In this document: in pieces, positions 1-64,000 of the stretch | Position numbering within the stretch: the stretch's first letter is position 1 | Layout of the letters: each line of letters starts with the position of its first letter | NCBI GenBank assembly: GCA_027078545.1 | Contig: JALWXN010000004.1 | Location: forward strand, 799,100 to 863,099 | DNA: 64,000 nt | From: Nitrososphaeria archaeon | GTDB lineage: Archaea; Thermoproteota; Nitrososphaeria; Geothermarchaeales; JDFR-13 | Direction: 5' to 3' | Made by a program: the position numbers and the translations under genes | The notes under the pieces: model-generated | Database searches by the model: none | Seen by the model: the letters and a program-made list of their open reading frames with translations, nothing else | What the model was told of the DNA's origin: nothing

Positions 1-756
1 GTAACCCCTCCAGTCTCTCAGCCTCTTCTCCTTCTCCATTTCCGGGCCGCCCATGCTGTGCCATGTATTGGCGTAGATCACATCTGCATCCCTGAATGCC
101 TCATAGATATCCTCTGTGAAGACTATGTTTGCACCGGTCTTCCTCGACATCTCCTCCACGAAGTCTAGGATCCTCTTGTCTGGCTCGTAGCCCTTCGGCC
201 TAGCTATCCACATCTCGTAGCCGAAGATGCTGGAGATGATCATTAGGCTATGGCAGACGTTCCATATATCCCCTACATAGCCTATCTTAACCCTCCTGTT
301 ACGCCCTTTAAACTCCCATATTGTCATGAGGTCGGCTAATCCCTGCATCGGGTGTGTAAGGTCTGTCAATGCGTTGATAACGGGGTTCTCCATATACTCG
401 GCATACTCCTCCACAATCTCCTGGCCGAAGGTCCTGATAACCAGTGCGTCGAGATACTTGTCAAGGACACGTGCCGTATCCTTAATCGGCTCTCCACGGG
501 AGAGCTGCATAACATTCGGATTCAGCTGTAGCGGCGTAGCCCCGAGATGCGCAATAGCCGCCATGAAGGAGACCCTCGTCCTCGTAGAGGGCTTCTCGAA
601 GAGGAGGCCTATCACACGGCCCTCCAACGACCTATGCGGGACACGTGAGCTCCACAGCCGCTTAAACTCCATAGCAACCTCGACTACGAACTCTATCTCC
701 CTCCTACTGAAGTCCATGAGGGTTAGGAAGTCCCTACCCCTGAAACGTGTCCTCAT
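1..756 (-). CDS. argF: Ornithine carbamoyltransferase, C-terminus truncated by window edge
   Basis: Reverse-strand translation from ATG at 756: MRTRFRGRDFLTLMDFSRREIEFVV..., with FEKPSTRTRVSF (carbamoyl phosphate motif) and DLTHPMQGLADLMTI. Confidence 0.9.
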   Translation of the reverse strand, partial: MRTRFRGRDFLTLMDFSRREIEFVVEVAMEFKRLWSSRVPHRSLEGRVIGLLFEKPSTRTRVSFMAAIAHLGATPLQLNPNVMQLSRGEPIKDTARVLDKYLDALVIRTFGQEIVEEYAEYMENPVINALTDLTHPMQGLADLMTIWEFKGRNRRVKIGYVGDIWNVCHSLMIISSIFGYEMWIARPKGYEPDKRILDFVEEMSRKTGANIVFTEDIYEAFRDADVIYANTWHSMGGPEMEKEKRLRDWRGY

Positions 757-872
757 GGATAGTTACTGAATAGCAGGCCTATCAATATAAATAGGGATAT
801 CTACACCCAAATCCATACATCCTCTCCCTAGAATTTAGCCGAATACCTAATTCGTACAACAGCTCTTCCAAA

Positions 873-885
873 GCTTAAATATACC
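873..885 (+). promoter_or_regulatory. Putative TATA box for the DUF2589-like operon
   Basis: gcttaaatatacc about 25-30 nt upstream of ATG 906; fits archaeal leaderless promoter spacing. Confidence 0.5.
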
Positions 886-905
886 TCACAGGAAGTTACC
901 TACCC

Positions 906-1493
906 ATGAGCTTCAACCTCGGTAATGAGTTGGCATCCCTCCCGATCGACGTCCTGATCGCGAGGCCACTCGACGCAGCGGTGAGGGCCCAGGCATTCGC
1001 AGCGGAGACCACTGTACGCTTCGTGAAGGAGGTCGGCCTAGATGATAACGGGAATGTAAGGATGACCACTATGAGGTTTAGCTACACCTATGTTACCGAC
1101 GAGGGTGAAGAGGAGGAGGTTGAGAGGGAGATATCCGTCCCGTTCCTCACGATGGTCCCAATACCCTTCATCAGGATCAGCGAGGTGGATATTGACCTCA
1201 GCTTCAGGATAAGGAATATCGTGGTTGACAGTAAAGAGAAGTCACTATCCGTCTCAGCCGGCGCAGAGGCCAACTGGAAGGTCTTCAAAGTATCGGTTAA
1301 CGCATCATACTCCTCAAAGAGGACTACCAAGAGCAAGATAGACAGGAGCGCCGAGGTCGATATAAGGGTGAAGGCTGTCCAGGACGAGATGCCGGAGGGG
1401 CTGAGGATACTGCTCAACATACTCAACGAGGGTCTACGTGCACAGGAGGTTGGAGCACCTGCTGGCCAAGGAGGAGGTGGCCAGACAGAGTAG
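906..1493 (+). CDS. DUF2589-like protein
   Basis: 195 aa; N-terminal PLDAAVRAQAFAAETTVRFVKEVG and VPFLTMVPIPFIRISEVDIDLSFRI resemble DUF2589 (PF11655) proteins. Confidence 0.75.
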   Translation: MSFNLGNELASLPIDVLIARPLDAAVRAQAFAAETTVRFVKEVGLDDNGNVRMTTMRFSYTYVTDEGEEEEVEREISVPFLTMVPIPFIRISEVDIDLSFRIRNIVVDSKEKSLSVSAGAEANWKVFKVSVNASYSSKRTTKSKIDRSAEVDIRVKAVQDEMPEGLRILLNILNEGLRAQEVGAPAGQGGGGQTE

Positions 1494-1505
1494 GTGTAGA
1501 GAAAA

Positions 1506-1973
1506 GTGGTCCGGGCAGGTGATATGGCCCAGCTCCTAGCAGGGATACTCAGAGCCGTCGTGGAGGCGGATACACAGGCCCGTGAAGCCTTCCTAGAGGA
1601 GCTGGGTAGATACTTCACGGAGACGGAGGAGGGGTTGGAACCGATATACCTGACCCTCAGATACTCCACACAATACGTCGACGACGAGGGACGTCTACAG
1701 AGGAGGAGGGAGAAGGTTGAGATCCCCCTACTGACACTGGTCAACCCCTCCCACATAGGTGTTGAGAAGGCGGAGATCGAGCTATACATGGACGTCGTGA
1801 CCACTAGGGAGGAGCAGGGGGTCCAGAGGCTCTTCACAGTCTTCAGAGCAGCGACAAAGACCAGGTCTGAGAGTGGGATGAGGATTAGGGTCTTGATGAC
1901 TAGGAGCGAGGTAGGCGAGGGCCTGGCCAACGTCATATCCACACTCGTCAATAAGGGGGTTGTTGTTGAGTGA
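1506..1973 (+). CDS. Divergent DUF2589-like protein
   Basis: 155 aa; KVEIPLLTLVNPSHIGVEKAEIELYMDV aligns by eye with the core strand region of the preceding gene. GTG start (internal ATG at 1524 possible). Confidence 0.6.
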   Translation: MVRAGDMAQLLAGILRAVVEADTQAREAFLEELGRYFTETEEGLEPIYLTLRYSTQYVDDEGRLQRRREKVEIPLLTLVNPSHIGVEKAEIELYMDVVTTREEQGVQRLFTVFRAATKTRSESGMRIRVLMTRSEVGEGLANVISTLVNKGVVVE

Positions 1974-2398
1974 GCGGTCCAAAGATACCTAAGAAGCCGG
2001 AGAAGCCGATCAAGCCCTCAAAACCCTCCAAGGACCTGCCCAAGGAGGTTAAGGAGATTGATATCAGGGATGTAGAGGTCAGCGGTGCCGAGCCTAAGGG
2101 CGCTCCACAGTCTACCCCCGAACGTATAGAGGGTATAGACAAGATTGTCAGGAGCATTGCACAGGCACTCAACACAGCCAGGCTTGAGGCCACGAAGACG
2201 GCTACAAAGAAAGTCATTGAGGTGGGTAAGGAAAGGGTTGAGATACAGTCCTTCCTAGACCTTGAGGAGGCCGAGGTGGAGATAGAGATCGGTGTGGAGC
2301 AGCGTGGAGACGTGCTCATGGCCAAGATGGCACCTATGACGGAGGGGCCTAGGGCGAGGCTACGGATGGTGTTTAGGCTTAGGGAGGAGGAGGTCTAG
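1970..2398 (+). CDS. DUF2589-like core with Lys/Pro-rich N-terminus
   Basis: 142 aa; 4-nt GTGA overlap with upstream gene; RVEIQSFLDLEEAEVEIEIGVEQ resembles the same core motif. Confidence 0.55.
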   Translation: MSGPKIPKKPEKPIKPSKPSKDLPKEVKEIDIRDVEVSGAEPKGAPQSTPERIEGIDKIVRSIAQALNTARLEATKTATKKVIEVGKERVEIQSFLDLEEAEVEIEIGVEQRGDVLMAKMAPMTEGPRARLRMVFRLREEEV

Positions 2399-2401
2399 GG
2401 G

Positions 2402-3943
2402 CTAGGGCTCCTGGATCCTCACCTCGTCAAAGATTAGGGTGCCGCCCTGGAGCGTAAATATTCCGTATAGCCTACCCCTATAGTTGATGAGGAATGACGG
2501 GTTTACCCTCCCAGCCCAGTTCACACGTACCTGTATAGGCTCACTATCGGGTGATACCCTGTACATCTTGATGCCACCAGATACGACTCCACCAGACTCG
2601 GCCCTCTCTATCCATAGGATGTAGAGCCTGTCGCCGACCTCGTAGAAGCTGTACCCTCCGTAATAGGTGGTTACCGGTATGAAGAGGGCGAGGGCTGAGC
2701 CAGTGCCGCCCCAGCCATTCCTCCTCCAAAGCTCCTCACCATCCCTATAGGCCGCTATAAAGGCTTCAGAGACGTAGTATACACCGTCACGGTAGATGGA
2801 GGTTACGTAGCCTACGCTAGCGTTGTCCTCCGTCCTGGTGTACATCCCCTCTATGCTCCATACCTTGGTTAGAGACGTTAGGTCCCACTTCTCGACCTGG
2901 TAGTCCCTCCTATTAAACAGCTCAGTATTAGTCTCGTTGGCCTCGACGAGGAAGTCGTATGAGTAGTAAACATATAGATCATTCCCATCCAGATATGCCG
3001 TTGCATAGGCCAGCCTAAGAGGTGCTGATACGAGCTTGGTTGGCCAGCCCTCAATCATGAATTCGAATGTGTTTAGATCTATCTCCACATACATGATGTA
3101 GATGTCTCCCCTCCCCTGCTCGGTAACGCTGGACATCACTATGACCGCCCTAACCATATCCTCGCCACGCTCGACATACGCCAACTTCTTAGGATCATTT
3201 GGCCTGAGGCTGTAGAAGAAGTCGGAAGCATCTTGATAAGCCTCGAAGACTACTGAGCCCGTCTCGAGTCCATATACACGTAGGATGATATTCATCTTCT
3301 CATAGTCGATGTCTAGGGTGAGGTATTTATCGCCGTAGAAGCCTAGGCCTAGACCCCTGATATCCTCTATGGTGTTACGCATAACGACGCCCCTACCGGG
3401 CTCGACAATATAGTAGTAGAGATCGATCTCTCCAAACTCGATGAAGATGAAGGGGAAGGGTAGTGGAAGTGGGAATGGTATTAAAGCCCTCTCCCTAGCG
3501 ACGCCTCCAAACACGTATCGGTTGGAGTAGACCGAGACGAGCTGACCACTTATGGGGTCGGACTCACCCGAGGGAACCTCGAAGATCTTCTCTACAGAGA
3601 GGATCTCACCACTGGAGAGGGACATTGTTATGATATAGTGATCCTTCCGGAGTAGCTGGGTATTATTTTCATCCATGATGGATTTGACGCCATATATGTA
3701 GAGCCTATCCCCATCGCTGAGGATACTTAGTATAGAAGTCAGGTTGAAGGTGAGGGGGCCCTCCTGAACAGCCTCATCACCAGGCTCTCCCCCCTCCTCC
3801 CCCTGAGCCGGGGCTTCTCCACCGTCTCCACCATCACCGCTGAATATACTCCCTATTATGACCAGCCCAAGGAGGAGTATGATGACAATCAGAATGGCTA
3901 CAACTATCTTTCCCACGCCACCCTCCCGCCCAGTCATTTTCAT
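2402..3943 (-). CDS. Membrane-anchored extracytoplasmic protein, beta-propeller-like
   Basis: 513 aa; single N-terminal TM (IVVAILIVIILLLGLVIIG), G/E-rich linker, then repeated beta-rich segments (DGDRLYIYG, VGDRLYILW, YRGRLYGIF). Confidence 0.6.
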   Translation of the reverse strand: MKMTGREGGVGKIVVAILIVIILLLGLVIIGSIFSGDGGDGGEAPAQGEEGGEPGDEAVQEGPLTFNLTSILSILSDGDRLYIYGVKSIMDENNTQLLRKDHYIITMSLSSGEILSVEKIFEVPSGESDPISGQLVSVYSNRYVFGGVARERALIPFPLPLPFPFIFIEFGEIDLYYYIVEPGRGVVMRNTIEDIRGLGLGFYGDKYLTLDIDYEKMNIILRVYGLETGSVVFEAYQDASDFFYSLRPNDPKKLAYVERGEDMVRAVIVMSSVTEQGRGDIYIMYVEIDLNTFEFMIEGWPTKLVSAPLRLAYATAYLDGNDLYVYYSYDFLVEANETNTELFNRRDYQVEKWDLTSLTKVWSIEGMYTRTEDNASVGYVTSIYRDGVYYVSEAFIAAYRDGEELWRRNGWGGTGSALALFIPVTTYYGGYSFYEVGDRLYILWIERAESGGVVSGGIKMYRVSPDSEPIQVRVNWAGRVNPSFLINYRGRLYGIFTLQGGTLIFDEVRIQEP

Positions 3944-4118
3944 CTATACAACCCCTCCATACCACTAATAAATTTTTCGTAATGGTTCTCTAGACCCATG
4001 TATGGACACGCCTCACCCTCCTGAATAGTTTCACCGATGTATCTCTCCCCCCACATGTATTGTTACAGGGGTTTTGAAGACATTTTTAATGTGTATTGCA
4101 CGTGGCATATCTAGATGT

Positions 4119-4137
4119 GTGTAAACCCGGTTTACAC
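4119..4137. repeat. Perfect inverted repeat GTGTAAAC-CCG-GTTTACAC
   Basis: 8-bp arms read directly; a second overlapping repeat CCCGG-TTTACA-CCGGG extends to 4141. Lies in the divergent intergenic region 3944-4362. Confidence 0.7.
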
Positions 4138-4362
4138 CGGGCTTAACATGATGTAAATCCATTGCCACGGATACGCCACGGCATGTGTAACCAGCTATAT
4201 ACCCTGTGGGCCACTCCACTTATACACCCCGGCCAAACCGTTTTATAGCCGCTGTGGATGATGCGTAGCCTGGATAGTCACAGTGAGACCCATTTTTAAA
4301 CAGTATAGTCGGTATATAATATTGTCCCTCAAACCGGATACTAGTGGGAGCGTGGGGTCTCA

Positions 4363-4965
4363 ATGACGAGTGAGCCCAGGGTCGGAGAGGCCGGCGACGG
4401 CTGCAGATACGTGATCCTAAGGATTGATGGGAGGCCACTCGTCCTACTACATGGATACAGCTTCACCCATGAGGTCTGGGAGGAGATAGGCCTGCTCAAG
4501 AGGCTGGCCGAGGAGGAGATCCCATACCTAGCGCCCGACATGCCCTACGGCGCCAAGACCAGCTGTAGAACCAAGTCTAGGGCGAGGGAGGACAACATAA
4601 ACTTCCTCAGGGGGCTCTATAGGCAGAAGTTTGGTGATAGGGTTCCAATAGTCCTTGGGGCGAGCCTAGGCGGCTACATGGCCCTGCTATATGGTATGAT
4701 GTATCCAGTCGCCGGCCTCATACTCGTCGCCCCCGTCTGGAGCACCAGGGGCGACATACTAGGGTATTATAGTGAGAGGGAGATACCCATCCTCCTAATC
4801 TATGGAGAGAAGGACGACATCGTCTCGATAGACGAGATGTGGGAGTTCAAGGAGATGGTCCCCACCGCTGAGCTCAGGGTATATGAGGATGCTAGGCACC
4901 CCGCCTATCTAGACAAGCCCGAGAGGTTCAACGAGGACGTTGTCGAGTTCTGTAAAAAGGTTTAG
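4363..4965 (+). CDS. Alpha/beta hydrolase
   Basis: 200 aa; VLLHGYSFTHEVWEEIG, nucleophile elbow GASLGGYMA, LLIYGEKDDIV, and DARHPAYLDKPE. Confidence 0.85.
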   Translation: MTSEPRVGEAGDGCRYVILRIDGRPLVLLHGYSFTHEVWEEIGLLKRLAEEEIPYLAPDMPYGAKTSCRTKSRAREDNINFLRGLYRQKFGDRVPIVLGASLGGYMALLYGMMYPVAGLILVAPVWSTRGDILGYYSEREIPILLIYGEKDDIVSIDEMWEFKEMVPTAELRVYEDARHPAYLDKPERFNEDVVEFCKKV

Positions 4966-6341
4966 GGTTTGAGGTACCCCCTATCCACAAGCTCCCTCAA
5001 CACCTTCTCCGTCTTCTCAAGGGTGGTCTGGACATCCTCCTCGCTATGGGCTAGGCTTAGGAAGTATGGCTCGCCATCCGGCGGCCCCCTGAGTAGGACG
5101 CCCCCCACCATCAACATGCTCCAGAAGCGTCTATAGCTTGTGAAGTCATAGTTGGTCATGACATCCCTGAAGTCGCGTGGCTGCCTATCCATGAAGTGCA
5201 CCGCCCCAGCGCTCCCTACATAGCTCACCGTCAATGGTAGGCCGAGCCTATCAATGATCTCAGCCAGACCCTCACCCATTATTGATCCTATCCTGTCCAG
5301 CCTGCGGTACGCCTCAGGCGAGAGTATCCTCGTTAGGTTTGCATAGGCGCCGGCCACACCTATGACGTTCCCATTATATGTCCCGGCGAAGGCGTATCTA
5401 CCCTCGGGGTATACAACACCCCTGACCCTACTATTCATGATCACGGCTGAGATCGGAACCCCACCTCCCAACGCCTTTGCAACCACGACGATGTCCGGCC
5501 TCACATTATAGAGTTCAGAGGCGCCTCCATAGGCCACCCTGAAGCCCGTCTTCACCTCGTCGAGTATCCATATAACCCCGTACTCTCTGAGGAGCTTACC
5601 CACCTTCTCTAGATAGCCCTTCTCAGGGGGGATCAGGCCGACGTTGTTCATCATTATCGGCTCCATAATCATACAGGCAACCTCGTCACCATGCTCCGCC
5701 AAGACGTTCTCCAGGCTCTCCAGGTCGTTGAACCTGACTATGTAGGTGGTCTCCGCCGTCGCCCTCGGTACGCCTGGTGCTAGGACGCTCCTAGGCCTCT
5801 CCGGCGGGCCCCACTCACCCGGCCTGACATACTCACTGGCCTTTACAGCGTCGTAGCCACCGTGGTAGCCACCCTCGATCTTGATCACTCTCTCCCTACC
5901 AGTCGCGATCCTCGCTATCTTTATGGCGTGGGTAACTGCTTCAGTCCCAGTATTACTGATCCTCACAGCATCCATCCATGGATATCTCCTAAGGATCTCC
6001 TTCACCAGCTTTATCTGCAGCTCATAGGGCATCGTAAAGAGTGTCCCGTCCTGGATAACTTCTATGATCCCCTCGATAATGGGTCTCGGGGCATGCCCCG
6101 CTATCAATGCCCCGTAGCCCATGACATAGTCGATATACTCGTTTCCATCGATGTCCCATATCCTGCTACCAACACCCTTCTTGACGAAGAATGGGTATGG
6201 TGGGAACCACCTATAGCTACTATGCACCCCTCCGGGATTGTATCTAGAAGCCTCCCTGTAGGCCTCTGCAGACCTAGGCGTCATGGAGAGATACTTCTTG
6301 TAGATATCCTCGTCGAAGAAGTAGTTTAGGAGGCTCTCCAA
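4962..6341 (-). CDS. Class III aminotransferase, glutamate-1-semialdehyde aminomutase-like
   Basis: 459 aa; NPGGVHSSYRWF, SNTGTEAVTHAIKIAR, ILDEVKTGFR, VVAKALGGGVPISAV (PLP lysine). Confidence 0.85.
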   Translation of the reverse strand: MESLLNYFFDEDIYKKYLSMTPRSAEAYREASRYNPGGVHSSYRWFPPYPFFVKKGVGSRIWDIDGNEYIDYVMGYGALIAGHAPRPIIEGIIEVIQDGTLFTMPYELQIKLVKEILRRYPWMDAVRISNTGTEAVTHAIKIARIATGRERVIKIEGGYHGGYDAVKASEYVRPGEWGPPERPRSVLAPGVPRATAETTYIVRFNDLESLENVLAEHGDEVACMIMEPIMMNNVGLIPPEKGYLEKVGKLLREYGVIWILDEVKTGFRVAYGGASELYNVRPDIVVVAKALGGGVPISAVIMNSRVRGVVYPEGRYAFAGTYNGNVIGVAGAYANLTRILSPEAYRRLDRIGSIMGEGLAEIIDRLGLPLTVSYVGSAGAVHFMDRQPRDFRDVMTNYDFTSYRRFWSMLMVGGVLLRGPPDGEPYFLSLAHSEEDVQTTLEKTEKVLRELVDRGYLKP

Positions 6342-6613
6342 ACGGGATCACCCGCCTACTAATCGAGATTCCATCTGAGATGCGGGTTAATAAGGGGGTA
6401 TATAGATAGCCCTTTAAACCATGAGTAGAAACACGTACTTATTTTCAACGACAAAACTCAACACGTTTATATATACGTCTCTACACCGGTATCCAAGCCA
6501 CATATCCATACACGTCAACCGACTAGCCGCCATAGAACCGTTGATACATATATACTTCTTGACACCCCCACGATTTAGGCACAAACCTTAATACATAGCC
6601 ACTGGGGCGAGAG

Positions 6614-6631
6614 ACCTACAAATATGTAGGT
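6614..6631. promoter_or_regulatory. Palindrome ACCTACA-AATA-TGTAGGT, candidate operator of acs
   Basis: Perfect 7-bp arms, 4-nt spacer, just upstream of the acs start and downstream of a TATA-like cttaatac. Confidence 0.5.
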
Positions 6632-6655
6632 GTATTGACCTGATAGGTGCCTAAC

Positions 6656-8608
6656 ATGTCGTCGGAGGCCCTACCCTTCGAGGAGCGTTACTGGCCCGGC
6701 CTAGGAGCCTACCAGGACTACTACCGGAGGAGCGTCGAGGATATCGAGGAGTTCTGGGCTGAGAGGGCTAGGAGCCTCGTCTGGAGCAGGACATGGGACA
6801 GGGTGTTGAACAGTGATAACCCACCCTTCTACAGGTGGTTCGAGGGTGGGAGGACGAACATCAACCTCAACGCATTGGAGAGGCACGGTTCATATGGTAG
6901 GGGGAGGGTGGCCTACTACTGGATAGGTGAGGACGACACTAGGAAGGTGATCAGCTACGACGACCTAGCAAGATACGTCAACCGGGTGGCCTACCTACTC
7001 AGGGAGGTCCTAGGCATGGGTAAGGGGGACACGATAACCCTATACCTACCAATGATCCCAGAGCTACCCGTCTTCATGCTGGCCGCGGCACGTATAGGGG
7101 CTATACACAGCGTCGTATTCTCAGGCTTCAGCAGCGGAGCCCTCGCAGACAGGATCGTAGATGCAAACTCTAGGATCCTAGTCACGGCAGACGGCTTCCC
7201 GAGGAGGGGTAGGACGATTAACCTGGTAGAGAGGGCGAGGGAGGCCGTAGCCAGGGCGAAGGAGCTGGGGGTGGAGGTTGAGAAGATAGTGATTGTGAGG
7301 AGGCTGGGCCTAGGTCTGGAGCCTGGGAAGAGGGAGGCATGGCTAGACGACCTCCTGAGGGAGGTTCCAGACAAGGTATATGTCAAGCCTATGGAGATGG
7401 AGAGCACCGACGTCTTCTTCATACTCTACACCAGTGGAACCACAGGTAAGCCTAAGGGGATCATGCATGGTGTAGGGGGATACATGACCTATGTCTACAA
7501 CGTATTCAAGTGGAACTGGGACCCGAGGCCAGGCGACGTATACTGGTGCGCAGCCGACATAGGCTGGATAACCGGGCACACCTACATCGTCTACGGCCCA
7601 TTGATGCATGGGATGACCTCGATAATGTATGAGGGCGCCCCGGACTATCCCGACCCAGGGAGGATATGGAGCATAGTAGAGGAGTATGGGGTGACCACGT
7701 TCTACACAAGCCCGACACTACTCAGGCTCCTCAGGAAGTATGGGGACCAGTGGGTAGAGGGGCATGACCTGAGCAGCCTACGCCTACTAGGCACGGTCGG
7801 CGAGCCCATAAACCCAGATGTATGGAAGTGGTACTACGAGAAGATCGGAGGCTCATCAGCAGCGATAGTCGACACCTGGTGGCAGACAGAGACTGGAGCC
7901 GCGATGATAAGCCCCGCACCAGGGATATCACTAGTCCCGCTGAAGCCCGGCAGCGCCACCCTCCCACTCCCAGGCATAGTGGCTGATGTCCTTAGGGACG
8001 ATGGATCTAGAGCCGAGCCTGGCGAGAAGGGCTACCTAGTCATACGTAGACCCTGGCCAGGGATGCTGATGGGTATATGGGGCGACCCCGAGAGGTATGT
8101 GGAGACCTATTGGAGGAGGTTCAGCGACCCCGACAGCGGTGTATGGATCTACTACCCAGCTGACTACGCAGTAGTCGATAGGGACGGCTACTTCTGGGTA
8201 CTCGGTAGGGCCGACGAGGTACTGAAGGTCGCGGGCCACAGGATAGGGACGATAGAGCTCGAGGACGCCATACTCACACATCCAGCCGTGAGCGAGGCCG
8301 CGGTGGTAGGCGCCCCAGACCCGGTGAAGGGTGAGGTCCCACTCGCAGTCGTCACCTTGAAGGAGGGCTATGAGCCCAGTGATGAGCTGGAGAAGGAGAT
8401 TAGGGAGAGGGTGCGTAGCCTGGTAGGCCCCATCGCGGAGCCTAAGAAGATAGTCTTCGCCTCAAAGCTCCCCAAGACGAGGAGTGGGAAGATCATGAGG
8501 AGGATAATCATCTCACTGATACAGGGCAGGCCTATAGGCGATACATCGACGCTCGAGGATCCCAGCGCTGTGGAGGAGCTTAGGAAGGTGCTTGGGACGG
8601 GGTCATAG
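6656..8608 (+). CDS. acsA: Acetyl-CoA synthetase (AMP-forming)
   Basis: FILYTSGTTGKPKGIMHGVGGYM, DTWWQTETGA, WVLGRADEVLKVAGHRIGTIELE, PKTRSGKIMRR. Track start is GTG 6647; ATG 6656 is likely. Confidence 0.93.
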   Translation: MSSEALPFEERYWPGLGAYQDYYRRSVEDIEEFWAERARSLVWSRTWDRVLNSDNPPFYRWFEGGRTNINLNALERHGSYGRGRVAYYWIGEDDTRKVISYDDLARYVNRVAYLLREVLGMGKGDTITLYLPMIPELPVFMLAAARIGAIHSVVFSGFSSGALADRIVDANSRILVTADGFPRRGRTINLVERAREAVARAKELGVEVEKIVIVRRLGLGLEPGKREAWLDDLLREVPDKVYVKPMEMESTDVFFILYTSGTTGKPKGIMHGVGGYMTYVYNVFKWNWDPRPGDVYWCAADIGWITGHTYIVYGPLMHGMTSIMYEGAPDYPDPGRIWSIVEEYGVTTFYTSPTLLRLLRKYGDQWVEGHDLSSLRLLGTVGEPINPDVWKWYYEKIGGSSAAIVDTWWQTETGAAMISPAPGISLVPLKPGSATLPLPGIVADVLRDDGSRAEPGEKGYLVIRRPWPGMLMGIWGDPERYVETYWRRFSDPDSGVWIYYPADYAVVDRDGYFWVLGRADEVLKVAGHRIGTIELEDAILTHPAVSEAAVVGAPDPVKGEVPLAVVTLKEGYEPSDELEKEIRERVRSLVGPIAEPKKIVFASKLPKTRSGKIMRRIIISLIQGRPIGDTSTLEDPSAVEELRKVLGTGS

Positions 8609-9181
8609 GCCCCTCCTCCCCCACTCCTCACTATATATAAGGTCCTCCAACCGATACCTACCTGGGAAGCTGGGCACCTCCTCTGGATAGCCAATAGGTA
8701 TGATCGTCTCCAGCCCCCATCCATCTGGTAGTCCGAAGAATTCTTTGGCCCACCTAGTGTCTGAAGGCGTATATGTAAGGGTAGCCAAACCACGCTCCTC
8801 CGCAGCCAGCAGGAGGTAGCCAATCATTATCCATACACTCTCCTTCCAATGGGGGCTCTTCCTATACCCAGCCACCACAATCAATACGGGGGCATCCGTC
8901 AGGTGTGGCTTCCTCCAGGTAATCCCACGGGAACGGGCGAACTCCAGGAACCATTGGGGAACCCTCTCATAGAACCTCTTCTCAACCTCCTCACAGATCT
9001 CCCTGATCCTCCGCTTCCTCCCAGGATCCCGTACAAGTATGTAGCGCCAAGGCTGCCTATTAGCACCGGAGGGGGAGTAGTGGGCCGCCTCTAGAACATA
9101 TCGGAGATCCTCCTCACTGATAGGATCACTCCTGAAACGCCTTACTGAACGGCGCCTCCTAGCAAGGCCAAGTATATCCAT
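8603..9181 (-). CDS. Nitroreductase family protein
   Basis: RRSVRRFRSDPISEEDLRYVLEAAHYSPSGANRQPWRYI. Start trimmed to ATG 9181, which removes overlap with the divergent gene. Confidence 0.85.
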   Translation of the reverse strand: MDILGLARRRRSVRRFRSDPISEEDLRYVLEAAHYSPSGANRQPWRYILVRDPGRKRRIREICEEVEKRFYERVPQWFLEFARSRGITWRKPHLTDAPVLIVVAGYRKSPHWKESVWIMIGYLLLAAEERGLATLTYTPSDTRWAKEFFGLPDGWGLETIIPIGYPEEVPSFPGRYRLEDLIYSEEWGRRGL

Positions 9182-9256
9182 AAGAATATCTAAGTGGCGG
9201 GGAGGCCCTATAAACAGGGGCTCTATAAGCCAGGTAGACATACAGATATATACGGT

Positions 9257-10609
9257 ATGAACACCGGCAGATTCCTCGAGGAGGTAAAGAGTGAGGAGCC
9301 ACGCCTCATAGAGGAGGTAAGGGAGTTTCTTAGGATGCCCAGCATCTCAGCCACTGGCGAGGGGATAGAGGAGACCGCTAGATTCCTGAGAGACTTCATA
9401 GTAGATAGGCTCGGCGGCGAGGCGGAGCTCCGCCGCTACGGTGGCCACCCAGTCGTATATGGCAGGATAGGGAGTGGGGAGAAGGGGATATACTACGGCA
9501 TGTACGACGTCCAGCCGGTTGAGCCGCTGGATGAGTGGATAGCCCCGCCATTCGAGGCCAGGATAATCGATGACAGGATAATCGCAAGGGGAGCATTCAA
9601 CACGAAGGGAGCATTGATGAGCTCACTCCTAGGGCTGGAGAAATACATAGAGACTTGCGGCGAGCCACCGGGCGAGATCCACTTCATAATAGAGGGGGAG
9701 GAGGAGCTTGGGAGCCCATCCATGCCGAAGGCTGTGGAGGACCTTAGGGATGTGCTCAGCGGGGCGGAGACAGCCCTATTCACAATACCCAGCGAGTTTA
9801 GACGTGGAGTACCCAGCATAATCCTGGGGAACAAGGGTATAATCTACATAGACCTCTACGTAAAGACGAGTAGATACGACATACACAGCAGCTACAGCAG
9901 GGGCATAATAAACCCAGCGGCAGTACTAGCCAGGATAGCATCGGAGCTGATAGACCCACTAGGAGGCCCAAAGCCCGAGTGGCTATACAAGGGGTTCCGA
10001 GAACCTACAGACGAGGAGCTCGCCACCATAGACGAGATCATGGAGGCACTACCCCCGGAGAGGGTGATAGAGGAGTATGGAGTGGAGAGGATAAGGATAG
10101 CCGATAGGAGGAGGCTAGTGGAGGAGATCTTCTTCCACCCAACAGTGAATATAGACGGGTTCTGCAGCGGATACTGTGGAGAAGGTACAAAGACCATCAT
10201 CCCCCACGACGCCAGGATGAAGATAGACTTTAGACTAGTCCCGGAGATGAGGCCGGAGGAGATCGTGGAGGCCTTCAAAGAGATGATTAGGAACCTAGGC
10301 CTCGAGGAACTAGTCGAGATAGATGTCAGGGATATGTATCCATGGAGCCAGACACCCCTAGACTCACCATCCACCAAGGCGGCGGAGGAGGTCTATAGGG
10401 AGATGGGCCTAACACCCAAGAGGGTACTCAGGCTGCCCGGCTCAGCCCCGATGTACCTATTCACACAGGTCCTCGGTGTAGACATAGTCTCGACCGGCCC
10501 TGGGAACGGTGGGAGGGCCCACGCACCCAACGAGTACATAACCCTAGACACGGTCTGGAAGACAGCCTTCTACACACCTACCTACTTCCACAGGGTGCTC
10601 AGGGCATAA
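9257..10609 (+). CDS. M20 family metallopeptidase/deacylase (ArgE/DapE/CPG2 type)
   Basis: GMYDVQPVEPLDEWIAPPFEARIIDDRIIARGAFNTKGAL, IEGEEELGSPS. Confidence 0.88.
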   Translation: MNTGRFLEEVKSEEPRLIEEVREFLRMPSISATGEGIEETARFLRDFIVDRLGGEAELRRYGGHPVVYGRIGSGEKGIYYGMYDVQPVEPLDEWIAPPFEARIIDDRIIARGAFNTKGALMSSLLGLEKYIETCGEPPGEIHFIIEGEEELGSPSMPKAVEDLRDVLSGAETALFTIPSEFRRGVPSIILGNKGIIYIDLYVKTSRYDIHSSYSRGIINPAAVLARIASELIDPLGGPKPEWLYKGFREPTDEELATIDEIMEALPPERVIEEYGVERIRIADRRRLVEEIFFHPTVNIDGFCSGYCGEGTKTIIPHDARMKIDFRLVPEMRPEEIVEAFKEMIRNLGLEELVEIDVRDMYPWSQTPLDSPSTKAAEEVYREMGLTPKRVLRLPGSAPMYLFTQVLGVDIVSTGPGNGGRAHAPNEYITLDTVWKTAFYTPTYFHRVLRA

Positions 10610-11547
10610 TGTCGAGCCGTAGGAGAGTCCCGAGGATAGCCTTGATAGGCCTTGGACACATGGGGATGAACCATCTAAAGATGCTCCTAATGCATAGGAG
10701 GAGGGGACTAGTAGAGATATCGGGGATCTACGACATCGACCAGGAGAAGGCTACGGAGCTATCCCAGAGATACAGGGTGAGGGCATATACATCACTGGAG
10801 GAGCTGGTGGAGGACAAGCCTGACGGAGCGGTGATAGCCACACCCACATCGACACACCTAGAGGTTTTCAGGGAGGTTGTGGAGGGTGTGAAAAACATAT
10901 TGGTGGAGAAGCCCCCAGCAGCCACGTCAGATGAGGCGGAGGAGATGCATCGCCTGGCGCTGGAGAAGGAGGCCACCGTCATGGTTGGAATGATCGAGAG
11001 GTTCAACCCAGCAGTGGTACACATGCTACGATACATAAGAGTGATGGACAGAGGCCTAGTCTTCACCAGCTGTAGAACCTCTAAGCCTAGGAGGCCCGAG
11101 ACAGGGGTGACCCTCGACCTAACCATCCACGACCTACACATACTCTCACAGCTCGTGGAGCTCGACAAGGTAGATACCAGTGGATGGAGGGTCGTTGATA
11201 GCATGGGCCGTGAAGTGGCCTCAAACCTAGTGCTCAGAGGCGAGAAGCTAGACGCCAACCTATACAGCTCCTACATCCACGGATCAATGGTTAGGAGGAT
11301 CGACATACTCATCGAGGACACGAAGATATATGTCGACATGATCGGTAAGAAGGTCGAGGTATATGGCCCGGGCGGGCACCAGGAATACATACTGGAGGGA
11401 GACGCGTTGAGGAATGAGCATCTACACTTCCTATCCGTCATAGATGGATCGATAGAGCCAGCCACACCCCTCGAAGACATAATACCATTGATGAGGCTGG
11501 TTGAAGAGGCTGGGAAAAGCTTTAGGGAGATATCCCTAGAGAGGTGA
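10609..11547 (+). CDS. Gfo/Idh/MocA family NAD(P)-dependent oxidoreductase
   Basis: GLGHMGMNHLKML Rossmann motif, VATPTSTH-like AVIATPTSTHLEV, NILVEKPPAATSDEAEEM. TAATG coupling with upstream gene. Confidence 0.88.
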   Translation: MSSRRRVPRIALIGLGHMGMNHLKMLLMHRRRGLVEISGIYDIDQEKATELSQRYRVRAYTSLEELVEDKPDGAVIATPTSTHLEVFREVVEGVKNILVEKPPAATSDEAEEMHRLALEKEATVMVGMIERFNPAVVHMLRYIRVMDRGLVFTSCRTSKPRRPETGVTLDLTIHDLHILSQLVELDKVDTSGWRVVDSMGREVASNLVLRGEKLDANLYSSYIHGSMVRRIDILIEDTKIYVDMIGKKVEVYGPGGHQEYILEGDALRNEHLHFLSVIDGSIEPATPLEDIIPLMRLVEEAGKSFREISLER

Positions 11548-12878
11548 CGAGACAGATGTGGGTATCATGGTCCGGTGGGGAGATCGATAGGGACGACCTG
11601 ATAAGGCTACTGACATACACCGATGTAGAGGGTGTACCACCAGCAGACCTAGAGATGTTGCCCGAGGCAGTAGCCACAGAGTATGCCTACCTAGCAGGAT
11701 ATAATCAGGCCGGACTCTTAGGAAAAAAAGAGTTGGAGAAGGCCCGTGAAACACTTAGAAACCTGATGAGTATAACTCCTAACGAGCTCAGAAAATATGA
11801 GGACATCCACAGCCTGATTGAGCACCGCCTATCAGAGGAGATAGATTTTCCCTACATATGTAGGAGCCGGAACGAGACTGTCAACGTTGTTGAGAGGCTA
11901 TATCTAAGGAGGATATGGAGTCAGACCCTCTCCTCATTATACTGGGTAGTTGACACCCTCGAATATGAGAGGAATCGGGTTGCTAAGAGAATACCCGTCT
12001 ATACCCATTACCGCAGGGCCGACTCAGTTATAGATCATAGCCTCTACGACTCATACTTAGAAACCCTCGACAGGATACTCCGGGAGCTAAGACTCTTCAC
12101 AGACCTATTAATGACCTCCCCGATGGGAAGCGGTCCAATAGCCGGCTGCATATCAGGGGAGATGGATATAGTATGGAGACATGCATCTATGATGCTCGGG
12201 TTTAGACATAGCCACAGAACAACACTCGACGCCGTGAACAGTAGAAAGGAGCATATAAGAAGACATCTCTACCTAGCCTCACGACTACTAGGCCTATACA
12301 CCCGTATGGCGAGGGACATATACCTGTTGGAGGATGAAGGATTCTTCAGATTATCCGAGGAGGCCCACACAGGGAGCAGCGCCCTTCCACATAAGGAGAA
12401 CCCAGATCTAATGGAGATACTAGAGGCAAAGAGGCTATATGCAGCTAGTTCATCGGCTGCCGCATCTGCACTAGAGAGTGATATGACTGGGTACCAGAGA
12501 ACCAGCCAGGAGTTTAAACACATGGTTGTTAAGACCTCTCTTGACCTTATACTATCAACGAAGGCGATATTTGAGAATCTATTGACCAGCATAGCAACGC
12601 CATATGAGGACTACACCATATACCCCCATTGGATAGCTACTAGACTGTCTATAAAGATGGGCATACCATATAGAGAGGCTTATCACATGGTTAAGGAGAG
12701 GCTGATAAGTGGAGAGGAACCCCTCGACCTATTGGATGAGAGATTCTCGTATCAAGATGGACCGACGGGATACGTAACCTGGGGCGGGGATGATGTGAGG
12801 AGGATAAGCCCGAGAACCATACAGAGGCTACTCAGCCCAACAACACGGAGAATACTCAAAAATATGGGCATCCTATAG
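11544..12878 (+). CDS. Argininosuccinate lyase-like (fumarase/aspartase superfamily)
   Basis: CRSRNETVNVVERLYLRRI, VYTHYRRADSVIDH, SPMGSGPIAGC, GSSALPHKENPDLMEI. 4-nt overlap with upstream gene. Confidence 0.8.
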   Translation: MTRQMWVSWSGGEIDRDDLIRLLTYTDVEGVPPADLEMLPEAVATEYAYLAGYNQAGLLGKKELEKARETLRNLMSITPNELRKYEDIHSLIEHRLSEEIDFPYICRSRNETVNVVERLYLRRIWSQTLSSLYWVVDTLEYERNRVAKRIPVYTHYRRADSVIDHSLYDSYLETLDRILRELRLFTDLLMTSPMGSGPIAGCISGEMDIVWRHASMMLGFRHSHRTTLDAVNSRKEHIRRHLYLASRLLGLYTRMARDIYLLEDEGFFRLSEEAHTGSSALPHKENPDLMEILEAKRLYAASSSAAASALESDMTGYQRTSQEFKHMVVKTSLDLILSTKAIFENLLTSIATPYEDYTIYPHWIATRLSIKMGIPYREAYHMVKERLISGEEPLDLLDERFSYQDGPTGYVTWGGDDVRRISPRTIQRLLSPTTRRILKNMGIL

Positions 12879-12919
12879 ACTCCGAGTTAAATTGTGGTTA
12901 TAGCTATAAAGGGTGTGGA

Positions 12920-14212
12920 ATGTCACGAGAACTGAGGGGGATACCGGAGGAAGCCTTCAAGAAATTCCTAGACACACTGGGAACTATCAAGAGGATCGAG
13001 GGGGTAGAGTCGCCCCTCCCCCTGAAGTATGAGGAGTATATAGATATCGGGGGGATGGACCCATCGGTCTACAGCCTACTATACACTGTCTACAGGCTCT
13101 ACAGGCCATCCAGCCCAGAAGAGCTCATGGAGGAGACACATAGATACCTCGAGAGGCTGAGTAGATGGATGGAGAGCCGTGGCCCGATACACACCGAGAC
13201 AGACCCTAAGAAGGCAGCACTACTCATACTCCCATCGGAGAGACAGTTCAGCAGGGTTAGGACTGACTGGAGGGGCTGGCTATGGAGGAGCAGGACACAT
13301 ACTGGGGAGGAGACACCGACGGCCGAGGGCTGGATGAAGGATATACTAAGGATAGCCGACGCTCTCAGGGGCGAGGGTGTAGAGCCTGTAATAGCCGCTG
13401 ACAAGGGTATCTACGAAGAGGTCAGCCAGATATATAGTGGGAGGCTAATAGAGGTGGACATACCTGAGAACCTACCCAAGACGGGCTACGCCAGGGACCA
13501 GAGCCTTACATGGTGGCGAGAGCCGATAATAGGCCTAATGGCCCTACACCTGAGGAAGGGGGAGGAGGACGTCCTGATAAGGATCTATAGAGAGCTCGGG
13601 CTGGACCCTATATACGCCGTGAGCCCAGAGGAGGTCTGGGGAAGGGTCTACATGCCCCACGTAGAGGGTGGGAACTATATAGTCGTGGATATGGATGGTG
13701 AGACCACAGTCTTCACAGGGGTCGGTGTAAGAGGCACAAACCCACCCGCCTTCAAGAGCCTCTCCAGGATACTCCCTAGGGATGTAAGGTTCATTGGAGT
13801 ACCGATCTCCGCATATATAAATGATTGGGAGACGGGAGCCGTACACCTAGACGTGGTGATGATGTATATCGAGCTGGACGGCGGAACCTTCCTAATAGAC
13901 CCTTCACGGATGGGGTTATACAGCTTCCTAGAATACGACAGGGAGCGGGGCGAGTACAGGATACACAACGGGGTGGAGCTCCTAACCGAGAAGGGATACA
14001 ACATGATAGAGCCTCCTAGGAAGGGTGCCAGCAGGATAACCATGGTCAACGCCTTCAACCTAGGTGGGGACAAGATCCTGGTGGACAGCTATAACAGGGA
14101 GACAAACAGGTTCCTCGAGGACCTAGGTGCCGACGTGGTCGAGGTGGAGATACCGCATATAGAGGCGGGTGGCGGAGGCATACGCTGCGCCACGAAGGAG
14201 CTATGGATATAG
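12920..14212 (+). CDS. Arginine deiminase/amidinotransferase superfamily protein
   Basis: GYARDQSLTWW, catalytic-type HLDVVMMYIE and C-terminal EAGGGGIRCATKELWI with putative nucleophile Cys. Confidence 0.8.
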   Translation: MSRELRGIPEEAFKKFLDTLGTIKRIEGVESPLPLKYEEYIDIGGMDPSVYSLLYTVYRLYRPSSPEELMEETHRYLERLSRWMESRGPIHTETDPKKAALLILPSERQFSRVRTDWRGWLWRSRTHTGEETPTAEGWMKDILRIADALRGEGVEPVIAADKGIYEEVSQIYSGRLIEVDIPENLPKTGYARDQSLTWWREPIIGLMALHLRKGEEDVLIRIYRELGLDPIYAVSPEEVWGRVYMPHVEGGNYIVVDMDGETTVFTGVGVRGTNPPAFKSLSRILPRDVRFIGVPISAYINDWETGAVHLDVVMMYIELDGGTFLIDPSRMGLYSFLEYDRERGEYRIHNGVELLTEKGYNMIEPPRKGASRITMVNAFNLGGDKILVDSYNRETNRFLEDLGADVVEVEIPHIEAGGGGIRCATKELWI

Positions 14213-14277
14213 CTGGCTAGAGTGGTATACAGGAATAACCACAGATTTATACCTAGCATCCAACCAGGATTATACAT

Positions 14278-15387
14278 ATGGATCTCAACAGGTTCGCCCA
14301 GCTGATAGTGGATTACTGCGTATCCATAGGTACAGGGGACGAGGTCTATATTGGGGCCAGCCTAGAGGCATTCCCCCTAGTGAAGGAGATCTACAAGGAG
14401 GCGGTCAAGAGAGGTGGCTACCCAAGATTCAACGTGAGGGATGAGGAGCTGACCGAGATCTTCTACCGATACGCCCCCGACGAGCTCCTCGACTACCTCT
14501 CACCAATAGACGAATACATAGCAGAGAAGATGGATGTGAGGATCTCCATCATATCCAGTACACATACAAAGCCGCTGGTCGCCATACCACCCGAGAAGAT
14601 ACAGAGGAGGAACAAGGCCCAGAGAAGACTCGTGGAGATCTTCTTCGAGAGGGATGGGAGGGGAGAGATCAGGTGGACCGTCACGGCATACCCAACCAGG
14701 GCAATGGCTCAGGAGGCGGGGATGTCTATCCTAGAGTTCCAGGAGTTCGTGGAGAGGGCGCTCAAGCTCCACAGGCCAGACCCCGTGGAGGAGTGGCGTA
14801 GACAGACGGAGTGGCAGGAGGATATCAGGGAGTTTTTGGAGAAGGTGGATGAGCTACGCATAGTGGGGGAGGAGACAGACATAACCTTCAAGGTCGGTGG
14901 GAGGGCATGGATAAACGACGATGGACGTAAAAACATGCCTGGGGGCGAGGTCTTCACAGGCCCTCATGAAGACGCCACCGAGGGAACCATATACTTCGAC
15001 ATACCAGTCCTATGGAGAGGCATGGAGATTAAGGGTGTGAAGCTCAGGTTCGAGAGGGGGAGAGTCGTGGAGGCAAAGGCGAGGGAGGGCCAGGAATACC
15101 TGGAGAAGATAATCAGCGTCGACGATGGTGCCTCCATACCTGGGGAGCTCGCCTTCGGCCTAAACTACGACATTACCAGGCCGATTAAAAATATACTCTT
15201 CGACGAGAAGATAGGCGGCACGATGCACATGGCCCTAGGCAGTGCATATCCATCCACAGGTGGTAGGAACAAGTCCTCAATACACATGGATATGGTGAAG
15301 AACATGGAGGGGGCCAAGGTATATGCAGATGGAGACCTGATATACAGGGATGGAAGGTTCGTCATCGATGAGCTACAGAGGGAGTAA
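14278..15387 (+). CDS. M29 family aminopeptidase (thermophilic metallopeptidase)
   Basis: NMPGGEVFTGPHEDATEGTIYFD, GELAFGLNYDITRPIKNILFDEKIGGTMHMALGSAYPSTGG, NKSSIHMDMV. Confidence 0.88.
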   Translation: MDLNRFAQLIVDYCVSIGTGDEVYIGASLEAFPLVKEIYKEAVKRGGYPRFNVRDEELTEIFYRYAPDELLDYLSPIDEYIAEKMDVRISIISSTHTKPLVAIPPEKIQRRNKAQRRLVEIFFERDGRGEIRWTVTAYPTRAMAQEAGMSILEFQEFVERALKLHRPDPVEEWRRQTEWQEDIREFLEKVDELRIVGEETDITFKVGGRAWINDDGRKNMPGGEVFTGPHEDATEGTIYFDIPVLWRGMEIKGVKLRFERGRVVEAKAREGQEYLEKIISVDDGASIPGELAFGLNYDITRPIKNILFDEKIGGTMHMALGSAYPSTGGRNKSSIHMDMVKNMEGAKVYADGDLIYRDGRFVIDELQRE

Positions 15388-15814
15388 TGGGCTTAGTAGA
15401 GCCACCCAGCTAGTCGCGCTAGGCATATGGATAACCTCTATACTCCTCACGCTAGAGACGCTTGGGGGTGAGACGGGGGTATGCACACCTGGATGGGGAT
15501 GTCAAGTCCTACTCGCAACCCCCTTCTCACGTGTAAGCGGGCTACCAATATCAGTCTTCCCACTCCTAGCATCCATCCTATATCTACTGGGTAGCGTGAG
15601 GGAGGACACCAAGCTACGTAAGATAGCCGTCTCAGTCTTCATACCTATGCTACTCCTCGGGCTACTACTCACCTACATATCTATAAAGGACTATGGCACA
15701 CTATGCCCACTATGCGAGGCGACCAAGGCATTGATAGCGAACCTACTAGGCCTTGAATACCTAGATATAAGGATGGAGAAAAAGGGGGATGGGATGGCTA
15801 GAACCAGCCAATAA
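15368..15814 (+). CDS. Vitamin K epoxide reductase (VKOR) family protein
   Basis: VCTPGWGCQVLLATPFSRVSGLPISVFPLLAS and C-terminal LCPLCEATKA (CxxC) across TM helices. Confidence 0.85.
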   Translation: MSYRGSNGLSRATQLVALGIWITSILLTLETLGGETGVCTPGWGCQVLLATPFSRVSGLPISVFPLLASILYLLGSVREDTKLRKIAVSVFIPMLLLGLLLTYISIKDYGTLCPLCEATKALIANLLGLEYLDIRMEKKGDGMARTSQ

Positions 15815-17933
15815 ACCGTATAGGCCCTGGGATCCAGACAGTCCTATCCATGATATTCACATAGATAACTGTCTCCACCAATCCAGAGTCGATCCTCATA
15901 AGCCCCCTTAGAACGGCGTAGTATGGAGACCCCCTGACCTCGGTTATATAGATCTCTATCCTCGTGGAGGGGCTGGACCAGTCTAGATCGATGGGCACCT
16001 CATAGAAATATCCATATAGATACGCCTTGGTACCGCCTATTATAAGCCTCGCAGCACCCAGCTCCTGTGAGAAGCCGTTGGCCACCAGCCCAATAGCATC
16101 AACCCTAAGCGTGATCCTTCCGTACCAGTATGGGAGAGTAGTGGTTATCCCCAAGTCGCTATAGATGTTTAGGATGGAGGTTCCTGGGCCAGACACCCCT
16201 ATACGTAGAAGCTCCGTCACCGGGTCGTCACCAAGCCTATACTCAAATGTGTATAGTGCCAGGCCAGATATTGAGGACTGTACCGTGGCTAGCTTGAGAC
16301 CGTCTAGGTAGTAATCCACGGGGATGAATGGGGCTGGAGCGCCTAGATAGTTGCTCAGAGTCTCCACGGCCAATGTCCACCTAGAGTAGGAAGTGGCGTA
16401 TGGCGAGATTATTGAGAGGTCTTCCCGCATAACGGTCTCAGTAAAGTTTAGATATGTGGCGTCGCTGAGTGACACCCTATCCACAACGCTATATGCGACC
16501 TCACCCCTAATCCCGATCTGCCCAGGCACTAGTGATGCGATTACCCTGAAGGCGAGGTCTATGAGGACATCGTCATCTACGAACCATCTATAGATGCCCA
16601 GCCTAATCTCGGCCTGGTAACTGACAAGGAACTTATTGACGTAGAAGAGTGCATCTATACCGGTCGGGACGGATGTATAGATGTCACTGAAGTTGGCATT
16701 GGTCATAGCGTTGTGACTCATCCTAATCTCCACACCCCTATAGACAGCCGATATGGTTGCGTCCCTCAGTACTAGCTGGTTAAACGTGGTTAACCAAGAC
16801 TCTAGGTATAGCCCCCACCATGCGCCGGTACAGCTCAGCCCCGATACGGAGAAACTATTCACCGTGTCCCTAGAAACTATGTTGACACACCTCGCGAAGG
16901 TGGTCGTTGGGAAGGATCCATAGACATTCCTGACCTCCGCATCCATACCCACTGGTGTCGTCAATGGGGTGGGGCCGTAGGAATATAGGCTAACCACCCA
17001 GGGATTATTCGTAGAAGTGGACAGCCTCACATCCTCGACAAGCACGGTTGCATTACTCTCGAAGGCATAGACCGTGACGCCACCAGTCCTACCATCCTCA
17101 ACCACTACATTGGAAACAGTTATGCTCGGCTCATTCCTAGACACCGCGATATGTATTCCTGAGGTCGCGAACCTGGTGTATATCGCCTCCACATCCCGTA
17201 CCACTATGCTCTGCTCTACGAAGCTGTCCAACACATAGAGGCTTATCAACCCGTCTGCCCTTACATCACTGATATAGACGTCTAGGGGGTACCCCGACGA
17301 ATATAGATAGATGGTTGTCCCCGCGCCAATACTCTCCAACCCCTCGACCCGGAAGAGCCTCGCATCGGCCTGGGACATCAGGTAGATACCCGTATAGGCG
17401 TAGCCCGCCAATGGTATGTCTATCACGACATTGCTAAAGTTGTATACGTGGTCAGTCCCCCCATAGACACGTATAAAGAATGGTCCTCCAAAGATTCCTG
17501 GAGCGACAGCTGTAAACCTGAAGTTCTCAACCCTGACATCCACGTCGCCTATGAGACTAATGAAATAGTTCGTCGGGTTCCCACCAGCCATCACCGCCTC
17601 CAGATCCCTGATGACAAAGTCGAGCGTGGCCAGGCCTGAGAAGATGTATACCGAGGGCGACGGGTCATTATAGATCCAGCGATAACCATTCCCATTAATA
17701 ACTATCTGGCCACCAGTAAGGCTAAGTGTAATATCAGAGTCCTCCACAACATCCGAGACAAAGTTGATGACTGTGCATCCAGCACCCAGCGCGGCGGATA
17801 CATCTGGATAATCCGTTGGAACGTCACAGCTGAGAGCCACACCTGGTTCGGTGATAAGCGCTGGGACAAATATAACTGAAACCATTATTAGAACGATGGG
17901 GATGAGCCGCGTCATATGACTCACCCCCACCAA
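15798..17933 (-). CDS. Large secreted beta-helix-like protein (paralog A)
   Basis: 711 aa; signal peptide then CDVPTDYPDVSAALGAGCTVINFVSDV, repetitive beta-rich body, C-term VETVIYVNIMDRTVWIPGPIRFIGWF. Similar to 18089-20218. Confidence 0.7.
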   Translation of the reverse strand: MVGVSHMTRLIPIVLIMVSVIFVPALITEPGVALSCDVPTDYPDVSAALGAGCTVINFVSDVVEDSDITLSLTGGQIVINGNGYRWIYNDPSPSVYIFSGLATLDFVIRDLEAVMAGGNPTNYFISLIGDVDVRVENFRFTAVAPGIFGGPFFIRVYGGTDHVYNFSNVVIDIPLAGYAYTGIYLMSQADARLFRVEGLESIGAGTTIYLYSSGYPLDVYISDVRADGLISLYVLDSFVEQSIVVRDVEAIYTRFATSGIHIAVSRNEPSITVSNVVVEDGRTGGVTVYAFESNATVLVEDVRLSTSTNNPWVVSLYSYGPTPLTTPVGMDAEVRNVYGSFPTTTFARCVNIVSRDTVNSFSVSGLSCTGAWWGLYLESWLTTFNQLVLRDATISAVYRGVEIRMSHNAMTNANFSDIYTSVPTGIDALFYVNKFLVSYQAEIRLGIYRWFVDDDVLIDLAFRVIASLVPGQIGIRGEVAYSVVDRVSLSDATYLNFTETVMREDLSIISPYATSYSRWTLAVETLSNYLGAPAPFIPVDYYLDGLKLATVQSSISGLALYTFEYRLGDDPVTELLRIGVSGPGTSILNIYSDLGITTTLPYWYGRITLRVDAIGLVANGFSQELGAARLIIGGTKAYLYGYFYEVPIDLDWSSPSTRIEIYITEVRGSPYYAVLRGLMRIDSGLVETVIYVNIMDRTVWIPGPIRFIGWF

Positions 17934-18088
17934 CTCCCCATGTAAGTTGAATCATGTATAACACGGTATATTTAATATTACCCGGATGTATAGTGGCAAT
18001 GAACGTGAATAAACCCCTTATATGGCCGGGTGCATAGGCAACTCTTCATCACTTGGTTGAGTTAGGAAAAAAGGGGAGAAGGTTGTAG

Positions 18089-20218
18089 TCAGTACCAGCC
18101 CATGAAGCGGATGGGGCCAGGTATCCACACAAGCCTATTCATGATGTTAACATAAATCGCAGTTTCAACAAGGCCGTGGGGTGTCTTCATATATCCACGG
18201 ATAACGGTATACCACGGAGATGCCGATACCGAGGTGATGATTATCTCTACCTTACTACTATATGGATAGTCGGATATGTTTACAGGATTGATGGAGTAGT
18301 ATCCATACAGCACAGCCCTCTTATGACCAAGGATTAGCGTCGCAGTACCTATCTCCTGTGAAAAACCGTTGGCTACCAGCCCTATTGACTCCACCATAAG
18401 CGTAACATCATCATACCAATATGGTATCGTCCGATCAATACCAAGATCAGTAAACAGGTTGAATATGGGTAGATCCTCAGCAGACACTCCGATCCTCAAC
18501 AGCTCTGTGACTGGATCGTCACCTAGGCGGTAGAAGAACGTGTAGTAAGCTTGTCCAAAGGTATTGGTCCAGATAGATGCTAGGCTGGAGGCATCTAGGT
18601 AGTATTCAACAGGATAGAAGGGGATGGGTGCCCCTGTAAATTTACTAATTACATTGACCCTAAGCGTCCATTTAGAGTATGAAATAGCTGTTGGTGCGAA
18701 TGTTGAGAGGTGTTCCTCCATCACCGTCTCTGTAAAGTTGACATTTGTATAGTCACTTAGTGAGACCCTGTCGACCTTGCTATACCTAAACTCTCCCCTT
18801 ACTGGGAAGTCTGCAGTTGGGGAGGGGGATTGTACCTCAAAATTAAAGTCAAATCCTGGGTCGTCAGAGACTATCCACCAATCGGCATATACACTTATGT
18901 TGGCCCTATCACTACCAGATACTCTACGAACCACAAAGGACCCGTCCCATTCAGGGAATACAGATGTGTTCACTCTCTTCACGAAAATTGTTACATTTGA
19001 TGAGAAAGTCGATATGGCTGATATACCCCCTCTTCTGGCATTGATCCGGGAATCAAAAATGGATATTGTGTCGTTAGCCGAGAGGATTGACGATATATAG
19101 ACCCCATAGTCACAAGTCGTACAAGTCAAGTTATCTATATTTATTACGTTATTAGTCGATGCTATAGATATCGATACTCCTATCCCAAAGGAAAATAGGG
19201 GATATCTAGCGTAGATGTTGGATACTGTTCCGGTCATTGATCGCAGCGTAGGATATGCGGGAGAGCTGTATGAAAATATGAATATGGCTTCCCCGAAGTT
19301 ATTGGTGGAGTCAACCCAGACATTTCTCACATCTATAGACGCTATGCAGGAGAAGCATGCTATAACTACTCCTCCCGATCTGTAACCAGTAGCCACGACG
19401 TTATATACATTGATGTTAGGCTCTCCACGGACAACATATACTTGTACAGCATGAGGGAAATAATCGGTGTAATATGCAAATACATTGTTGATATACACAT
19501 TGATAGGGGAGAAACTATTGAAAACCGTTACAGAGACTCTTCCATCACTTACTACATTCTCCACATATATATTATCTACACCACCCGACGACGAAAAGAA
19601 GGAAACAGGGTTATCCACACCCTCAGATGTGATATTTACCGCGATGAAGAGCGAAACCTTAGTCTGAGCCCAAACACCCAACCCAGTCGAAATCAGGAGT
19701 GGTGTGGGGGCTGTCAGCGAGACATTTGTAAAGTTGAATACATGATCCATACCGAGGACAGCAGTTATAAATGTGAACCCAACAAAGTTGCTCATCACCG
19801 TGGAGACAAACTCCACATTGTACATAGACACATCAACATTGCCATCAATAGTGATGAACCAGGTTATTGGTGCTCCGCCCACTATCTCAATCCTAATATC
19901 TCTAAATATAACCTCGAGAAGTGATAGAGTAGATGTTATTGAAACGAGAGGATCTGGATCCGTGTGTATCCATCTATATCCATTACCATTAAATATCAGC
20001 TGACCACCAGACGCCGTAGAGAAGGTCACATCAGAATCTTCAAACACATCCGAAACAAAGTTGATTATCGTACATCCAGCAGCCAACGCAGCGTCAACAT
20101 CTGGATACATTGTCGGCACATCACAGGCGACGGCCTGTACATTCGTAATCCCGGTAAGGGGAGCCACAAGGGGTAAGATGAACAACAGTAGTAGGTAGGT
20201 GAAGATCCTCATGGCCAC
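18089..20218 (-). CDS. Large secreted beta-helix-like protein (paralog B)
   Basis: 709 aa; signal peptide then CDVPTMYPDVDAALAAGCTIINFVSDV, C-term VETAIYVNIMNRLVWIPGPIRFMGWY. Confidence 0.7.
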   Translation of the reverse strand: MAMRIFTYLLLLFILPLVAPLTGITNVQAVACDVPTMYPDVDAALAAGCTIINFVSDVFEDSDVTFSTASGGQLIFNGNGYRWIHTDPDPLVSITSTLSLLEVIFRDIRIEIVGGAPITWFITIDGNVDVSMYNVEFVSTVMSNFVGFTFITAVLGMDHVFNFTNVSLTAPTPLLISTGLGVWAQTKVSLFIAVNITSEGVDNPVSFFSSSGGVDNIYVENVVSDGRVSVTVFNSFSPINVYINNVFAYYTDYFPHAVQVYVVRGEPNINVYNVVATGYRSGGVVIACFSCIASIDVRNVWVDSTNNFGEAIFIFSYSSPAYPTLRSMTGTVSNIYARYPLFSFGIGVSISIASTNNVINIDNLTCTTCDYGVYISSILSANDTISIFDSRINARRGGISAISTFSSNVTIFVKRVNTSVFPEWDGSFVVRRVSGSDRANISVYADWWIVSDDPGFDFNFEVQSPSPTADFPVRGEFRYSKVDRVSLSDYTNVNFTETVMEEHLSTFAPTAISYSKWTLRVNVISKFTGAPIPFYPVEYYLDASSLASIWTNTFGQAYYTFFYRLGDDPVTELLRIGVSAEDLPIFNLFTDLGIDRTIPYWYDDVTLMVESIGLVANGFSQEIGTATLILGHKRAVLYGYYSINPVNISDYPYSSKVEIIITSVSASPWYTVIRGYMKTPHGLVETAIYVNIMNRLVWIPGPIRFMGWY

Positions 20219-20338
20219 CCCCCAAAGCGGGTATAAAAAAGATAGTATTTATGTTGTACTTATAAATGTATAGTTCTCAAGTAGAAGGCTTCCGAGAATT
20301 TTACATTTGTTGAGCATCCAGGGATGAGTGTTAAATTG

Positions 20339-21196
20339 CTAGGCTCCTCCTTTACCTATGAGCTGTATCCTGAGTAGGTATTTCTGGGCGAATAGGAAGA
20401 AGAGTATGACTGGTATCATGTAGATTATGGCTACCGCGGCGGTTATGCCTGGGTTGGTGTAGCTATACTCGCCCGTGGTGAAGGCGTAGACCAGCATGGA
20501 GAATGTCCAGAACCTCTGCTCAGCTATGAATGTTAGTGCATATATGAACTCTGCCCATCCGCTTAGGAAGCCGAATATCAGTACTGCCATCAAGCCATTC
20601 CTGACATTGGGCATGACCACCCTCCACCACGCGCCGAGCCTTGTACAGCCATCAACCAATGCCGACATCTCCATGTCCCAGGAGATACCGTCGAAGAAGC
20701 CCTTCATGATCCATATGCCCAGTGGGAGGTCTAGCGCAACCTTCACGAGTACTACTCCTATCAAAGAGTTGTATAGCCCAAGGTAGTTTAGGACGAAGAA
20801 GAGTGCTATCAATAGGGTTATTCCGGGGAAGGCGTGTAGGATAAGTATCATCGTCAGGATTGCAGAGCGGCCTCTAAACTTGAATCTTGATAGGCTATAG
20901 CCGGCTAGGCTAGATATTACAACCTCCAACCCGGCCACCAGCACGGCTAGAACAAATGTGTTGAGAGCTACGAGGTATAGGTTTGGATATTCATACTGTG
21001 CTCCGGGAATTGGTATCCTACCATCCAACACTTCTAACCAGTGGTCCAGCGTGAGGCCTGTGGGGAATATACCATCCATATCCTCCGCTATGCTTATCAG
21101 GCCTAGGTAGAAGTAGAGGATGATGACTGGAACCACGAGTAGAGCCGTCACTATGTAGATCCATATACGGTCTAACAACTCTCTTATCCCTGCCAT
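20339..21196 (-). CDS. Sugar-type ABC transporter permease (MalG-like)
   Basis: Multi-TM; EAA-like loop EMSALVDGCTRLGAWWRVVMPNVRNGL. Confidence 0.85.
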   Translation of the reverse strand: MAGIRELLDRIWIYIVTALLVVPVIILYFYLGLISIAEDMDGIFPTGLTLDHWLEVLDGRIPIPGAQYEYPNLYLVALNTFVLAVLVAGLEVVISSLAGYSLSRFKFRGRSAILTMILILHAFPGITLLIALFFVLNYLGLYNSLIGVVLVKVALDLPLGIWIMKGFFDGISWDMEMSALVDGCTRLGAWWRVVMPNVRNGLMAVLIFGFLSGWAEFIYALTFIAEQRFWTFSMLVYAFTTGEYSYTNPGITAAVAIIYMIPVILFFLFAQKYLLRIQLIGKGGA

Positions 21197-21200
21197 GGTT

Positions 21201-22241
21201 CTACACCTCTATCTTGGGCTCAACCATCATCTCCTTGAACTTGAAGACTCTCCAGTAGATCAGCGACATTATTACGCCTATGATTACGAGGATCGTTGCA
21301 AGGGCAGCGCCATAACCGATCTCGACCGTTCCACCGTAGGATCTAAATGCCTTATGGTAACTATAGAGACTCCAAACCTCTGTCGTATATAGCCCGGGTC
21401 CACCATCAGTCAGAATAAGTATGTATTCAAAGCTTGTTAGTAGGCTGAGAGTCTGGTAGGCTGTAACGAATAGGAGTGGCCACTTAATCATTGGAAGTTC
21501 TACATATCTTATGATATCCCACGTCGATGCCCCGTCAACCTTAGCAGCGCGATAGTAATCCTCAGGGATACTCTTAAGTGCGGCTGTGAAGACTATCATG
21601 CCGAAGCTTGTACCTACGAAGCCGTTTACCAATATGACTATAACCCAGGGATCATCAAGTATCCATGTCCGTGTGGGGATCACCATGGATAGGCCGGTAA
21701 CTGTCAGGAACCAATTTATAAGGGCGTTTTCCTCACCCCTAGCCGCCCATAGCCATAACAGGGCATAGACGGTGGAGGGAGTTATACGTGGAAGTAGCCA
21801 TATCCCTCTTACCGCAGAGCCTATATGGTCAGGGATATGGTTGGTTATTAGACTGACAACTAGTGCCATCCCGACATTGAAGAGTGTAAGTGTGGTGAAG
21901 ACATAGAATAGTGTGTTACCCATTATCTTGGGTGCGAAGCTGTCGTTGAGGATCCTTATATAGTTGGCTAGGCCGACCCACTCCCATTTAAAGGTGAAGT
22001 CCATAGCCGTCATACCGATTAGGAAGGTGAGTATGAATGGGACGAGGTAGAAGAGGGTTATGAAGCCTAGGCTCGGGACGAGGAAGACATAGATGGCGAG
22101 TTTGTATCCAAGCTTCGATATGAACCGTCTAATCGGATCAATTATATACTTGGCTAGGGATATGAACCCCCTTCTCAGGAGGCCGAAGACCTTCAATATA
22201 TCCTCAGCCGTAATCTCCTTCTGCCATATACTATCCGACAT
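21201..22241 (-). CDS. Sugar-type ABC transporter permease (MalF-like)
   Basis: Multi-TM; EDYYRAAKVDGASTWDIIRYVELPMIKW. Confidence 0.85.
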   Translation of the reverse strand: MSDSIWQKEITAEDILKVFGLLRRGFISLAKYIIDPIRRFISKLGYKLAIYVFLVPSLGFITLFYLVPFILTFLIGMTAMDFTFKWEWVGLANYIRILNDSFAPKIMGNTLFYVFTTLTLFNVGMALVVSLITNHIPDHIGSAVRGIWLLPRITPSTVYALLWLWAARGEENALINWFLTVTGLSMVIPTRTWILDDPWVIVILVNGFVGTSFGMIVFTAALKSIPEDYYRAAKVDGASTWDIIRYVELPMIKWPLLFVTAYQTLSLLTSFEYILILTDGGPGLYTTEVWSLYSYHKAFRSYGGTVEIGYGAALATILVIIGVIMSLIYWRVFKFKEMMVEPKIEV

Positions 22242-22290
22242 CTAGGGGTCACCCCACAACCAGATGTAAAAAATGTGGGGGGTGGAGGGT

Positions 22291-23802
22291 CTACTCTACA
22301 AATTCGACTGAGTCTGGGATCTGGCTCTGAAGCTCGTTGACCATGAAGTCCAAAGCCTCCTGAGGCGTCATGTCACCGGTCTCCACAGCTCTGAGGGCGT
22401 CGAACACAACCCTGCTATACTTACCCCAGTCTGGATGGTTCGGTATGAAGGTGGTGTACTCCAGCATGTAGGCCACATCAGCCAGGAACCAGTCCTCGGA
22501 ATACTTTGTCTCGCTTATCTGGCTCCTCGCGATGGCTAGGTGTGCACTCTGGACCGCGTGGATACTGTTGAATGTCGGTAGGCTTACCAGGGTGATCATT
22601 ATGAAGGCCAGCTTATCAAGACCCCTATCCCTAGCCTGTGTGGTGATTGTGTAGACCAGTGGGTGGCTCAGCGTGACTGGCTTCCCACCAGGCTTAGCCG
22701 CTGGGTGTAGGGCGTAGCCCACAACCTCTATGAACTCCTCCTCAGTCAATAGGCCCTTGTTTATCCACTCACCCTTGTGCCAAGTACCTCCTGATAGGAA
22801 TAGTGCCCTACCCTCTGTGAATGGTCCGTGGAAGTCGGCGTCCCAGTCACCGCTGAACTGGTTGGGGCTTATCACTCCATACTCCCAGACAGCCCTGTAG
22901 AACCAGTCTAGCGTGAGGCCCCAAGCAGTCGTGTTGAAGACCATCTTACCTGTCTGTGGGTTGTATAGCTGGCCGCCATATGCTAGGTAGAACTGTAGAT
23001 AGTCATAACCCTCCTTCACCCTGTGTACCAGTCCACGCTCGACGAGGCCTGCGTCAACAGCCTCCTTAGCGACCTGTAGGAGATCCTCCAGAGTAAACTC
23101 GCCGTTCTTAATCTTCTCTGGGAGGGCGTTGATCTCCTCCTCCGACCAGCCTAGCTGCCTCAGGACATCCTTCCTGAAGTATAGTGGCCTAGCCTCAGTG
23201 TCCTGTGGGACGCCCCACTTCTGCCCTGCATACTCAACGGACTTCCAGAGTGTCGGGAAGAAGTCGTAGTAGATCAGGTCCCAGTACTCCTCGATATAGT
23301 CGTCGAGCGGTATGATGAAGTCATTGGCGGCTAGGTAGCCGATGTCCTCATGTCCAGTCAGATATACGTCTGGAGCCTCACCAGCGGCGAAGGCCTGGTA
23401 GAAGTTCTGCCTATACTGCTCCCACTCCACAGGCCTAGCGAAGAACTGACCCTCAATCTCCACAGTCACGTTGGCGCCGAGATCCTTGAGCATCATGTTG
23501 AGTATATCCGCTGCCAGCTCGAAGTTCTTGTACCTGTACTCTGAGGGTGGGTCTGGTCCGATCGCCCAGACCTTAAGCGTTATCGTTGAGCCCTGCTTGA
23601 GCTGCTCCAGCTGATCCTTGATCTCGTTGAGCTCGTTCCTCAGCTGTTCGATGAGCTGATCCTTCTCGTTGAGCTGATCCAGCAGTGTAGGATCTCCCTT
23701 GGGAGCGGCGAAATAGCCTATCGCAGCACCTACCAACAGCCCTATTATCAGGAATACCAATGCCTGAACCGTTACCTGACCCTTCCTCCTCATAATAACC
23801 AC
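22291..23802 (-). CDS. Extracellular solute-binding protein (family 1)
   Basis: MRRKGQVTVQALVFLIIGLLVGAAIGYFAAP signal/anchor, coiled-coil linker, sugar-binding fold motifs (GEAPDVYLTGHEDIGYLAANDFIIPLDDYIEE). Confidence 0.85.
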   Translation of the reverse strand: MVIMRRKGQVTVQALVFLIIGLLVGAAIGYFAAPKGDPTLLDQLNEKDQLIEQLRNELNEIKDQLEQLKQGSTITLKVWAIGPDPPSEYRYKNFELAADILNMMLKDLGANVTVEIEGQFFARPVEWEQYRQNFYQAFAAGEAPDVYLTGHEDIGYLAANDFIIPLDDYIEEYWDLIYYDFFPTLWKSVEYAGQKWGVPQDTEARPLYFRKDVLRQLGWSEEEINALPEKIKNGEFTLEDLLQVAKEAVDAGLVERGLVHRVKEGYDYLQFYLAYGGQLYNPQTGKMVFNTTAWGLTLDWFYRAVWEYGVISPNQFSGDWDADFHGPFTEGRALFLSGGTWHKGEWINKGLLTEEEFIEVVGYALHPAAKPGGKPVTLSHPLVYTITTQARDRGLDKLAFIMITLVSLPTFNSIHAVQSAHLAIARSQISETKYSEDWFLADVAYMLEYTTFIPNHPDWGKYSRVVFDALRAVETGDMTPQEALDFMVNELQSQIPDSVEFVE

Positions 23803-23939
23803 TCACCTCCGTAGGGGAAATCCCTAAAAGGGTGGTTTCAGAATGGGGGGTATTGATAGAAAATCCTTTAATTAGACGTATTATACAATACTGAGACCAC
23901 CTATTTAAATTGTTCACCCAGACCCCAAGCTCTCTATGC

Positions 23940-24458
23940 CTATCCCCCTACATCACTATCCATAAGCGTGTCTAGGTTGATCCTCTCCATCATCTTGTCT
24001 ATATAGACCTCGTAGTCGGCAGCCCTATACTTCTCCCCAAACTCCGATATCAGTTTGAAGAGCTCCTTTGCAGAGGGGAAGACATAGGGGTTGTAGACCT
24101 CTATCCTGGTCACCCCACTCCTCTTCTCAACCACATGCCCCTCCGCCGAGACTGGTAGGTCTAGGAGCGTCTCCGCACTCTGGCTGGGCAATACCTTGCC
24201 GGAGAATGTATATGTCCTCCTTGTGCCATCCTTATAGTCCACGACTATGATTGCGAATACTGAGCCACTCTCGAGGAACATGTTTAGGAGGAGCTCCCTA
24301 TACTTCCTACCCGCCCTGGGCTCCGGTATCCTCCCAAGCCTACTGATGTTCTGCGTATTTGATAGGTCCTCCTCCAGCCTCTTGATCAGGTCAACCACGT
24401 TTCCAGGCCTGTATATGGTCTCCACAGGCGCCACCAAAGGATTATTACCCCTAGCCAC
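23940..24458 (-). CDS. Hypothetical protein, 172 aa
   Basis: Intact ORF with coding-like composition between two confident genes; no family recognised. Confidence 0.5.
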   Translation of the reverse strand: MARGNNPLVAPVETIYRPGNVVDLIKRLEEDLSNTQNISRLGRIPEPRAGRKYRELLLNMFLESGSVFAIIVVDYKDGTRRTYTFSGKVLPSQSAETLLDLPVSAEGHVVEKRSGVTRIEVYNPYVFPSAKELFKLISEFGEKYRAADYEVYIDKMMERINLDTLMDSDVGG

Positions 24459-24520
24459 GTGATAAAACGGTCTCCATCCTTAATTATACAGCCTTGGAGA
24501 ATAACTCTATTTGCCGATGA

Positions 24521-25447
24521 ATGGGTCTGCATCGGCTGACCCTGAGGATGATGACCGGTATGCTTTATGAGGCGTCCGAGATGTCGTATGGGATCGAGAT
24601 ACTTGACGCTACCCCCGACTGGCTCGACATCCCCTTCATATCGATATATCTCGTCTATGGAGAGGGGGATAGGGATCTCCTGGTAGACGTGGGGCCAAGG
24701 TCCTCGTCCACCAAGGTTTTAAAGCTACTCTCTGGGAGGGGTTATGTGTCGCTCGACTACTACATAACCCATATCCATCTCGACCATGTAGGGGCGCTTG
24801 GCGAGGTCCATAGAACCCTTGAGGGAAATGTCTATCTCCATCCCAGGGCGGTCAAGCATGTTGCCGATCCGGCTAGGCTATGGGAGACGGCCCTAGCCTC
24901 CCTAGGCGGCTTTGCGGAGATGTATGGGGAGCCCCTACCAGTTGCTAAGGACTTCCTAATTGGTGTCGAGGATGGGTATGTACTCGAGGAGTATGGCCTT
25001 ACCCTGATCCACACCCCTGGCCACGCCTCACACCACGTCAGCGCCTATCATGAGGAGTCGAGGGGGATCTTCGTCGGCGACTCGGCGGGGATCTATGTGG
25101 AGGAGCTTGACTATGTGATACCCACGACGATCTACCCCACAAGGCTTGACAGCTATATGGAGAGCCTGGAGAAGATGCTTAGCTATAGGCCCAGCCTACT
25201 ATACTATAGCCACTACGGGATAGCCGAGGATGGGGTGGATAAGCTTAGCAGGCTGATCAAGACGCTGGAGACGTGGATATCCATTGCTAGGGACTCTGGG
25301 AGTGAGGATGAGTATAAGGACTACCTGGTCTCGGGGGACGAGGAGTTTAGGAGTATCTATACTAGGCTTGAGGAGATACCCCTAGCTAAGACGCTGGTCG
25401 ACCTCGCCATAAAAGGCGTGTATGAATGGGTGAGGGAGAGGGGCTAG
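24521..25447 (+). CDS. MBL-fold metallo-hydrolase
   Basis: YYITHIHLDHVGALGEV (HxHxDH), HTPGHASHHVSAYHEES, FVGDSAGIY. Confidence 0.87.
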   Translation: MGLHRLTLRMMTGMLYEASEMSYGIEILDATPDWLDIPFISIYLVYGEGDRDLLVDVGPRSSSTKVLKLLSGRGYVSLDYYITHIHLDHVGALGEVHRTLEGNVYLHPRAVKHVADPARLWETALASLGGFAEMYGEPLPVAKDFLIGVEDGYVLEEYGLTLIHTPGHASHHVSAYHEESRGIFVGDSAGIYVEELDYVIPTTIYPTRLDSYMESLEKMLSYRPSLLYYSHYGIAEDGVDKLSRLIKTLETWISIARDSGSEDEYKDYLVSGDEEFRSIYTRLEEIPLAKTLVDLAIKGVYEWVRERG

Positions 25448-26283
25448 GTAAGGCTATGCGGCGACTCTAGGTAGTCGAGCCCCTTCTCCAACGCCTCGAC
25501 AAGCCTCTCGAGGGTATTGAATAGCTCCGGGCCATAATGGGCGAGGGTGTCCGGACCCATTAATAGGATCCTCCCATTCTTAACCGCCTCTATATTGTCC
25601 CAGCCCCTCTCCCTAAACATTCTGAGCACCTTCTCCCTGTCAGGCTCCTCACCCGGCTTCAACTCATACAGGATGATCTCGGGGTTCTTCTGGGCTACGT
25701 ACTCGTTGCTCGGCTGGATCCATGGTGAGGCTTCGGAGCCATAGATGTTATCAAGCCCGATATGCCCTAGGACCGCGTGGATATATGAGTATCGCCCAGC
25801 CGTTATCGGGCCGCCCAGGTCTATCTCGTAGTAGACCCTCCCGCTCAGCTTATCCCTGACTCTCTCCAGACTGGCAATCATCTTCTTCGACGTCCTCACC
25901 GCCTCGTCAACCTTGTCGAGCACCCCTGCCACCTCAAAAGTATTCTCAATTATCCCGCCAGGCGAGACTGGGAGCTTCACGGGATAGACGTTATAACCCT
26001 TCTCGAGTAGTTCGAAGGTGGTCTGCCTCTGGGCACCTGTAGTGGTGAATATGATGTCCGGCTCCATCTCCTCAAGCCTCTTATACATAACCTTTAGATA
26101 TGCACCCACCCTAGGCTTCTCCCTAGCCTTACTGGGAATGTTACAATATATGCTTACACCCACCACGTTGTCCCAGGCACCAATCCTGTACAGGATATCT
26201 GTTATCGAGGGGGCGAGGCTCACAACCCTAGGATTCTCAGGGACTTCGATATACCTACCAGTAACCTCGTTGAAAACCCTCAT
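25444..26283 (-). CDS. BtuF/FhuD-type helical-backbone substrate-binding protein
   Basis: PRVVSLAPSITDILYRIGAWDNVVGVS, LEEMEPDIIFTT, NPEIILYELKPG; no obvious signal peptide. Confidence 0.75.
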   Translation of the reverse strand: MRVFNEVTGRYIEVPENPRVVSLAPSITDILYRIGAWDNVVGVSIYCNIPSKAREKPRVGAYLKVMYKRLEEMEPDIIFTTTGAQRQTTFELLEKGYNVYPVKLPVSPGGIIENTFEVAGVLDKVDEAVRTSKKMIASLERVRDKLSGRVYYEIDLGGPITAGRYSYIHAVLGHIGLDNIYGSEASPWIQPSNEYVAQKNPEIILYELKPGEEPDREKVLRMFRERGWDNIEAVKNGRILLMGPDTLAHYGPELFNTLERLVEALEKGLDYLESPHSLT

Positions 26284-26371
26284 GATAATATGAAGGCACC
26301 CAGCAACCTATATCTCCTCTCCCTAACTGCTCAGAAGGCGCATATGCTTCCAATTATCAGTCCATATGCAC

Positions 26372-26418
26372 TGTATACAATCTGTTTATATCCCTGTATA
26401 CACAATCATATACGATTG
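26372..26418. promoter_or_regulatory. Candidate vapBC operator/promoter: two TGTATACA palindromes and CAATC-N6-GATTG
   Basis: TGTATACA at 26372-26379 and 26395-26402 flank TATA-like tttatat; CAATC/GATTG arms 26403-26418 abut ATG 26421. Confidence 0.5.
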
Positions 26419-26420
26419 GA

Positions 26421-26642
26421 ATGACGGTTGTAAGCGTCAGGATAGAGGAGCGGGTAAAGAAGATTCTTGAAGAGGCAGGCATAAACATCAGCGAGGCCGT
26501 CAAGAACTATCTTAGAGAACTTGCCTGGAGGATAGAGCTGGAGAAGAGGATAGCTAGGTTCGAGGAGGTTACTAGGAATATCCCGCCAGCCGAGAAGGGT
26601 TATTCAGAGAGATCCGTGAGGGAGGACCGTGAGGGTCATTGA
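26421..26642 (+). CDS. vapB: VapB-type antitoxin
   Basis: 73 aa, MTVVSVRIEERVKKILEEAGINISEAVKNYLREL (ribbon-helix-helix-like N-terminus); overlaps PIN gene. Confidence 0.75.
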   Translation: MTVVSVRIEERVKKILEEAGINISEAVKNYLRELAWRIELEKRIARFEEVTRNIPPAEKGYSERSVREDREGH

Positions 26643-27024
26643 CGCATCAGCCCTAGCAAAATATGTGCATAGGGAGGAGGGGTGGGAACGGGTTAGGCAA
26701 TACCTACTGGAGGGCTGTATCTCCATTGAACTGGCGGTAAAGGAGGTTACCAACTCGATATGGAAAAGGGTGAGGAGGGGCGAGCTCACTCCTGAGGAGG
26801 GGAGGAGGCTGTACAGGGCATTCAGGGAGAATCTCATGGTGAGGCTCCATCCACAGGAGGAGATATACGATACGGCCTTCGAGATAGCTGTCGATATGGG
26901 AATAACTATTTATGACGCTATGTACATTGCGCTATCCAAGAAGACTGGCTATATACTCATAACCTCCGACAAGTCCCAGGCAGAAGCAGCCATCAATATA
27001 GGTGTCGACACACTAATAGTCTAG
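26629..27024 (+). CDS. vapC: PIN-domain toxin, VapC family
   Basis: VIDASALAKYVHREEGWERV, ELAVKEVTNSIWK, ITIYDAMYIALSKKTGYILITSDKSQAEAA. Confidence 0.85.
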   Translation: MRVIDASALAKYVHREEGWERVRQYLLEGCISIELAVKEVTNSIWKRVRRGELTPEEGRRLYRAFRENLMVRLHPQEEIYDTAFEIAVDMGITIYDAMYIALSKKTGYILITSDKSQAEAAINIGVDTLIV

Positions 27025-27083
27025 ACCCAGCATACACATGGAATCCTCAACGTTAAATTGGATAGTTGCGATATACTGTATTG

Positions 27084-28781
27084 ATGACCGACTATAGAGA
27101 GGATTTCCTAAAAAAGCTTAGGGACAAGGTTGAAAAGTGGGAGAGGGAGACCCTACCCAAGTCGCTGAGCCGCTACCCCGAGAGGATGGAGAGGTTCACC
27201 ACATTGTCCGGGATAGAGATAAAGCGGATATACACCCCCCTAGACATAAAGGATACACACTACCTCGAGAGGATAGGCCTACCCGGGGAGTATCCCTATA
27301 CCCGTGGGATCCACGCCACCATGTATAGGGGCAGGATATGGACGATGAGGATGTTCAGCGGCTTCGGAACGGCGGAGGACACGAATAAGAGGCTGAAGTT
27401 CCTCGTCGAGCATGGGGAGACAGGGCTAAGCCTGGCATTCGACTACCCCACGCTACTAGGCATAGATAGCGACGACCCCATGGCCCATGGCGAGGTGGGG
27501 GTGACTGGCGTCGCGGTCGACACGCTCAAGGACATGGAGATAATATTCGACGGGATAGACCTAGGGAAGGTGACGACCAACATGACGATAAACCCTCCAG
27601 CACCGATCCTATACTCCATGTACCTCGCCGTTGCGGAGAAGCAGGGCGTACCCAGGGAGAAGATCGGGGGGACAACACAGAACGACCCGTTGAAGGAGTT
27701 CATAGCCCAGAAGAGCTACATCTTCCCACCAGAGCCGGCGGTAAAAATAGCCATGGACCTCGTGGAGTATAGCGTGCGGAACACACCCAAGTGGAACCCC
27801 ATAAGCATAAGTGGATACCACATCAGGGAGGCGGGTTCAACAGCGGTCCAGGAGCTGGCCTTCACCCTGGCTGATGGGATAGCCTATGTCAGGCACCTAG
27901 TCGAGAGGGGACACGACGTCGACAGCTTCGCCCATAGGCTAAGCTTCTTCTTCGATAGCCACATCAACTTCTTTGAAGAGATAGCCAAGTTCAGGGCTGC
28001 GAGGAGGATGTGGGCAAAGATAATGAAGGAGTGGTTCGGCGCGAAGAAGGAGAGGAGCCTCTGGCTAAGATTCCATACACAGACCGCTGGAGTATCACTT
28101 ACGGCCCAGCAGCCATACAACAACATCGTGAGGACAGCTATAGAGGCTTTGGCAGCCGTGCTCGGAGGCACACAGAGCCTCCACACAAACGCGTTGGACG
28201 AGCCATATAGGGTTCCAAGCGAGTTCGCAGCAAAGATCGCCCTGAGGACCCAGCAGATAATAGCATACGAGACAGGTGTAGCAGACGTTGTGGATCCACT
28301 TGCGGGTAGCTACTACGTAGAGTGGCTCACCGACAAGATCGAGGAGGAGGCCTGGAGATACATCGAGAGGATAGAGAGGATGGGTGGGATGATAGAGGCT
28401 GTTAGGAAGGGATATCCACAGAAGGAGCTGACCGAGGCCAGTTACCGCTTCCAGAAGGAGGTGGAGGAGGGTATAAGGAAGATAGTAGGGGTGAACATCT
28501 TCACCGAGGAGGATGAGGAGGAGGTTAGGAACGTGCCACTTCTAGACATAGACCCCAACGAGGTGGAGGAGAGGCAGATCAGGAGGCTACGTGAGGTCAA
28601 GAGGGGTAGGGACAGTGCACGTGTAGAGTCTACCCTAAACAATCTACGCGACGCCGCGAGGAGGGGTGAGAACATCGTGCCATACATCCTTGAGGCTGTC
28701 AAGGCATACGCCACAGAGGGCGAGATAATGAATGTCTTGAAGGAGGTCTACGGCGTCTGGACCGAGCCAATAATATACTGA
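27084..28781 (+). CDS. Methylmalonyl-CoA mutase, catalytic subunit
   Basis: YTRGIHATMYRGRIWTMRMFSGFGTAEDTNKR, NPISISGYHIREAGSTAVQELAFTLADG. Confidence 0.93.
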   Translation: MTDYREDFLKKLRDKVEKWERETLPKSLSRYPERMERFTTLSGIEIKRIYTPLDIKDTHYLERIGLPGEYPYTRGIHATMYRGRIWTMRMFSGFGTAEDTNKRLKFLVEHGETGLSLAFDYPTLLGIDSDDPMAHGEVGVTGVAVDTLKDMEIIFDGIDLGKVTTNMTINPPAPILYSMYLAVAEKQGVPREKIGGTTQNDPLKEFIAQKSYIFPPEPAVKIAMDLVEYSVRNTPKWNPISISGYHIREAGSTAVQELAFTLADGIAYVRHLVERGHDVDSFAHRLSFFFDSHINFFEEIAKFRAARRMWAKIMKEWFGAKKERSLWLRFHTQTAGVSLTAQQPYNNIVRTAIEALAAVLGGTQSLHTNALDEPYRVPSEFAAKIALRTQQIIAYETGVADVVDPLAGSYYVEWLTDKIEEEAWRYIERIERMGGMIEAVRKGYPQKELTEASYRFQKEVEEGIRKIVGVNIFTEEDEEEVRNVPLLDIDPNEVEERQIRRLREVKRGRDSARVESTLNNLRDAARRGENIVPYILEAVKAYATEGEIMNVLKEVYGVWTEPIIY

Positions 28782-28816
28782 CTTATCACCCCTAGAGCCA
28801 ATAATAATTAGCCGGT

Positions 28817-29245
28817 ATGACCATAACAGAGACGGAGAGGATAAAGGTACTCGTCGCAAAGCTGGGGCTGGACGGCCACGATAGGGGGGCGAAGGTCGTC
28901 GCCCGGGCCCTTAGGGATGCGGGCTTCGAGGTGATATATACAGGTATTAGGCAGACCCCTGAGCAGGTGGTCGAGGCGGCTATACAGGAGGATGTCGACG
29001 TGATAGGTGTCAGCATCCTCAGCGGTGCCCACATGACCCTTATGAAGAGGCTTATGGAGCTCCTTAGGGAGTATGGAGCCGACGACATCCCCGTATTCCT
29101 AGGGGGAACAATACCCGTACCCGATATCGAGCCGATAAAGAGGATGGGTGTTAGGGAGGTTTTCCTACCAGGCACCTCCCTAAGGGAGATAGTGGAGATG
29201 ATTAGACAGGCCGGGCTGGAGAGGAGGAAGAGGAGGGGCTGGTAG
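28817..29245 (+). CDS. Methylmalonyl-CoA mutase, B12-binding subunit
   Basis: [55 protein letters not shown]. Confidence 0.93.
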
Positions 29246-29247
29246 GT

Positions 29248-30195
29248 ATGGACTATAGTAGGCTTATCGAGAAGGCTCTCAAGGGTGATAGGTTGGCTAC
29301 TGGGAGGCTCCTAAGCATAGTAGAGAGGGATCCACGGGGAGCCAGCATGGTCCTCGAGAGCCTACCCGAGAGGGAGGGCTACCACGTCATAGGGGTAACA
29401 GGGATAGCCGGGAGTGGTAAGAGCACCCTCTTATCGAGGCTCCTGACACACTATGCTGACAAGGGTTATAGATGCGCAGTGGTAGCTATAGACCCGAGTA
29501 GCGCATACTCCAGGGGGGCGCTCCTCGGAGATAGGATAAGGATGCAGATGCACGCCACGAATCCAAACATCTTCATAAGGAGCGTCTCGACTAGGGGGTT
29601 GAAGGGAGGCCTCTCATTCGCAGGGGTCGCGATGATAGACGTTTTCGGCAGGCTGGGCTACGACAAGGTCTTCATAGAGAGCATCGGGGTGGGCCAGGCA
29701 GATGTAGACATAATGAGGATTGCCGACACCATAGTGGTGGTGACCGTTCCAGGCTTGGGGGACGATATCCAGGCCCTCAAGGCAGGGGTCATGGAGATAG
29801 GTGACATATATGTGATCAACAAGGTGGATAAGGACCGTGAGGGAGCCAACAAGACGATGGAGTACCTCCTATTCGCCATCGAGGCTGGTGAGCTGGGGCA
29901 TAGGGGTTGGAGACCTAGGATCGTGAAGACCTCCGCAGTCCTCGACGAGGGGATCGATGAGCTTATCGATGCGATCGAGGAGCATTACAGGTTCATCCTC
30001 GGGACTGGTAGGTATGGATCTGGGAGGGAGAGGCGTAGAGAGATACTTGTCCGCCTCCTAGCAGAGAAGATGTTGATCGACGCCCTAGAGAGTATAGAGA
30101 TAGAGACTGGCAAGGATCTCTATGAAGGGGCGCTGGAGCTTCTTAGGAGGGTCACAGCGAGATACGTGGATACCACTGGGGGTGGAGAGGCCTAG
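29248..30195 (+). CDS. meaB: MeaB/ArgK family G3E GTPase (mutase chaperone)
   Basis: VIGVTGIAGSGKSTLLSRL, VAIDPSSAYSRGALLGDRIRMQ, FIESIGVGQADVDIM, INKVDKD. Confidence 0.92.
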   Translation: MDYSRLIEKALKGDRLATGRLLSIVERDPRGASMVLESLPEREGYHVIGVTGIAGSGKSTLLSRLLTHYADKGYRCAVVAIDPSSAYSRGALLGDRIRMQMHATNPNIFIRSVSTRGLKGGLSFAGVAMIDVFGRLGYDKVFIESIGVGQADVDIMRIADTIVVVTVPGLGDDIQALKAGVMEIGDIYVINKVDKDREGANKTMEYLLFAIEAGELGHRGWRPRIVKTSAVLDEGIDELIDAIEEHYRFILGTGRYGSGRERRREILVRLLAEKMLIDALESIEIETGKDLYEGALELLRRVTARYVDTTGGGEA

Positions 30196-31370
30196 CCGAT
30201 GACGAGCCTCTCCCCAATCAGCCTACCCTTCTCGAAACGTGTAGGTAGGAAGGCCTCCATATCCCTATGAACCTCACCCTTCAGGATATGCCTAGCCATA
30301 AGGTACCCGGTGTAGGGAGCCATCATCAAACCATGCCCACTGAAGCCCGTAGCTACATATAGCCCCTCGGGCCAGTCGGGGCTCCTACCCATTACATGGC
30401 TATTGTCTGGTGTGACGACATAGTTCCCGCTCCACACACGCATAACGGTTGTAGAGGCTATCATCGGCATGAGCCTAGCCGCGAGATATGCATAGCGCCT
30501 ATAATGCCTCAGAGTGGTTCCATGGCTATGATCCCCCTCAACATGTGGATAGTCCAGGCTACCCATCAACTCACCCCTCAGGGTCTGGGTTATGTAGAGG
30601 CCATCAGCATCAGCCCTAGTATCGATCAGGAGGGGTTCTAGGAAGGGTCTATACGGCTCAGAGACATAGAGCTCCTTCCTCACAGCCCTTATAGGCAGCT
30701 CAATCCCTATGGGGTCTAGCAGCTCCTTGGTATACTCCCCAGCGGCTACAACCACGTGCTCCGCCTCCACCTTCCTATCCCCTAGATCCACACCGACAAC
30801 CCTGCCAGACTTCACTACTATCCCGAGCACCGGCCTATAGATCTCTACCTCGCCACCCCTACGTCTAAACCCATCCATATATCCATATACCAGTATGTCG
30901 TGGTGGAGCTTCCCATCCTGTGGAGCATAGACGGCGTGACTGAAGCCCTCGAGGTTCAGGTATGGATATCTACGAGCCACCTCCTCTATACTGGGGTACT
31001 CCACGCCAACGCCTAGGCCACGCCATATCTCCCTGTCATACCTCTCGAAGGCCTCCAGGACCTTCTCATCATTGATTAGCCATAGATAACCACCCCTTAC
31101 GATGGTGGGGTTCCACCCCGTCTCACTTGGGAACTTCATAAGCATCTCAATGCTCTTAATGGCGTAGACAGTGTTCTCACGGCTCCAGAAGTGGACCCTG
31201 AAGTGCCCAGCATTCCTCGTAGAGCCTCCACGCCCCGGATAGCGGCTCTCATATACAACTATGTCGAGGTCCCTCTCCATCTTCTTAAGGTGGTAGGCTA
31301 TGGAGAAGCCTATCACGCCGCCCCCTACTATGGCTACGTCGTATCTATGCTTACGCTTCACCACCCTCAC
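30192..31370 (-). CDS. FAD-dependent amine/amino-acid oxidoreductase (DAO, SoxB-like)
   Basis: YDVAIVGGGVIGFSIAYHLKK, RGGSTRNAGHFRV, YVATGFSGHGLMMAPYTG. Confidence 0.85.
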   Translation of the reverse strand: MRVVKRKHRYDVAIVGGGVIGFSIAYHLKKMERDLDIVVYESRYPGRGGSTRNAGHFRVHFWSRENTVYAIKSIEMLMKFPSETGWNPTIVRGGYLWLINDEKVLEAFERYDREIWRGLGVGVEYPSIEEVARRYPYLNLEGFSHAVYAPQDGKLHHDILVYGYMDGFRRRGGEVEIYRPVLGIVVKSGRVVGVDLGDRKVEAEHVVVAAGEYTKELLDPIGIELPIRAVRKELYVSEPYRPFLEPLLIDTRADADGLYITQTLRGELMGSLDYPHVEGDHSHGTTLRHYRRYAYLAARLMPMIASTTVMRVWSGNYVVTPDNSHVMGRSPDWPEGLYVATGFSGHGLMMAPYTGYLMARHILKGEVHRDMEAFLPTRFEKGRLIGERLVIG

Positions 31371-33021
31371 CCATGAAGATGCCTAGTGGATGGGACATGT
31401 ATGGGGGTCTGATCCTATGGTGGAGATTCCTTATGACCCCTCCATGCACCTCGTGGAGATACTTCAACGTATTGCTTAGACAGATCTTCCCCTGACACCT
31501 CCCAGTAGCTAGGCCGGAGTACCTCTTGATCAGGTCTATATCCACATATCCCAGCCTCTCAATGCTATGCCTCAGATCAGCTAGGCTAACGTCTAGGCAG
31601 GGGCATACCATGACATCCTCCTCATCGCTGTAGAAGCGGCGGGTCTTAGCAGGTATCACGCTCTCCCTCCTATAGACACTACCCATCAACTTGTCGAAGA
31701 TAGGGTCGTTATCCAGCATCTTCCTAACCTCTGCTACATACTTCTTCCTATCCTCCTCCACATCCATGCCTAGATACTCGGCCGCTGATAACCCGGCTAT
31801 CAACCCGCTATAGACGTCGTACTCCGTGGTGTATACCCCTCCACAGGCCCCGGCTATGAAGATCTCCTCCCTCTCCGTACGCCCCTCGATGTCGTGCCAT
31901 GGTATGTATCCACCCAGGCCATAGACATATACATGCGTCATCCCCGTCTGCATCGAGACCCAGGAGTTGGCGGTCATCTCATAGGCGTAGAGGAAGAGGT
32001 CGGCCTCATAGACATGCTCCTCATCACCACGCCAGAAGCGTACACGCTCCACCTTCTCACGGCCCTCCAGGCGTAGCCGGTAGCCAACCCTATCCTTCTT
32101 CGGGTCTAGGGTGTTAAAGCTTATCACTATAGGCTCCCTACCCAACGACTCGAGGAACTCCTTAACAGGCGTGACCCACCTATCGAGGCCGAATAGGACG
32201 ATCCTCCTAGGAGGCTCCAGCCCCATCCTCTTAACCATCTTTAGGAATGAGCCCATGGGCATGGAGCCCGGCAGATCTATGTTCTCGGCTAGGGGAGGGT
32301 TCTCATAGAAGCCCGTAGCCAGTATGAGGGCCCTATACCTGATGTATACAGCCCTCTCACCACCCCAGTCATAGGCATATACACCATCCTCATGGAAGCC
32401 TTGGAAGACAGTCCTCCTAAGTATCCTGGCACCCCTAGCCTCCACAGCCTTTGCAAGCCGCTCAAGGCCTGAACCATCCATATCCTCAGGGCTGTAGAGG
32501 GGGCGCCTCCCACCGACCCAGTAGTCCATCTCGAGGATGAGGGGCTTAACACCCTTACCCACGGCTGAGAGAGCCGCGTGGAGGCCGGATATCCCGGCAC
32601 CCACGATGAGTAGATCCGTCTCCAGCTCCACTGGTGGGCCAGGCCTGTATCCATCCCTAGGCGGCCCAGGCTGGCGGAGATTCTTCTTGACCCATCTCGA
32701 GGCTAGTCTCCAGCCAAGGCCGCTCCTAACAGGCCACTTATCGATACCCCCTACTCGGAAGAGGGGCTTGAAAACCGTGTTTAGGAGCCTCTCACCAGTA
32801 CCGGGCCTCTCCACCCTGGCCTCCAACCCGTCCGAAGGGGTTAGATATGGATTCACCCATCCCCTATCAGTCTCCACCCTCTCAGGTGTCCATGGCTCTA
32901 GGTAGCCGGGCCCCCTAGGCCTCAGGTATCTAAGGCTGTAGTACCATGTGTAGACCCCCTCCCCCAGGAGCTTCTTCGCGAGGGGGTTGGGGCTATCCTC
33001 ATCACTACTCATTACAGGCAT
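31351..33021 (-). CDS. FAD-dependent oxidoreductase with C-terminal BFD-like Cys cluster
   Basis: LLIVGAGISGLHAALSAVGKG, C-terminal VMVCPCLDVSLADLRHSI...ATGRCQGKIC. 20-nt overlap with downstream DAO gene. Confidence 0.83.
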   Translation of the reverse strand: MPVMSSDEDSPNPLAKKLLGEGVYTWYYSLRYLRPRGPGYLEPWTPERVETDRGWVNPYLTPSDGLEARVERPGTGERLLNTVFKPLFRVGGIDKWPVRSGLGWRLASRWVKKNLRQPGPPRDGYRPGPPVELETDLLIVGAGISGLHAALSAVGKGVKPLILEMDYWVGGRRPLYSPEDMDGSGLERLAKAVEARGARILRRTVFQGFHEDGVYAYDWGGERAVYIRYRALILATGFYENPPLAENIDLPGSMPMGSFLKMVKRMGLEPPRRIVLFGLDRWVTPVKEFLESLGREPIVISFNTLDPKKDRVGYRLRLEGREKVERVRFWRGDEEHVYEADLFLYAYEMTANSWVSMQTGMTHVYVYGLGGYIPWHDIEGRTEREEIFIAGACGGVYTTEYDVYSGLIAGLSAAEYLGMDVEEDRKKYVAEVRKMLDNDPIFDKLMGSVYRRESVIPAKTRRFYSDEEDVMVCPCLDVSLADLRHSIERLGYVDIDLIKRYSGLATGRCQGKICLSNTLKYLHEVHGGVIRNLHHRIRPPYMSHPLGIFMGEGGEA

Positions 33022-33623
33022 TATTTACCCCGATACTCTATTTGAATATCCGTCTTTACCCTCTCCACAACCATACCAACCCATGACCTAACACCATCAT
33101 CCCCAATCATACCTAGGAGATCCTCCACATTCCCTAGGCTAGACCCGATGATCTCCATCACCTTAGGATCCCTAAAACCCCTCCTCCAATACTCATACCC
33201 CTGTAGAAGCGTTGCTAGCTGCTCAGACAACTTATATAGAAGCGCCTCCGGAGAGCCGTCATCCATCCCACCAGGCATGTCTATGCCCAGCTCCCTAAGC
33301 ATCCCGCTGAGAACCATAGCCTCACGCCTCCTATCCTCATCAGTCTTCTCAGGAGCTGGAACATCGCCCACCCTCGCCTCTGCCATGTCGTGTAGTAGGC
33401 AATACTCCACAACCCGGCCCCAGTCGACACCATCCATCTCTGACCGCCTCCTAAGTACGAGGGCTATAACGGCTGCGTGGTACATATGCCCAGCTATCGA
33501 CTCACCCCTATAGATACCAGCCTCCAGCCACCCAGTCCTGACGGTATGTTTCAGGACATGGATATCCCTGGTGAGTATCTCGAAGGAGGTATCCAAGGCG
33601 TGACACCCCACATAGATACACAT
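33021..33623 (-). CDS. HD-domain phosphohydrolase (YfbR-like)
   Basis: SIAGHMYHAAVIALVL, YCLLHDMAEARVGDVPAPEK (HD motif). Confidence 0.82.
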   Translation of the reverse strand: MCIYVGCHALDTSFEILTRDIHVLKHTVRTGWLEAGIYRGESIAGHMYHAAVIALVLRRRSEMDGVDWGRVVEYCLLHDMAEARVGDVPAPEKTDEDRRREAMVLSGMLRELGIDMPGGMDDGSPEALLYKLSEQLATLLQGYEYWRRGFRDPKVMEIIGSSLGNVEDLLGMIGDDGVRSWVGMVVERVKTDIQIEYRGK

Positions 33624-33659
33624 AGAATTGTATGTACCCCAGGATTTAGAACAGTTTAA

Positions 33660-33678
33660 ATTATAACACCGTTATTAT
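33660..33678. promoter_or_regulatory. Operator-like palindrome ATTATAACACCGTTATTAT
   Basis: 17/19 identical to the perfect palindrome at 52887-52905; 7 nt upstream of ATG 33686. Confidence 0.5.
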
Positions 33679-33685
33679 CCTTGGT

Positions 33686-34036
33686 ATGAACAGGGTCGTG
33701 GCCATCTCGGGCTTGATAGTACTACTGGCCGCTGTCCAGGTCTATATAGGCCTCAACATGTTCATGTTTGGGACTGGGGGGCTCCACCTACACATCACAC
33801 TGGCGGTTATACTGCTGGGCCTAGCCCATATACCCTTCCTAAGGACCACGGGGCTGGTGAAGAAGGTGTTTATGCTGATAATAGCCCTGATCACTATACA
33901 GGGAGTTATAGGGCTATACCTAGCCTTCGTTGACCAGGTTAGGCAGCTACTACTCATACACCATATCAGCGGCTGGATAATACTCCTCCTCACAATGGTC
34001 GCTGCAGCCCTAGTCCTTAGGAGCTTCAGGGCCTGA
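33686..34036 (+). CDS. Small 4-TM His-containing membrane protein, CtaA/Cox15-like (tentative)
   Basis: Two related hairpins: VQVYIGLNMF...LHLHITLAVILL and IQGVIGLYLAF...LLIHHISGWIILL. Confidence 0.5.
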   Translation: MNRVVAISGLIVLLAAVQVYIGLNMFMFGTGGLHLHITLAVILLGLAHIPFLRTTGLVKKVFMLIIALITIQGVIGLYLAFVDQVRQLLLIHHISGWIILLLTMVAAALVLRSFRA

Positions 34037-34405
34037 CCCACCTATTTTTTCCAATATCTCCATCCTATCCGGTATCAATGGGGTTATACAGAGGAACTCC
34101 GCCTCCCCATCACCATTGTTCTCATATCTATGGGGTATCCTGCTGGGTAGATACATGACGTCTCCCTCCCCGACGAGATACTCCTCATCACCTATCCTGA
34201 GCCGGATCTCACCCCTGAGCATGTACTGGAGGTGATAGACATTTGTATGTACATGGAGTGGGATCACACCACCAGGCTCAAGTATGAAGTGCCTCAGGTT
34301 ATAGTTGAACCCCCTCTCCCTAGTGGCACCCAGGACGGCCACCCTAGTCCTATACGCCCAGTCGACTGGATAGTATCTCCTATCACCCGACCTGTAGACC
34401 GGCAT
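34010..34405 (-). CDS. Cupin-domain protein
   Basis: LEPGGVIPLHVHTNVYHLQYMLRGEIRLRIGDEEYLVGEGDVMYLPSRIPHRYEN. Confidence 0.87.
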   Translation of the reverse strand: MPVYRSGDRRYYPVDWAYRTRVAVLGATRERGFNYNLRHFILEPGGVIPLHVHTNVYHLQYMLRGEIRLRIGDEEYLVGEGDVMYLPSRIPHRYENNGDGEAEFLCITPLIPDRMEILEKIGGSGPEAPKD

Positions 34406-34436
34406 GGATAAGGATTAGGCCCTCGGGGATAGTTAA

Positions 34437-34841
34437 CTATTCAGCCCCGTGCTCCTCCCTCTTAAGCGTCTTGCTAAGAACCACGGTCCTCAGGAGGGTG
34501 ACCGCCGCGCTGATAACTAGGAGGCCCACGCCTATGGAGGCTACACCAGCGACGACCGAGTATTTACCCGGTGTCAGTAGGTCTATGCCGAGGAGTAGGA
34601 AATACATGCCAGTAGCCACGAGTAGGGCGGCCATAACCTCCGCTATGATGTTGTCAAGATCCATCCCCCGCTCCACCCACCTAATATAGAGATATACCCC
34701 TATATAGGTGAAGAATATGCCTAGTAGGGAGGAGAGTGTGAAGAAGGTTGGGGAATAGGTGACATATCCAATTGAGTGGAATAGTATTAGGAAGCCGAAC
34801 ATGAGTATCCCCATAAGAAGGTGGCTCCTAAGGCTCGGCAT
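34437..34841 (-). CDS. Membrane protein, 134 aa
   Basis: Four hydrophobic segments; adjacent to the MoxR cluster. Confidence 0.55.
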   Translation of the reverse strand: MPSLRSHLLMGILMFGFLILFHSIGYVTYSPTFFTLSSLLGIFFTYIGVYLYIRWVERGMDLDNIIAEVMAALLVATGMYFLLLGIDLLTPGKYSVVAGVASIGVGLLVISAAVTLLRTVVLSKTLKREEHGAE

Positions 34842-34842
34842 C

Positions 34843-35916
34843 TCAGAACACCAGTCTGACGAGGAGGCGGAGTAGGCCTCTATACAGCTCGATCAGCTTC
34901 TCAAGCTCCGCCTGGTCGAACGTCTGGTTGATCACAGGGTCTAGTGGGGTCTGGTAAGGGTAGTGCGTCATGCTGGTGAGGTCGTTGAAGTACTGCTGGG
35001 CCAAGAGTGAGAAGTAGGTTATGGGGTCTCTGAATAGGTATGCTATATCTCCGAAGTATAGTATATGTATAGCGATCACCACGGCGAGGGAGAATAGGTA
35101 GGGGATGCCCTTCAGGACATTATATATCAGACGTATCCTCACGATCTTCAGGGCCCACCTCCTCTCCTTCTCATAATCCCTCATCAGGAGATCCCTCGCC
35201 TGCCCCCGAAGCCCAGCGGTATAGACGACGAGAGGCTCCACAAGGTTATAGAGGATGTATGTCACTATGGATAGGTAGGCAAGGAGAATAACCAAGTATC
35301 CAAAGTTACTCGTCACAATCTCTGTCACTAGCCCCCTAATCCTCTCGGGCACGGCCCCGGATATCTCTACAGCCGATTCGTAGAAGCGGATACCCATCTC
35401 CCTAAAGATTAGGGCTGCGCCGACAGTGAGTATCAACGCGACGGCTATGTCTATGCCTATGTAGCTGGGCCTATCAATTGTGAGGCCTACCCTCCCACCC
35501 AGCAGCCCGGGTAGTCCACTCGCCAGGTTGTGGAGAACGATCACGGCGAAGCCTAGCAGTATGATTGTGACCCCCGGCCCAACCAGTGTAGCCATTACCT
35601 CGACATCCCTATACTCGGAGACCGCCCTATACACCACGGGGTAATGGGTTATCACCCCGACCATGAAGGTCAGGAGTAGTGAGAAGACTGGTATCCAGTC
35701 CCCCCTATACCTGGCCCAGGCCAGTGAGGAGGATATACCAGTGCCTAGAGACATTACTAGGTAGATGTTCTTAACCTCCTCAACCCCCTGGGATACACCT
35801 AGATAGCGATCCAGCCATGCTGAGAAGGAGTCGTAGAGCATTATGTGGAGATATAGGATTACTATCCCAGCCGCAGCCGTCAAGACCACTGGGAATACAT
35901 TCCTAACACTCTTCAT
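34843..35916 (-). CDS. Polytopic membrane protein of MoxR cluster
   Basis: 357 aa with several TM helices; 4-nt overlap with DUF58 gene. Confidence 0.6.
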   Translation of the reverse strand: MKSVRNVFPVVLTAAAGIVILYLHIMLYDSFSAWLDRYLGVSQGVEEVKNIYLVMSLGTGISSSLAWARYRGDWIPVFSLLLTFMVGVITHYPVVYRAVSEYRDVEVMATLVGPGVTIILLGFAVIVLHNLASGLPGLLGGRVGLTIDRPSYIGIDIAVALILTVGAALIFREMGIRFYESAVEISGAVPERIRGLVTEIVTSNFGYLVILLAYLSIVTYILYNLVEPLVVYTAGLRGQARDLLMRDYEKERRWALKIVRIRLIYNVLKGIPYLFSLAVVIAIHILYFGDIAYLFRDPITYFSLLAQQYFNDLTSMTHYPYQTPLDPVINQTFDQAELEKLIELYRGLLRLLVRLVF

Positions 35917-37256
35917 GTAGGGGTCAGCCTCCTAAACTCCTCGAACCGGGCCATTATATAGTCAAACATCGTGTCTGGCCCAACCTCCACCACGGGGACA
36001 CCCATCGCCCCCAACCTGTCCTCGGCCTCCCTACGCCTCTCCTCGGTCTCGACCTGTGAGGCCAGGTATAAGACCCTGTCGACGCCCTCCAGCTCCCTGA
36101 TGTCGAAGTGTACGGCTGCCGGGCTTATCACATATACCACGTGGCCCATCCTCCTTAGGAGGCTGATCATCTCTACATCGCCCTCCATCGTCAGGTCTGT
36201 TATGTAGATGTATAGCGTCTTACCCATCACCCCCATCCCCTGGATAAGCATCGAGGGTGTAGGTAAGAGATACTCATCCCTCCCTAGGAAGATGGGTACC
36301 CGGGCCAGCGTATCCGTGAACCTCTTTAGACTAGCCTCGGTTACACGTGTCAGTGGGACGGCGAGCCGGGCCACACCTGTGATTACTAGGCCCACCCTGT
36401 TATAGCTATGTATCTGGCTAGCCACTATCTCAGCAGCCACCCTGGCTACGTAGTCATACCTCCTCTCACCAAGCCTACCAGCCAGCATCTGCCTAGTGGC
36501 TGAGATCACGATGACTATGTCCGACTCACTCTCCCTGTAATACTCCCTTAGCATGAGCTCCGCCCTCCGGGCAGTGGCCTTCCAGTCTATGAAGCGTGTA
36601 TCGTCACCAGGGACATACTCCCTAATCTCCTTGAACTCCATGCTGTAGCCATGCTCTATACTCGTCTTCACCCCAATCATGTACCTACTGCTAGCCTCGT
36701 AGGAATCTCCAGTGGCGACAGCGGGTACGGGTACACATCTTATGGCTGACACCTCGACCGCGGCGTCCCTCCTCTCAATGGTGTATATGCTCAGAACATC
36801 CCTGGTTCTGAGATATACGGGGCCGAAGACATGTGTACCGACACCCCTAACCCTGATCCTATATGTCAGGACAGCCTCGCTCCTAGGGGGTAGGTAGAAT
36901 ACAGCCTTGTTACTCCCCCCTACAAGCCTCGTCGATGATGGGTAGTGATCCACGACGCTGATAGGGTAGTGCCCAACCCAGCCCCTATTCCTGATCCTGA
37001 GCCTCACAACCGCCTCCTCCCCATCCCTGACCACTCTGGGACACTCCCTAACTATCTCGAGCCTCTCCAGGGAGGCGGCTCTAAGCCTTGAGTATAGCCA
37101 TCCACCTACGAGCAATAAGTATATCACTATCGGCATTAGGATCAGGGATGGAACCGCCTCGAGCCAGAGCATCGGGATGGCTATGGAGAAGAGCGTAGCC
37201 GCTACAACTATCAAGACCTTGCCCAGGCTATTGATGCCTAGGGATACCCTACTCAT
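35913..37256 (-). CDS. DUF58 family protein
   Basis: EFKEIREYVPGDDTRFIDWKATARRAELMLREYYRESESDIVIVIS. Confidence 0.9.
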   Translation of the reverse strand: MSRVSLGINSLGKVLIVVAATLFSIAIPMLWLEAVPSLILMPIVIYLLLVGGWLYSRLRAASLERLEIVRECPRVVRDGEEAVVRLRIRNRGWVGHYPISVVDHYPSSTRLVGGSNKAVFYLPPRSEAVLTYRIRVRGVGTHVFGPVYLRTRDVLSIYTIERRDAAVEVSAIRCVPVPAVATGDSYEASSRYMIGVKTSIEHGYSMEFKEIREYVPGDDTRFIDWKATARRAELMLREYYRESESDIVIVISATRQMLAGRLGERRYDYVARVAAEIVASQIHSYNRVGLVITGVARLAVPLTRVTEASLKRFTDTLARVPIFLGRDEYLLPTPSMLIQGMGVMGKTLYIYITDLTMEGDVEMISLLRRMGHVVYVISPAAVHFDIRELEGVDRVLYLASQVETEERRREAEDRLGAMGVPVVEVGPDTMFDYIMARFEEFRRLTPT

Positions 37257-38203
37257 ATCGGTACCCTTACGGCCCTGATAGCCTCGTCGATCACGTCCTC
37301 CGCCCTATGCCCCTTGAAGCTCGCCTCAGGAGTAAGGATTATCCTATGGGTGAAGACAGGCTTTATAAGCCTCTTGATATCCTCAGGGGCTACGTAGTCC
37401 CTCCCATTCATCATGGCATATGCCTTCGCCCCACGTATCAGGTGTAGGGCAGCCCTCGGACTTATACCCCACCTAACCCTACTATCCCCATGTATCTTCT
37501 CAATTATCTCGCCGATGTAGCGGTAGAGATCCTCACTAACAGTGACGTGGTCGATCATCCTCTGCATATCCTCGACCTCGGCCCTGGATACTATGGTCCT
37601 AGGCTCCTCCCTGGAGTATCCTCCATAGAGCTTCATAACCTCGATATACGTCTCTATAGGGGGGTAGCTCGCCACATTCTTAATCATGAACCTGTCTAGC
37701 TGGGCTGAGGGCAGTGGATAGGTCCCCTCCACCTCTATCGGGTTCTGGGTGGCTATGGTCATGAAGGGCCTAGGGAGCCTATACACCTCACCCTCAATAG
37801 TCACCTGGAGCTCCTGCATAGACTCTAGGAGGGCGCTCTGAGTCTTGGGCCCAGCCCTGTTGATCTCGTCGGCCAGCACTATATTTGCGAAGATAGGGCC
37901 CAGCCGGACCTCGAACTCACCAGTCTTCTGGTTATAGATCTTCACACCAGTTATATCGGTCGGGAGCAGGTCAGGCGTGAACTGGATCCTCTTGAAGCTG
38001 AGGTCTAGGAGCCCCGCGAAGGTCTTTGCAAGGGTCGTCTTAGCTATCCCCGGAGCCCCCTCAAGCAGTATATGCCCCTGCGAGACCAGGGCAATGAAGA
38101 GCTCCTCCTTGGTATCCTCCATCCCTATGATGAACCTGTCGAGCTCTGCACGTAGTCTACGCCAAGTATCCTGGACCAGTGTTATATCCGGCAATATATC
38201 CAC
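37253..38203 (-). CDS. MoxR family AAA+ ATPase
   Basis: GHILLEGAPGIAKTTLAKTFA, VLADEINRAGPKTQSALLESMQE, ATQNPIEVEGTYPLPSAQLDRF. Confidence 0.93.
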   Translation of the reverse strand: MDILPDITLVQDTWRRLRAELDRFIIGMEDTKEELFIALVSQGHILLEGAPGIAKTTLAKTFAGLLDLSFKRIQFTPDLLPTDITGVKIYNQKTGEFEVRLGPIFANIVLADEINRAGPKTQSALLESMQELQVTIEGEVYRLPRPFMTIATQNPIEVEGTYPLPSAQLDRFMIKNVASYPPIETYIEVMKLYGGYSREEPRTIVSRAEVEDMQRMIDHVTVSEDLYRYIGEIIEKIHGDSRVRWGISPRAALHLIRGAKAYAMMNGRDYVAPEDIKRLIKPVFTHRIILTPEASFKGHRAEDVIDEAIRAVRVPI

Positions 38204-38255
38204 CCCGAGAGGTTAGACTAGGAATATATATCCGTGAAAATCCATAAATCGGTTC

Positions 38256-39686
38256 CTAGGCCGGTAGGAGCCTAGCAAGCTCCTCAAGTATTCGTCTAAG
38301 CTCCCTCCTCGCAAACCTCGTCGGATAGGGTGGGAAACGCCTCTCCATCCTCCTCCTAAGCCTAGCCACCCTCTCAAGGATCCTATCCACCCCGGGGGTG
38401 TCGCGGCCGAGGCCCTCCACAAGCATCTTCTCCAGGCTAACCACGTATCTATAGATATCACCCCTACCAGCGGATTCCAGGACTGTTATATAGTCCTTCT
38501 CTATCGCCACCTCGATCTCAGCCACATCACCAGGGGATATACCCGCCTCGTCCGGAACCCTGAGCCTCCGCCTAAGCTGATACGCTAGTGATACACTAGC
38601 TATTAGGATCACCAAGATAGACCACTCCGACAATCCCCTGAAGAAGCGTGAGTAGCCCGTCTCAAACTCCCTGAAATACCTAGTCAGGGTCTCCACAACT
38701 AGGGTGCCTATATGGGGGAGCTCCACCCGAACATTCAGGGTCGCCATCTTAGATACATCGAAGACAATCTTTCCACCCTCCCTACCGGCCAGGAGGAACT
38801 CGAGGAGCCTAACCACAGGCCTCTGATACCTTTCAGACGAGAAGTAGTGGTTGATGAAGGGGGCGGTATCAGAGAGGGTTGCGAAGCGGCCGCCACCAAA
38901 ATATCCATAGGCGACCGTTCCAAACGTGGGTATATAGACCTTACCATCAGATACGGTGCTCTCACCGACGCTAAGAGCATTTAGAACCGCGGCGGACCTA
39001 TCATCAAGAGCTAGTGGGAACCCCGTAACATTTATCCATAGCTCAGTTGTCGAGTTGGGTGGCTCGATATATGGGGAGTTATACCTCCTTATCGACATCT
39101 TCACCCCTATACTCTCAACTATAGTGACCCCGTCCCCAAGATCAACCATGAGGGGGCGTGATAGATAGTCCTGACCCACAACAGCCTCTGTAGGTATGAT
39201 TAGCACGATATTATTGCTAACGTCGAGCGGCAGTCTCCCCCCACATATGTTGCAGTAGGCCTCTCTAAAATCGACCTCGGCCAACTCCTTGGCGAGTGTA
39301 AAGGTGCTTATGTCTATGGGGGGCATCGTGATATAGATCGGCTCAACCAACAATCCCTTGTCAAACTCGTTTGCATAGAGGAGTGAGCCGCCACTCCTTA
39401 CATACTCCAGTATCCTCCTCATCTCCTCAGGCGTATAGTCATCATCGGGGCCCAGAGCAATGTATAGGACGGTATCCCCGTCGAGATCCTCCGGCCCACC
39501 TATAACTACTTGGTAGCCCCTCTCCCTGAGATACTCCGCCAGCATACTCGTGCCATACTTATCGGTGTTCCCAGGGTGGAGAGTCCCCTGTATCAGGGGT
39601 GCGGAGATTATCTTACGGGGTGCATATACCATCCCAAGAAATAGTAGGAGTATTAGGAAGATAATCACTGTGGAGCGTCTAATCAC
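38256..39686 (-). CDS. DUF4350-type membrane protein
   Basis: 476 aa; N-terminal TM, GTSMLAEYLRERGYQVVIGGPEDL...ILEYVRSGGSLLYANEFDKG, TM near ILVILIASVSLAYQLRRR. Confidence 0.7.
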   Translation of the reverse strand: MIRRSTVIIFLILLLFLGMVYAPRKIISAPLIQGTLHPGNTDKYGTSMLAEYLRERGYQVVIGGPEDLDGDTVLYIALGPDDDYTPEEMRRILEYVRSGGSLLYANEFDKGLLVEPIYITMPPIDISTFTLAKELAEVDFREAYCNICGGRLPLDVSNNIVLIIPTEAVVGQDYLSRPLMVDLGDGVTIVESIGVKMSIRRYNSPYIEPPNSTTELWINVTGFPLALDDRSAAVLNALSVGESTVSDGKVYIPTFGTVAYGYFGGGRFATLSDTAPFINHYFSSERYQRPVVRLLEFLLAGREGGKIVFDVSKMATLNVRVELPHIGTLVVETLTRYFREFETGYSRFFRGLSEWSILVILIASVSLAYQLRRRLRVPDEAGISPGDVAEIEVAIEKDYITVLESAGRGDIYRYVVSLEKMLVEGLGRDTPGVDRILERVARLRRRMERRFPPYPTRFARRELRRILEELARLLPA

Positions 39687-40684
39687 AGCTCCTCAAGCCT
39701 CCTCCATATACGGCTCAGCCTATCCTCGCCCAGCCTCTTCCCACCATATCTATAGTCCTCGAAGCTCCTACTAACCTCGCTACCTACATCCCTGAGCCTC
39801 GGGTCACGGATCCCTACCACATGTTCAACTGGACCCATGTAGTCTGGCTTTGGATAGCCCCTCTTGCCAGCCCTGTCGAGGAAGTAGTAGTAGAAGTCTA
39901 GGGAGCCATAGATCCTCCGTCTAGGTAACGGTACACGCCTAACCCCTCTACGGAGCTTGGAGACGATCCTATCCAGCTCGTCCCCATACCTATAGAGTAG
40001 GAATGCCAGGAGGGTCGCCCCACCAACTATGAATACATAGGGGAGGAGGCCTAGGAAGCCCATCGATACACCCGGCGTGACGCCTGGCAAGACGCTTGGG
40101 AGCTGAGTAGAACCCTCAGGCTGCCTCGGGACTGGTGGCGAGACACTCTCAGGCGGGTTCACAATATCCGAGATACTAACCTCCTCAGAGGGGAGATCCG
40201 TCAATAGGTCAAGCCTATCCACAACCTCCGTGGCCGTGGCCACGACCTCCTCTGGATCAACATTGTCCGACTCGTAGGAGGCGTCTATCACCTCGGATAG
40301 GATCCTACTTATCCTGGCTATGTCACTATTGATACCCTCTGCATCCATCTCAAGCACATTGGTCACGAGGCTATCCCTAGCGATTCTGAGCTGTGCGGCG
40401 AGGCCGGGGTCGATCTTCTCAGCGATCTCTATGGCGTTGTCCAGCTCCGCCAGTGTCTCGAGGAGGTACTGGTCTATGAGGTGGGGAGGAATCGTTGTGA
40501 GCGTTGCATTAGCGGATGTCTCGTTCCAGGCCTCGGGAGCCACGTTCCTGACATTCCCAAATACAGGTGTTATTGATGCTAGGATTACCGGGACTAGACA
40601 AATTACTAGTGCCTCCCTCCCCACCACTACCTCCCACTTATCATAGGTGTCCCCTGGGCTACATATTTCTCCGGAGCTCCTCAA
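39683..40684 (-). CDS. DUF4129-like membrane protein
   Basis: C-terminal SLDFYYYFLDRAGKRGYPKP...VEHVV...SFEDYRYGGKRLGEDRLSRIWRRLEEL after a TM segment. Confidence 0.7.
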   Translation of the reverse strand: MRSSGEICSPGDTYDKWEVVVGREALVICLVPVILASITPVFGNVRNVAPEAWNETSANATLTTIPPHLIDQYLLETLAELDNAIEIAEKIDPGLAAQLRIARDSLVTNVLEMDAEGINSDIARISRILSEVIDASYESDNVDPEEVVATATEVVDRLDLLTDLPSEEVSISDIVNPPESVSPPVPRQPEGSTQLPSVLPGVTPGVSMGFLGLLPYVFIVGGATLLAFLLYRYGDELDRIVSKLRRGVRRVPLPRRRIYGSLDFYYYFLDRAGKRGYPKPDYMGPVEHVVGIRDPRLRDVGSEVSRSFEDYRYGGKRLGEDRLSRIWRRLEEL

Positions 40685-41936
40685 GTATCTCTACCGCCCG
40701 GCTATACCTAACATTCCCCTCCCTAACCATCTTCTCAGCCACGAGGTCGATCAACTCGCCCTCGGCCCCAGCCATGACCGCCAGGTTACGTGCATGCAAC
40801 TTCATATGACCCCTCTGTATCCCCTCGGTGGCCAACGCCCTTATAGCGGCAAGGTTCTGCGCCAAGCCGACGGCACCCATGATCTCGGCGAGCTCCTTGG
40901 CAGTAGAGACACCCATTATCTTCAGGGCGATCCTAGCTATTGGATGAACCTTCACGGCACCCCCCACTATGCCCACCGGCATCGGCATCTCGAGGGTACC
41001 CACGAGGTCTCCATTAGCATCCTTCTCCCACCTACTTAGGGAGGTGTAGACCCCGCTCCTCGCAGCGTAGGAATGGGCACCGGCCTCGATAGCTCTATGA
41101 TCTTGCCCCGTGGCGAGGGCCACCGCTATTACACCGTTCAGGATCCCCTTGTTATGGGTGGCTGCCCTATATGGATCCGCCTCGGCGAAGGCTGACGCGG
41201 CCACTATCCTATCAACCACATCCTCCCCACCTAGGACATCCTTCCTCACCCTCCCCCTCACCCTCACGAGCCTCCTATCAGCGAGGTTGGAGAGTATCCT
41301 GAGTAGCACCCTCCCACCAGTGATCTCCTCGATGATGGGTGCCACAGCCTCGCACATCGTGTTGACCGCGTTGGCCCCCATAGCGTCCCTAACATCGACG
41401 TAGAGGTGGACTATGAGCATGGGCCCTACCCTGGAGCCTATGATCCTGACGTCGAGGTCTTTAGCCCCTCCACCAAGCTTGGTGAGGGTCTTGCTCTGCT
41501 GGTTAGCCACCCTCAAGATCCCCTCCCTATGCCTATAGATGTCCACCCTTGCCCTCCAGGGGTCAGGCACATCTAGGACCTGTATCTGGCCGATCATCAC
41601 CGGATCGGTGGCTATCGAGATTATCCCCTCCCCATCCCTCATCATCCTAGCCGCGTTGCTCGCCGCAGCCACCACTGAGGACTCCTCTATAACCATTGGT
41701 ATGAGGACATCCCTACCATTCACCCTGAAGTTCACCGCTATACCAAGGGGGTAGGGCATAGCACCCACTACATTCTCGATCATCACGTCCAGCGTCTTAG
41801 GATCCACGTGGCCGAAGCTCCTAAGCATCCTCTTCTCCTCCTCGGTGAGACCGACCAGCTCCGCCACCTTATCTAGACGCTCCTCCATACTGAGCTTGTA
41901 GAAGCCGGGTATCCTACTGCTGTACATCCCAACCAC
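40659..41936 (-). CDS. Hydroxymethylglutaryl-CoA reductase, class II-like
   Basis: SRIPGFYKLSMEERL, MIENVVGAMPYPLGIAVNFRVNGRDVLIPMVIEESSVVAAAS, VDVRDAMGANAVNTMCEA, DPYRAATHNKGILNG, GTLEMPMPVGIVGGAVKVHP. Confidence 0.92.
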   Translation of the reverse strand: MVGMYSSRIPGFYKLSMEERLDKVAELVGLTEEEKRMLRSFGHVDPKTLDVMIENVVGAMPYPLGIAVNFRVNGRDVLIPMVIEESSVVAAASNAARMMRDGEGIISIATDPVMIGQIQVLDVPDPWRARVDIYRHREGILRVANQQSKTLTKLGGGAKDLDVRIIGSRVGPMLIVHLYVDVRDAMGANAVNTMCEAVAPIIEEITGGRVLLRILSNLADRRLVRVRGRVRKDVLGGEDVVDRIVAASAFAEADPYRAATHNKGILNGVIAVALATGQDHRAIEAGAHSYAARSGVYTSLSRWEKDANGDLVGTLEMPMPVGIVGGAVKVHPIARIALKIMGVSTAKELAEIMGAVGLAQNLAAIRALATEGIQRGHMKLHARNLAVMAGAEGELIDLVAEKMVREGNVRYSRAVEILEELRRNM

Positions 41937-41970
41937 ACAGAACTATTTTATTGCGACTAGGTATGAATAG

Positions 41971-42420
41971 CTAGTCCGCAACGACTACGATCTTCTCACC
42001 AGAGTCAAGTCTTACCGAGCCGGTCCATATATAGACGCCGCCGCCAGACTCTACACGCACCTCCTCCAAGACGCCGCCGACCCTCATGTCTATCGCGACG
42101 ACCCTATACCCATCATATTCCAGGCCTAGATCATCGATGACATATGGCGAGTAGAGGTAATAGTCCTCCCCATCAATGACCAGGACCACCCTATCCACCC
42201 TCTCCACAGGTGCCACGACAACGATTACTGCTGGGGTCGCCTGGAGGGCCAGCTCCCTGGAAGGGTATCCCAAGCCGTCGGAGGGGCCCACGCCATCGCC
42301 TCCCTCCTCACCAACCCCATAAACCTGGTCACCCGGGGCACCAGAGAGGTATATCGAGATGTATATAACCGCCCCGGATAGGACTAGGCCCAGTATAATC
42401 GGTAGGATGAGCTCCCTCAT
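41971..42420 (-). CDS. Small membrane-anchored extracytoplasmic protein
   Basis: N-terminal TM ILPIILGLVLSGAVIYISIYLSG, then beta-rich domain. Confidence 0.5.
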   Translation of the reverse strand: MRELILPIILGLVLSGAVIYISIYLSGAPGDQVYGVGEEGGDGVGPSDGLGYPSRELALQATPAVIVVVAPVERVDRVVLVIDGEDYYLYSPYVIDDLGLEYDGYRVVAIDMRVGGVLEEVRVESGGGVYIWTGSVRLDSGEKIVVVAD

Positions 42421-42483
42421 ACCCTATCGATAATCTATGGGGCCCGTCACGAAATAAGGAAAAGTTTTTGAACATTACAGTGC

Positions 42484-42903
42484 CTAGACGTAGAGCCTCC
42501 TATAGCTACGGAGAGCCTCGAATAGGGATATCGTGGCCCCCACGAGGGAGGCCATGAGGGATATATACCAATAGGCCTGGCCCGGTGAGGGGAATAGGAG
42601 GCTGTAGACCAGGATCACCAGGAAGAAGACGGATAGAAAGAGGAGGCGTGGCACGATATACCTACCCATAAAGACGAAGTCCCGTAGATAGTCTATCTTC
42701 ACATCCCTCCTCACATAGTAGTCCCCATACCTCTTCTCCAGGAGCCCCATATGGACGAGCTTGTCGAGATGGTAGTAAGCGTGGCTAGGGCTCTTCATAC
42801 CCATACCACGCATAACCTCACGGACACCCACCTTATCCTTCCCAGTCCTGAGGATGTAGAGATAGACCCTGAGCGTCGTGCCCTGGAGATCCTCCATACC
42901 CAC
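42484..42903 (-). CDS. Membrane-bound winged-helix regulator
   Basis: N-terminal wHTH (VGVREVMRGMGMKSPSHAYYHLDKLVHMGLLEKRYGDYYVRR) then two TM helices. Confidence 0.72.
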   Translation of the reverse strand: MGMEDLQGTTLRVYLYILRTGKDKVGVREVMRGMGMKSPSHAYYHLDKLVHMGLLEKRYGDYYVRRDVKIDYLRDFVFMGRYIVPRLLFLSVFFLVILVYSLLFPSPGQAYWYISLMASLVGATISLFEALRSYRRLYV

Positions 42904-43011
42904 TTAAATATGTGGCTCCCCTCAAAGTATATATTCTCCTCAGGCCGGAGCTGTGATGTTCAAACCTTTAGACCCAAATCCCCTTGCTGCATAGATTGCT
43001 AATGGGGGAAC

Positions 43012-44784
43012 ATGTTAGGGAGGATACTGGGTGTCGCCCTCATAACGGCCCTACTCCTGGGTATGGGCCTCACCCTACTAGAGACCATGTATAGCTCTGC
43101 ACCTGATAGCGGCGTTGTGGGGGATGGGAGGTGGTACTTAGTCTCCTACCTAGCCCCCGCATCGAGTGTCGATGAGGTCTTAGAGAGGATATCCATCTCT
43201 ACTATTCTGATCCCAACCAGGACGACTCGGGGTATACTCGAGTCGGCTACACCGACGGCCTTGGCGGACTATAGCAGGACGAATGTCCAGGTATTAGGTG
43301 TGGACGAGCCCGACGTCGTCAAGACGGATGGACGTTTCCTATATATGGCTGGGTGGAGTGGATTCGGGGGCTCCTACATATTCATCTATAGCCTAGGCGA
43401 GGAGCCGGGACACGTCTCCACCATAAAGCTTGTCAACGAGAGTGTCTCCGAGATCATACTGGCGGGGGAGAAGCTCATAGCCATTTCACACCTATGGATA
43501 CCCCTGGACAAGCTGGAGATGGAGATGCGTATACTGTTCTACGGATACACCTCGGTCAGGATATTCGACGTCTCCAACCCATGGGAGCCTAGGGAGCTTA
43601 TCAACATGACCTTCTATGGCGACTATATAGATGCGAGGCTATACATGGATAGGCTCTACATATTCACCTACATCTTCAACCCGGTGAAGACTGTTGCCGA
43701 GGACATCCTTGAGAGGGGAAGGGTATACCTAAACACCTGGGGAGAGATGGTCCACCCAGGGCTCTGGGGCGTACATGTATACAGCCTAGACGAGATGGAG
43801 CTAGTGGAGAAACATGTAGAGGCGGGGCCGGGAACGGTATACATGACGTACGACTCGATCTACCTAGTGACCACAATCTACCAGAGATCAGTGATAACCC
43901 CACTGGTACGGGGAGACGCTGAGATAAGGTTCAGGCCGGACATGCCTAGGACCGAGATAGTCAAGATAAGGATTATGGATAGTGGAGTAGAACCAGTCGG
44001 CTCGGTAATCCTGGAGGGGAGGGTAGGGGATAGGCTCAGGGTGGACGAGTACCGCGGCTACCTCAGAGTGGCTGTCCACCTACCAGTGGGGATCGGCTGG
44101 TCAGAGTGGGAGACTGCGATCTATGTCCTAGACTCTGATAGCCTAAGGCCAGTAGGATATATCGGCGGCCTAGGCAGGGGCGAGATGCTCTACGGAGTCC
44201 GGTTCCTAGGCAGATATGCATACCTAGTCACATTCAGGGTTATAGATCCCTTCTACGTAGTAGACCTAGGAATACCGACCAACCCGGCGGTACTAGGAGT
44301 CCTGAAGATACCTGGCTTCAGCACCCTCCTCCAGCCACTATGGAACGGACTCGTACTGGGCATTGGATACAACGCTACTGAGGAGGGCAGGGTTACGGGG
44401 CTAAAGGCGAGTATCTACGACGTCACAAACCCACTCATCCCTAGAGAGTTGGTTGCCATCCCGCTCGACGCTGACTGGACAGAGGCCCTCTTCAACATCA
44501 ACGCGTTAACCCTAGACCCCAGGAGAGGAATAGCCATAGTACCTATGAAGGAGTACCTAGGAAGGAGCTACGAGGTAGCGGCACTAGTAATCGACACTGG
44601 ATCACCACGGATAGAGACGATATCCTACCGCGTAGAGTGTGGACATGCCTGCATATACAGCCTGCACTGGGTAAGGAGTGTATATGCAGGTCAATACCTC
44701 TACCTGATAGGCATGGATAGAATCGGCGTTTTCACATATCCGGGATTAGACGAAGTGGGGATATTCGAGATATCAGGTAAATAA
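43012..44784 (+). CDS. Secreted/membrane-anchored beta-propeller domain protein
   Basis: N-terminal TM; LADYSRTNVQVLGVDEPDVVKTDGRFLYMAG is typical of the Beta_propel (PF09826) family. Confidence 0.82.
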   Translation: MLGRILGVALITALLLGMGLTLLETMYSSAPDSGVVGDGRWYLVSYLAPASSVDEVLERISISTILIPTRTTRGILESATPTALADYSRTNVQVLGVDEPDVVKTDGRFLYMAGWSGFGGSYIFIYSLGEEPGHVSTIKLVNESVSEIILAGEKLIAISHLWIPLDKLEMEMRILFYGYTSVRIFDVSNPWEPRELINMTFYGDYIDARLYMDRLYIFTYIFNPVKTVAEDILERGRVYLNTWGEMVHPGLWGVHVYSLDEMELVEKHVEAGPGTVYMTYDSIYLVTTIYQRSVITPLVRGDAEIRFRPDMPRTEIVKIRIMDSGVEPVGSVILEGRVGDRLRVDEYRGYLRVAVHLPVGIGWSEWETAIYVLDSDSLRPVGYIGGLGRGEMLYGVRFLGRYAYLVTFRVIDPFYVVDLGIPTNPAVLGVLKIPGFSTLLQPLWNGLVLGIGYNATEEGRVTGLKASIYDVTNPLIPRELVAIPLDADWTEALFNINALTLDPRRGIAIVPMKEYLGRSYEVAALVIDTGSPRIETISYRVECGHACIYSLHWVRSVYAGQYLYLIGMDRIGVFTYPGLDEVGIFEISGK

Positions 44785-44807
44785 AAGGAGATTCCTTATC
44801 CAGGAGA

Positions 44808-44837
44808 AATCATTTTTCCCGTTTTTCCAAATTTTTT
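44808..44837 (+). terminator. Poly-T tract downstream of beta-propeller gene
   Basis: Successive T runs (catttttcccgtttttccaaatttttt) shortly after stop at 44784; archaeal terminators are U-rich. Confidence 0.5.
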
Positions 44838-44900
44838 AGGTTATCGCCTAAACCCTTAAATAGGATGCCCACGATGAGGATATATGCGGAGGTGGGGGCC

Positions 44901-45314
44901 ATGTCCAAGGAGGTGGAGAGGACTAAGGCCGATAAGGCTGAGGAGGAGCTCAGGACACTCTTCGGACAGGCCGAGAGCCTCCGACAGCAGATCAACACCC
45001 TCGACACCACGATCCTCGACATAGCAACGGTCATAGAGACCCTAGACTTCATAAAGGACAACGGCAAGGACAAGACCGTCCTAGTCCCAATCGGGGCGGG
45101 TAACTTCATAAGGGCTAGGATAGTGGATACCCAGAACGTTATAATGGGTGTCGGGGGGAGGCTAAGCATAGAGGCGAACATCGAGGAGGCCAGGAAGGTC
45201 CTCACAGAGAGGATGAAGGTTCTCGAGGATCTAAGGCTCGACCTTAGGAGGAGGCTCGAGGAGATCAACGCCAGGATAAGCAAGCTGGTGAGCGAGATCC
45301 AGCAGAAGGCCTAG
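44901..45314 (+). CDS. pfdA: Prefoldin alpha subunit
   Basis: LFGQAESLRQQINTLDTTILDIATVIETLDFI...VLVPIGAGNFIRARIVDTQNVIMGVGGRLSIEANIEEA. Alternative start 44865. Confidence 0.88.
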   Translation: MSKEVERTKADKAEEELRTLFGQAESLRQQINTLDTTILDIATVIETLDFIKDNGKDKTVLVPIGAGNFIRARIVDTQNVIMGVGGRLSIEANIEEARKVLTERMKVLEDLRLDLRRRLEEINARISKLVSEIQQKA

Positions 45315-45359
45315 TTGTCTCCACCCACCCCACCTTTTTCCCCAGCCCTGGTGCCCCCT

Positions 45360-45569
45360 ATGGAGAGGAGCCTGGAGGATGAGGTTAGGGAGCTGAGGAC
45401 TGCTATAAGGCTTATAGAGAGTGGGGAGGCTAGGGAGATATTCCTCGTATTCGGTGGGAAGGTATATATAGAGGCTGGGAGGGAGGAGGCCCTCCAATAC
45501 CTTAGGAGGCGGTTGGAGGCGCTTGAGGCCTGGCTCAGGAGAGGAGCCTCCTCTTCAGGCCGAGCTTGA
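45360..45569 (+). CDS. Small coiled-coil protein following prefoldin
   Basis: MERSLEDEVRELRTAIRLIESGEAREIFLVFGGKVYIEAGREEALQYLRRRLEALE; ATG at 45360. Confidence 0.55.
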   Translation: MERSLEDEVRELRTAIRLIESGEAREIFLVFGGKVYIEAGREEALQYLRRRLEALEAWLRRGASSSGRA

Positions 45570-46824
45570 AGCTTATCTTCATAGTCAGTATCCTCTCGCT
45601 CTCAAACATTTTCGCCAGCACCACCATCACTATCACTAGCCAGACGATGTTGACTATTATCCCCACGACGTACATCTCATACCTACCTATGACCAGGTAT
45701 TCGAAGGACTTCATCAGGTATACATAGGGGATGCTGAAGTAGACCATCCTGGCATAGTCTGGGAGTAGTGAGAGGTCTATGAGGGCTCCCAATAGGATGA
45801 TCATCATGATCGGCATCGAGACGGTTGCCGCTACACCCTCAGCGGTCTTGGTATCCTGTGTGAAGAGTGATACTAGCAGTCCTATACCACCAGTTATCAA
45901 TACTGTTAGGAAGAAGAGGAGGGTTAGGAGTAGGAGGACCTCTGGCCTAAGGCTTATCGACAGACTCTCCTCGATGATGTCTAGGCCCTCACCACCCGTA
46001 ACGGTGAACCTCGTGCCGAAGCCCAGCATAGCCACGTAGATGAGGAATCCCGCGGCATATGCAGCTGTGGCGGCGAAGGCCACTATCATACTACCCATAA
46101 TCTTCTCTAGAGCCAAGATCTTCCTATCGATGGGTAGGGTTAGGAGGGTCTCCAGCGTCTTATACTCCTTCTCCTCGCTGAGCATCGCGGCTGATACCTG
46201 TAGTATGCTGACTACGAGGCCGAAGACGACCCATGGCATTATGAATATCTGTATGAACAGGCTCGCCAGCTGCTGGGAGGGGAGCTCCATCCCCCAGTCC
46301 TCAACCCTGACATACACATCTGTGGAGAAGATGTCGTTGAGGAAGTCCGCATCTAGTCCGGCCTCTATCATCGCCTCCCTCCTCAGGTATGCCTCGAAGC
46401 CCGCCACCAGCCTGTTACCAATGTCTAGGACGCCCATAGAGCTGAAGGATACGCTCCCAATCCTCACCTTGATCTCTATACTACCCCTCTCCCCCGAGAG
46501 GTATGACTCGGTCAGGTTCTCAGGCAAGATGAACAGAACTACATAGTCAAGCCCATCTATCTGGCTGGGATCCACCAGCTCAACCGTTATGTTCCTATCC
46601 TGTAGATACTGTATAAACTTCTGGGAGACCTCGTCCTGGTCAAGATCCACCACGTATACTGTTAGGGTGGCTATCCTCTCCTGGGCAGTCTGGAAGCCCA
46701 GGTTGTATAGATAGCCTATGGCCGGGAAGATTATGAGTGGGAAGAGTACTGTGAATACTATATACCTCGGGTTCCTAAATGTCTCCTTAATCTCTTTCTT
46801 AACAAGCTCCCATAGAAGGTTCAT
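45535..46824 (-). CDS. ABC-2 type transporter permease (NatB-like)
   Basis: KEIKETFRNPRYIVFTVLFPLIIFPAIG, QVSAAMLSEEKEYKTLETLLTLPIDRKILALEKIMGS. Confidence 0.87.
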   Translation of the reverse strand: MNLLWELVKKEIKETFRNPRYIVFTVLFPLIIFPAIGYLYNLGFQTAQERIATLTVYVVDLDQDEVSQKFIQYLQDRNITVELVDPSQIDGLDYVVLFILPENLTESYLSGERGSIEIKVRIGSVSFSSMGVLDIGNRLVAGFEAYLRREAMIEAGLDADFLNDIFSTDVYVRVEDWGMELPSQQLASLFIQIFIMPWVVFGLVVSILQVSAAMLSEEKEYKTLETLLTLPIDRKILALEKIMGSMIVAFAATAAYAAGFLIYVAMLGFGTRFTVTGGEGLDIIEESLSISLRPEVLLLLTLLFFLTVLITGGIGLLVSLFTQDTKTAEGVAATVSMPIMMIILLGALIDLSLLPDYARMVYFSIPYVYLMKSFEYLVIGRYEMYVVGIIVNIVWLVIVMVVLAKMFESERILTMKISFKLGLKRRLLS

Positions 46825-47540
46825 ACACCCCTCACCAGGTTCGTGAAGACCTCCTCAAGGTTCTCCCCACCATAGCGCTCCTTCAACTCCTGTGGGGAGC
46901 CCTCGGCTATCAGCCTACCGTTGGATATGATTCCTATCTCGTCGCAGAGATACTCCACCTCGAGCATGTTGTGGCTGGATAGGAGTATCGTGACACCCTC
47001 CCCATTGATCCTCTTAATCATACGCCTAATCTCAGTCGCATAGACTACGTCCATCCCCGATGTAGGCTCGTCTAGGATGGCCAGCTTCGGTAGGGTCATC
47101 AAGGCCCTGGCTAGGAGGAGGCGTCTAAGCATACCCTTGCTATACTCCCCAATCTTACTATATATCCTACCGCCTAGGCCGGCAAGCTCGACACCCCTCT
47201 CAACATACTCCCTATACCCGTCGCCTGCGTAGATCTTGGCCATAAGCTCGAGGTATTCATAGCCCGTGAGGTGTTTATAGGCACCCGCCTCCTCGGGGAG
47301 ATAGCTTATTATACGTCTAACCTTATCCGCCTCCCCAACCACGTCATACCCAAATACGGAGACCCTCCCAGACGTCGGCTTCAGGAGGGTAGCTATTATC
47401 CTCAGGGTGGTTGATTTACCAGCCCCGTTGGGGCCTATGAGGCCATAGATCATACCCTCCTCCACACGGAAGGATATACCGTTTACCGCCACGAAGTTCC
47501 CATACTTCTTCACGAGGTTCTCGACCTTAACCGCTTCCAT
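46821..47540 (-). CDS. ABC transporter ATP-binding protein (NatA-like)
   Basis: GLIGPNGAGKSTTLRII (Walker A), YSKGMLRRLLLARALM, LAILDEPTSGMD. Confidence 0.93.
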   Translation of the reverse strand: MEAVKVENLVKKYGNFVAVNGISFRVEEGMIYGLIGPNGAGKSTTLRIIATLLKPTSGRVSVFGYDVVGEADKVRRIISYLPEEAGAYKHLTGYEYLELMAKIYAGDGYREYVERGVELAGLGGRIYSKIGEYSKGMLRRLLLARALMTLPKLAILDEPTSGMDVVYATEIRRMIKRINGEGVTILLSSHNMLEVEYLCDEIGIISNGRLIAEGSPQELKERYGGENLEEVFTNLVRGV

Positions 47541-47574
47541 ATCCCTTTCACCAGCCTAGTAATGATTGACTGGT

Positions 47575-48423
47575 TTACGACGATATATACCTTAGGATAT
47601 TGTCTAGACTCGCCTCACCCCTTAGGAACCTGTCGAGCCTGGAGAGGCCTTCAAGACCTATCATCACCAGCTCCCTCTCCATATCACCCAGCCTCTCATC
47701 GATCCCCCTAAGGATGAGGAGGGCCGCCCCCACGAATACCCTGGCTCCAAACCTCTTCCTGAAGTAGTCCCTCAGGATAGGTAGGCTACTAGCCTCCATC
47801 TCAGTGGCCAGCACACCCATATCCCTCATTGCGCCATACCTCCTCCTAGACTCCTCCCCCTGTGGAGAGTTGTGGAAACCCTCCTGGAAGTATAGATCGT
47901 CCTTCGTCTCAACCTTCCCGAGGAATAGGTTCCTCCCCAATACCCAGCCGCGGGAGACGGCTGAGTCTAGGAGGGATAGATAGACAGCCGGATCCATATC
48001 CGCCGGGTAGCCTGGGAATATGATGTGGCTAGTCCCCGCCTCGTTCCTCACCACGGATGATGCTACGACTATGGAGTATCTAGGGATGTCCTGGAGCGCC
48101 CCAGCCGTCCCAAGCCTAACCATATATGCCTGCCCCACCCCATCAGAGATCTTCTTCAATGCCTCCGTGACGCCTATAAGTGCTGAGCCGATCCCCATAC
48201 CAGTGGTGAAGCCGAATATCTTTATATCGCCGTAGTACCCCGATACCCAGTTGAGACGCTCACCACCACGCCTAACATCCTCGAGCAGTTCACCTAGGAT
48301 CTCGAGCCTCCTCCTAGACCCCATCGTCAGGATATAGGTGGATAGCTCGTCGCCACGTATACCTAGGTGGTACGTCCTCCCATCACCATACTCGAATATA
48401 AGTCCCTCGAATATCCTATCCAA
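47575..48423 (-). CDS. Uridine phosphorylase-like nucleoside phosphorylase
   Basis: FGFTTGMGIGSALIGVTEAL, VRLGTAGALQDIPRYSIVVASSVVRNEAGTS, GVLATEMEASSLPIL. Confidence 0.82.
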   Translation of the reverse strand: MDRIFEGLIFEYGDGRTYHLGIRGDELSTYILTMGSRRRLEILGELLEDVRRGGERLNWVSGYYGDIKIFGFTTGMGIGSALIGVTEALKKISDGVGQAYMVRLGTAGALQDIPRYSIVVASSVVRNEAGTSHIIFPGYPADMDPAVYLSLLDSAVSRGWVLGRNLFLGKVETKDDLYFQEGFHNSPQGEESRRRYGAMRDMGVLATEMEASSLPILRDYFRKRFGARVFVGAALLILRGIDERLGDMERELVMIGLEGLSRLDRFLRGEASLDNILRYISS

Positions 48424-48471
48424 GGCGGGTCACCACGGCATACTATATTATCCATACCACCCCCGTATAAC

Positions 48472-49812
48472 TCATCTCCTCTTGACGTTGATCCTTGCGA
48501 AGCCGCTCATAACCTCTCCGCTGAATACGTTGTCATTCCCATCCCTATACTTCGGCGGGACATTCCTACCATCTAGGGAGACGCTTACATATCCACTCCT
48601 AACATCTATGTCGAATTCTACACCCTTCTTGTAGACCGCTGCGTCGAGGCTTAGGAAACCGTTCCTAAGGTTTATGCCCACGGTGTTTCCTGAATCCATG
48701 AGCCTCGAGTCTATCCTGACATAGCTATTCTCACTCTCTACTTCTAGCTTTCCGCCGTGGATAACCGGGAAGATCTCCACTGCGGAGGAGGCTATCTCCA
48801 GCTCCATCCTACGGGCCTCTATCTTCCCCTGGCTACTGAGTACACCCCTATTGATATCGATCCTGAACGATTCATAGACCCTCTCGGGCAGGGATATTAT
48901 GACGTAGGCGTTAGATGCATATACCGAGAACTCGCCCTTCTCCACCACGTATGATACGTCCGGCCTGACGTCGCTCACCCTCCACCCCACTATCCGGGGG
49001 TCACCCTTCTCTATCAGGACTCCCCCATCATGTACATGTATAGATACCTTGTTGAAACGGCCGTCATAGGTGAGCTCGAGATACTTCTCCCTACGCGCGA
49101 TCCTTCCACTCGTCTCGGGGAGTGTTGCGATGGCTGAAGACTTGGATACTACTCCCCCTAGCAGGTCGGATATGCCTGAAACTATCCCACCGATGATCTT
49201 GTCTAGGAAGTTGTCCTCGACCTTGACTATAACCGCCTCCCCCCTAAGCTCGTCCTCCCTACCAGGGTCGTACCGGACTATCCGGAAGACGTCCTCACAC
49301 TTCTCCACAACGTCTTCATATAGGTAGTTGGGCGTGTATACCGTGAGGACGTCCTGTATACTCTCCACCGTCGCGTTGAATAGCTCCCTATCCATAGGGT
49401 AGATAACTAGTTTGAGGATGTCGCTGAAGACCGCCTTACGCCCCTGCTCCCTGAGCCTTCTAGCCATCCTAGGAGTATACTCCATACTCATCTTGTCGCT
49501 GAAGATCTTCAGCCTCTCCTCACCAGGCTCCGGCTCCTCCTCAGCCCTGGCCCTACCCCCATTCTCCAGCCTATCGAGTATCTCGAGGGCCTTCCTACCC
49601 AGGTCGCTCAGGCTATACTCTCCAAACTCGTTCTTCCGGAGGAGGCGGCTCATCTTCTTGAGGTGGAAGCCTAGTGTGCCAGAGTCCTCAATCCCCAGCC
49701 TCTTCATGATCTTGGTATATGTCAGGCCCGGCTCCTGGGCCAGGAGCCTAAGGATACGCCTCCGCGTATCATTGCTTATCGCCTGGAGTATATAGTCGAG
49801 GTCATCAGCCAT
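48472..49812 (-). CDS. Winged-helix regulator fused to DUF4097-like beta-repeat domain
   Basis: N-term ISNDTRRRILRLLAQEPGLTYTKIMKRLGIEDSGTLGFHLKKM; C-term short beta repeats (VESENSYVRIDSRLM, NLRNGFLSLDAAV, DVRSGYVSVSL). Start trimmed to ATG 49812. Confidence 0.7.
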   Translation of the reverse strand: MADDLDYILQAISNDTRRRILRLLAQEPGLTYTKIMKRLGIEDSGTLGFHLKKMSRLLRKNEFGEYSLSDLGRKALEILDRLENGGRARAEEEPEPGEERLKIFSDKMSMEYTPRMARRLREQGRKAVFSDILKLVIYPMDRELFNATVESIQDVLTVYTPNYLYEDVVEKCEDVFRIVRYDPGREDELRGEAVIVKVEDNFLDKIIGGIVSGISDLLGGVVSKSSAIATLPETSGRIARREKYLELTYDGRFNKVSIHVHDGGVLIEKGDPRIVGWRVSDVRPDVSYVVEKGEFSVYASNAYVIISLPERVYESFRIDINRGVLSSQGKIEARRMELEIASSAVEIFPVIHGGKLEVESENSYVRIDSRLMDSGNTVGINLRNGFLSLDAAVYKKGVEFDIDVRSGYVSVSLDGRNVPPKYRDGNDNVFSGEVMSGFARINVKRR

Positions 49813-49861
49813 CCACCACACCCAATGAGATATATAGCCTAATCGACATGGATAAGGAGTC

Positions 49862-49879
49862 TATCGAGAAGGCTCTACA
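49862..49879. repeat. Degenerate copy of TGTCGAG-N4-CTCGACA
   Basis: TATCGAGAAGGCTCTACA, 15/18 identical to 49907-49924. Confidence 0.45.
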
Positions 49880-49906
49880 TACCCGGTAAAAAGTATGGGT
49901 ATGGGT

Positions 49907-49924
49907 TGTCGAGAAGCCTCGACA
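49907..49924. repeat. Palindrome TGTCGAG-AAGC-CTCGACA
   Basis: Perfect 7-bp arms; near-identical element at 63728-63745. Confidence 0.7.
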
Positions 49925-49929
49925 GGCCA

Positions 49930-50175
49930 CTACTCCTTCTTAACACTGACCTCCTGGCCAGTCTCGGTGGGCCCAGCCTCACACGTATTGATACCAAGCA
50001 TCTTATAGAGGGCGCAGAAACCCACTGCACCAGTACCGATCATCACTAGGCCGATCAGTGCTAGGACGATCCCTATAGGCTCTGCTAGGAGGCCTGTGAA
50101 GTAGGTCCCAGCCAAGACCACCAGGCCGAAGACTATCCTGGCGGCCCTGTCAGTCTTCCCCACGTTACATTCCAT
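49930..50175 (-). CDS. DUF2892 family small membrane protein
   Basis: MECNVGKTDRAARIVFGLVVLAGTY...GTGAVGFCALYKMLGINTCE. Confidence 0.85.
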   Translation of the reverse strand: MECNVGKTDRAARIVFGLVVLAGTYFTGLLAEPIGIVLALIGLVMIGTGAVGFCALYKMLGINTCEAGPTETGQEVSVKKE

Positions 50176-50233
50176 GTGGGGTCACCCTATAACTATACTG
50201 GGTAGATACTTAAAATACATATACCCCCCGTAG

Positions 50234-51004
50234 ATGGTCTTCGAGGGATTTATCTATAGCTGTGGCTATGAATTGAGGGGTGGTAGGGTGGAGCCCCTCA
50301 CCAACGCATTGATATTCGGCGCTATCGTCTCAGGCGTATCCCTAGTCGCCATATTATTGGTGAGGGCGCTCCGCCTAGACAGGATAGGTATAAAGTATCA
50401 GCTCGCACTAGCATCGGGAGTATTCATAGGCATAGCCTTCCTAGGAGCGTTACCCAGGATTGTAGAGACGGGGGACGAGGCATATGCACTCCCCGTATTC
50501 CTAGGCTTCATAGCCTTCTCACTCCTGGAGCTCTCGCTCGGCTACCATGAGCACCACCATATCGGGAGGAGCCACCTAGGCGTCATGAACCTAGCCAGCG
50601 ACCTGCTCCACAACTTCATCGACGGGATATTCATATATACAGCCTTCGCCATAGACTACGGCCTAGGCGTAACCATCTCACTCGCCACGGTGCTACACGA
50701 GGTGCCACAGGAGGTCAGCGACTTCATAATCCTGATAAACAGCGGCTTCAGCTATGGCAAGGCCGTCATCCTAAACCTGTCCGTATCACTATCCACCATA
50801 CTGGGCATACTTATCTTCAGCATGGTTGAGGTGGACACCTTGATGGTCCTAGGCTTCATAATGGGGAACTATCTTTACCTAGCCGCTGTAGACCTGATAC
50901 CCGAGGTTTCGAGGGAGACCTCGGGATTGGAGAGGCTTAAGGCATACCTCTTCTTCGCCCTAGGGATAGCTGTTATCTATCTTCTCCACACCTATACCCA
51001 CTAG
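50234..51004 (+). CDS. ZIP family metal transporter
   Basis: ASDLLHNFIDGIFIYTAFAI and VLHEVPQEVSDFIILINSGFSYGKA (ZIP metal-binding helices). Start may be further downstream. Confidence 0.85.
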   Translation: MVFEGFIYSCGYELRGGRVEPLTNALIFGAIVSGVSLVAILLVRALRLDRIGIKYQLALASGVFIGIAFLGALPRIVETGDEAYALPVFLGFIAFSLLELSLGYHEHHHIGRSHLGVMNLASDLLHNFIDGIFIYTAFAIDYGLGVTISLATVLHEVPQEVSDFIILINSGFSYGKAVILNLSVSLSTILGILIFSMVEVDTLMVLGFIMGNYLYLAAVDLIPEVSRETSGLERLKAYLFFALGIAVIYLLHTYTH

Positions 51005-51618
51005 CCCTTCCTACGCCACAGGAACGCGATAGTAACGCTTGAAATCACTAGAAGGAGGACGATTGTAGGTAGATATTCAAGGATGTAGAACGGCCTACCT
51101 TTACCAGAATATTCTAGGACATCCTCATATGTAGTGGGAATTCCTGATAGATAGTCGTCGAAAAAGGTTACTCTAGCTATATCTACAGACTTTAGGCTTG
51201 TCCCAATATAAACTTCCAGCTTACCATTAGGGTTGTTTATTAGTTTTTCCCAGAAGTTGTCCTCAAGAACAGCTCCAACAACAATGGCCTCAGGTCTACC
51301 ATTTACAACCAGTACTACCGTAGGAGTCCCCGCCTGAAAGTCGTAGTCAGAGGCGAGCCTCTTCAAAAGGTTATTATTAACCTCCTCCTCTATCCAAAAC
51401 CAAGTGAAGTTCATGTTGTTCTCAATAATGTAGTTGGCTAGGTCGTGACAGTGGGGACAAGGCCTCCATCCATAGACATACAGCGTGTAGTTATTCTCCA
51501 CTTCTAGACCACTTACTATTATAGTCGTACCTACCATTACATTACCTGCGAAGAGGCCAGAGAAGAGAAGTACAAGCAATACGTAACGATACCATATCTC
51601 AACTTTCATTTCACACAC
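51001..51618 (-). CDS. Membrane-anchored extracytoplasmic thioredoxin-like protein
   Basis: VYGWRPCPHCHDLANYI, GTPTVVLVVNGRPEAIVVG, N- and C-terminal hydrophobic segments. Confidence 0.75.
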   Translation of the reverse strand: MCEMKVEIWYRYVLLVLLFSGLFAGNVMVGTTIIVSGLEVENNYTLYVYGWRPCPHCHDLANYIIENNMNFTWFWIEEEVNNNLLKRLASDYDFQAGTPTVVLVVNGRPEAIVVGAVLEDNFWEKLINNPNGKLEVYIGTSLKSVDIARVTFFDDYLSGIPTTYEDVLEYSGKGRPFYILEYLPTIVLLLVISSVTIAFLWRRKG

Positions 51619-51732
51619 CTATGGATTATGTTGGTGGGCTCAGGGTACCTCGATACGGCCATACTATTTTGGCCGGGCAGTTCGGTCATCATAGCCCTAA
51701 AACCACCATATTCGACACGAACTATAAATCTT

Positions 51733-52062
51733 TTATCCATCTGAATAACCCCTCCTAGTCAGATATAGGGCGTAGAGGAGGAAGATTAGTAAGAGTATCA
51801 AGAGTGGTATGTGCTCAGTAGCTCTCTCAGCCACTTCACCCCTACTCGTCAAAATGGAGCGTGAAAGTCTTCCTATGTTAAAGGAGATAAGTATTATAAG
51901 TGGCCAGTGCGTCCCTCTGTTGAAGAGATATATTGACATTATGTAGAGGAACACTAATAAAATATTCTCATACTTGATGAAGAGTGGTATGGGTATGAAG
52001 GCCGTGACCAATATATATGAGGCAAGGACTAGTCCTGAGATTATGGCTAGTCCTTTGTCCAA
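51733..52062 (-). CDS. Small polytopic membrane protein
   Basis: 109 aa, overlaps the FTR1 gene by 16 nt. Confidence 0.55.
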   Translation of the reverse strand: MDKGLAIISGLVLASYILVTAFIPIPLFIKYENILLVFLYIMSIYLFNRGTHWPLIILISFNIGRLSRSILTSRGEVAERATEHIPLLILLLIFLLYALYLTRRGYSDG

Positions 52063-52871
52063 ACCACTCCCCTCAAATAAAGGTATATAGCCGTAACTAG
52101 GTATCCAAACTGGAGAATAACCCTTCCGACCTCCATCTTGGAGGAATATCCAATCAGGGCTGACAAGACTCCTCCTATTACATTCTTCTCACTCATGGGG
52201 TGGTCACTTGGAAGGTTGAGGTTATACACATAGGTTCCGAAGGGATCCACAGCCACCCCATTCTCCTCCATATACTCAATAGTCTCATGTACAGCATAGC
52301 CCAGTATACCGGAGGCTATAAATATAATCATTATCGAGGTGACTACGAACATCTTTTTCAGAGGCAGCCTTATCTCCAATACATAGATTAAGAAGGCTAT
52401 AAAGACTGCTAAAAGTATTCCCCCGAGTAGACCTATAATATTCTCCACGGGAGTGTACTGACCTAGGAAAGGTATCATAAACAGAACCATTTCCACGCCT
52501 TCCCTAAATGTTACGATGAAGCCGATAACTAGTAGTGCGGTAGGCCTGTAGAGATTCATTGCTACTTTTTCTCTAAGTTCTGAAACCAGAGTCTTAGCGC
52601 TTCTACCCATGTGATACACGACGTAGGTAAGGACTACAACAGCTAGGTATGACCCTGCAATCTCGAATATTGCCTTATAAGCAGTTAGCTCGTACAAGGT
52701 GTAAACACCTATTCCAAGGAGTAGACTTGTAATAACCGCTAACCCTACACCCATAAAAATGTGTTTATTGTTCTGCCTCATCCCTAGCTTGTACAAAGCA
52801 CCTGTCAGGACAGCTACGATGAGGACTACCTCTAAGGCCTCCCTGAAGCTAATTATGAACTGTGGGATCAA
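52047..52871 (-). CDS. FTR1 family iron permease
   Basis: FIISFREALEVVLIVAVLTGAL and FIVTFREGVEMVLFMIPF (paired RExxE motifs). Confidence 0.9.
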   Translation of the reverse strand: MIPQFIISFREALEVVLIVAVLTGALYKLGMRQNNKHIFMGVGLAVITSLLLGIGVYTLYELTAYKAIFEIAGSYLAVVVLTYVVYHMGRSAKTLVSELREKVAMNLYRPTALLVIGFIVTFREGVEMVLFMIPFLGQYTPVENIIGLLGGILLAVFIAFLIYVLEIRLPLKKMFVVTSIMIIFIASGILGYAVHETIEYMEENGVAVDPFGTYVYNLNLPSDHPMSEKNVIGGVLSALIGYSSKMEVGRVILQFGYLVTAIYLYLRGVVWTKD

Positions 52872-52886
52872 TCCCCTACCCCTCCG

Positions 52887-52905
52887 ATTATAACACTGTT
52901 ATAAT
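52887..52905. promoter_or_regulatory. Perfect palindrome ATTATAACA-C-TGTTATAAT in the FTR1 promoter
   Basis: 9-bp arms; 15 nt upstream of the FTR1 start; contains TATA-like TTATAA. Confidence 0.65.
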
Positions 52906-52953
52906 GGATTCTCCTCAGGCGTTTTAAAGCCCCCGTATATATAATCTTAAGCT

Positions 52954-53838
52954 CTATAGGAATCCACTCAGGACGACCAGGGTAACCCCCAGGGTGATGG
53001 TGGCGTTGGCCATGATGACGGGCCCGGTTATCTCTTCATACCTCCTGTTTATCAGGTAGGAGAGTAGGAGTACCTGTAGAGGCATCGTGCTGAATATCGG
53101 TGATAATACGGTCACCCCAATGAATAGGAGGGCTAGGTATCTAAATAGCTGGCCGAGATTCACAGTTATGCCCGAGACGATATAGTAGGTTATGACCTCC
53201 CGTGAGGCCCTCTCCATCCTGTCTCGGTGGACGTGGAATGATATCAGGGTTGGGAGTGATGCGAGGTATGATATGAAGAGCCCGGCATATGGATATGGAT
53301 AGTTGGTGAGCCCATATCTCACCAGGTTTGTAGATACTGCGAACACAACTGTGGAAAGGAGGCCGATCACTATGCCCCTAAGATACCCAACATTCTCGAG
53401 ATGGGTATATGCCAGGAGGAGTACACCGGCTGTAGAGATGATTATTCCTAGGCCCTTCACTAGGTTCACCGTCTCCCCCAGGATGAAGACGGCTATGAGT
53501 ATGGCGGAGATCTGGGTCAGGGTGACCACGGGGGTTGCTGATGTAGCCCCGGTTAGCTGGATAGCCTTGTAGTAGAGGTACCTGCCAAGGATGAAGTGTA
53601 GGAGGCCGGCGGCTGTGAATACTGCTAGGAAGCCGGGATCAGGGCTTAGGAGGACCCCCAACTCACCAGCCAGTAGCGTAGCCACTAGGAACATTGGTAT
53701 CCCGAAGAGGGTGGCATAGGCCACGGCCTCGAATACATGGCCCTCTACGACCCCTCTCCGGGTAATAACAGTATTAAGGGTGAAGAAGAGGGATGATGCG
53801 AAGCCTAGTCCTATACCCAGTGCATACCCCTCCAGCAA
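52954..53838 (-). CDS. EamA/DMT family transporter
   Basis: Ten-helix pattern; ATSATPVVTLTQISAILIAVFILGETVNLVKGLGIIISTAGVLLL. Confidence 0.82.
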   Translation of the reverse strand: MLEGYALGIGLGFASSLFFTLNTVITRRGVVEGHVFEAVAYATLFGIPMFLVATLLAGELGVLLSPDPGFLAVFTAAGLLHFILGRYLYYKAIQLTGATSATPVVTLTQISAILIAVFILGETVNLVKGLGIIISTAGVLLLAYTHLENVGYLRGIVIGLLSTVVFAVSTNLVRYGLTNYPYPYAGLFISYLASLPTLISFHVHRDRMERASREVITYYIVSGITVNLGQLFRYLALLFIGVTVLSPIFSTMPLQVLLLSYLINRRYEEITGPVIMANATITLGVTLVVLSGFL

Positions 53839-53937
53839 GCCTCTCCCACCCTAGAGGCATAGAGGTTTAGCTGGTTATCCTATATATATTGAATACCCTA
53901 ATCTAGGTGTAGCCCCACACATGGACCAGTGGTCGAG

Positions 53938-56454
53938 ATGACTCGGGAGTGGAGGAGGATCCCGCTATTACTCATCCCCATCCTACTATCCCTCTATCCA
54001 TACTATGGCTATAGGACGCTCCTCCACTCCCTGATACCGGGAGCCGACCCGATATGGAGGATATTCGAGTCGAACCTCTGGCCGAGCCCCTCACCCATAG
54101 AGCTCGTCCTTTTCAAGTCTATAGACCCGGCCATAGTCTATGCATTATCGGGAGCCCTCGTCTCATACGCCCTCATCCGGGGCCTAGACACCAGGCTACT
54201 CCCGGGCTACAGCCTACTATTTCTCTTGGGAGACCCCCTGACACCCCTACTACACACAGCCATGAGCCTTGGCAGGCCCGCCTATATACTCGGCCTGGCA
54301 GGCCTCATGATACACAGCCCCATAGCCGTATTAGGCCTAGCCCTACTGGGCATACTCCCTAGGAGGGCTCTAATTCCTTCACTAGCCTCGATAGCACTCC
54401 AATACGAGAGGTACTACACAGCTCTCGTAAACCCAACTCCAGAGAGTATAGTACTGGGTATCCTAGTAGTGACACTCCTCCTCTACATTGATAGGAGACC
54501 TGGGCCATGGCTACTAACACCCATATTCCCAGAGGCCTCCATAGCCTATAGAGCGGGTGGGGAGCGGGAGAGAGCCGCCCCGATACTCATAGCGATAATC
54601 ATCACGGGCCTACTCCTTATACAGCTCCCAATAAACCCCGGCCTGAACGGGGGGCTCGACGAGTTTATAGCCAGCAGTATAAGGGACGACGCAGTCCTAC
54701 TCCTAAGCGACGACCCCACCATAGTAGCTACACTACAGGCTATGGGGATATACACCTACCTATATGGAGACGCGATGGACTGGAACTGGAGCGACCGGGG
54801 GGAGATAGAGGATAGGCTCTGGGACGCTATATGGACCATGATGAGGCTTGGATACCGATACATAGTCCTGGAGAAGCCAGAGGAGCTGGCCTACTGGGTA
54901 AGCCCGGCACACTTCAACGAGTATAAATACCCGGTGAGGGAGGAGACCACCCGCTACATAATAGTGCTCGAGAGGAGAGGGCTACCAGGAGGGGCTCCCC
55001 ACTACATGGTGACCGACTTCACACCACTGACTAATTTAGAAGGGCTCTACGACTGGACATGGAGCAACGTATCAATAGAGGTAGAGGTATCAAGGGAATG
55101 GATCACCATATCCTCGGACAAGGCCTATGAGGCCTATATCCACCTAAACAACGTGTCTAGCTACTCAGGACTCGTATTCATGGCTGAGGACGGGCTGATC
55201 GAGAGTATCGAGATATACAGTCTCGAGGATGGAGTATTAAACAGCCTCTGGGAGTCGGGCAGACTATTACCAGGCATAGTCGTACCCGTGGAGCTAGACC
55301 TATCCGGTGTAGAGACCCTGGTATTCAAGGTGGAGGCCAAGGGGGATAGATCCATCAAGCTAGGGCTCTACGGTGGCGGGGAGCTCCTTGAGGTGGTTAG
55401 GGAGGGCGGCATAGTCAGGGTTATGCCCAACGATGGGCTGAGGGAGGTGAGATATAGACCAATCGATGGATCACCGGAAGGTGGGGGGAAGCTAGGCCTA
55501 AATATCCAGCTACTCAGCCTAATCCTGGGGATCGCCGCGACGTTCATACCTATAGAGAGGCATTACAGCCTAGGATCTCCACTAAAGCTGGACACTAGGG
55601 AGCTCATGCTATTCATAGTCCTTGGCCCAGCCCTACTCTACATAGCCATCCCCGATATGTTAGAGGTGAGCTGGATAGGTGCTGGGGTATTCGTGATAGC
55701 CCTGACGATGTATATCCTCAACTATATTGATGAGGAGGGCCTTGGCGAGACTGGACACACCACTATACTGGCGCTGATGCCCCTGGCAGCCCTACTCACA
55801 TACCTGGTTAAGCTCCTATATGGAGACGTCTTCGACCTGATAGGGGATTTCTGGAGGAACAGGGCTTTATACGCCACGATCGACGCTGGGATATACTCAG
55901 CATTCCTAACGCTCACAGCCATATACATAGGTGGCTGGAGAATGCGTATACTAGCCCCTGGGCTATACCTAGGTCTCAGCACAGTGGCATTCATAACCGA
56001 TCTCTCGAGGACTTCAAACCCTGTCCTACAGGCGGTTCTCGAGGCCAATGTATACCTGGTCGACCTAACGATGGAGCTACTAGGCTACAGGGTGGAATAC
56101 GTCTATACACCGCTGGGATACCCCCTATACCTCTTCGAAGGCACGAGGCTCCTGACAATAGTTATCCTGGCATGGCCCTGCGCAGGAGTTACCGGCCTAT
56201 TCCTCTTCACCGGCTACGTATCAACACTGAGAGACATATACCTCAGGAGTGAGGAGCCCATATCCCGACTAGCCGTGGCAGCAGGCCTCCTAGGCACCTT
56301 CCTACTCAACATAGCCAGGGTGGATGCGATCCTCCTACTACAGGTGTTCTATGGAGTAGATGCTGCAGAGCTCTTCCACAGCACTGCCTACGAGTTCATA
56401 TTCCTAGCCTGGCTAGGCATCTACTGGTTGATATATAGGGTTTCGAGGCGCTAG
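53938..56454 (+). CDS. Large polytopic protein with C-terminal exosortase/archaeosortase-like core
   Basis: 841 aa by track start 53929; WPCAGVTGLFLFTGYV (Cys), FLLNIARVDAILLLQVFYG (Arg), AAELFHSTAYEFIFLAWLGIYW (His). Confidence 0.65.
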   Translation: MTREWRRIPLLLIPILLSLYPYYGYRTLLHSLIPGADPIWRIFESNLWPSPSPIELVLFKSIDPAIVYALSGALVSYALIRGLDTRLLPGYSLLFLLGDPLTPLLHTAMSLGRPAYILGLAGLMIHSPIAVLGLALLGILPRRALIPSLASIALQYERYYTALVNPTPESIVLGILVVTLLLYIDRRPGPWLLTPIFPEASIAYRAGGERERAAPILIAIIITGLLLIQLPINPGLNGGLDEFIASSIRDDAVLLLSDDPTIVATLQAMGIYTYLYGDAMDWNWSDRGEIEDRLWDAIWTMMRLGYRYIVLEKPEELAYWVSPAHFNEYKYPVREETTRYIIVLERRGLPGGAPHYMVTDFTPLTNLEGLYDWTWSNVSIEVEVSREWITISSDKAYEAYIHLNNVSSYSGLVFMAEDGLIESIEIYSLEDGVLNSLWESGRLLPGIVVPVELDLSGVETLVFKVEAKGDRSIKLGLYGGGELLEVVREGGIVRVMPNDGLREVRYRPIDGSPEGGGKLGLNIQLLSLILGIAATFIPIERHYSLGSPLKLDTRELMLFIVLGPALLYIAIPDMLEVSWIGAGVFVIALTMYILNYIDEEGLGETGHTTILALMPLAALLTYLVKLLYGDVFDLIGDFWRNRALYATIDAGIYSAFLTLTAIYIGGWRMRILAPGLYLGLSTVAFITDLSRTSNPVLQAVLEANVYLVDLTMELLGYRVEYVYTPLGYPLYLFEGTRLLTIVILAWPCAGVTGLFLFTGYVSTLRDIYLRSEEPISRLAVAAGLLGTFLLNIARVDAILLLQVFYGVDAAELFHSTAYEFIFLAWLGIYWLIYRVSRR

Positions 56455-56969
56455 CCAACTATGATTGTGTAGACCAGGTAGAAGACTATAGTCGAGACGA
56501 GTGTGGATATCGCCACTAGCCAGATGGGGGAGATCCTAGCCGACTTGATTATCCTACCACGGGGACGGACAGGGATCCTCCGCCTCTCCACATCCCTAAA
56601 CTCCCTACCCCATGAGATCTGCTCAGCCTGCCTAGAGGGCTGTGGAACGGTCACGGTGAAGGGCTCTATACATGGAGCCTTCTCAAGCTCGGCCCTCAGC
56701 TGATCCATATACCTATAGACGGTTGGGAATCGGCTCCTAGTCACAACCCTCCCGAGATCCTCCTTGTGACAGGCAAGCCTATCAAGGAGCCCCCTAAGCC
56801 TAAGACTCTCGAAAAACGTTGGGACTAGGGAGGGATCCTCCTCCTCAACCATCTCGATAGCGGTGTCCAGCTTTATGAGGAAGCCGTCGAGGCTATAGGT
56901 CAGCTCATGTGCCTGCCTAATATACTCGATAGCCTCCTCCAGCCTGGATCCCTCCATCAGTCTCCACAC
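56451..56969 (-). CDS. Tail-anchored helical protein
   Basis: 172 aa; soluble helical N-terminus, single C-terminal TM (ISPIWLVAISTLVSTIVFYLVYTIIVG). Confidence 0.6.
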   Translation of the reverse strand: MWRLMEGSRLEEAIEYIRQAHELTYSLDGFLIKLDTAIEMVEEEDPSLVPTFFESLRLRGLLDRLACHKEDLGRVVTRSRFPTVYRYMDQLRAELEKAPCIEPFTVTVPQPSRQAEQISWGREFRDVERRRIPVRPRGRIIKSARISPIWLVAISTLVSTIVFYLVYTIIVG

Positions 56970-57199
56970 CTCAATAATTAGTGTCCATTATATACTGCCG
57001 TCCCTACGTATATAAACCATCGTATATCTTCTCAGACTGATGGGGAAGACGAGATAAATAATGGTTAATCACAGACCATACCATAAACAGATCCATATCC
57101 ACCCTAAAACCCTTCATGGAACGGTTCGGAGGGTTTATATAGTATATGTATCCATCAAATTGAGACTGGGGCCTCAGAGCCCAAGACGGTGCCCAACAC

Positions 57200-58192
57200 A
57201 TGGAGAAAGCTATAGTCGTGAAAAACCTGAGGAAGGTATATGAAGGAGAGGTAGTAGCGGTAGATGACGTATCCTTCGAGGTGGAGAGGGGAGAGATATT
57301 CGGCTTCCTAGGCCCAAACGGGGCGGGTAAGACGACGACCATAAACATCCTAACAACCCTAGTCCCACCCACCTCTGGCGAGGCCTACGTAGGCGACCAT
57401 AAGGTGGGGGAGGAGGACGAGGAGATACGTAGGATTATAGGCCTCGTCCCCCAGGAGCTCACGGCGGACGACGAGTTGACGGGCTGGGAGAACATCTACC
57501 TCCAGGGGAGCCTCTACGGTATGTCGAGGAGCGAGATCAGGAGTGAGGCTAGGGAGCTCCTACAGATGGTTGGGCTGGAGGAGGCTGCAGATAGGCTCGT
57601 CAGGACCTATAGCGGGGGGATGAGGAGGCGTCTAGAGCTGGTTATGGGGCTTATCCATAAGCCGGAGATACTCTTCCTTGACGAGCCAACCCTAGGCCTA
57701 GATGTACAGACCAGGGCCCACCTATGGGACCATATCAGGAGGGTACGCAGCGAGTATGACATGACGATCTTCATGACTACACACTATATGGATGAGGCGG
57801 ATAAGCTATGCGACAGGATAGCCATTATAGACCATGGAAGGATAAAGGCTATAGGCACGCCCGACGAGCTTAAACGCATGGTGGAGGGCGACCTAGTCAT
57901 AGTGAGGACTGTGGACGGCCCACCCATAGATGTCAGGCTAGACGGGGTACCAGGCCTGAAGGACTACACCATAGACGGCACGGAGATAAGGATACGGGTG
58001 GAGGAGGGTGAGAGGGCAACCCCAGCCATCATCGAGAGCCTAGTCTCCAGGGGCTACCAGATACGGAGCGTCGAACTGGTCAGGCCAAGCCTGGAGCAGG
58101 TATTCCTGACACTCACAGGGAGGAGTATCAGGGAGGAGGAGGCCCTCGACACGATAAGCTACCGTGTCATGATGAGAAGGAGGAGGGGATAG
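57200..58192 (+). CDS. ABC transporter ATP-binding protein (DrrA-like)
   Basis: GFLGPNGAGKTTTINIL, YSGGMRRRLELVMGLIHKPEILFLDEPTLGLD. Confidence 0.93.
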   Translation: MEKAIVVKNLRKVYEGEVVAVDDVSFEVERGEIFGFLGPNGAGKTTTINILTTLVPPTSGEAYVGDHKVGEEDEEIRRIIGLVPQELTADDELTGWENIYLQGSLYGMSRSEIRSEARELLQMVGLEEAADRLVRTYSGGMRRRLELVMGLIHKPEILFLDEPTLGLDVQTRAHLWDHIRRVRSEYDMTIFMTTHYMDEADKLCDRIAIIDHGRIKAIGTPDELKRMVEGDLVIVRTVDGPPIDVRLDGVPGLKDYTIDGTEIRIRVEEGERATPAIIESLVSRGYQIRSVELVRPSLEQVFLTLTGRSIREEEALDTISYRVMMRRRRG

Positions 58193-58194
58193 AT

Positions 58195-59028
58195 ATGAGC
58201 GGCGCATTATGGGCATTGACGGAGAGGGAGATCAAGAAGTGGTATAGGAGGAGGATAGCCATAGTCTTCACATTCATAACCCCACTCATGTGGCTAGCAC
58301 TCTTCGGGAAGTCCTTCAACCTACTGAGCCTATTCAGAGCCCCCGACGACCTCCCACCCGAGATCGTTAGGACTGTCCAGGAGGTTATAGACTCCATAAT
58401 TACCCGGGCCTTCGGGACCACCGACTACTTCACCTACGTAGCTACAGGCATGTTCACAGTCTTCATACTATTCACCTCGATGTTCAGCGGGATGAGCCTG
58501 ATATTCGATAGGAGGCTAGGCTTCCTAAACAGGCTCCTCGTATCACCAGTCAAGAGGGAGACGATCTATCTAAGCAGGGTACTGGCAACAGTTATACGGA
58601 GCATACTACAGTTCACAGGGCTATTCATAATAGCGATAGCCCTAGGGATAAACCTCGGCCCGGGAGTGGGGCCCCTACATATATTCCTAACCTATCTAAA
58701 CCTAGCACTGGTAGCGTACATCTTCAGCAGCATATTCATCTCGATGATGCTCAGGGTGACGGAGCATGACACAGCCATCTCAATGGCGAACCTACTCAAC
58801 CTCCCACTGATGTTCGCGAGTAACAGTATCTTCCCAGAGGAGCAGATGCCCAGCTGGCTCAAGACTGTAGCCCTGCTAAACCCCATCTCCCATAGCAACG
58901 AGGTGGTTAGAACACTCCTGATCAGGGGCAGCCTAGAGATACCAGTGACAAGCCTGGCCTACCTACTCGGCCTAGCACTAGTATCCACGGTGATGGGCCT
59001 CTATCTAAGCAGGAGATACCTGAGGTAA
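58195..59028 (+). CDS. ABC-2 type transporter permease (DrrB-like)
   Basis: LTEREIKKWYRRRIAIVFTFITPLMWLALFGKSF, GFLNRLLVSPVKRETIYLSRVL. Confidence 0.88.
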   Translation: MSGALWALTEREIKKWYRRRIAIVFTFITPLMWLALFGKSFNLLSLFRAPDDLPPEIVRTVQEVIDSIITRAFGTTDYFTYVATGMFTVFILFTSMFSGMSLIFDRRLGFLNRLLVSPVKRETIYLSRVLATVIRSILQFTGLFIIAIALGINLGPGVGPLHIFLTYLNLALVAYIFSSIFISMMLRVTEHDTAISMANLLNLPLMFASNSIFPEEQMPSWLKTVALLNPISHSNEVVRTLLIRGSLEIPVTSLAYLLGLALVSTVMGLYLSRRYLR

Positions 59029-59033
59029 GGGGC

Positions 59034-60800
59034 CTACCTAGAGTATAGTGGGATCGGCGGCTTCCTAGCGAGGTAGATAGCTAGGCATACTAGGAACACG
59101 GCCACGCTCACCAGTATAGTGGCTGCACCGGCATTAACGTTGAAGTAGTAGCTCAGGTAGTACCCAACGAGACCACTGAAGACACCTATCGAGACGCTCA
59201 GCCCGATATACTGCCTAGGCCTCCTACTAACCAGGTATGCCGCAGATGGCGGGACGATGAGGGCGGCTATAGCGGGTATAGCCCCTATCGACATGAAGGC
59301 AGACACCGTGGATATAGCCAGGAGTAGGAGGAGGGCGTAGTGTATAAGGCCTATCCTCACTCCCATGGAGATCGCGGATACAGGGTCTATCGAGTATAGC
59401 AGGAGATGCCTATGGAAGAGTAGGAGTAGGACGCCTATCCCCAGGGCTGATAATACCGCCCTAGTCATCATCTCGCTGGAGACAGCCGTCACATCGGCGA
59501 AGAGCACGTCCTCAAGGGATATGTTGACACCTCCCATCGTAGAGATTATCAGTGTTGCTATGGCGAGCATAGAGGTGAAGGAGATAGCTATTATCACGTC
59601 AGCCCTAAGCGTGGTCACCCTCTCCAGCGTACCCACCGTAAACGCTATGAAGAGCCCTATTAGGAGGGCCCCCAGGTAGAAGTCCGTTGCGAGTAGATAT
59701 GCCATGAGCAGCCCTACTATAGCCCCATGCCCAAGGGCATCACTAAATATGGACCAGCCCCTAAGAACGGCATATGCACCCACGGCCGACGTCATAGCCA
59801 TAAGGATTATGAGTGTAAGGAAGCCCCTCCTCAGGAAGTCATAGGCAAGAGGCTTTAACAGTGGGTTGTCAATACTAGCCACCTCTATAGCTACCTCCCC
59901 AGGCCCCTCTATGAGGGCTTCTCTAATCACCTCGGTATTCCACCTTATCATCTCGATATAGCTATAGACCCCGTAGTCGGGAGCTAGGCTCTCGAGGACG
60001 ATGAAGCCATACGTCTCAAGGCCGGCCTCCTCCGCCAGTGTCTCAACAACCTCCCTGAGGGTAGTGCCCATCTCCTCATACTCGATAATTATTACAACCT
60101 CGCCGCTCAGAACCACGTCTTCGAACTGCTCCACAACCCATGCCGTGGCCGGTTCATATACACCAGCCGTCCCGGTTATATACCCCGAAACCTCCAATCC
60201 ATATCTCTCTGCATAGTACATCAGGCCATTCCTAACAGTGAATATCGATCTAGTGGATAGCCCAGGGTCGGAGAGCACGTCTATAACCCATGCGTCGAGA
60301 CTCTCCAACTCATCGAGATACCTATCCGCATTCTCCATGTAGATATCTCCATACTGTGGAGCCAACTCGGAGAAGAGGCTGGCAAGCTCCTCCACAAGCC
60401 GCATAGCGAGGCTTACATCGTGCCAGAAATAGGGGTTCTCATAGACCCTGGGCTCATACCTGGCCACTAGGTCTAGGATACTAACCACCCCCTCGCCATC
60501 CCTGAGGCCAGCCACGTTACTCGCGATAGCCAGTTCGGAGCCATAGCCCACGTATAGGAATAGATCCGCTAGGTAGGCCTTCTCAGAGTCGGAGGGGGTG
60601 AACTCATAGGTCGAGGCATGCCTCCCCGGGCGTAGGAGGCTCTCGGCATAGCCATACTCACCCAGTATGTTCCCGGCAATATCAGAGATGAAGGGGTAGG
60701 TAGTCACGATATATAGGCCCTCAGGCCTAGTCTGGACAGGGTCGCCAACGGCTAGGAGGGCTATGAATATTGCAATAACCACATATATCCATCTCCCCAT
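59034..60800 (-). CDS. Fused metal-binding protein (ZnuA-like) and ABC-3 permease (ZnuB-like)
   Basis: N-term YIVTTYPFISDIAGNILG...NPYFWHDVSLAMRLVEELA; C-term VGAYAVLRGWSIFSDALGHGAIVGLLMAYLL and MSIGAIPAIAALIVPPSAAYLV. Confidence 0.85.
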   Translation of the reverse strand: MGRWIYVVIAIFIALLAVGDPVQTRPEGLYIVTTYPFISDIAGNILGEYGYAESLLRPGRHASTYEFTPSDSEKAYLADLFLYVGYGSELAIASNVAGLRDGEGVVSILDLVARYEPRVYENPYFWHDVSLAMRLVEELASLFSELAPQYGDIYMENADRYLDELESLDAWVIDVLSDPGLSTRSIFTVRNGLMYYAERYGLEVSGYITGTAGVYEPATAWVVEQFEDVVLSGEVVIIIEYEEMGTTLREVVETLAEEAGLETYGFIVLESLAPDYGVYSYIEMIRWNTEVIREALIEGPGEVAIEVASIDNPLLKPLAYDFLRRGFLTLIILMAMTSAVGAYAVLRGWSIFSDALGHGAIVGLLMAYLLATDFYLGALLIGLFIAFTVGTLERVTTLRADVIIAISFTSMLAIATLIISTMGGVNISLEDVLFADVTAVSSEMMTRAVLSALGIGVLLLLFHRHLLLYSIDPVSAISMGVRIGLIHYALLLLLAISTVSAFMSIGAIPAIAALIVPPSAAYLVSRRPRQYIGLSVSIGVFSGLVGYYLSYYFNVNAGAATILVSVAVFLVCLAIYLARKPPIPLYSR

Positions 60801-60807
60801 GGATCAC

Positions 60808-61530
60808 TCACCTATAGGCCTCCTCCAACACCTCCCTACGTAGGACCTCGCCCGGCGGCCCTATCCTCACGATTCCATGCCTGAAGAGGATCACCCTATC
60901 GATCTCCTCCCCATCAGATATGTGGTGCTCCGTCAGGATGACGAGCTTTCCACGCCCCTTCTCCTCCTCGAGAACCCTCATGATCCTCTCCTCTGAGGGG
61001 AAGTCGATCGACTCGAAGGGCTCGTCGAGGATATAGATAGTTGGGTCCTGGGCCAATGCACGGGCTATCATTGCACGTGCTAGCTGCCCACCAGAGACCT
61101 CGGAGAGCCTATAGTCACGCCTATCCCAGAGGCCGACCCTCCTAAGGGCCTCCTCAACCATCCTATGATCCTCCTCCCCAGGCCTGGCTAGGAGGGGTAG
61201 CCTTGGATACCTACCCATCATGACGAAGTCGTAGAGTGTGATCGGCGCATATATGTTAACCTCGTCGAGCTGGGGGACATAGCCTATCTCCCTCCTGACA
61301 CCCGGATCCCTAACCGGGTCACGGCCTAGCACAGAGACCATGCCCGAGACGGGCTTGACGAGGCCTAGTATAGTCTTCACAAGGGTGGTCTTCCCACCAC
61401 CGTTCGGCCCAGCTATTAGGACGATCTCGCCGGGATACAGCTCTAGATCCAGGCCCTCAAACACAGGGCCATTCCTATCGCTATACTTGACAGTCACGTC
61501 TCTAAGCACTATGTATGGCTCCCGGGTCAT
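60808..61530 (-). CDS. ABC transporter ATP-binding protein (ZnuC/MntB-like)
   Basis: LIAGPNGGGKTTLVKTILGLVKP, LSEVSGGQLARAMIARALAQDPTIYILDEPF. Confidence 0.93.
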   Translation of the reverse strand: MTREPYIVLRDVTVKYSDRNGPVFEGLDLELYPGEIVLIAGPNGGGKTTLVKTILGLVKPVSGMVSVLGRDPVRDPGVRREIGYVPQLDEVNIYAPITLYDFVMMGRYPRLPLLARPGEEDHRMVEEALRRVGLWDRRDYRLSEVSGGQLARAMIARALAQDPTIYILDEPFESIDFPSEERIMRVLEEEKGRGKLVILTEHHISDGEEIDRVILFRHGIVRIGPPGEVLRREVLEEAYR

Positions 61531-61569
61531 CCCAATATAGAGTCTAGTGTTTTAGGCTTATTTAAACTT

Positions 61570-61586
61570 TTTTACCTAGGCTAAAA
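61570..61586. promoter_or_regulatory. Near-palindrome TTTTA-CCTAGG-C-TAAAA, candidate metal-regulator site
   Basis: Between the DtxR-type gene and the ABC gene, upstream of a TATA-like tract. Confidence 0.4.
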
Positions 61587-61592
61587 ACAACA

Positions 61593-62024
61593 TCAATCCC
61601 TAGACTCCATACACTTCTTGAGGAATCTATACAGCTTCTCAATAGTCTCGTCGGATAGGAAGTGCTCGGCCAGCTCCGCCTCTATATTCGCACGCTCCTC
61701 ATCAACCCCCAGCGCCAGGAACAGTTCCAGGAGCATCCCATGCCTCCTCGAGATCCTGCTGGCCAGCTCCTCACCCCTCCTCGTAAGCTTAGGATTCCTG
61801 TAGCGTCTATATTCAACCAGGCCCTTCTCCTCCAGCCTCTTCAACATGTTCGTGACGGATGCAGGGGTTACCCCTAGTATCCTGGCTATATCGGTTGGCT
61901 GGGCATATCCATGGCTCTTCTCAAGCTCATAGATAACCTCTATATAGTCCTCCTCAGCCATCGAGGCGAACCTCTTCTTCCTCCTATGAGCCTCCGCGAG
62001 GAGCTCCAGCCTATCCCTAGCCAA
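61593..62024 (-). CDS. DtxR/MntR family metal-dependent regulator
   Basis: MAEEDYIEVIYELEKSHGYAQPTDIARILGVTPASVTNMLKRLEEKGLVEYRRYRNPKLTRRGEELA...EAELAEHFLSDETIEKL. Confidence 0.88.
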   Translation of the reverse strand: MARDRLELLAEAHRRKKRFASMAEEDYIEVIYELEKSHGYAQPTDIARILGVTPASVTNMLKRLEEKGLVEYRRYRNPKLTRRGEELASRISRRHGMLLELFLALGVDEERANIEAELAEHFLSDETIEKLYRFLKKCMESRD

Positions 62025-62118
62025 CCCGGGACACCACCAAAATATTCCAGGGCCTATCCCTATATCACATTCTATAGTCTTGGCTAGAGCTTATTCCTTC
62101 TAGGCCTGGACGTGGGTA

Positions 62119-62604
62119 GTGGGTGAGATGTGTATATTCAGGCGGGCCTTGGAGAGGCGTGTAGAGACGGGGCTGGCCGGGCATAGGGTGGCTGTGGAGC
62201 CCCTGGGGAGGGGTAGGTTCAGGGAGGAGTGGAATTATAGGGTCTATGTAGATGGTAGGCTGTTCTGCCACGCCAAGTATTTCATGGGTAGGGGAGTATA
62301 TAGGCCCTGGATAGAGCTGTACAGCTTCACAGATGAGTGGCTGAGGCATAGGGATGATGAGGAGTTTCTAGCCAGCCTCTTCAGAATGGTTGGTGAATGC
62401 CTGGGGATTGGCGAGTCACTATTCATAGAATATGTCCACGACCCATTATTGACTAGGGAGATGGAGAAGGCCCATGATCCTGGGGATACGTATCTGGGGA
62501 GGATCCTTAGGAGGGCAGGGTTCGACAGGTTGAAGGACTGGTATATCCCCGAGGGTATGTGGGAGGGTGGCCAGAAGATAGAGGCTTGGAGGAGCAGTAG
62601 GTAG
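62119..62604 (+). CDS. Hypothetical protein, 161 aa
   Basis: Intact ORF between convergent/divergent confident genes; no family recognised. Confidence 0.55.
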   Translation: MGEMCIFRRALERRVETGLAGHRVAVEPLGRGRFREEWNYRVYVDGRLFCHAKYFMGRGVYRPWIELYSFTDEWLRHRDDEEFLASLFRMVGECLGIGESLFIEYVHDPLLTREMEKAHDPGDTYLGRILRRAGFDRLKDWYIPEGMWEGGQKIEAWRSSR

Positions 62605-62633
62605 AGGGGAAAAAGGAGGGGTTGTTAGTAAGG

Positions 62634-63245
62634 TTAGGGCGGGTTGACAGGCTCCTTCTTCTCCAGCCTCTTCTCAACCTCGTCCCAGTTGATCACCTTC
62701 CAGAAGTTCTCGACGTACTCAGCCCTCCTATTCTCGTACTGGAGGTAGTAGCTATGCTCCCAGAGGTCTGAGACGAGGATCGGGACGAGGCTGGCCGGGT
62801 GGTTCAGGTTATGCTTCTCCACCTGTAGGATGTAGAGGTTGTCCTCCGGGTCGACGTAGAGGATTGCCCAGCCAACGCCCTCGAGGGTGTTGCTAGCCGT
62901 GGTGAAGACCTTCTTGAAGTTCTCGAAGCTCCCGAACTGCTTGTCGATCAGGTCGCCTATCCTCCCGCCGGGCTTATTGTCATCGCTGGGTGGCGCCAGG
63001 TTTGGCCAGAACAGGGTATGGAGTATATGCCCGTTTAGATGGAAGCTTAGATCCCTCATCACAGCCCTGACATCGATCTCGAGCTCGCCCTTGGCATACT
63101 TATCCAGCTTCTCAAGGGCGGCGTTAGCCCCCTTGACGTATGCAGCGTGGTGCTTGTCGTGGTGCAGCTCCATGATCCTCTTACTGATGACCGGCTCCAA
63201 GGCGTCGTAGGAATATGGTAGTGGGGGTAGGTTGAACCTCTTCAT
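62634..63245 (-). CDS. sod: Superoxide dismutase (Fe/Mn)
   Basis: LPPLPYSYDALEPVISKRIMELHHDKHHAAYVKGANAAL, SFHLNGHILHTLFWPNL, SDLWEHSYYLQYENRRAEYVENFWKVINW. Confidence 0.95.
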   Translation of the reverse strand: MKRFNLPPLPYSYDALEPVISKRIMELHHDKHHAAYVKGANAALEKLDKYAKGELEIDVRAVMRDLSFHLNGHILHTLFWPNLAPPSDDNKPGGRIGDLIDKQFGSFENFKKVFTTASNTLEGVGWAILYVDPEDNLYILQVEKHNLNHPASLVPILVSDLWEHSYYLQYENRRAEYVENFWKVINWDEVEKRLEKKEPVNPP

Positions 63246-63293
63246 GTTAATTGATTTAACTCCCCCCGGATATTTAACGCCTAGATATATATA

Positions 63294-63662
63294 CTACCCG
63301 TTATCCCTATACCTGTCGAAACGCTCCCTATTCAGGCTCAGCTTCTTCCTGAACCACTCCTCGAGATCCATCTCCAATAGGTTGGCGGTTATAACGGTGT
63401 AGATGAATATGTCGATAAGCTCCTCCCTCAGCTGGTCCAGCCTCTCCCTCTCCTCCAGACCCAGGTGCATATACTCCCTCCTCATCTTCTTCACGATATT
63501 GGCGAACTCTCCCACCTCACCTGCGAGTGCGACTACCAGGTACTCCAGCCTGTCTAGGAAGTCTTCGTAACCCTCGATCCTCCAGAACTCTGGGAAGTAT
63601 TCTAGGTCGAACTCCTTCTGAATCTTCTGTAGCTCCCTAAGCTCCATCCCACTATCCACCAT
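63294..63662 (-). CDS. MazG-like nucleotide pyrophosphohydrolase
   Basis: LEYLVVALAGEVGEFANIVKKMRREY, LREELIDIFIYTVITANLLEMDLEEWFRKKL. Confidence 0.8.
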   Translation of the reverse strand: MVDSGMELRELQKIQKEFDLEYFPEFWRIEGYEDFLDRLEYLVVALAGEVGEFANIVKKMRREYMHLGLEERERLDQLREELIDIFIYTVITANLLEMDLEEWFRKKLSLNRERFDRYRDNG

Positions 63663-63727
63663 TTAAGGTGGTCTCCCTAGATGGTTAAAAGCCTGTCCCA
63701 CCGCCTGATGATCAATGCATGACTATG

Positions 63728-63745
63728 TGTCGAGAATCCTCGACA
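63728..63745. repeat. Palindrome TGTCGAG-AATC-CTCGACA
   Basis: Perfect 7-bp arms; 16/18 identical to 49907-49924, both followed by GGCC. Confidence 0.7.
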
Positions 63746-63808
63746 GGCCTATCCAGCCCACTAAACATATGTATTATTAAGTGTCGAGCCACCATAACAC
63801 TGGGTGTA

Positions 63809-64000
63809 ATGAGTGGCGTAGCCGATCTCATGAAGAGGCTTGAGGAGCTTGTACGGCTTCCATTCTACGCGTTGATGGGTATAGCCGGTGATAAGCTGGT
63901 CTACATGACTACTGAGCAGGGCGTCGTACGGCTATGGGTATCCAACAAGGATGGGAGTGATAAGAGGCCTGCATCTGGTGAGAGGGTGACCGCACTCTCA
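63809..64000 (+). CDS. Partial CDS, possible beta-propeller/S9 peptidase N-terminus
   Basis: MSGVADLMKRLEELVRLPFYALMGIAGDKLVYMTTEQGVVRLWVSNKDGSDKRPASGERVTALS, open at window end. Confidence 0.5.
   Translation, partial: MSGVADLMKRLEELVRLPFYALMGIAGDKLVYMTTEQGVVRLWVSNKDGSDKRPASGERVTALS

Follow-up and report, generated by a model that had tools for sequence, protein, structure and literature searches.

Among the described archaeosortases, the thaumarchaeosortases (TIGR04297) pair with proteins that end in PEFG-CTERM. Archaeosortase C (ArtC, TIGR03762) has been reported to recognise PEF-CTERM (PMC5244752), and for the archaeosortase of Haloferax the lipid that resolves the enzyme-bound intermediate is proposed to be archaetidylethanolamine, which is made by PssA and PssD (PMC7157517). 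Among the exosortases, EpsI is found fused or adjacent to an EpsH-type enzyme (PMC1569441). The molecule that archaeosortases join to the new C-terminus and the partner that provides it are largely open questions in the field. The archaeosortase family itself is known; what is new at the locus described here is a complete archaeosortase naturally fused to a previously unseen module. The locus probably encodes an archaeosortase specific to this lineage, whose catalytic module is complete, resembles thaumarchaeosortases and follows a fused partner made of a membrane part and an ectodomain; the enzyme would anchor surface proteins with a VIPEF-type tail.

The gene lies in a window of 64,000 nucleotides (the whole stretch of DNA that was analysed), and its features are collected in Table 1. 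The initial annotation placed this DNA in a probable Thermoproteota genome, which agrees with the closest public relative, found at 90% identity in a ‘Candidatus Geothermarchaeota’ MAG (kingdom Thermoproteati). TIGR04178, the exosortase/archaeosortase signature model, matches residues 747-840 of the 841-aa protein with 34.2 bits (E 2.4e-8) at a curated cut-off of 23, and it matches eight of the nine aligned proteins, the ninth ending before the triad region. The exosortase-family match that the initial annotation had anticipated is thus provided by TIGR04178 and not by PF09721, as a Pfam scan of the protein at E<=5 returned nothing relevant. As a sequence-based assignment, membership of the archaeosortase family is firm. 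No specific sortase subfamily model reached its cut-off and all scores are far below it, with 28.2 bits against 100 for the ArtC model and 22.9 bits against 170 for the XrtX model when the whole protein is scanned, and 20.9 bits against 250 for the thaumarchaeosortase model when the last 312 residues are used. The genome that contains the window measures 1.24 Mb over 11 contigs at a completeness of 92%, and a profile search found no second TIGR04178 protein in it.

Table 1. Coordinates of the fused archaeosortase gene and its parts within the window
Feature	Position	Strand	Basis and remarks
Whole gene, fused archaeosortase of 841 aa	53929..56454	+	GTG start at 53929, ATG at 53938 possible (838 aa); ORF, TIGR04178, homologues of 841-964 aa
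Membrane module at the N-terminus (residues 1-235) with several TM helices; GD..P (101-106) invariant	53929..54633	+	Hydropathy and alignment; predicted topology
Large soluble domain, residues 236-521, predicted outside; invariant WNWS (285-288), YI...K (311-316), WxN (378-380)	54634..55491	+	Hydropathy and alignment; predicted orientation
Beta-sandwich subdomain, residues 382-512	55072..55464	+	AlphaFold2 pLDDT mostly 63-77; Foldseek CBM-type sandwiches, low TM-score
TM helix, residues 522-540, joining soluble domain to sortase module	55492..55548	+	Hydropathy
Complete archaeosortase module, residues 557-841	55597..56451	+	TIGR04178; end-to-end alignment with thaumarchaeosortases
Cys751, predicted nucleophile	56179..56181	+	Invariant in 8/8 aligned sequences
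Arg797, predicted active-site residue	56317..56319	+	Invariant in 8/8 aligned sequences
His817, predicted active-site residue	56377..56379	+	Invariant in 8/8 aligned sequences

The Cys-Arg-His pattern at the C-terminus is present as originally claimed, with the cysteine in WPCAGVTG, the arginine in LLNIARVD and the histidine in ELFHSTAYE, and every aligned sequence long enough to cover these sites keeps all three residues, in the contexts WPCxGxTG, LNxxR and ExFHSxxY. The sortase module has a length of about 285-300 residues and starts near residue 557, which reduces the roughly 700 extra residues initially counted in front of it to about 550. Used as a profile, the last ~290 residues align (positions 4-298 of 300) with proteins of the class that stand alone and have 310-320 aa, the best match reaching E 5e-17. 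Three of these proteins were scanned, and all three are thaumarchaeosortases by TIGR04297 (498-620 bits). Because this alignment runs from end to end, the C-terminal part of the window protein represents a whole sortase. A 34-sequence tree unites the fused sortases in a single clade, which falls on the side of the thaumarchaeosortases; its exact placement is uncertain due to long branches. AlphaFold2 modelled the sortase module with a mean pLDDT of 37 from a shallow alignment of two sequences, the window protein and its 90% identical relative.

The N-terminal half consists, by hydropathy, of several TM helices and a net negative soluble stretch of about 285 residues, which a further TM helix connects to the sortase. 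No relatives of this half were found in Pfam, NCBIfam or the PDB sequences, and no second copy or stand-alone paralogue in the own genome; the phylum sample yielded no homologue in its 299 remaining genomes. AlphaFold2, run with the same two sequences, reached useful confidence only for the beta-sandwich, the TM part being modelled at a pLDDT of about 30. Foldseek searches with the sandwich returned beta-sandwich and jelly-roll folds with carbohydrate-binding modules (CBMs) prominent among them; as the TM-scores are low, glycan binding by this domain is a hint rather than a finding. The initial annotation had offered a glycan-linked anchoring machine as one possibility. The only hint of a glycan link is this moderately confident sandwich with CBMs among its best folds; the machine itself was not borne out. 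The N-terminal half cannot be assigned to any recognisable enzyme family, and its first predicted outside loop lacks an invariant acidic residue. An origin of the fused part from EpsI or from the C-terminal region of XrtD was rejected, since it sits at the wrong end and gives no match.

A bifunctional enzyme would go further: the N-terminal half would be an active GT-C-type glycosyltransferase that makes a lipid-linked sugar or transfers it, and the protein would be joined to this glycan or glycolipid by the sortase. The arrangement recalls GT-C enzymes, with membrane helices first and then an outside region of alpha/beta appearance and a beta-sandwich. When the N-half profile is compared with an STT3/AglB protein, its best local match falls on the corresponding outside region (E 0.29, insignificant). 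The Foldseek matches of the sandwich include CBMs, and the order has no phosphatidylserine (PS) decarboxylase, hence another acceptor is plausible. GT-C glycosyltransferases, however, normally keep an acidic residue in the first outside loop, and the alignment holds no invariant D or E in this loop as assigned by hydropathy. In addition, no member of the fused family has a glycosyltransferase match in Pfam or NCBIfam, a membrane part of about 235 residues would be short in this enzyme class, and a GT-C-like protein of the own genome bears no similarity to the N-terminal half. We therefore regard an active glycosyltransferase as unlikely; a degenerate GT-C fold may be considered, for which the layout and the insignificant STT3/AglB similarity are the sole basis. 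The GT-C-like protein (L086:1526-3652) is a multi-TM protein of 709 aa without a Pfam match.

At the other extreme, the N-terminal half could be a passive scaffold or surface-layer anchor that only localises the sortase and has no part in catalysis or substrate choice. Such a role would fit the low identity between the N-terminal halves (18-32%, the closest pair excepted) and the absence of catalytic-looking conserved residues, but it is improbable in view of the four motifs GD..P, WNWS, YI...K and WxN, which are invariant across genera, and of the N-terminal half being kept in every full-length copy found. These invariant patches therefore suggest a specific task, which could be the handling of substrate or acceptor.

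The size of the protein was emphasised from the beginning, and the comparison with its class agrees. TIGR04178 exceeds its cut-off in 285 of 400 class genomes and most ORFs among the matches listed have 250-370 aa, so that the fused protein has nearly three times the usual archaeosortase size. In the fetched ORFs of the class with about 600-770 aa the sortase core lies within the N-terminal half, and the two of these that were scanned match XrtD-type models, which is the known C-terminal fusion class. Among the class matches listed, a large N-terminal partner occurs only in Geothermarchaeal proteins. XrtD-like exosortases (TIGR04152, 70-84 bits, below cut-off) are encoded by some archaea of this class (L058 and L063, in G136 and G066).

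A match is present in 11 of the 12 genomes of the order, and the full-length fusions of 841-964 aa, together with one of at least 684 aa at a contig end, come from three genera of one family. The sister family is represented by one genome, G001. Here, residues 304-626 of a 710-aa ORF match the N-half profile (hhalign 93.9%, E 1.6e-7), and a second ORF directly downstream, which overlaps the first by 10 nt, starts at the sortase module (hmmsearch E 7e-5) and leaves the contig before the triad. The gene may be truly split or a MAG frameshift; in either case, the N-terminal half and the sortase belong together in both families. A search of 250 class genomes with the G001 N-terminal half matched only G001 and the fused copies. 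An assembly or frameshift artefact that merged two neighbouring genes, for which the separate, overlapping ORFs of G001 could be quoted, is practically excluded and for the window gene refuted by full-length homologues, as the same architecture recurs, at 21-90% identity, in three genera whose genomes were assembled independently, and the G001 split may itself be a frameshift, its linker lengths matching the fused form. The archaeosortase-family protein with a large N-terminal fusion proposed in the initial annotation therefore stands, with its TIGR04178 match, invariant triad and front part, and the fusion is both real and old. It is not described in the literature searched, which did not extend to the founding 2012 paper by Haft and colleagues.

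The gene neighbourhood lends no support to the proposed reading, as the neighbours vary between genera. A sorting or glycosylation operon around the gene was rejected: the neighbours are archease and translation genes in two genera and transporters in the genus of the window. A convergent ORF of about 170 aa with a C-terminal TM helix (56451-56969, minus strand) shares 4 nt with the sortase gene at its 3' end; its position is conserved in two further genomes of the genus (L019:2911-3408 and L066:12522-13028), and it has no meaningful Pfam match. Further away, a 588-aa ORF (59034-60800, minus strand) resembles a metal-binding, lipoprotein-type solute-binding domain and an ABC-3-type metal permease in one chain, and adjoins an ATPase gene (60808-61530). 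On the other side lie a secreted thioredoxin-like ORF with a PCPHC motif, a C-terminal TM helix and a basic tail (51001-51618, minus strand) and, near it, an FTR1-like iron permease ORF (52047-52871).

The survey for proteins with a C-terminal TM helix and a basic tail covered samples of the own genome (464-484 kb) and of G003 (420 kb), and one family was conspicuous in it. The own genome holds a candidate substrate (L085:14439-16391, i.e. G000:C4:755439-757391) with a signal peptide, CarboxypepD_reg domains and the C-terminus AEVIPEFGLSYLLPLIAVPTVLLIHLLRRRYKVEA, and a second protein in which NVIPDLP precedes the TM helix, so that the genome search for tails of motif, TM helix and basic residues that had been suggested did recover VIPEFG and VIPDLP tails. 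Homologues of the tailed surface protein are found in nine of the 12 genomes of the order. The pattern [VA]I[PND][ED][FLI] stands immediately N-terminal to the TM helix in all 13 surface proteins that were aligned, which come from nine genomes. Across the aligned C-terminal part, conservation over five columns peaks at VIPEF, and the TM helix is variable; as the tailed proteins are homologous to one another, part of this conservation reflects shared descent. The PEF-CTERM model TIGR03024 (cut-off 23) gives 28.7 bits with one copy from G006 and 12-20 bits, below the cut-off, with six other tails, and does not match three of the ten tails, including the IPEFG tail of the own genome. These surface proteins with VIPEF, a membrane helix and a basic tail, similar to PEF/PEFG-CTERM, are likely substrates of the sortase.

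The distribution of the two partners within the family points in the same direction: the PEF-tailed protein occurs in 9/9 genomes with the fused sortase and in 0/2 without it (Fisher p 0.018, uncorrected for kinship). This is suggestive but small, as it covers 11 related, incomplete genomes and counts the copy at a contig end in G007 as present. The two genomes without an intact sortase, from both of which the PEF-tailed family is absent, are G008, where a sortase was not found, and G002, where only frameshifted pieces with FRS in place of FHS were seen. The decayed module of G002 (L025:10800-11340) has its triad region spread over two frames with stops and has lost the N-terminal half. In G001, a large secreted protein (L027:2769-4259) is encoded divergently from the ORF pair, and the contig end truncates its gene before the tail. 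Since there are one to three candidate substrates per genome searched, enzyme and substrate form a simple pair to test.

Starting from what the sequences hold, namely family membership, the invariant triad, the module boundaries, the conservation of the fusion and the PEF-type tailed proteins, we infer a reaction, an enzyme-substrate pairing, an orientation and a task for the N-terminal module as follows. After export of the surface protein, the VIPEF-type motif, TM helix and basic tail at its C-terminus would keep it in the membrane. On the outer membrane face, Cys751 would cut beside the motif with the help of Arg797 and His817 and form a thioester with the cut substrate. By analogy with Haloferax, an amine-bearing lipid would resolve it; more generally the acceptor may be a lipid or a lipid-linked molecule, leaving the surface protein anchored by its C-terminus. 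The N-terminal module may hold the substrate, place the acceptor at the active site, or both, and its outside beta-sandwich may bind glycans.

The PssD family of PS decarboxylases (PF02666) was found in 0/12 genomes of the order, while a control search finds it in Haloferax and Methanosarcina. An acceptor made by PS decarboxylase was therefore rejected, and the acceptor may differ from archaetidylethanolamine. The fused N-terminal half would be the obvious candidate to bind or supply it. A bolder but rather doubtful extension is a sort-and-attach machine in a single polypeptide. Its N-terminal half would be a lipid-handling module, of a divergent GT-C type or of another kind, and would load the sortase module not with archaetidylethanolamine but with a different acceptor such as a lipid-linked glycan. 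If this were true, archaeal surface proteins would receive a C-terminal anchor that is so far undescribed.

Compared with known systems, the fused enzyme would share with the archaeosortase A of Haloferax volcanii, which is the model for the mechanism proposed here (PMC7157517), a membrane-bound, cysteine-based mode of action and a substrate tail of motif, TM helix and basic residues. Archaeosortase A, however, recognises another signal (PGF-CTERM), is not fused and needs PssA and PssD, the latter family being absent from the order of the window. The XrtD-type exosortases and the EpsH-EpsI fusions (TIGR04152, TIGR02914) are likewise enlarged by a fused partner, but theirs is C-terminal and unrelated, and occurs in other families of the class. 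Of the specific sortase models, that of ArtC comes next after TIGR04178 when the full protein is scanned, and the candidate tails resemble the PEF-CTERM signal of ArtC, one of them above the cut-off; in contrast, the window protein scores far below the ArtC cut-off and ArtC carries no fusion. The thaumarchaeosortases described so far stand alone without the N-terminal half, and the window protein is far from their cut-off of 250 bits. They are nevertheless the closest group in the tree, the C-terminal module aligns with them over its whole length and with the same triad, and the likely substrate carries a PEF(G)-type tail. With the fusion and the adjacent ORFs of the sister family, this lineage names a candidate partner for archaeosortases.
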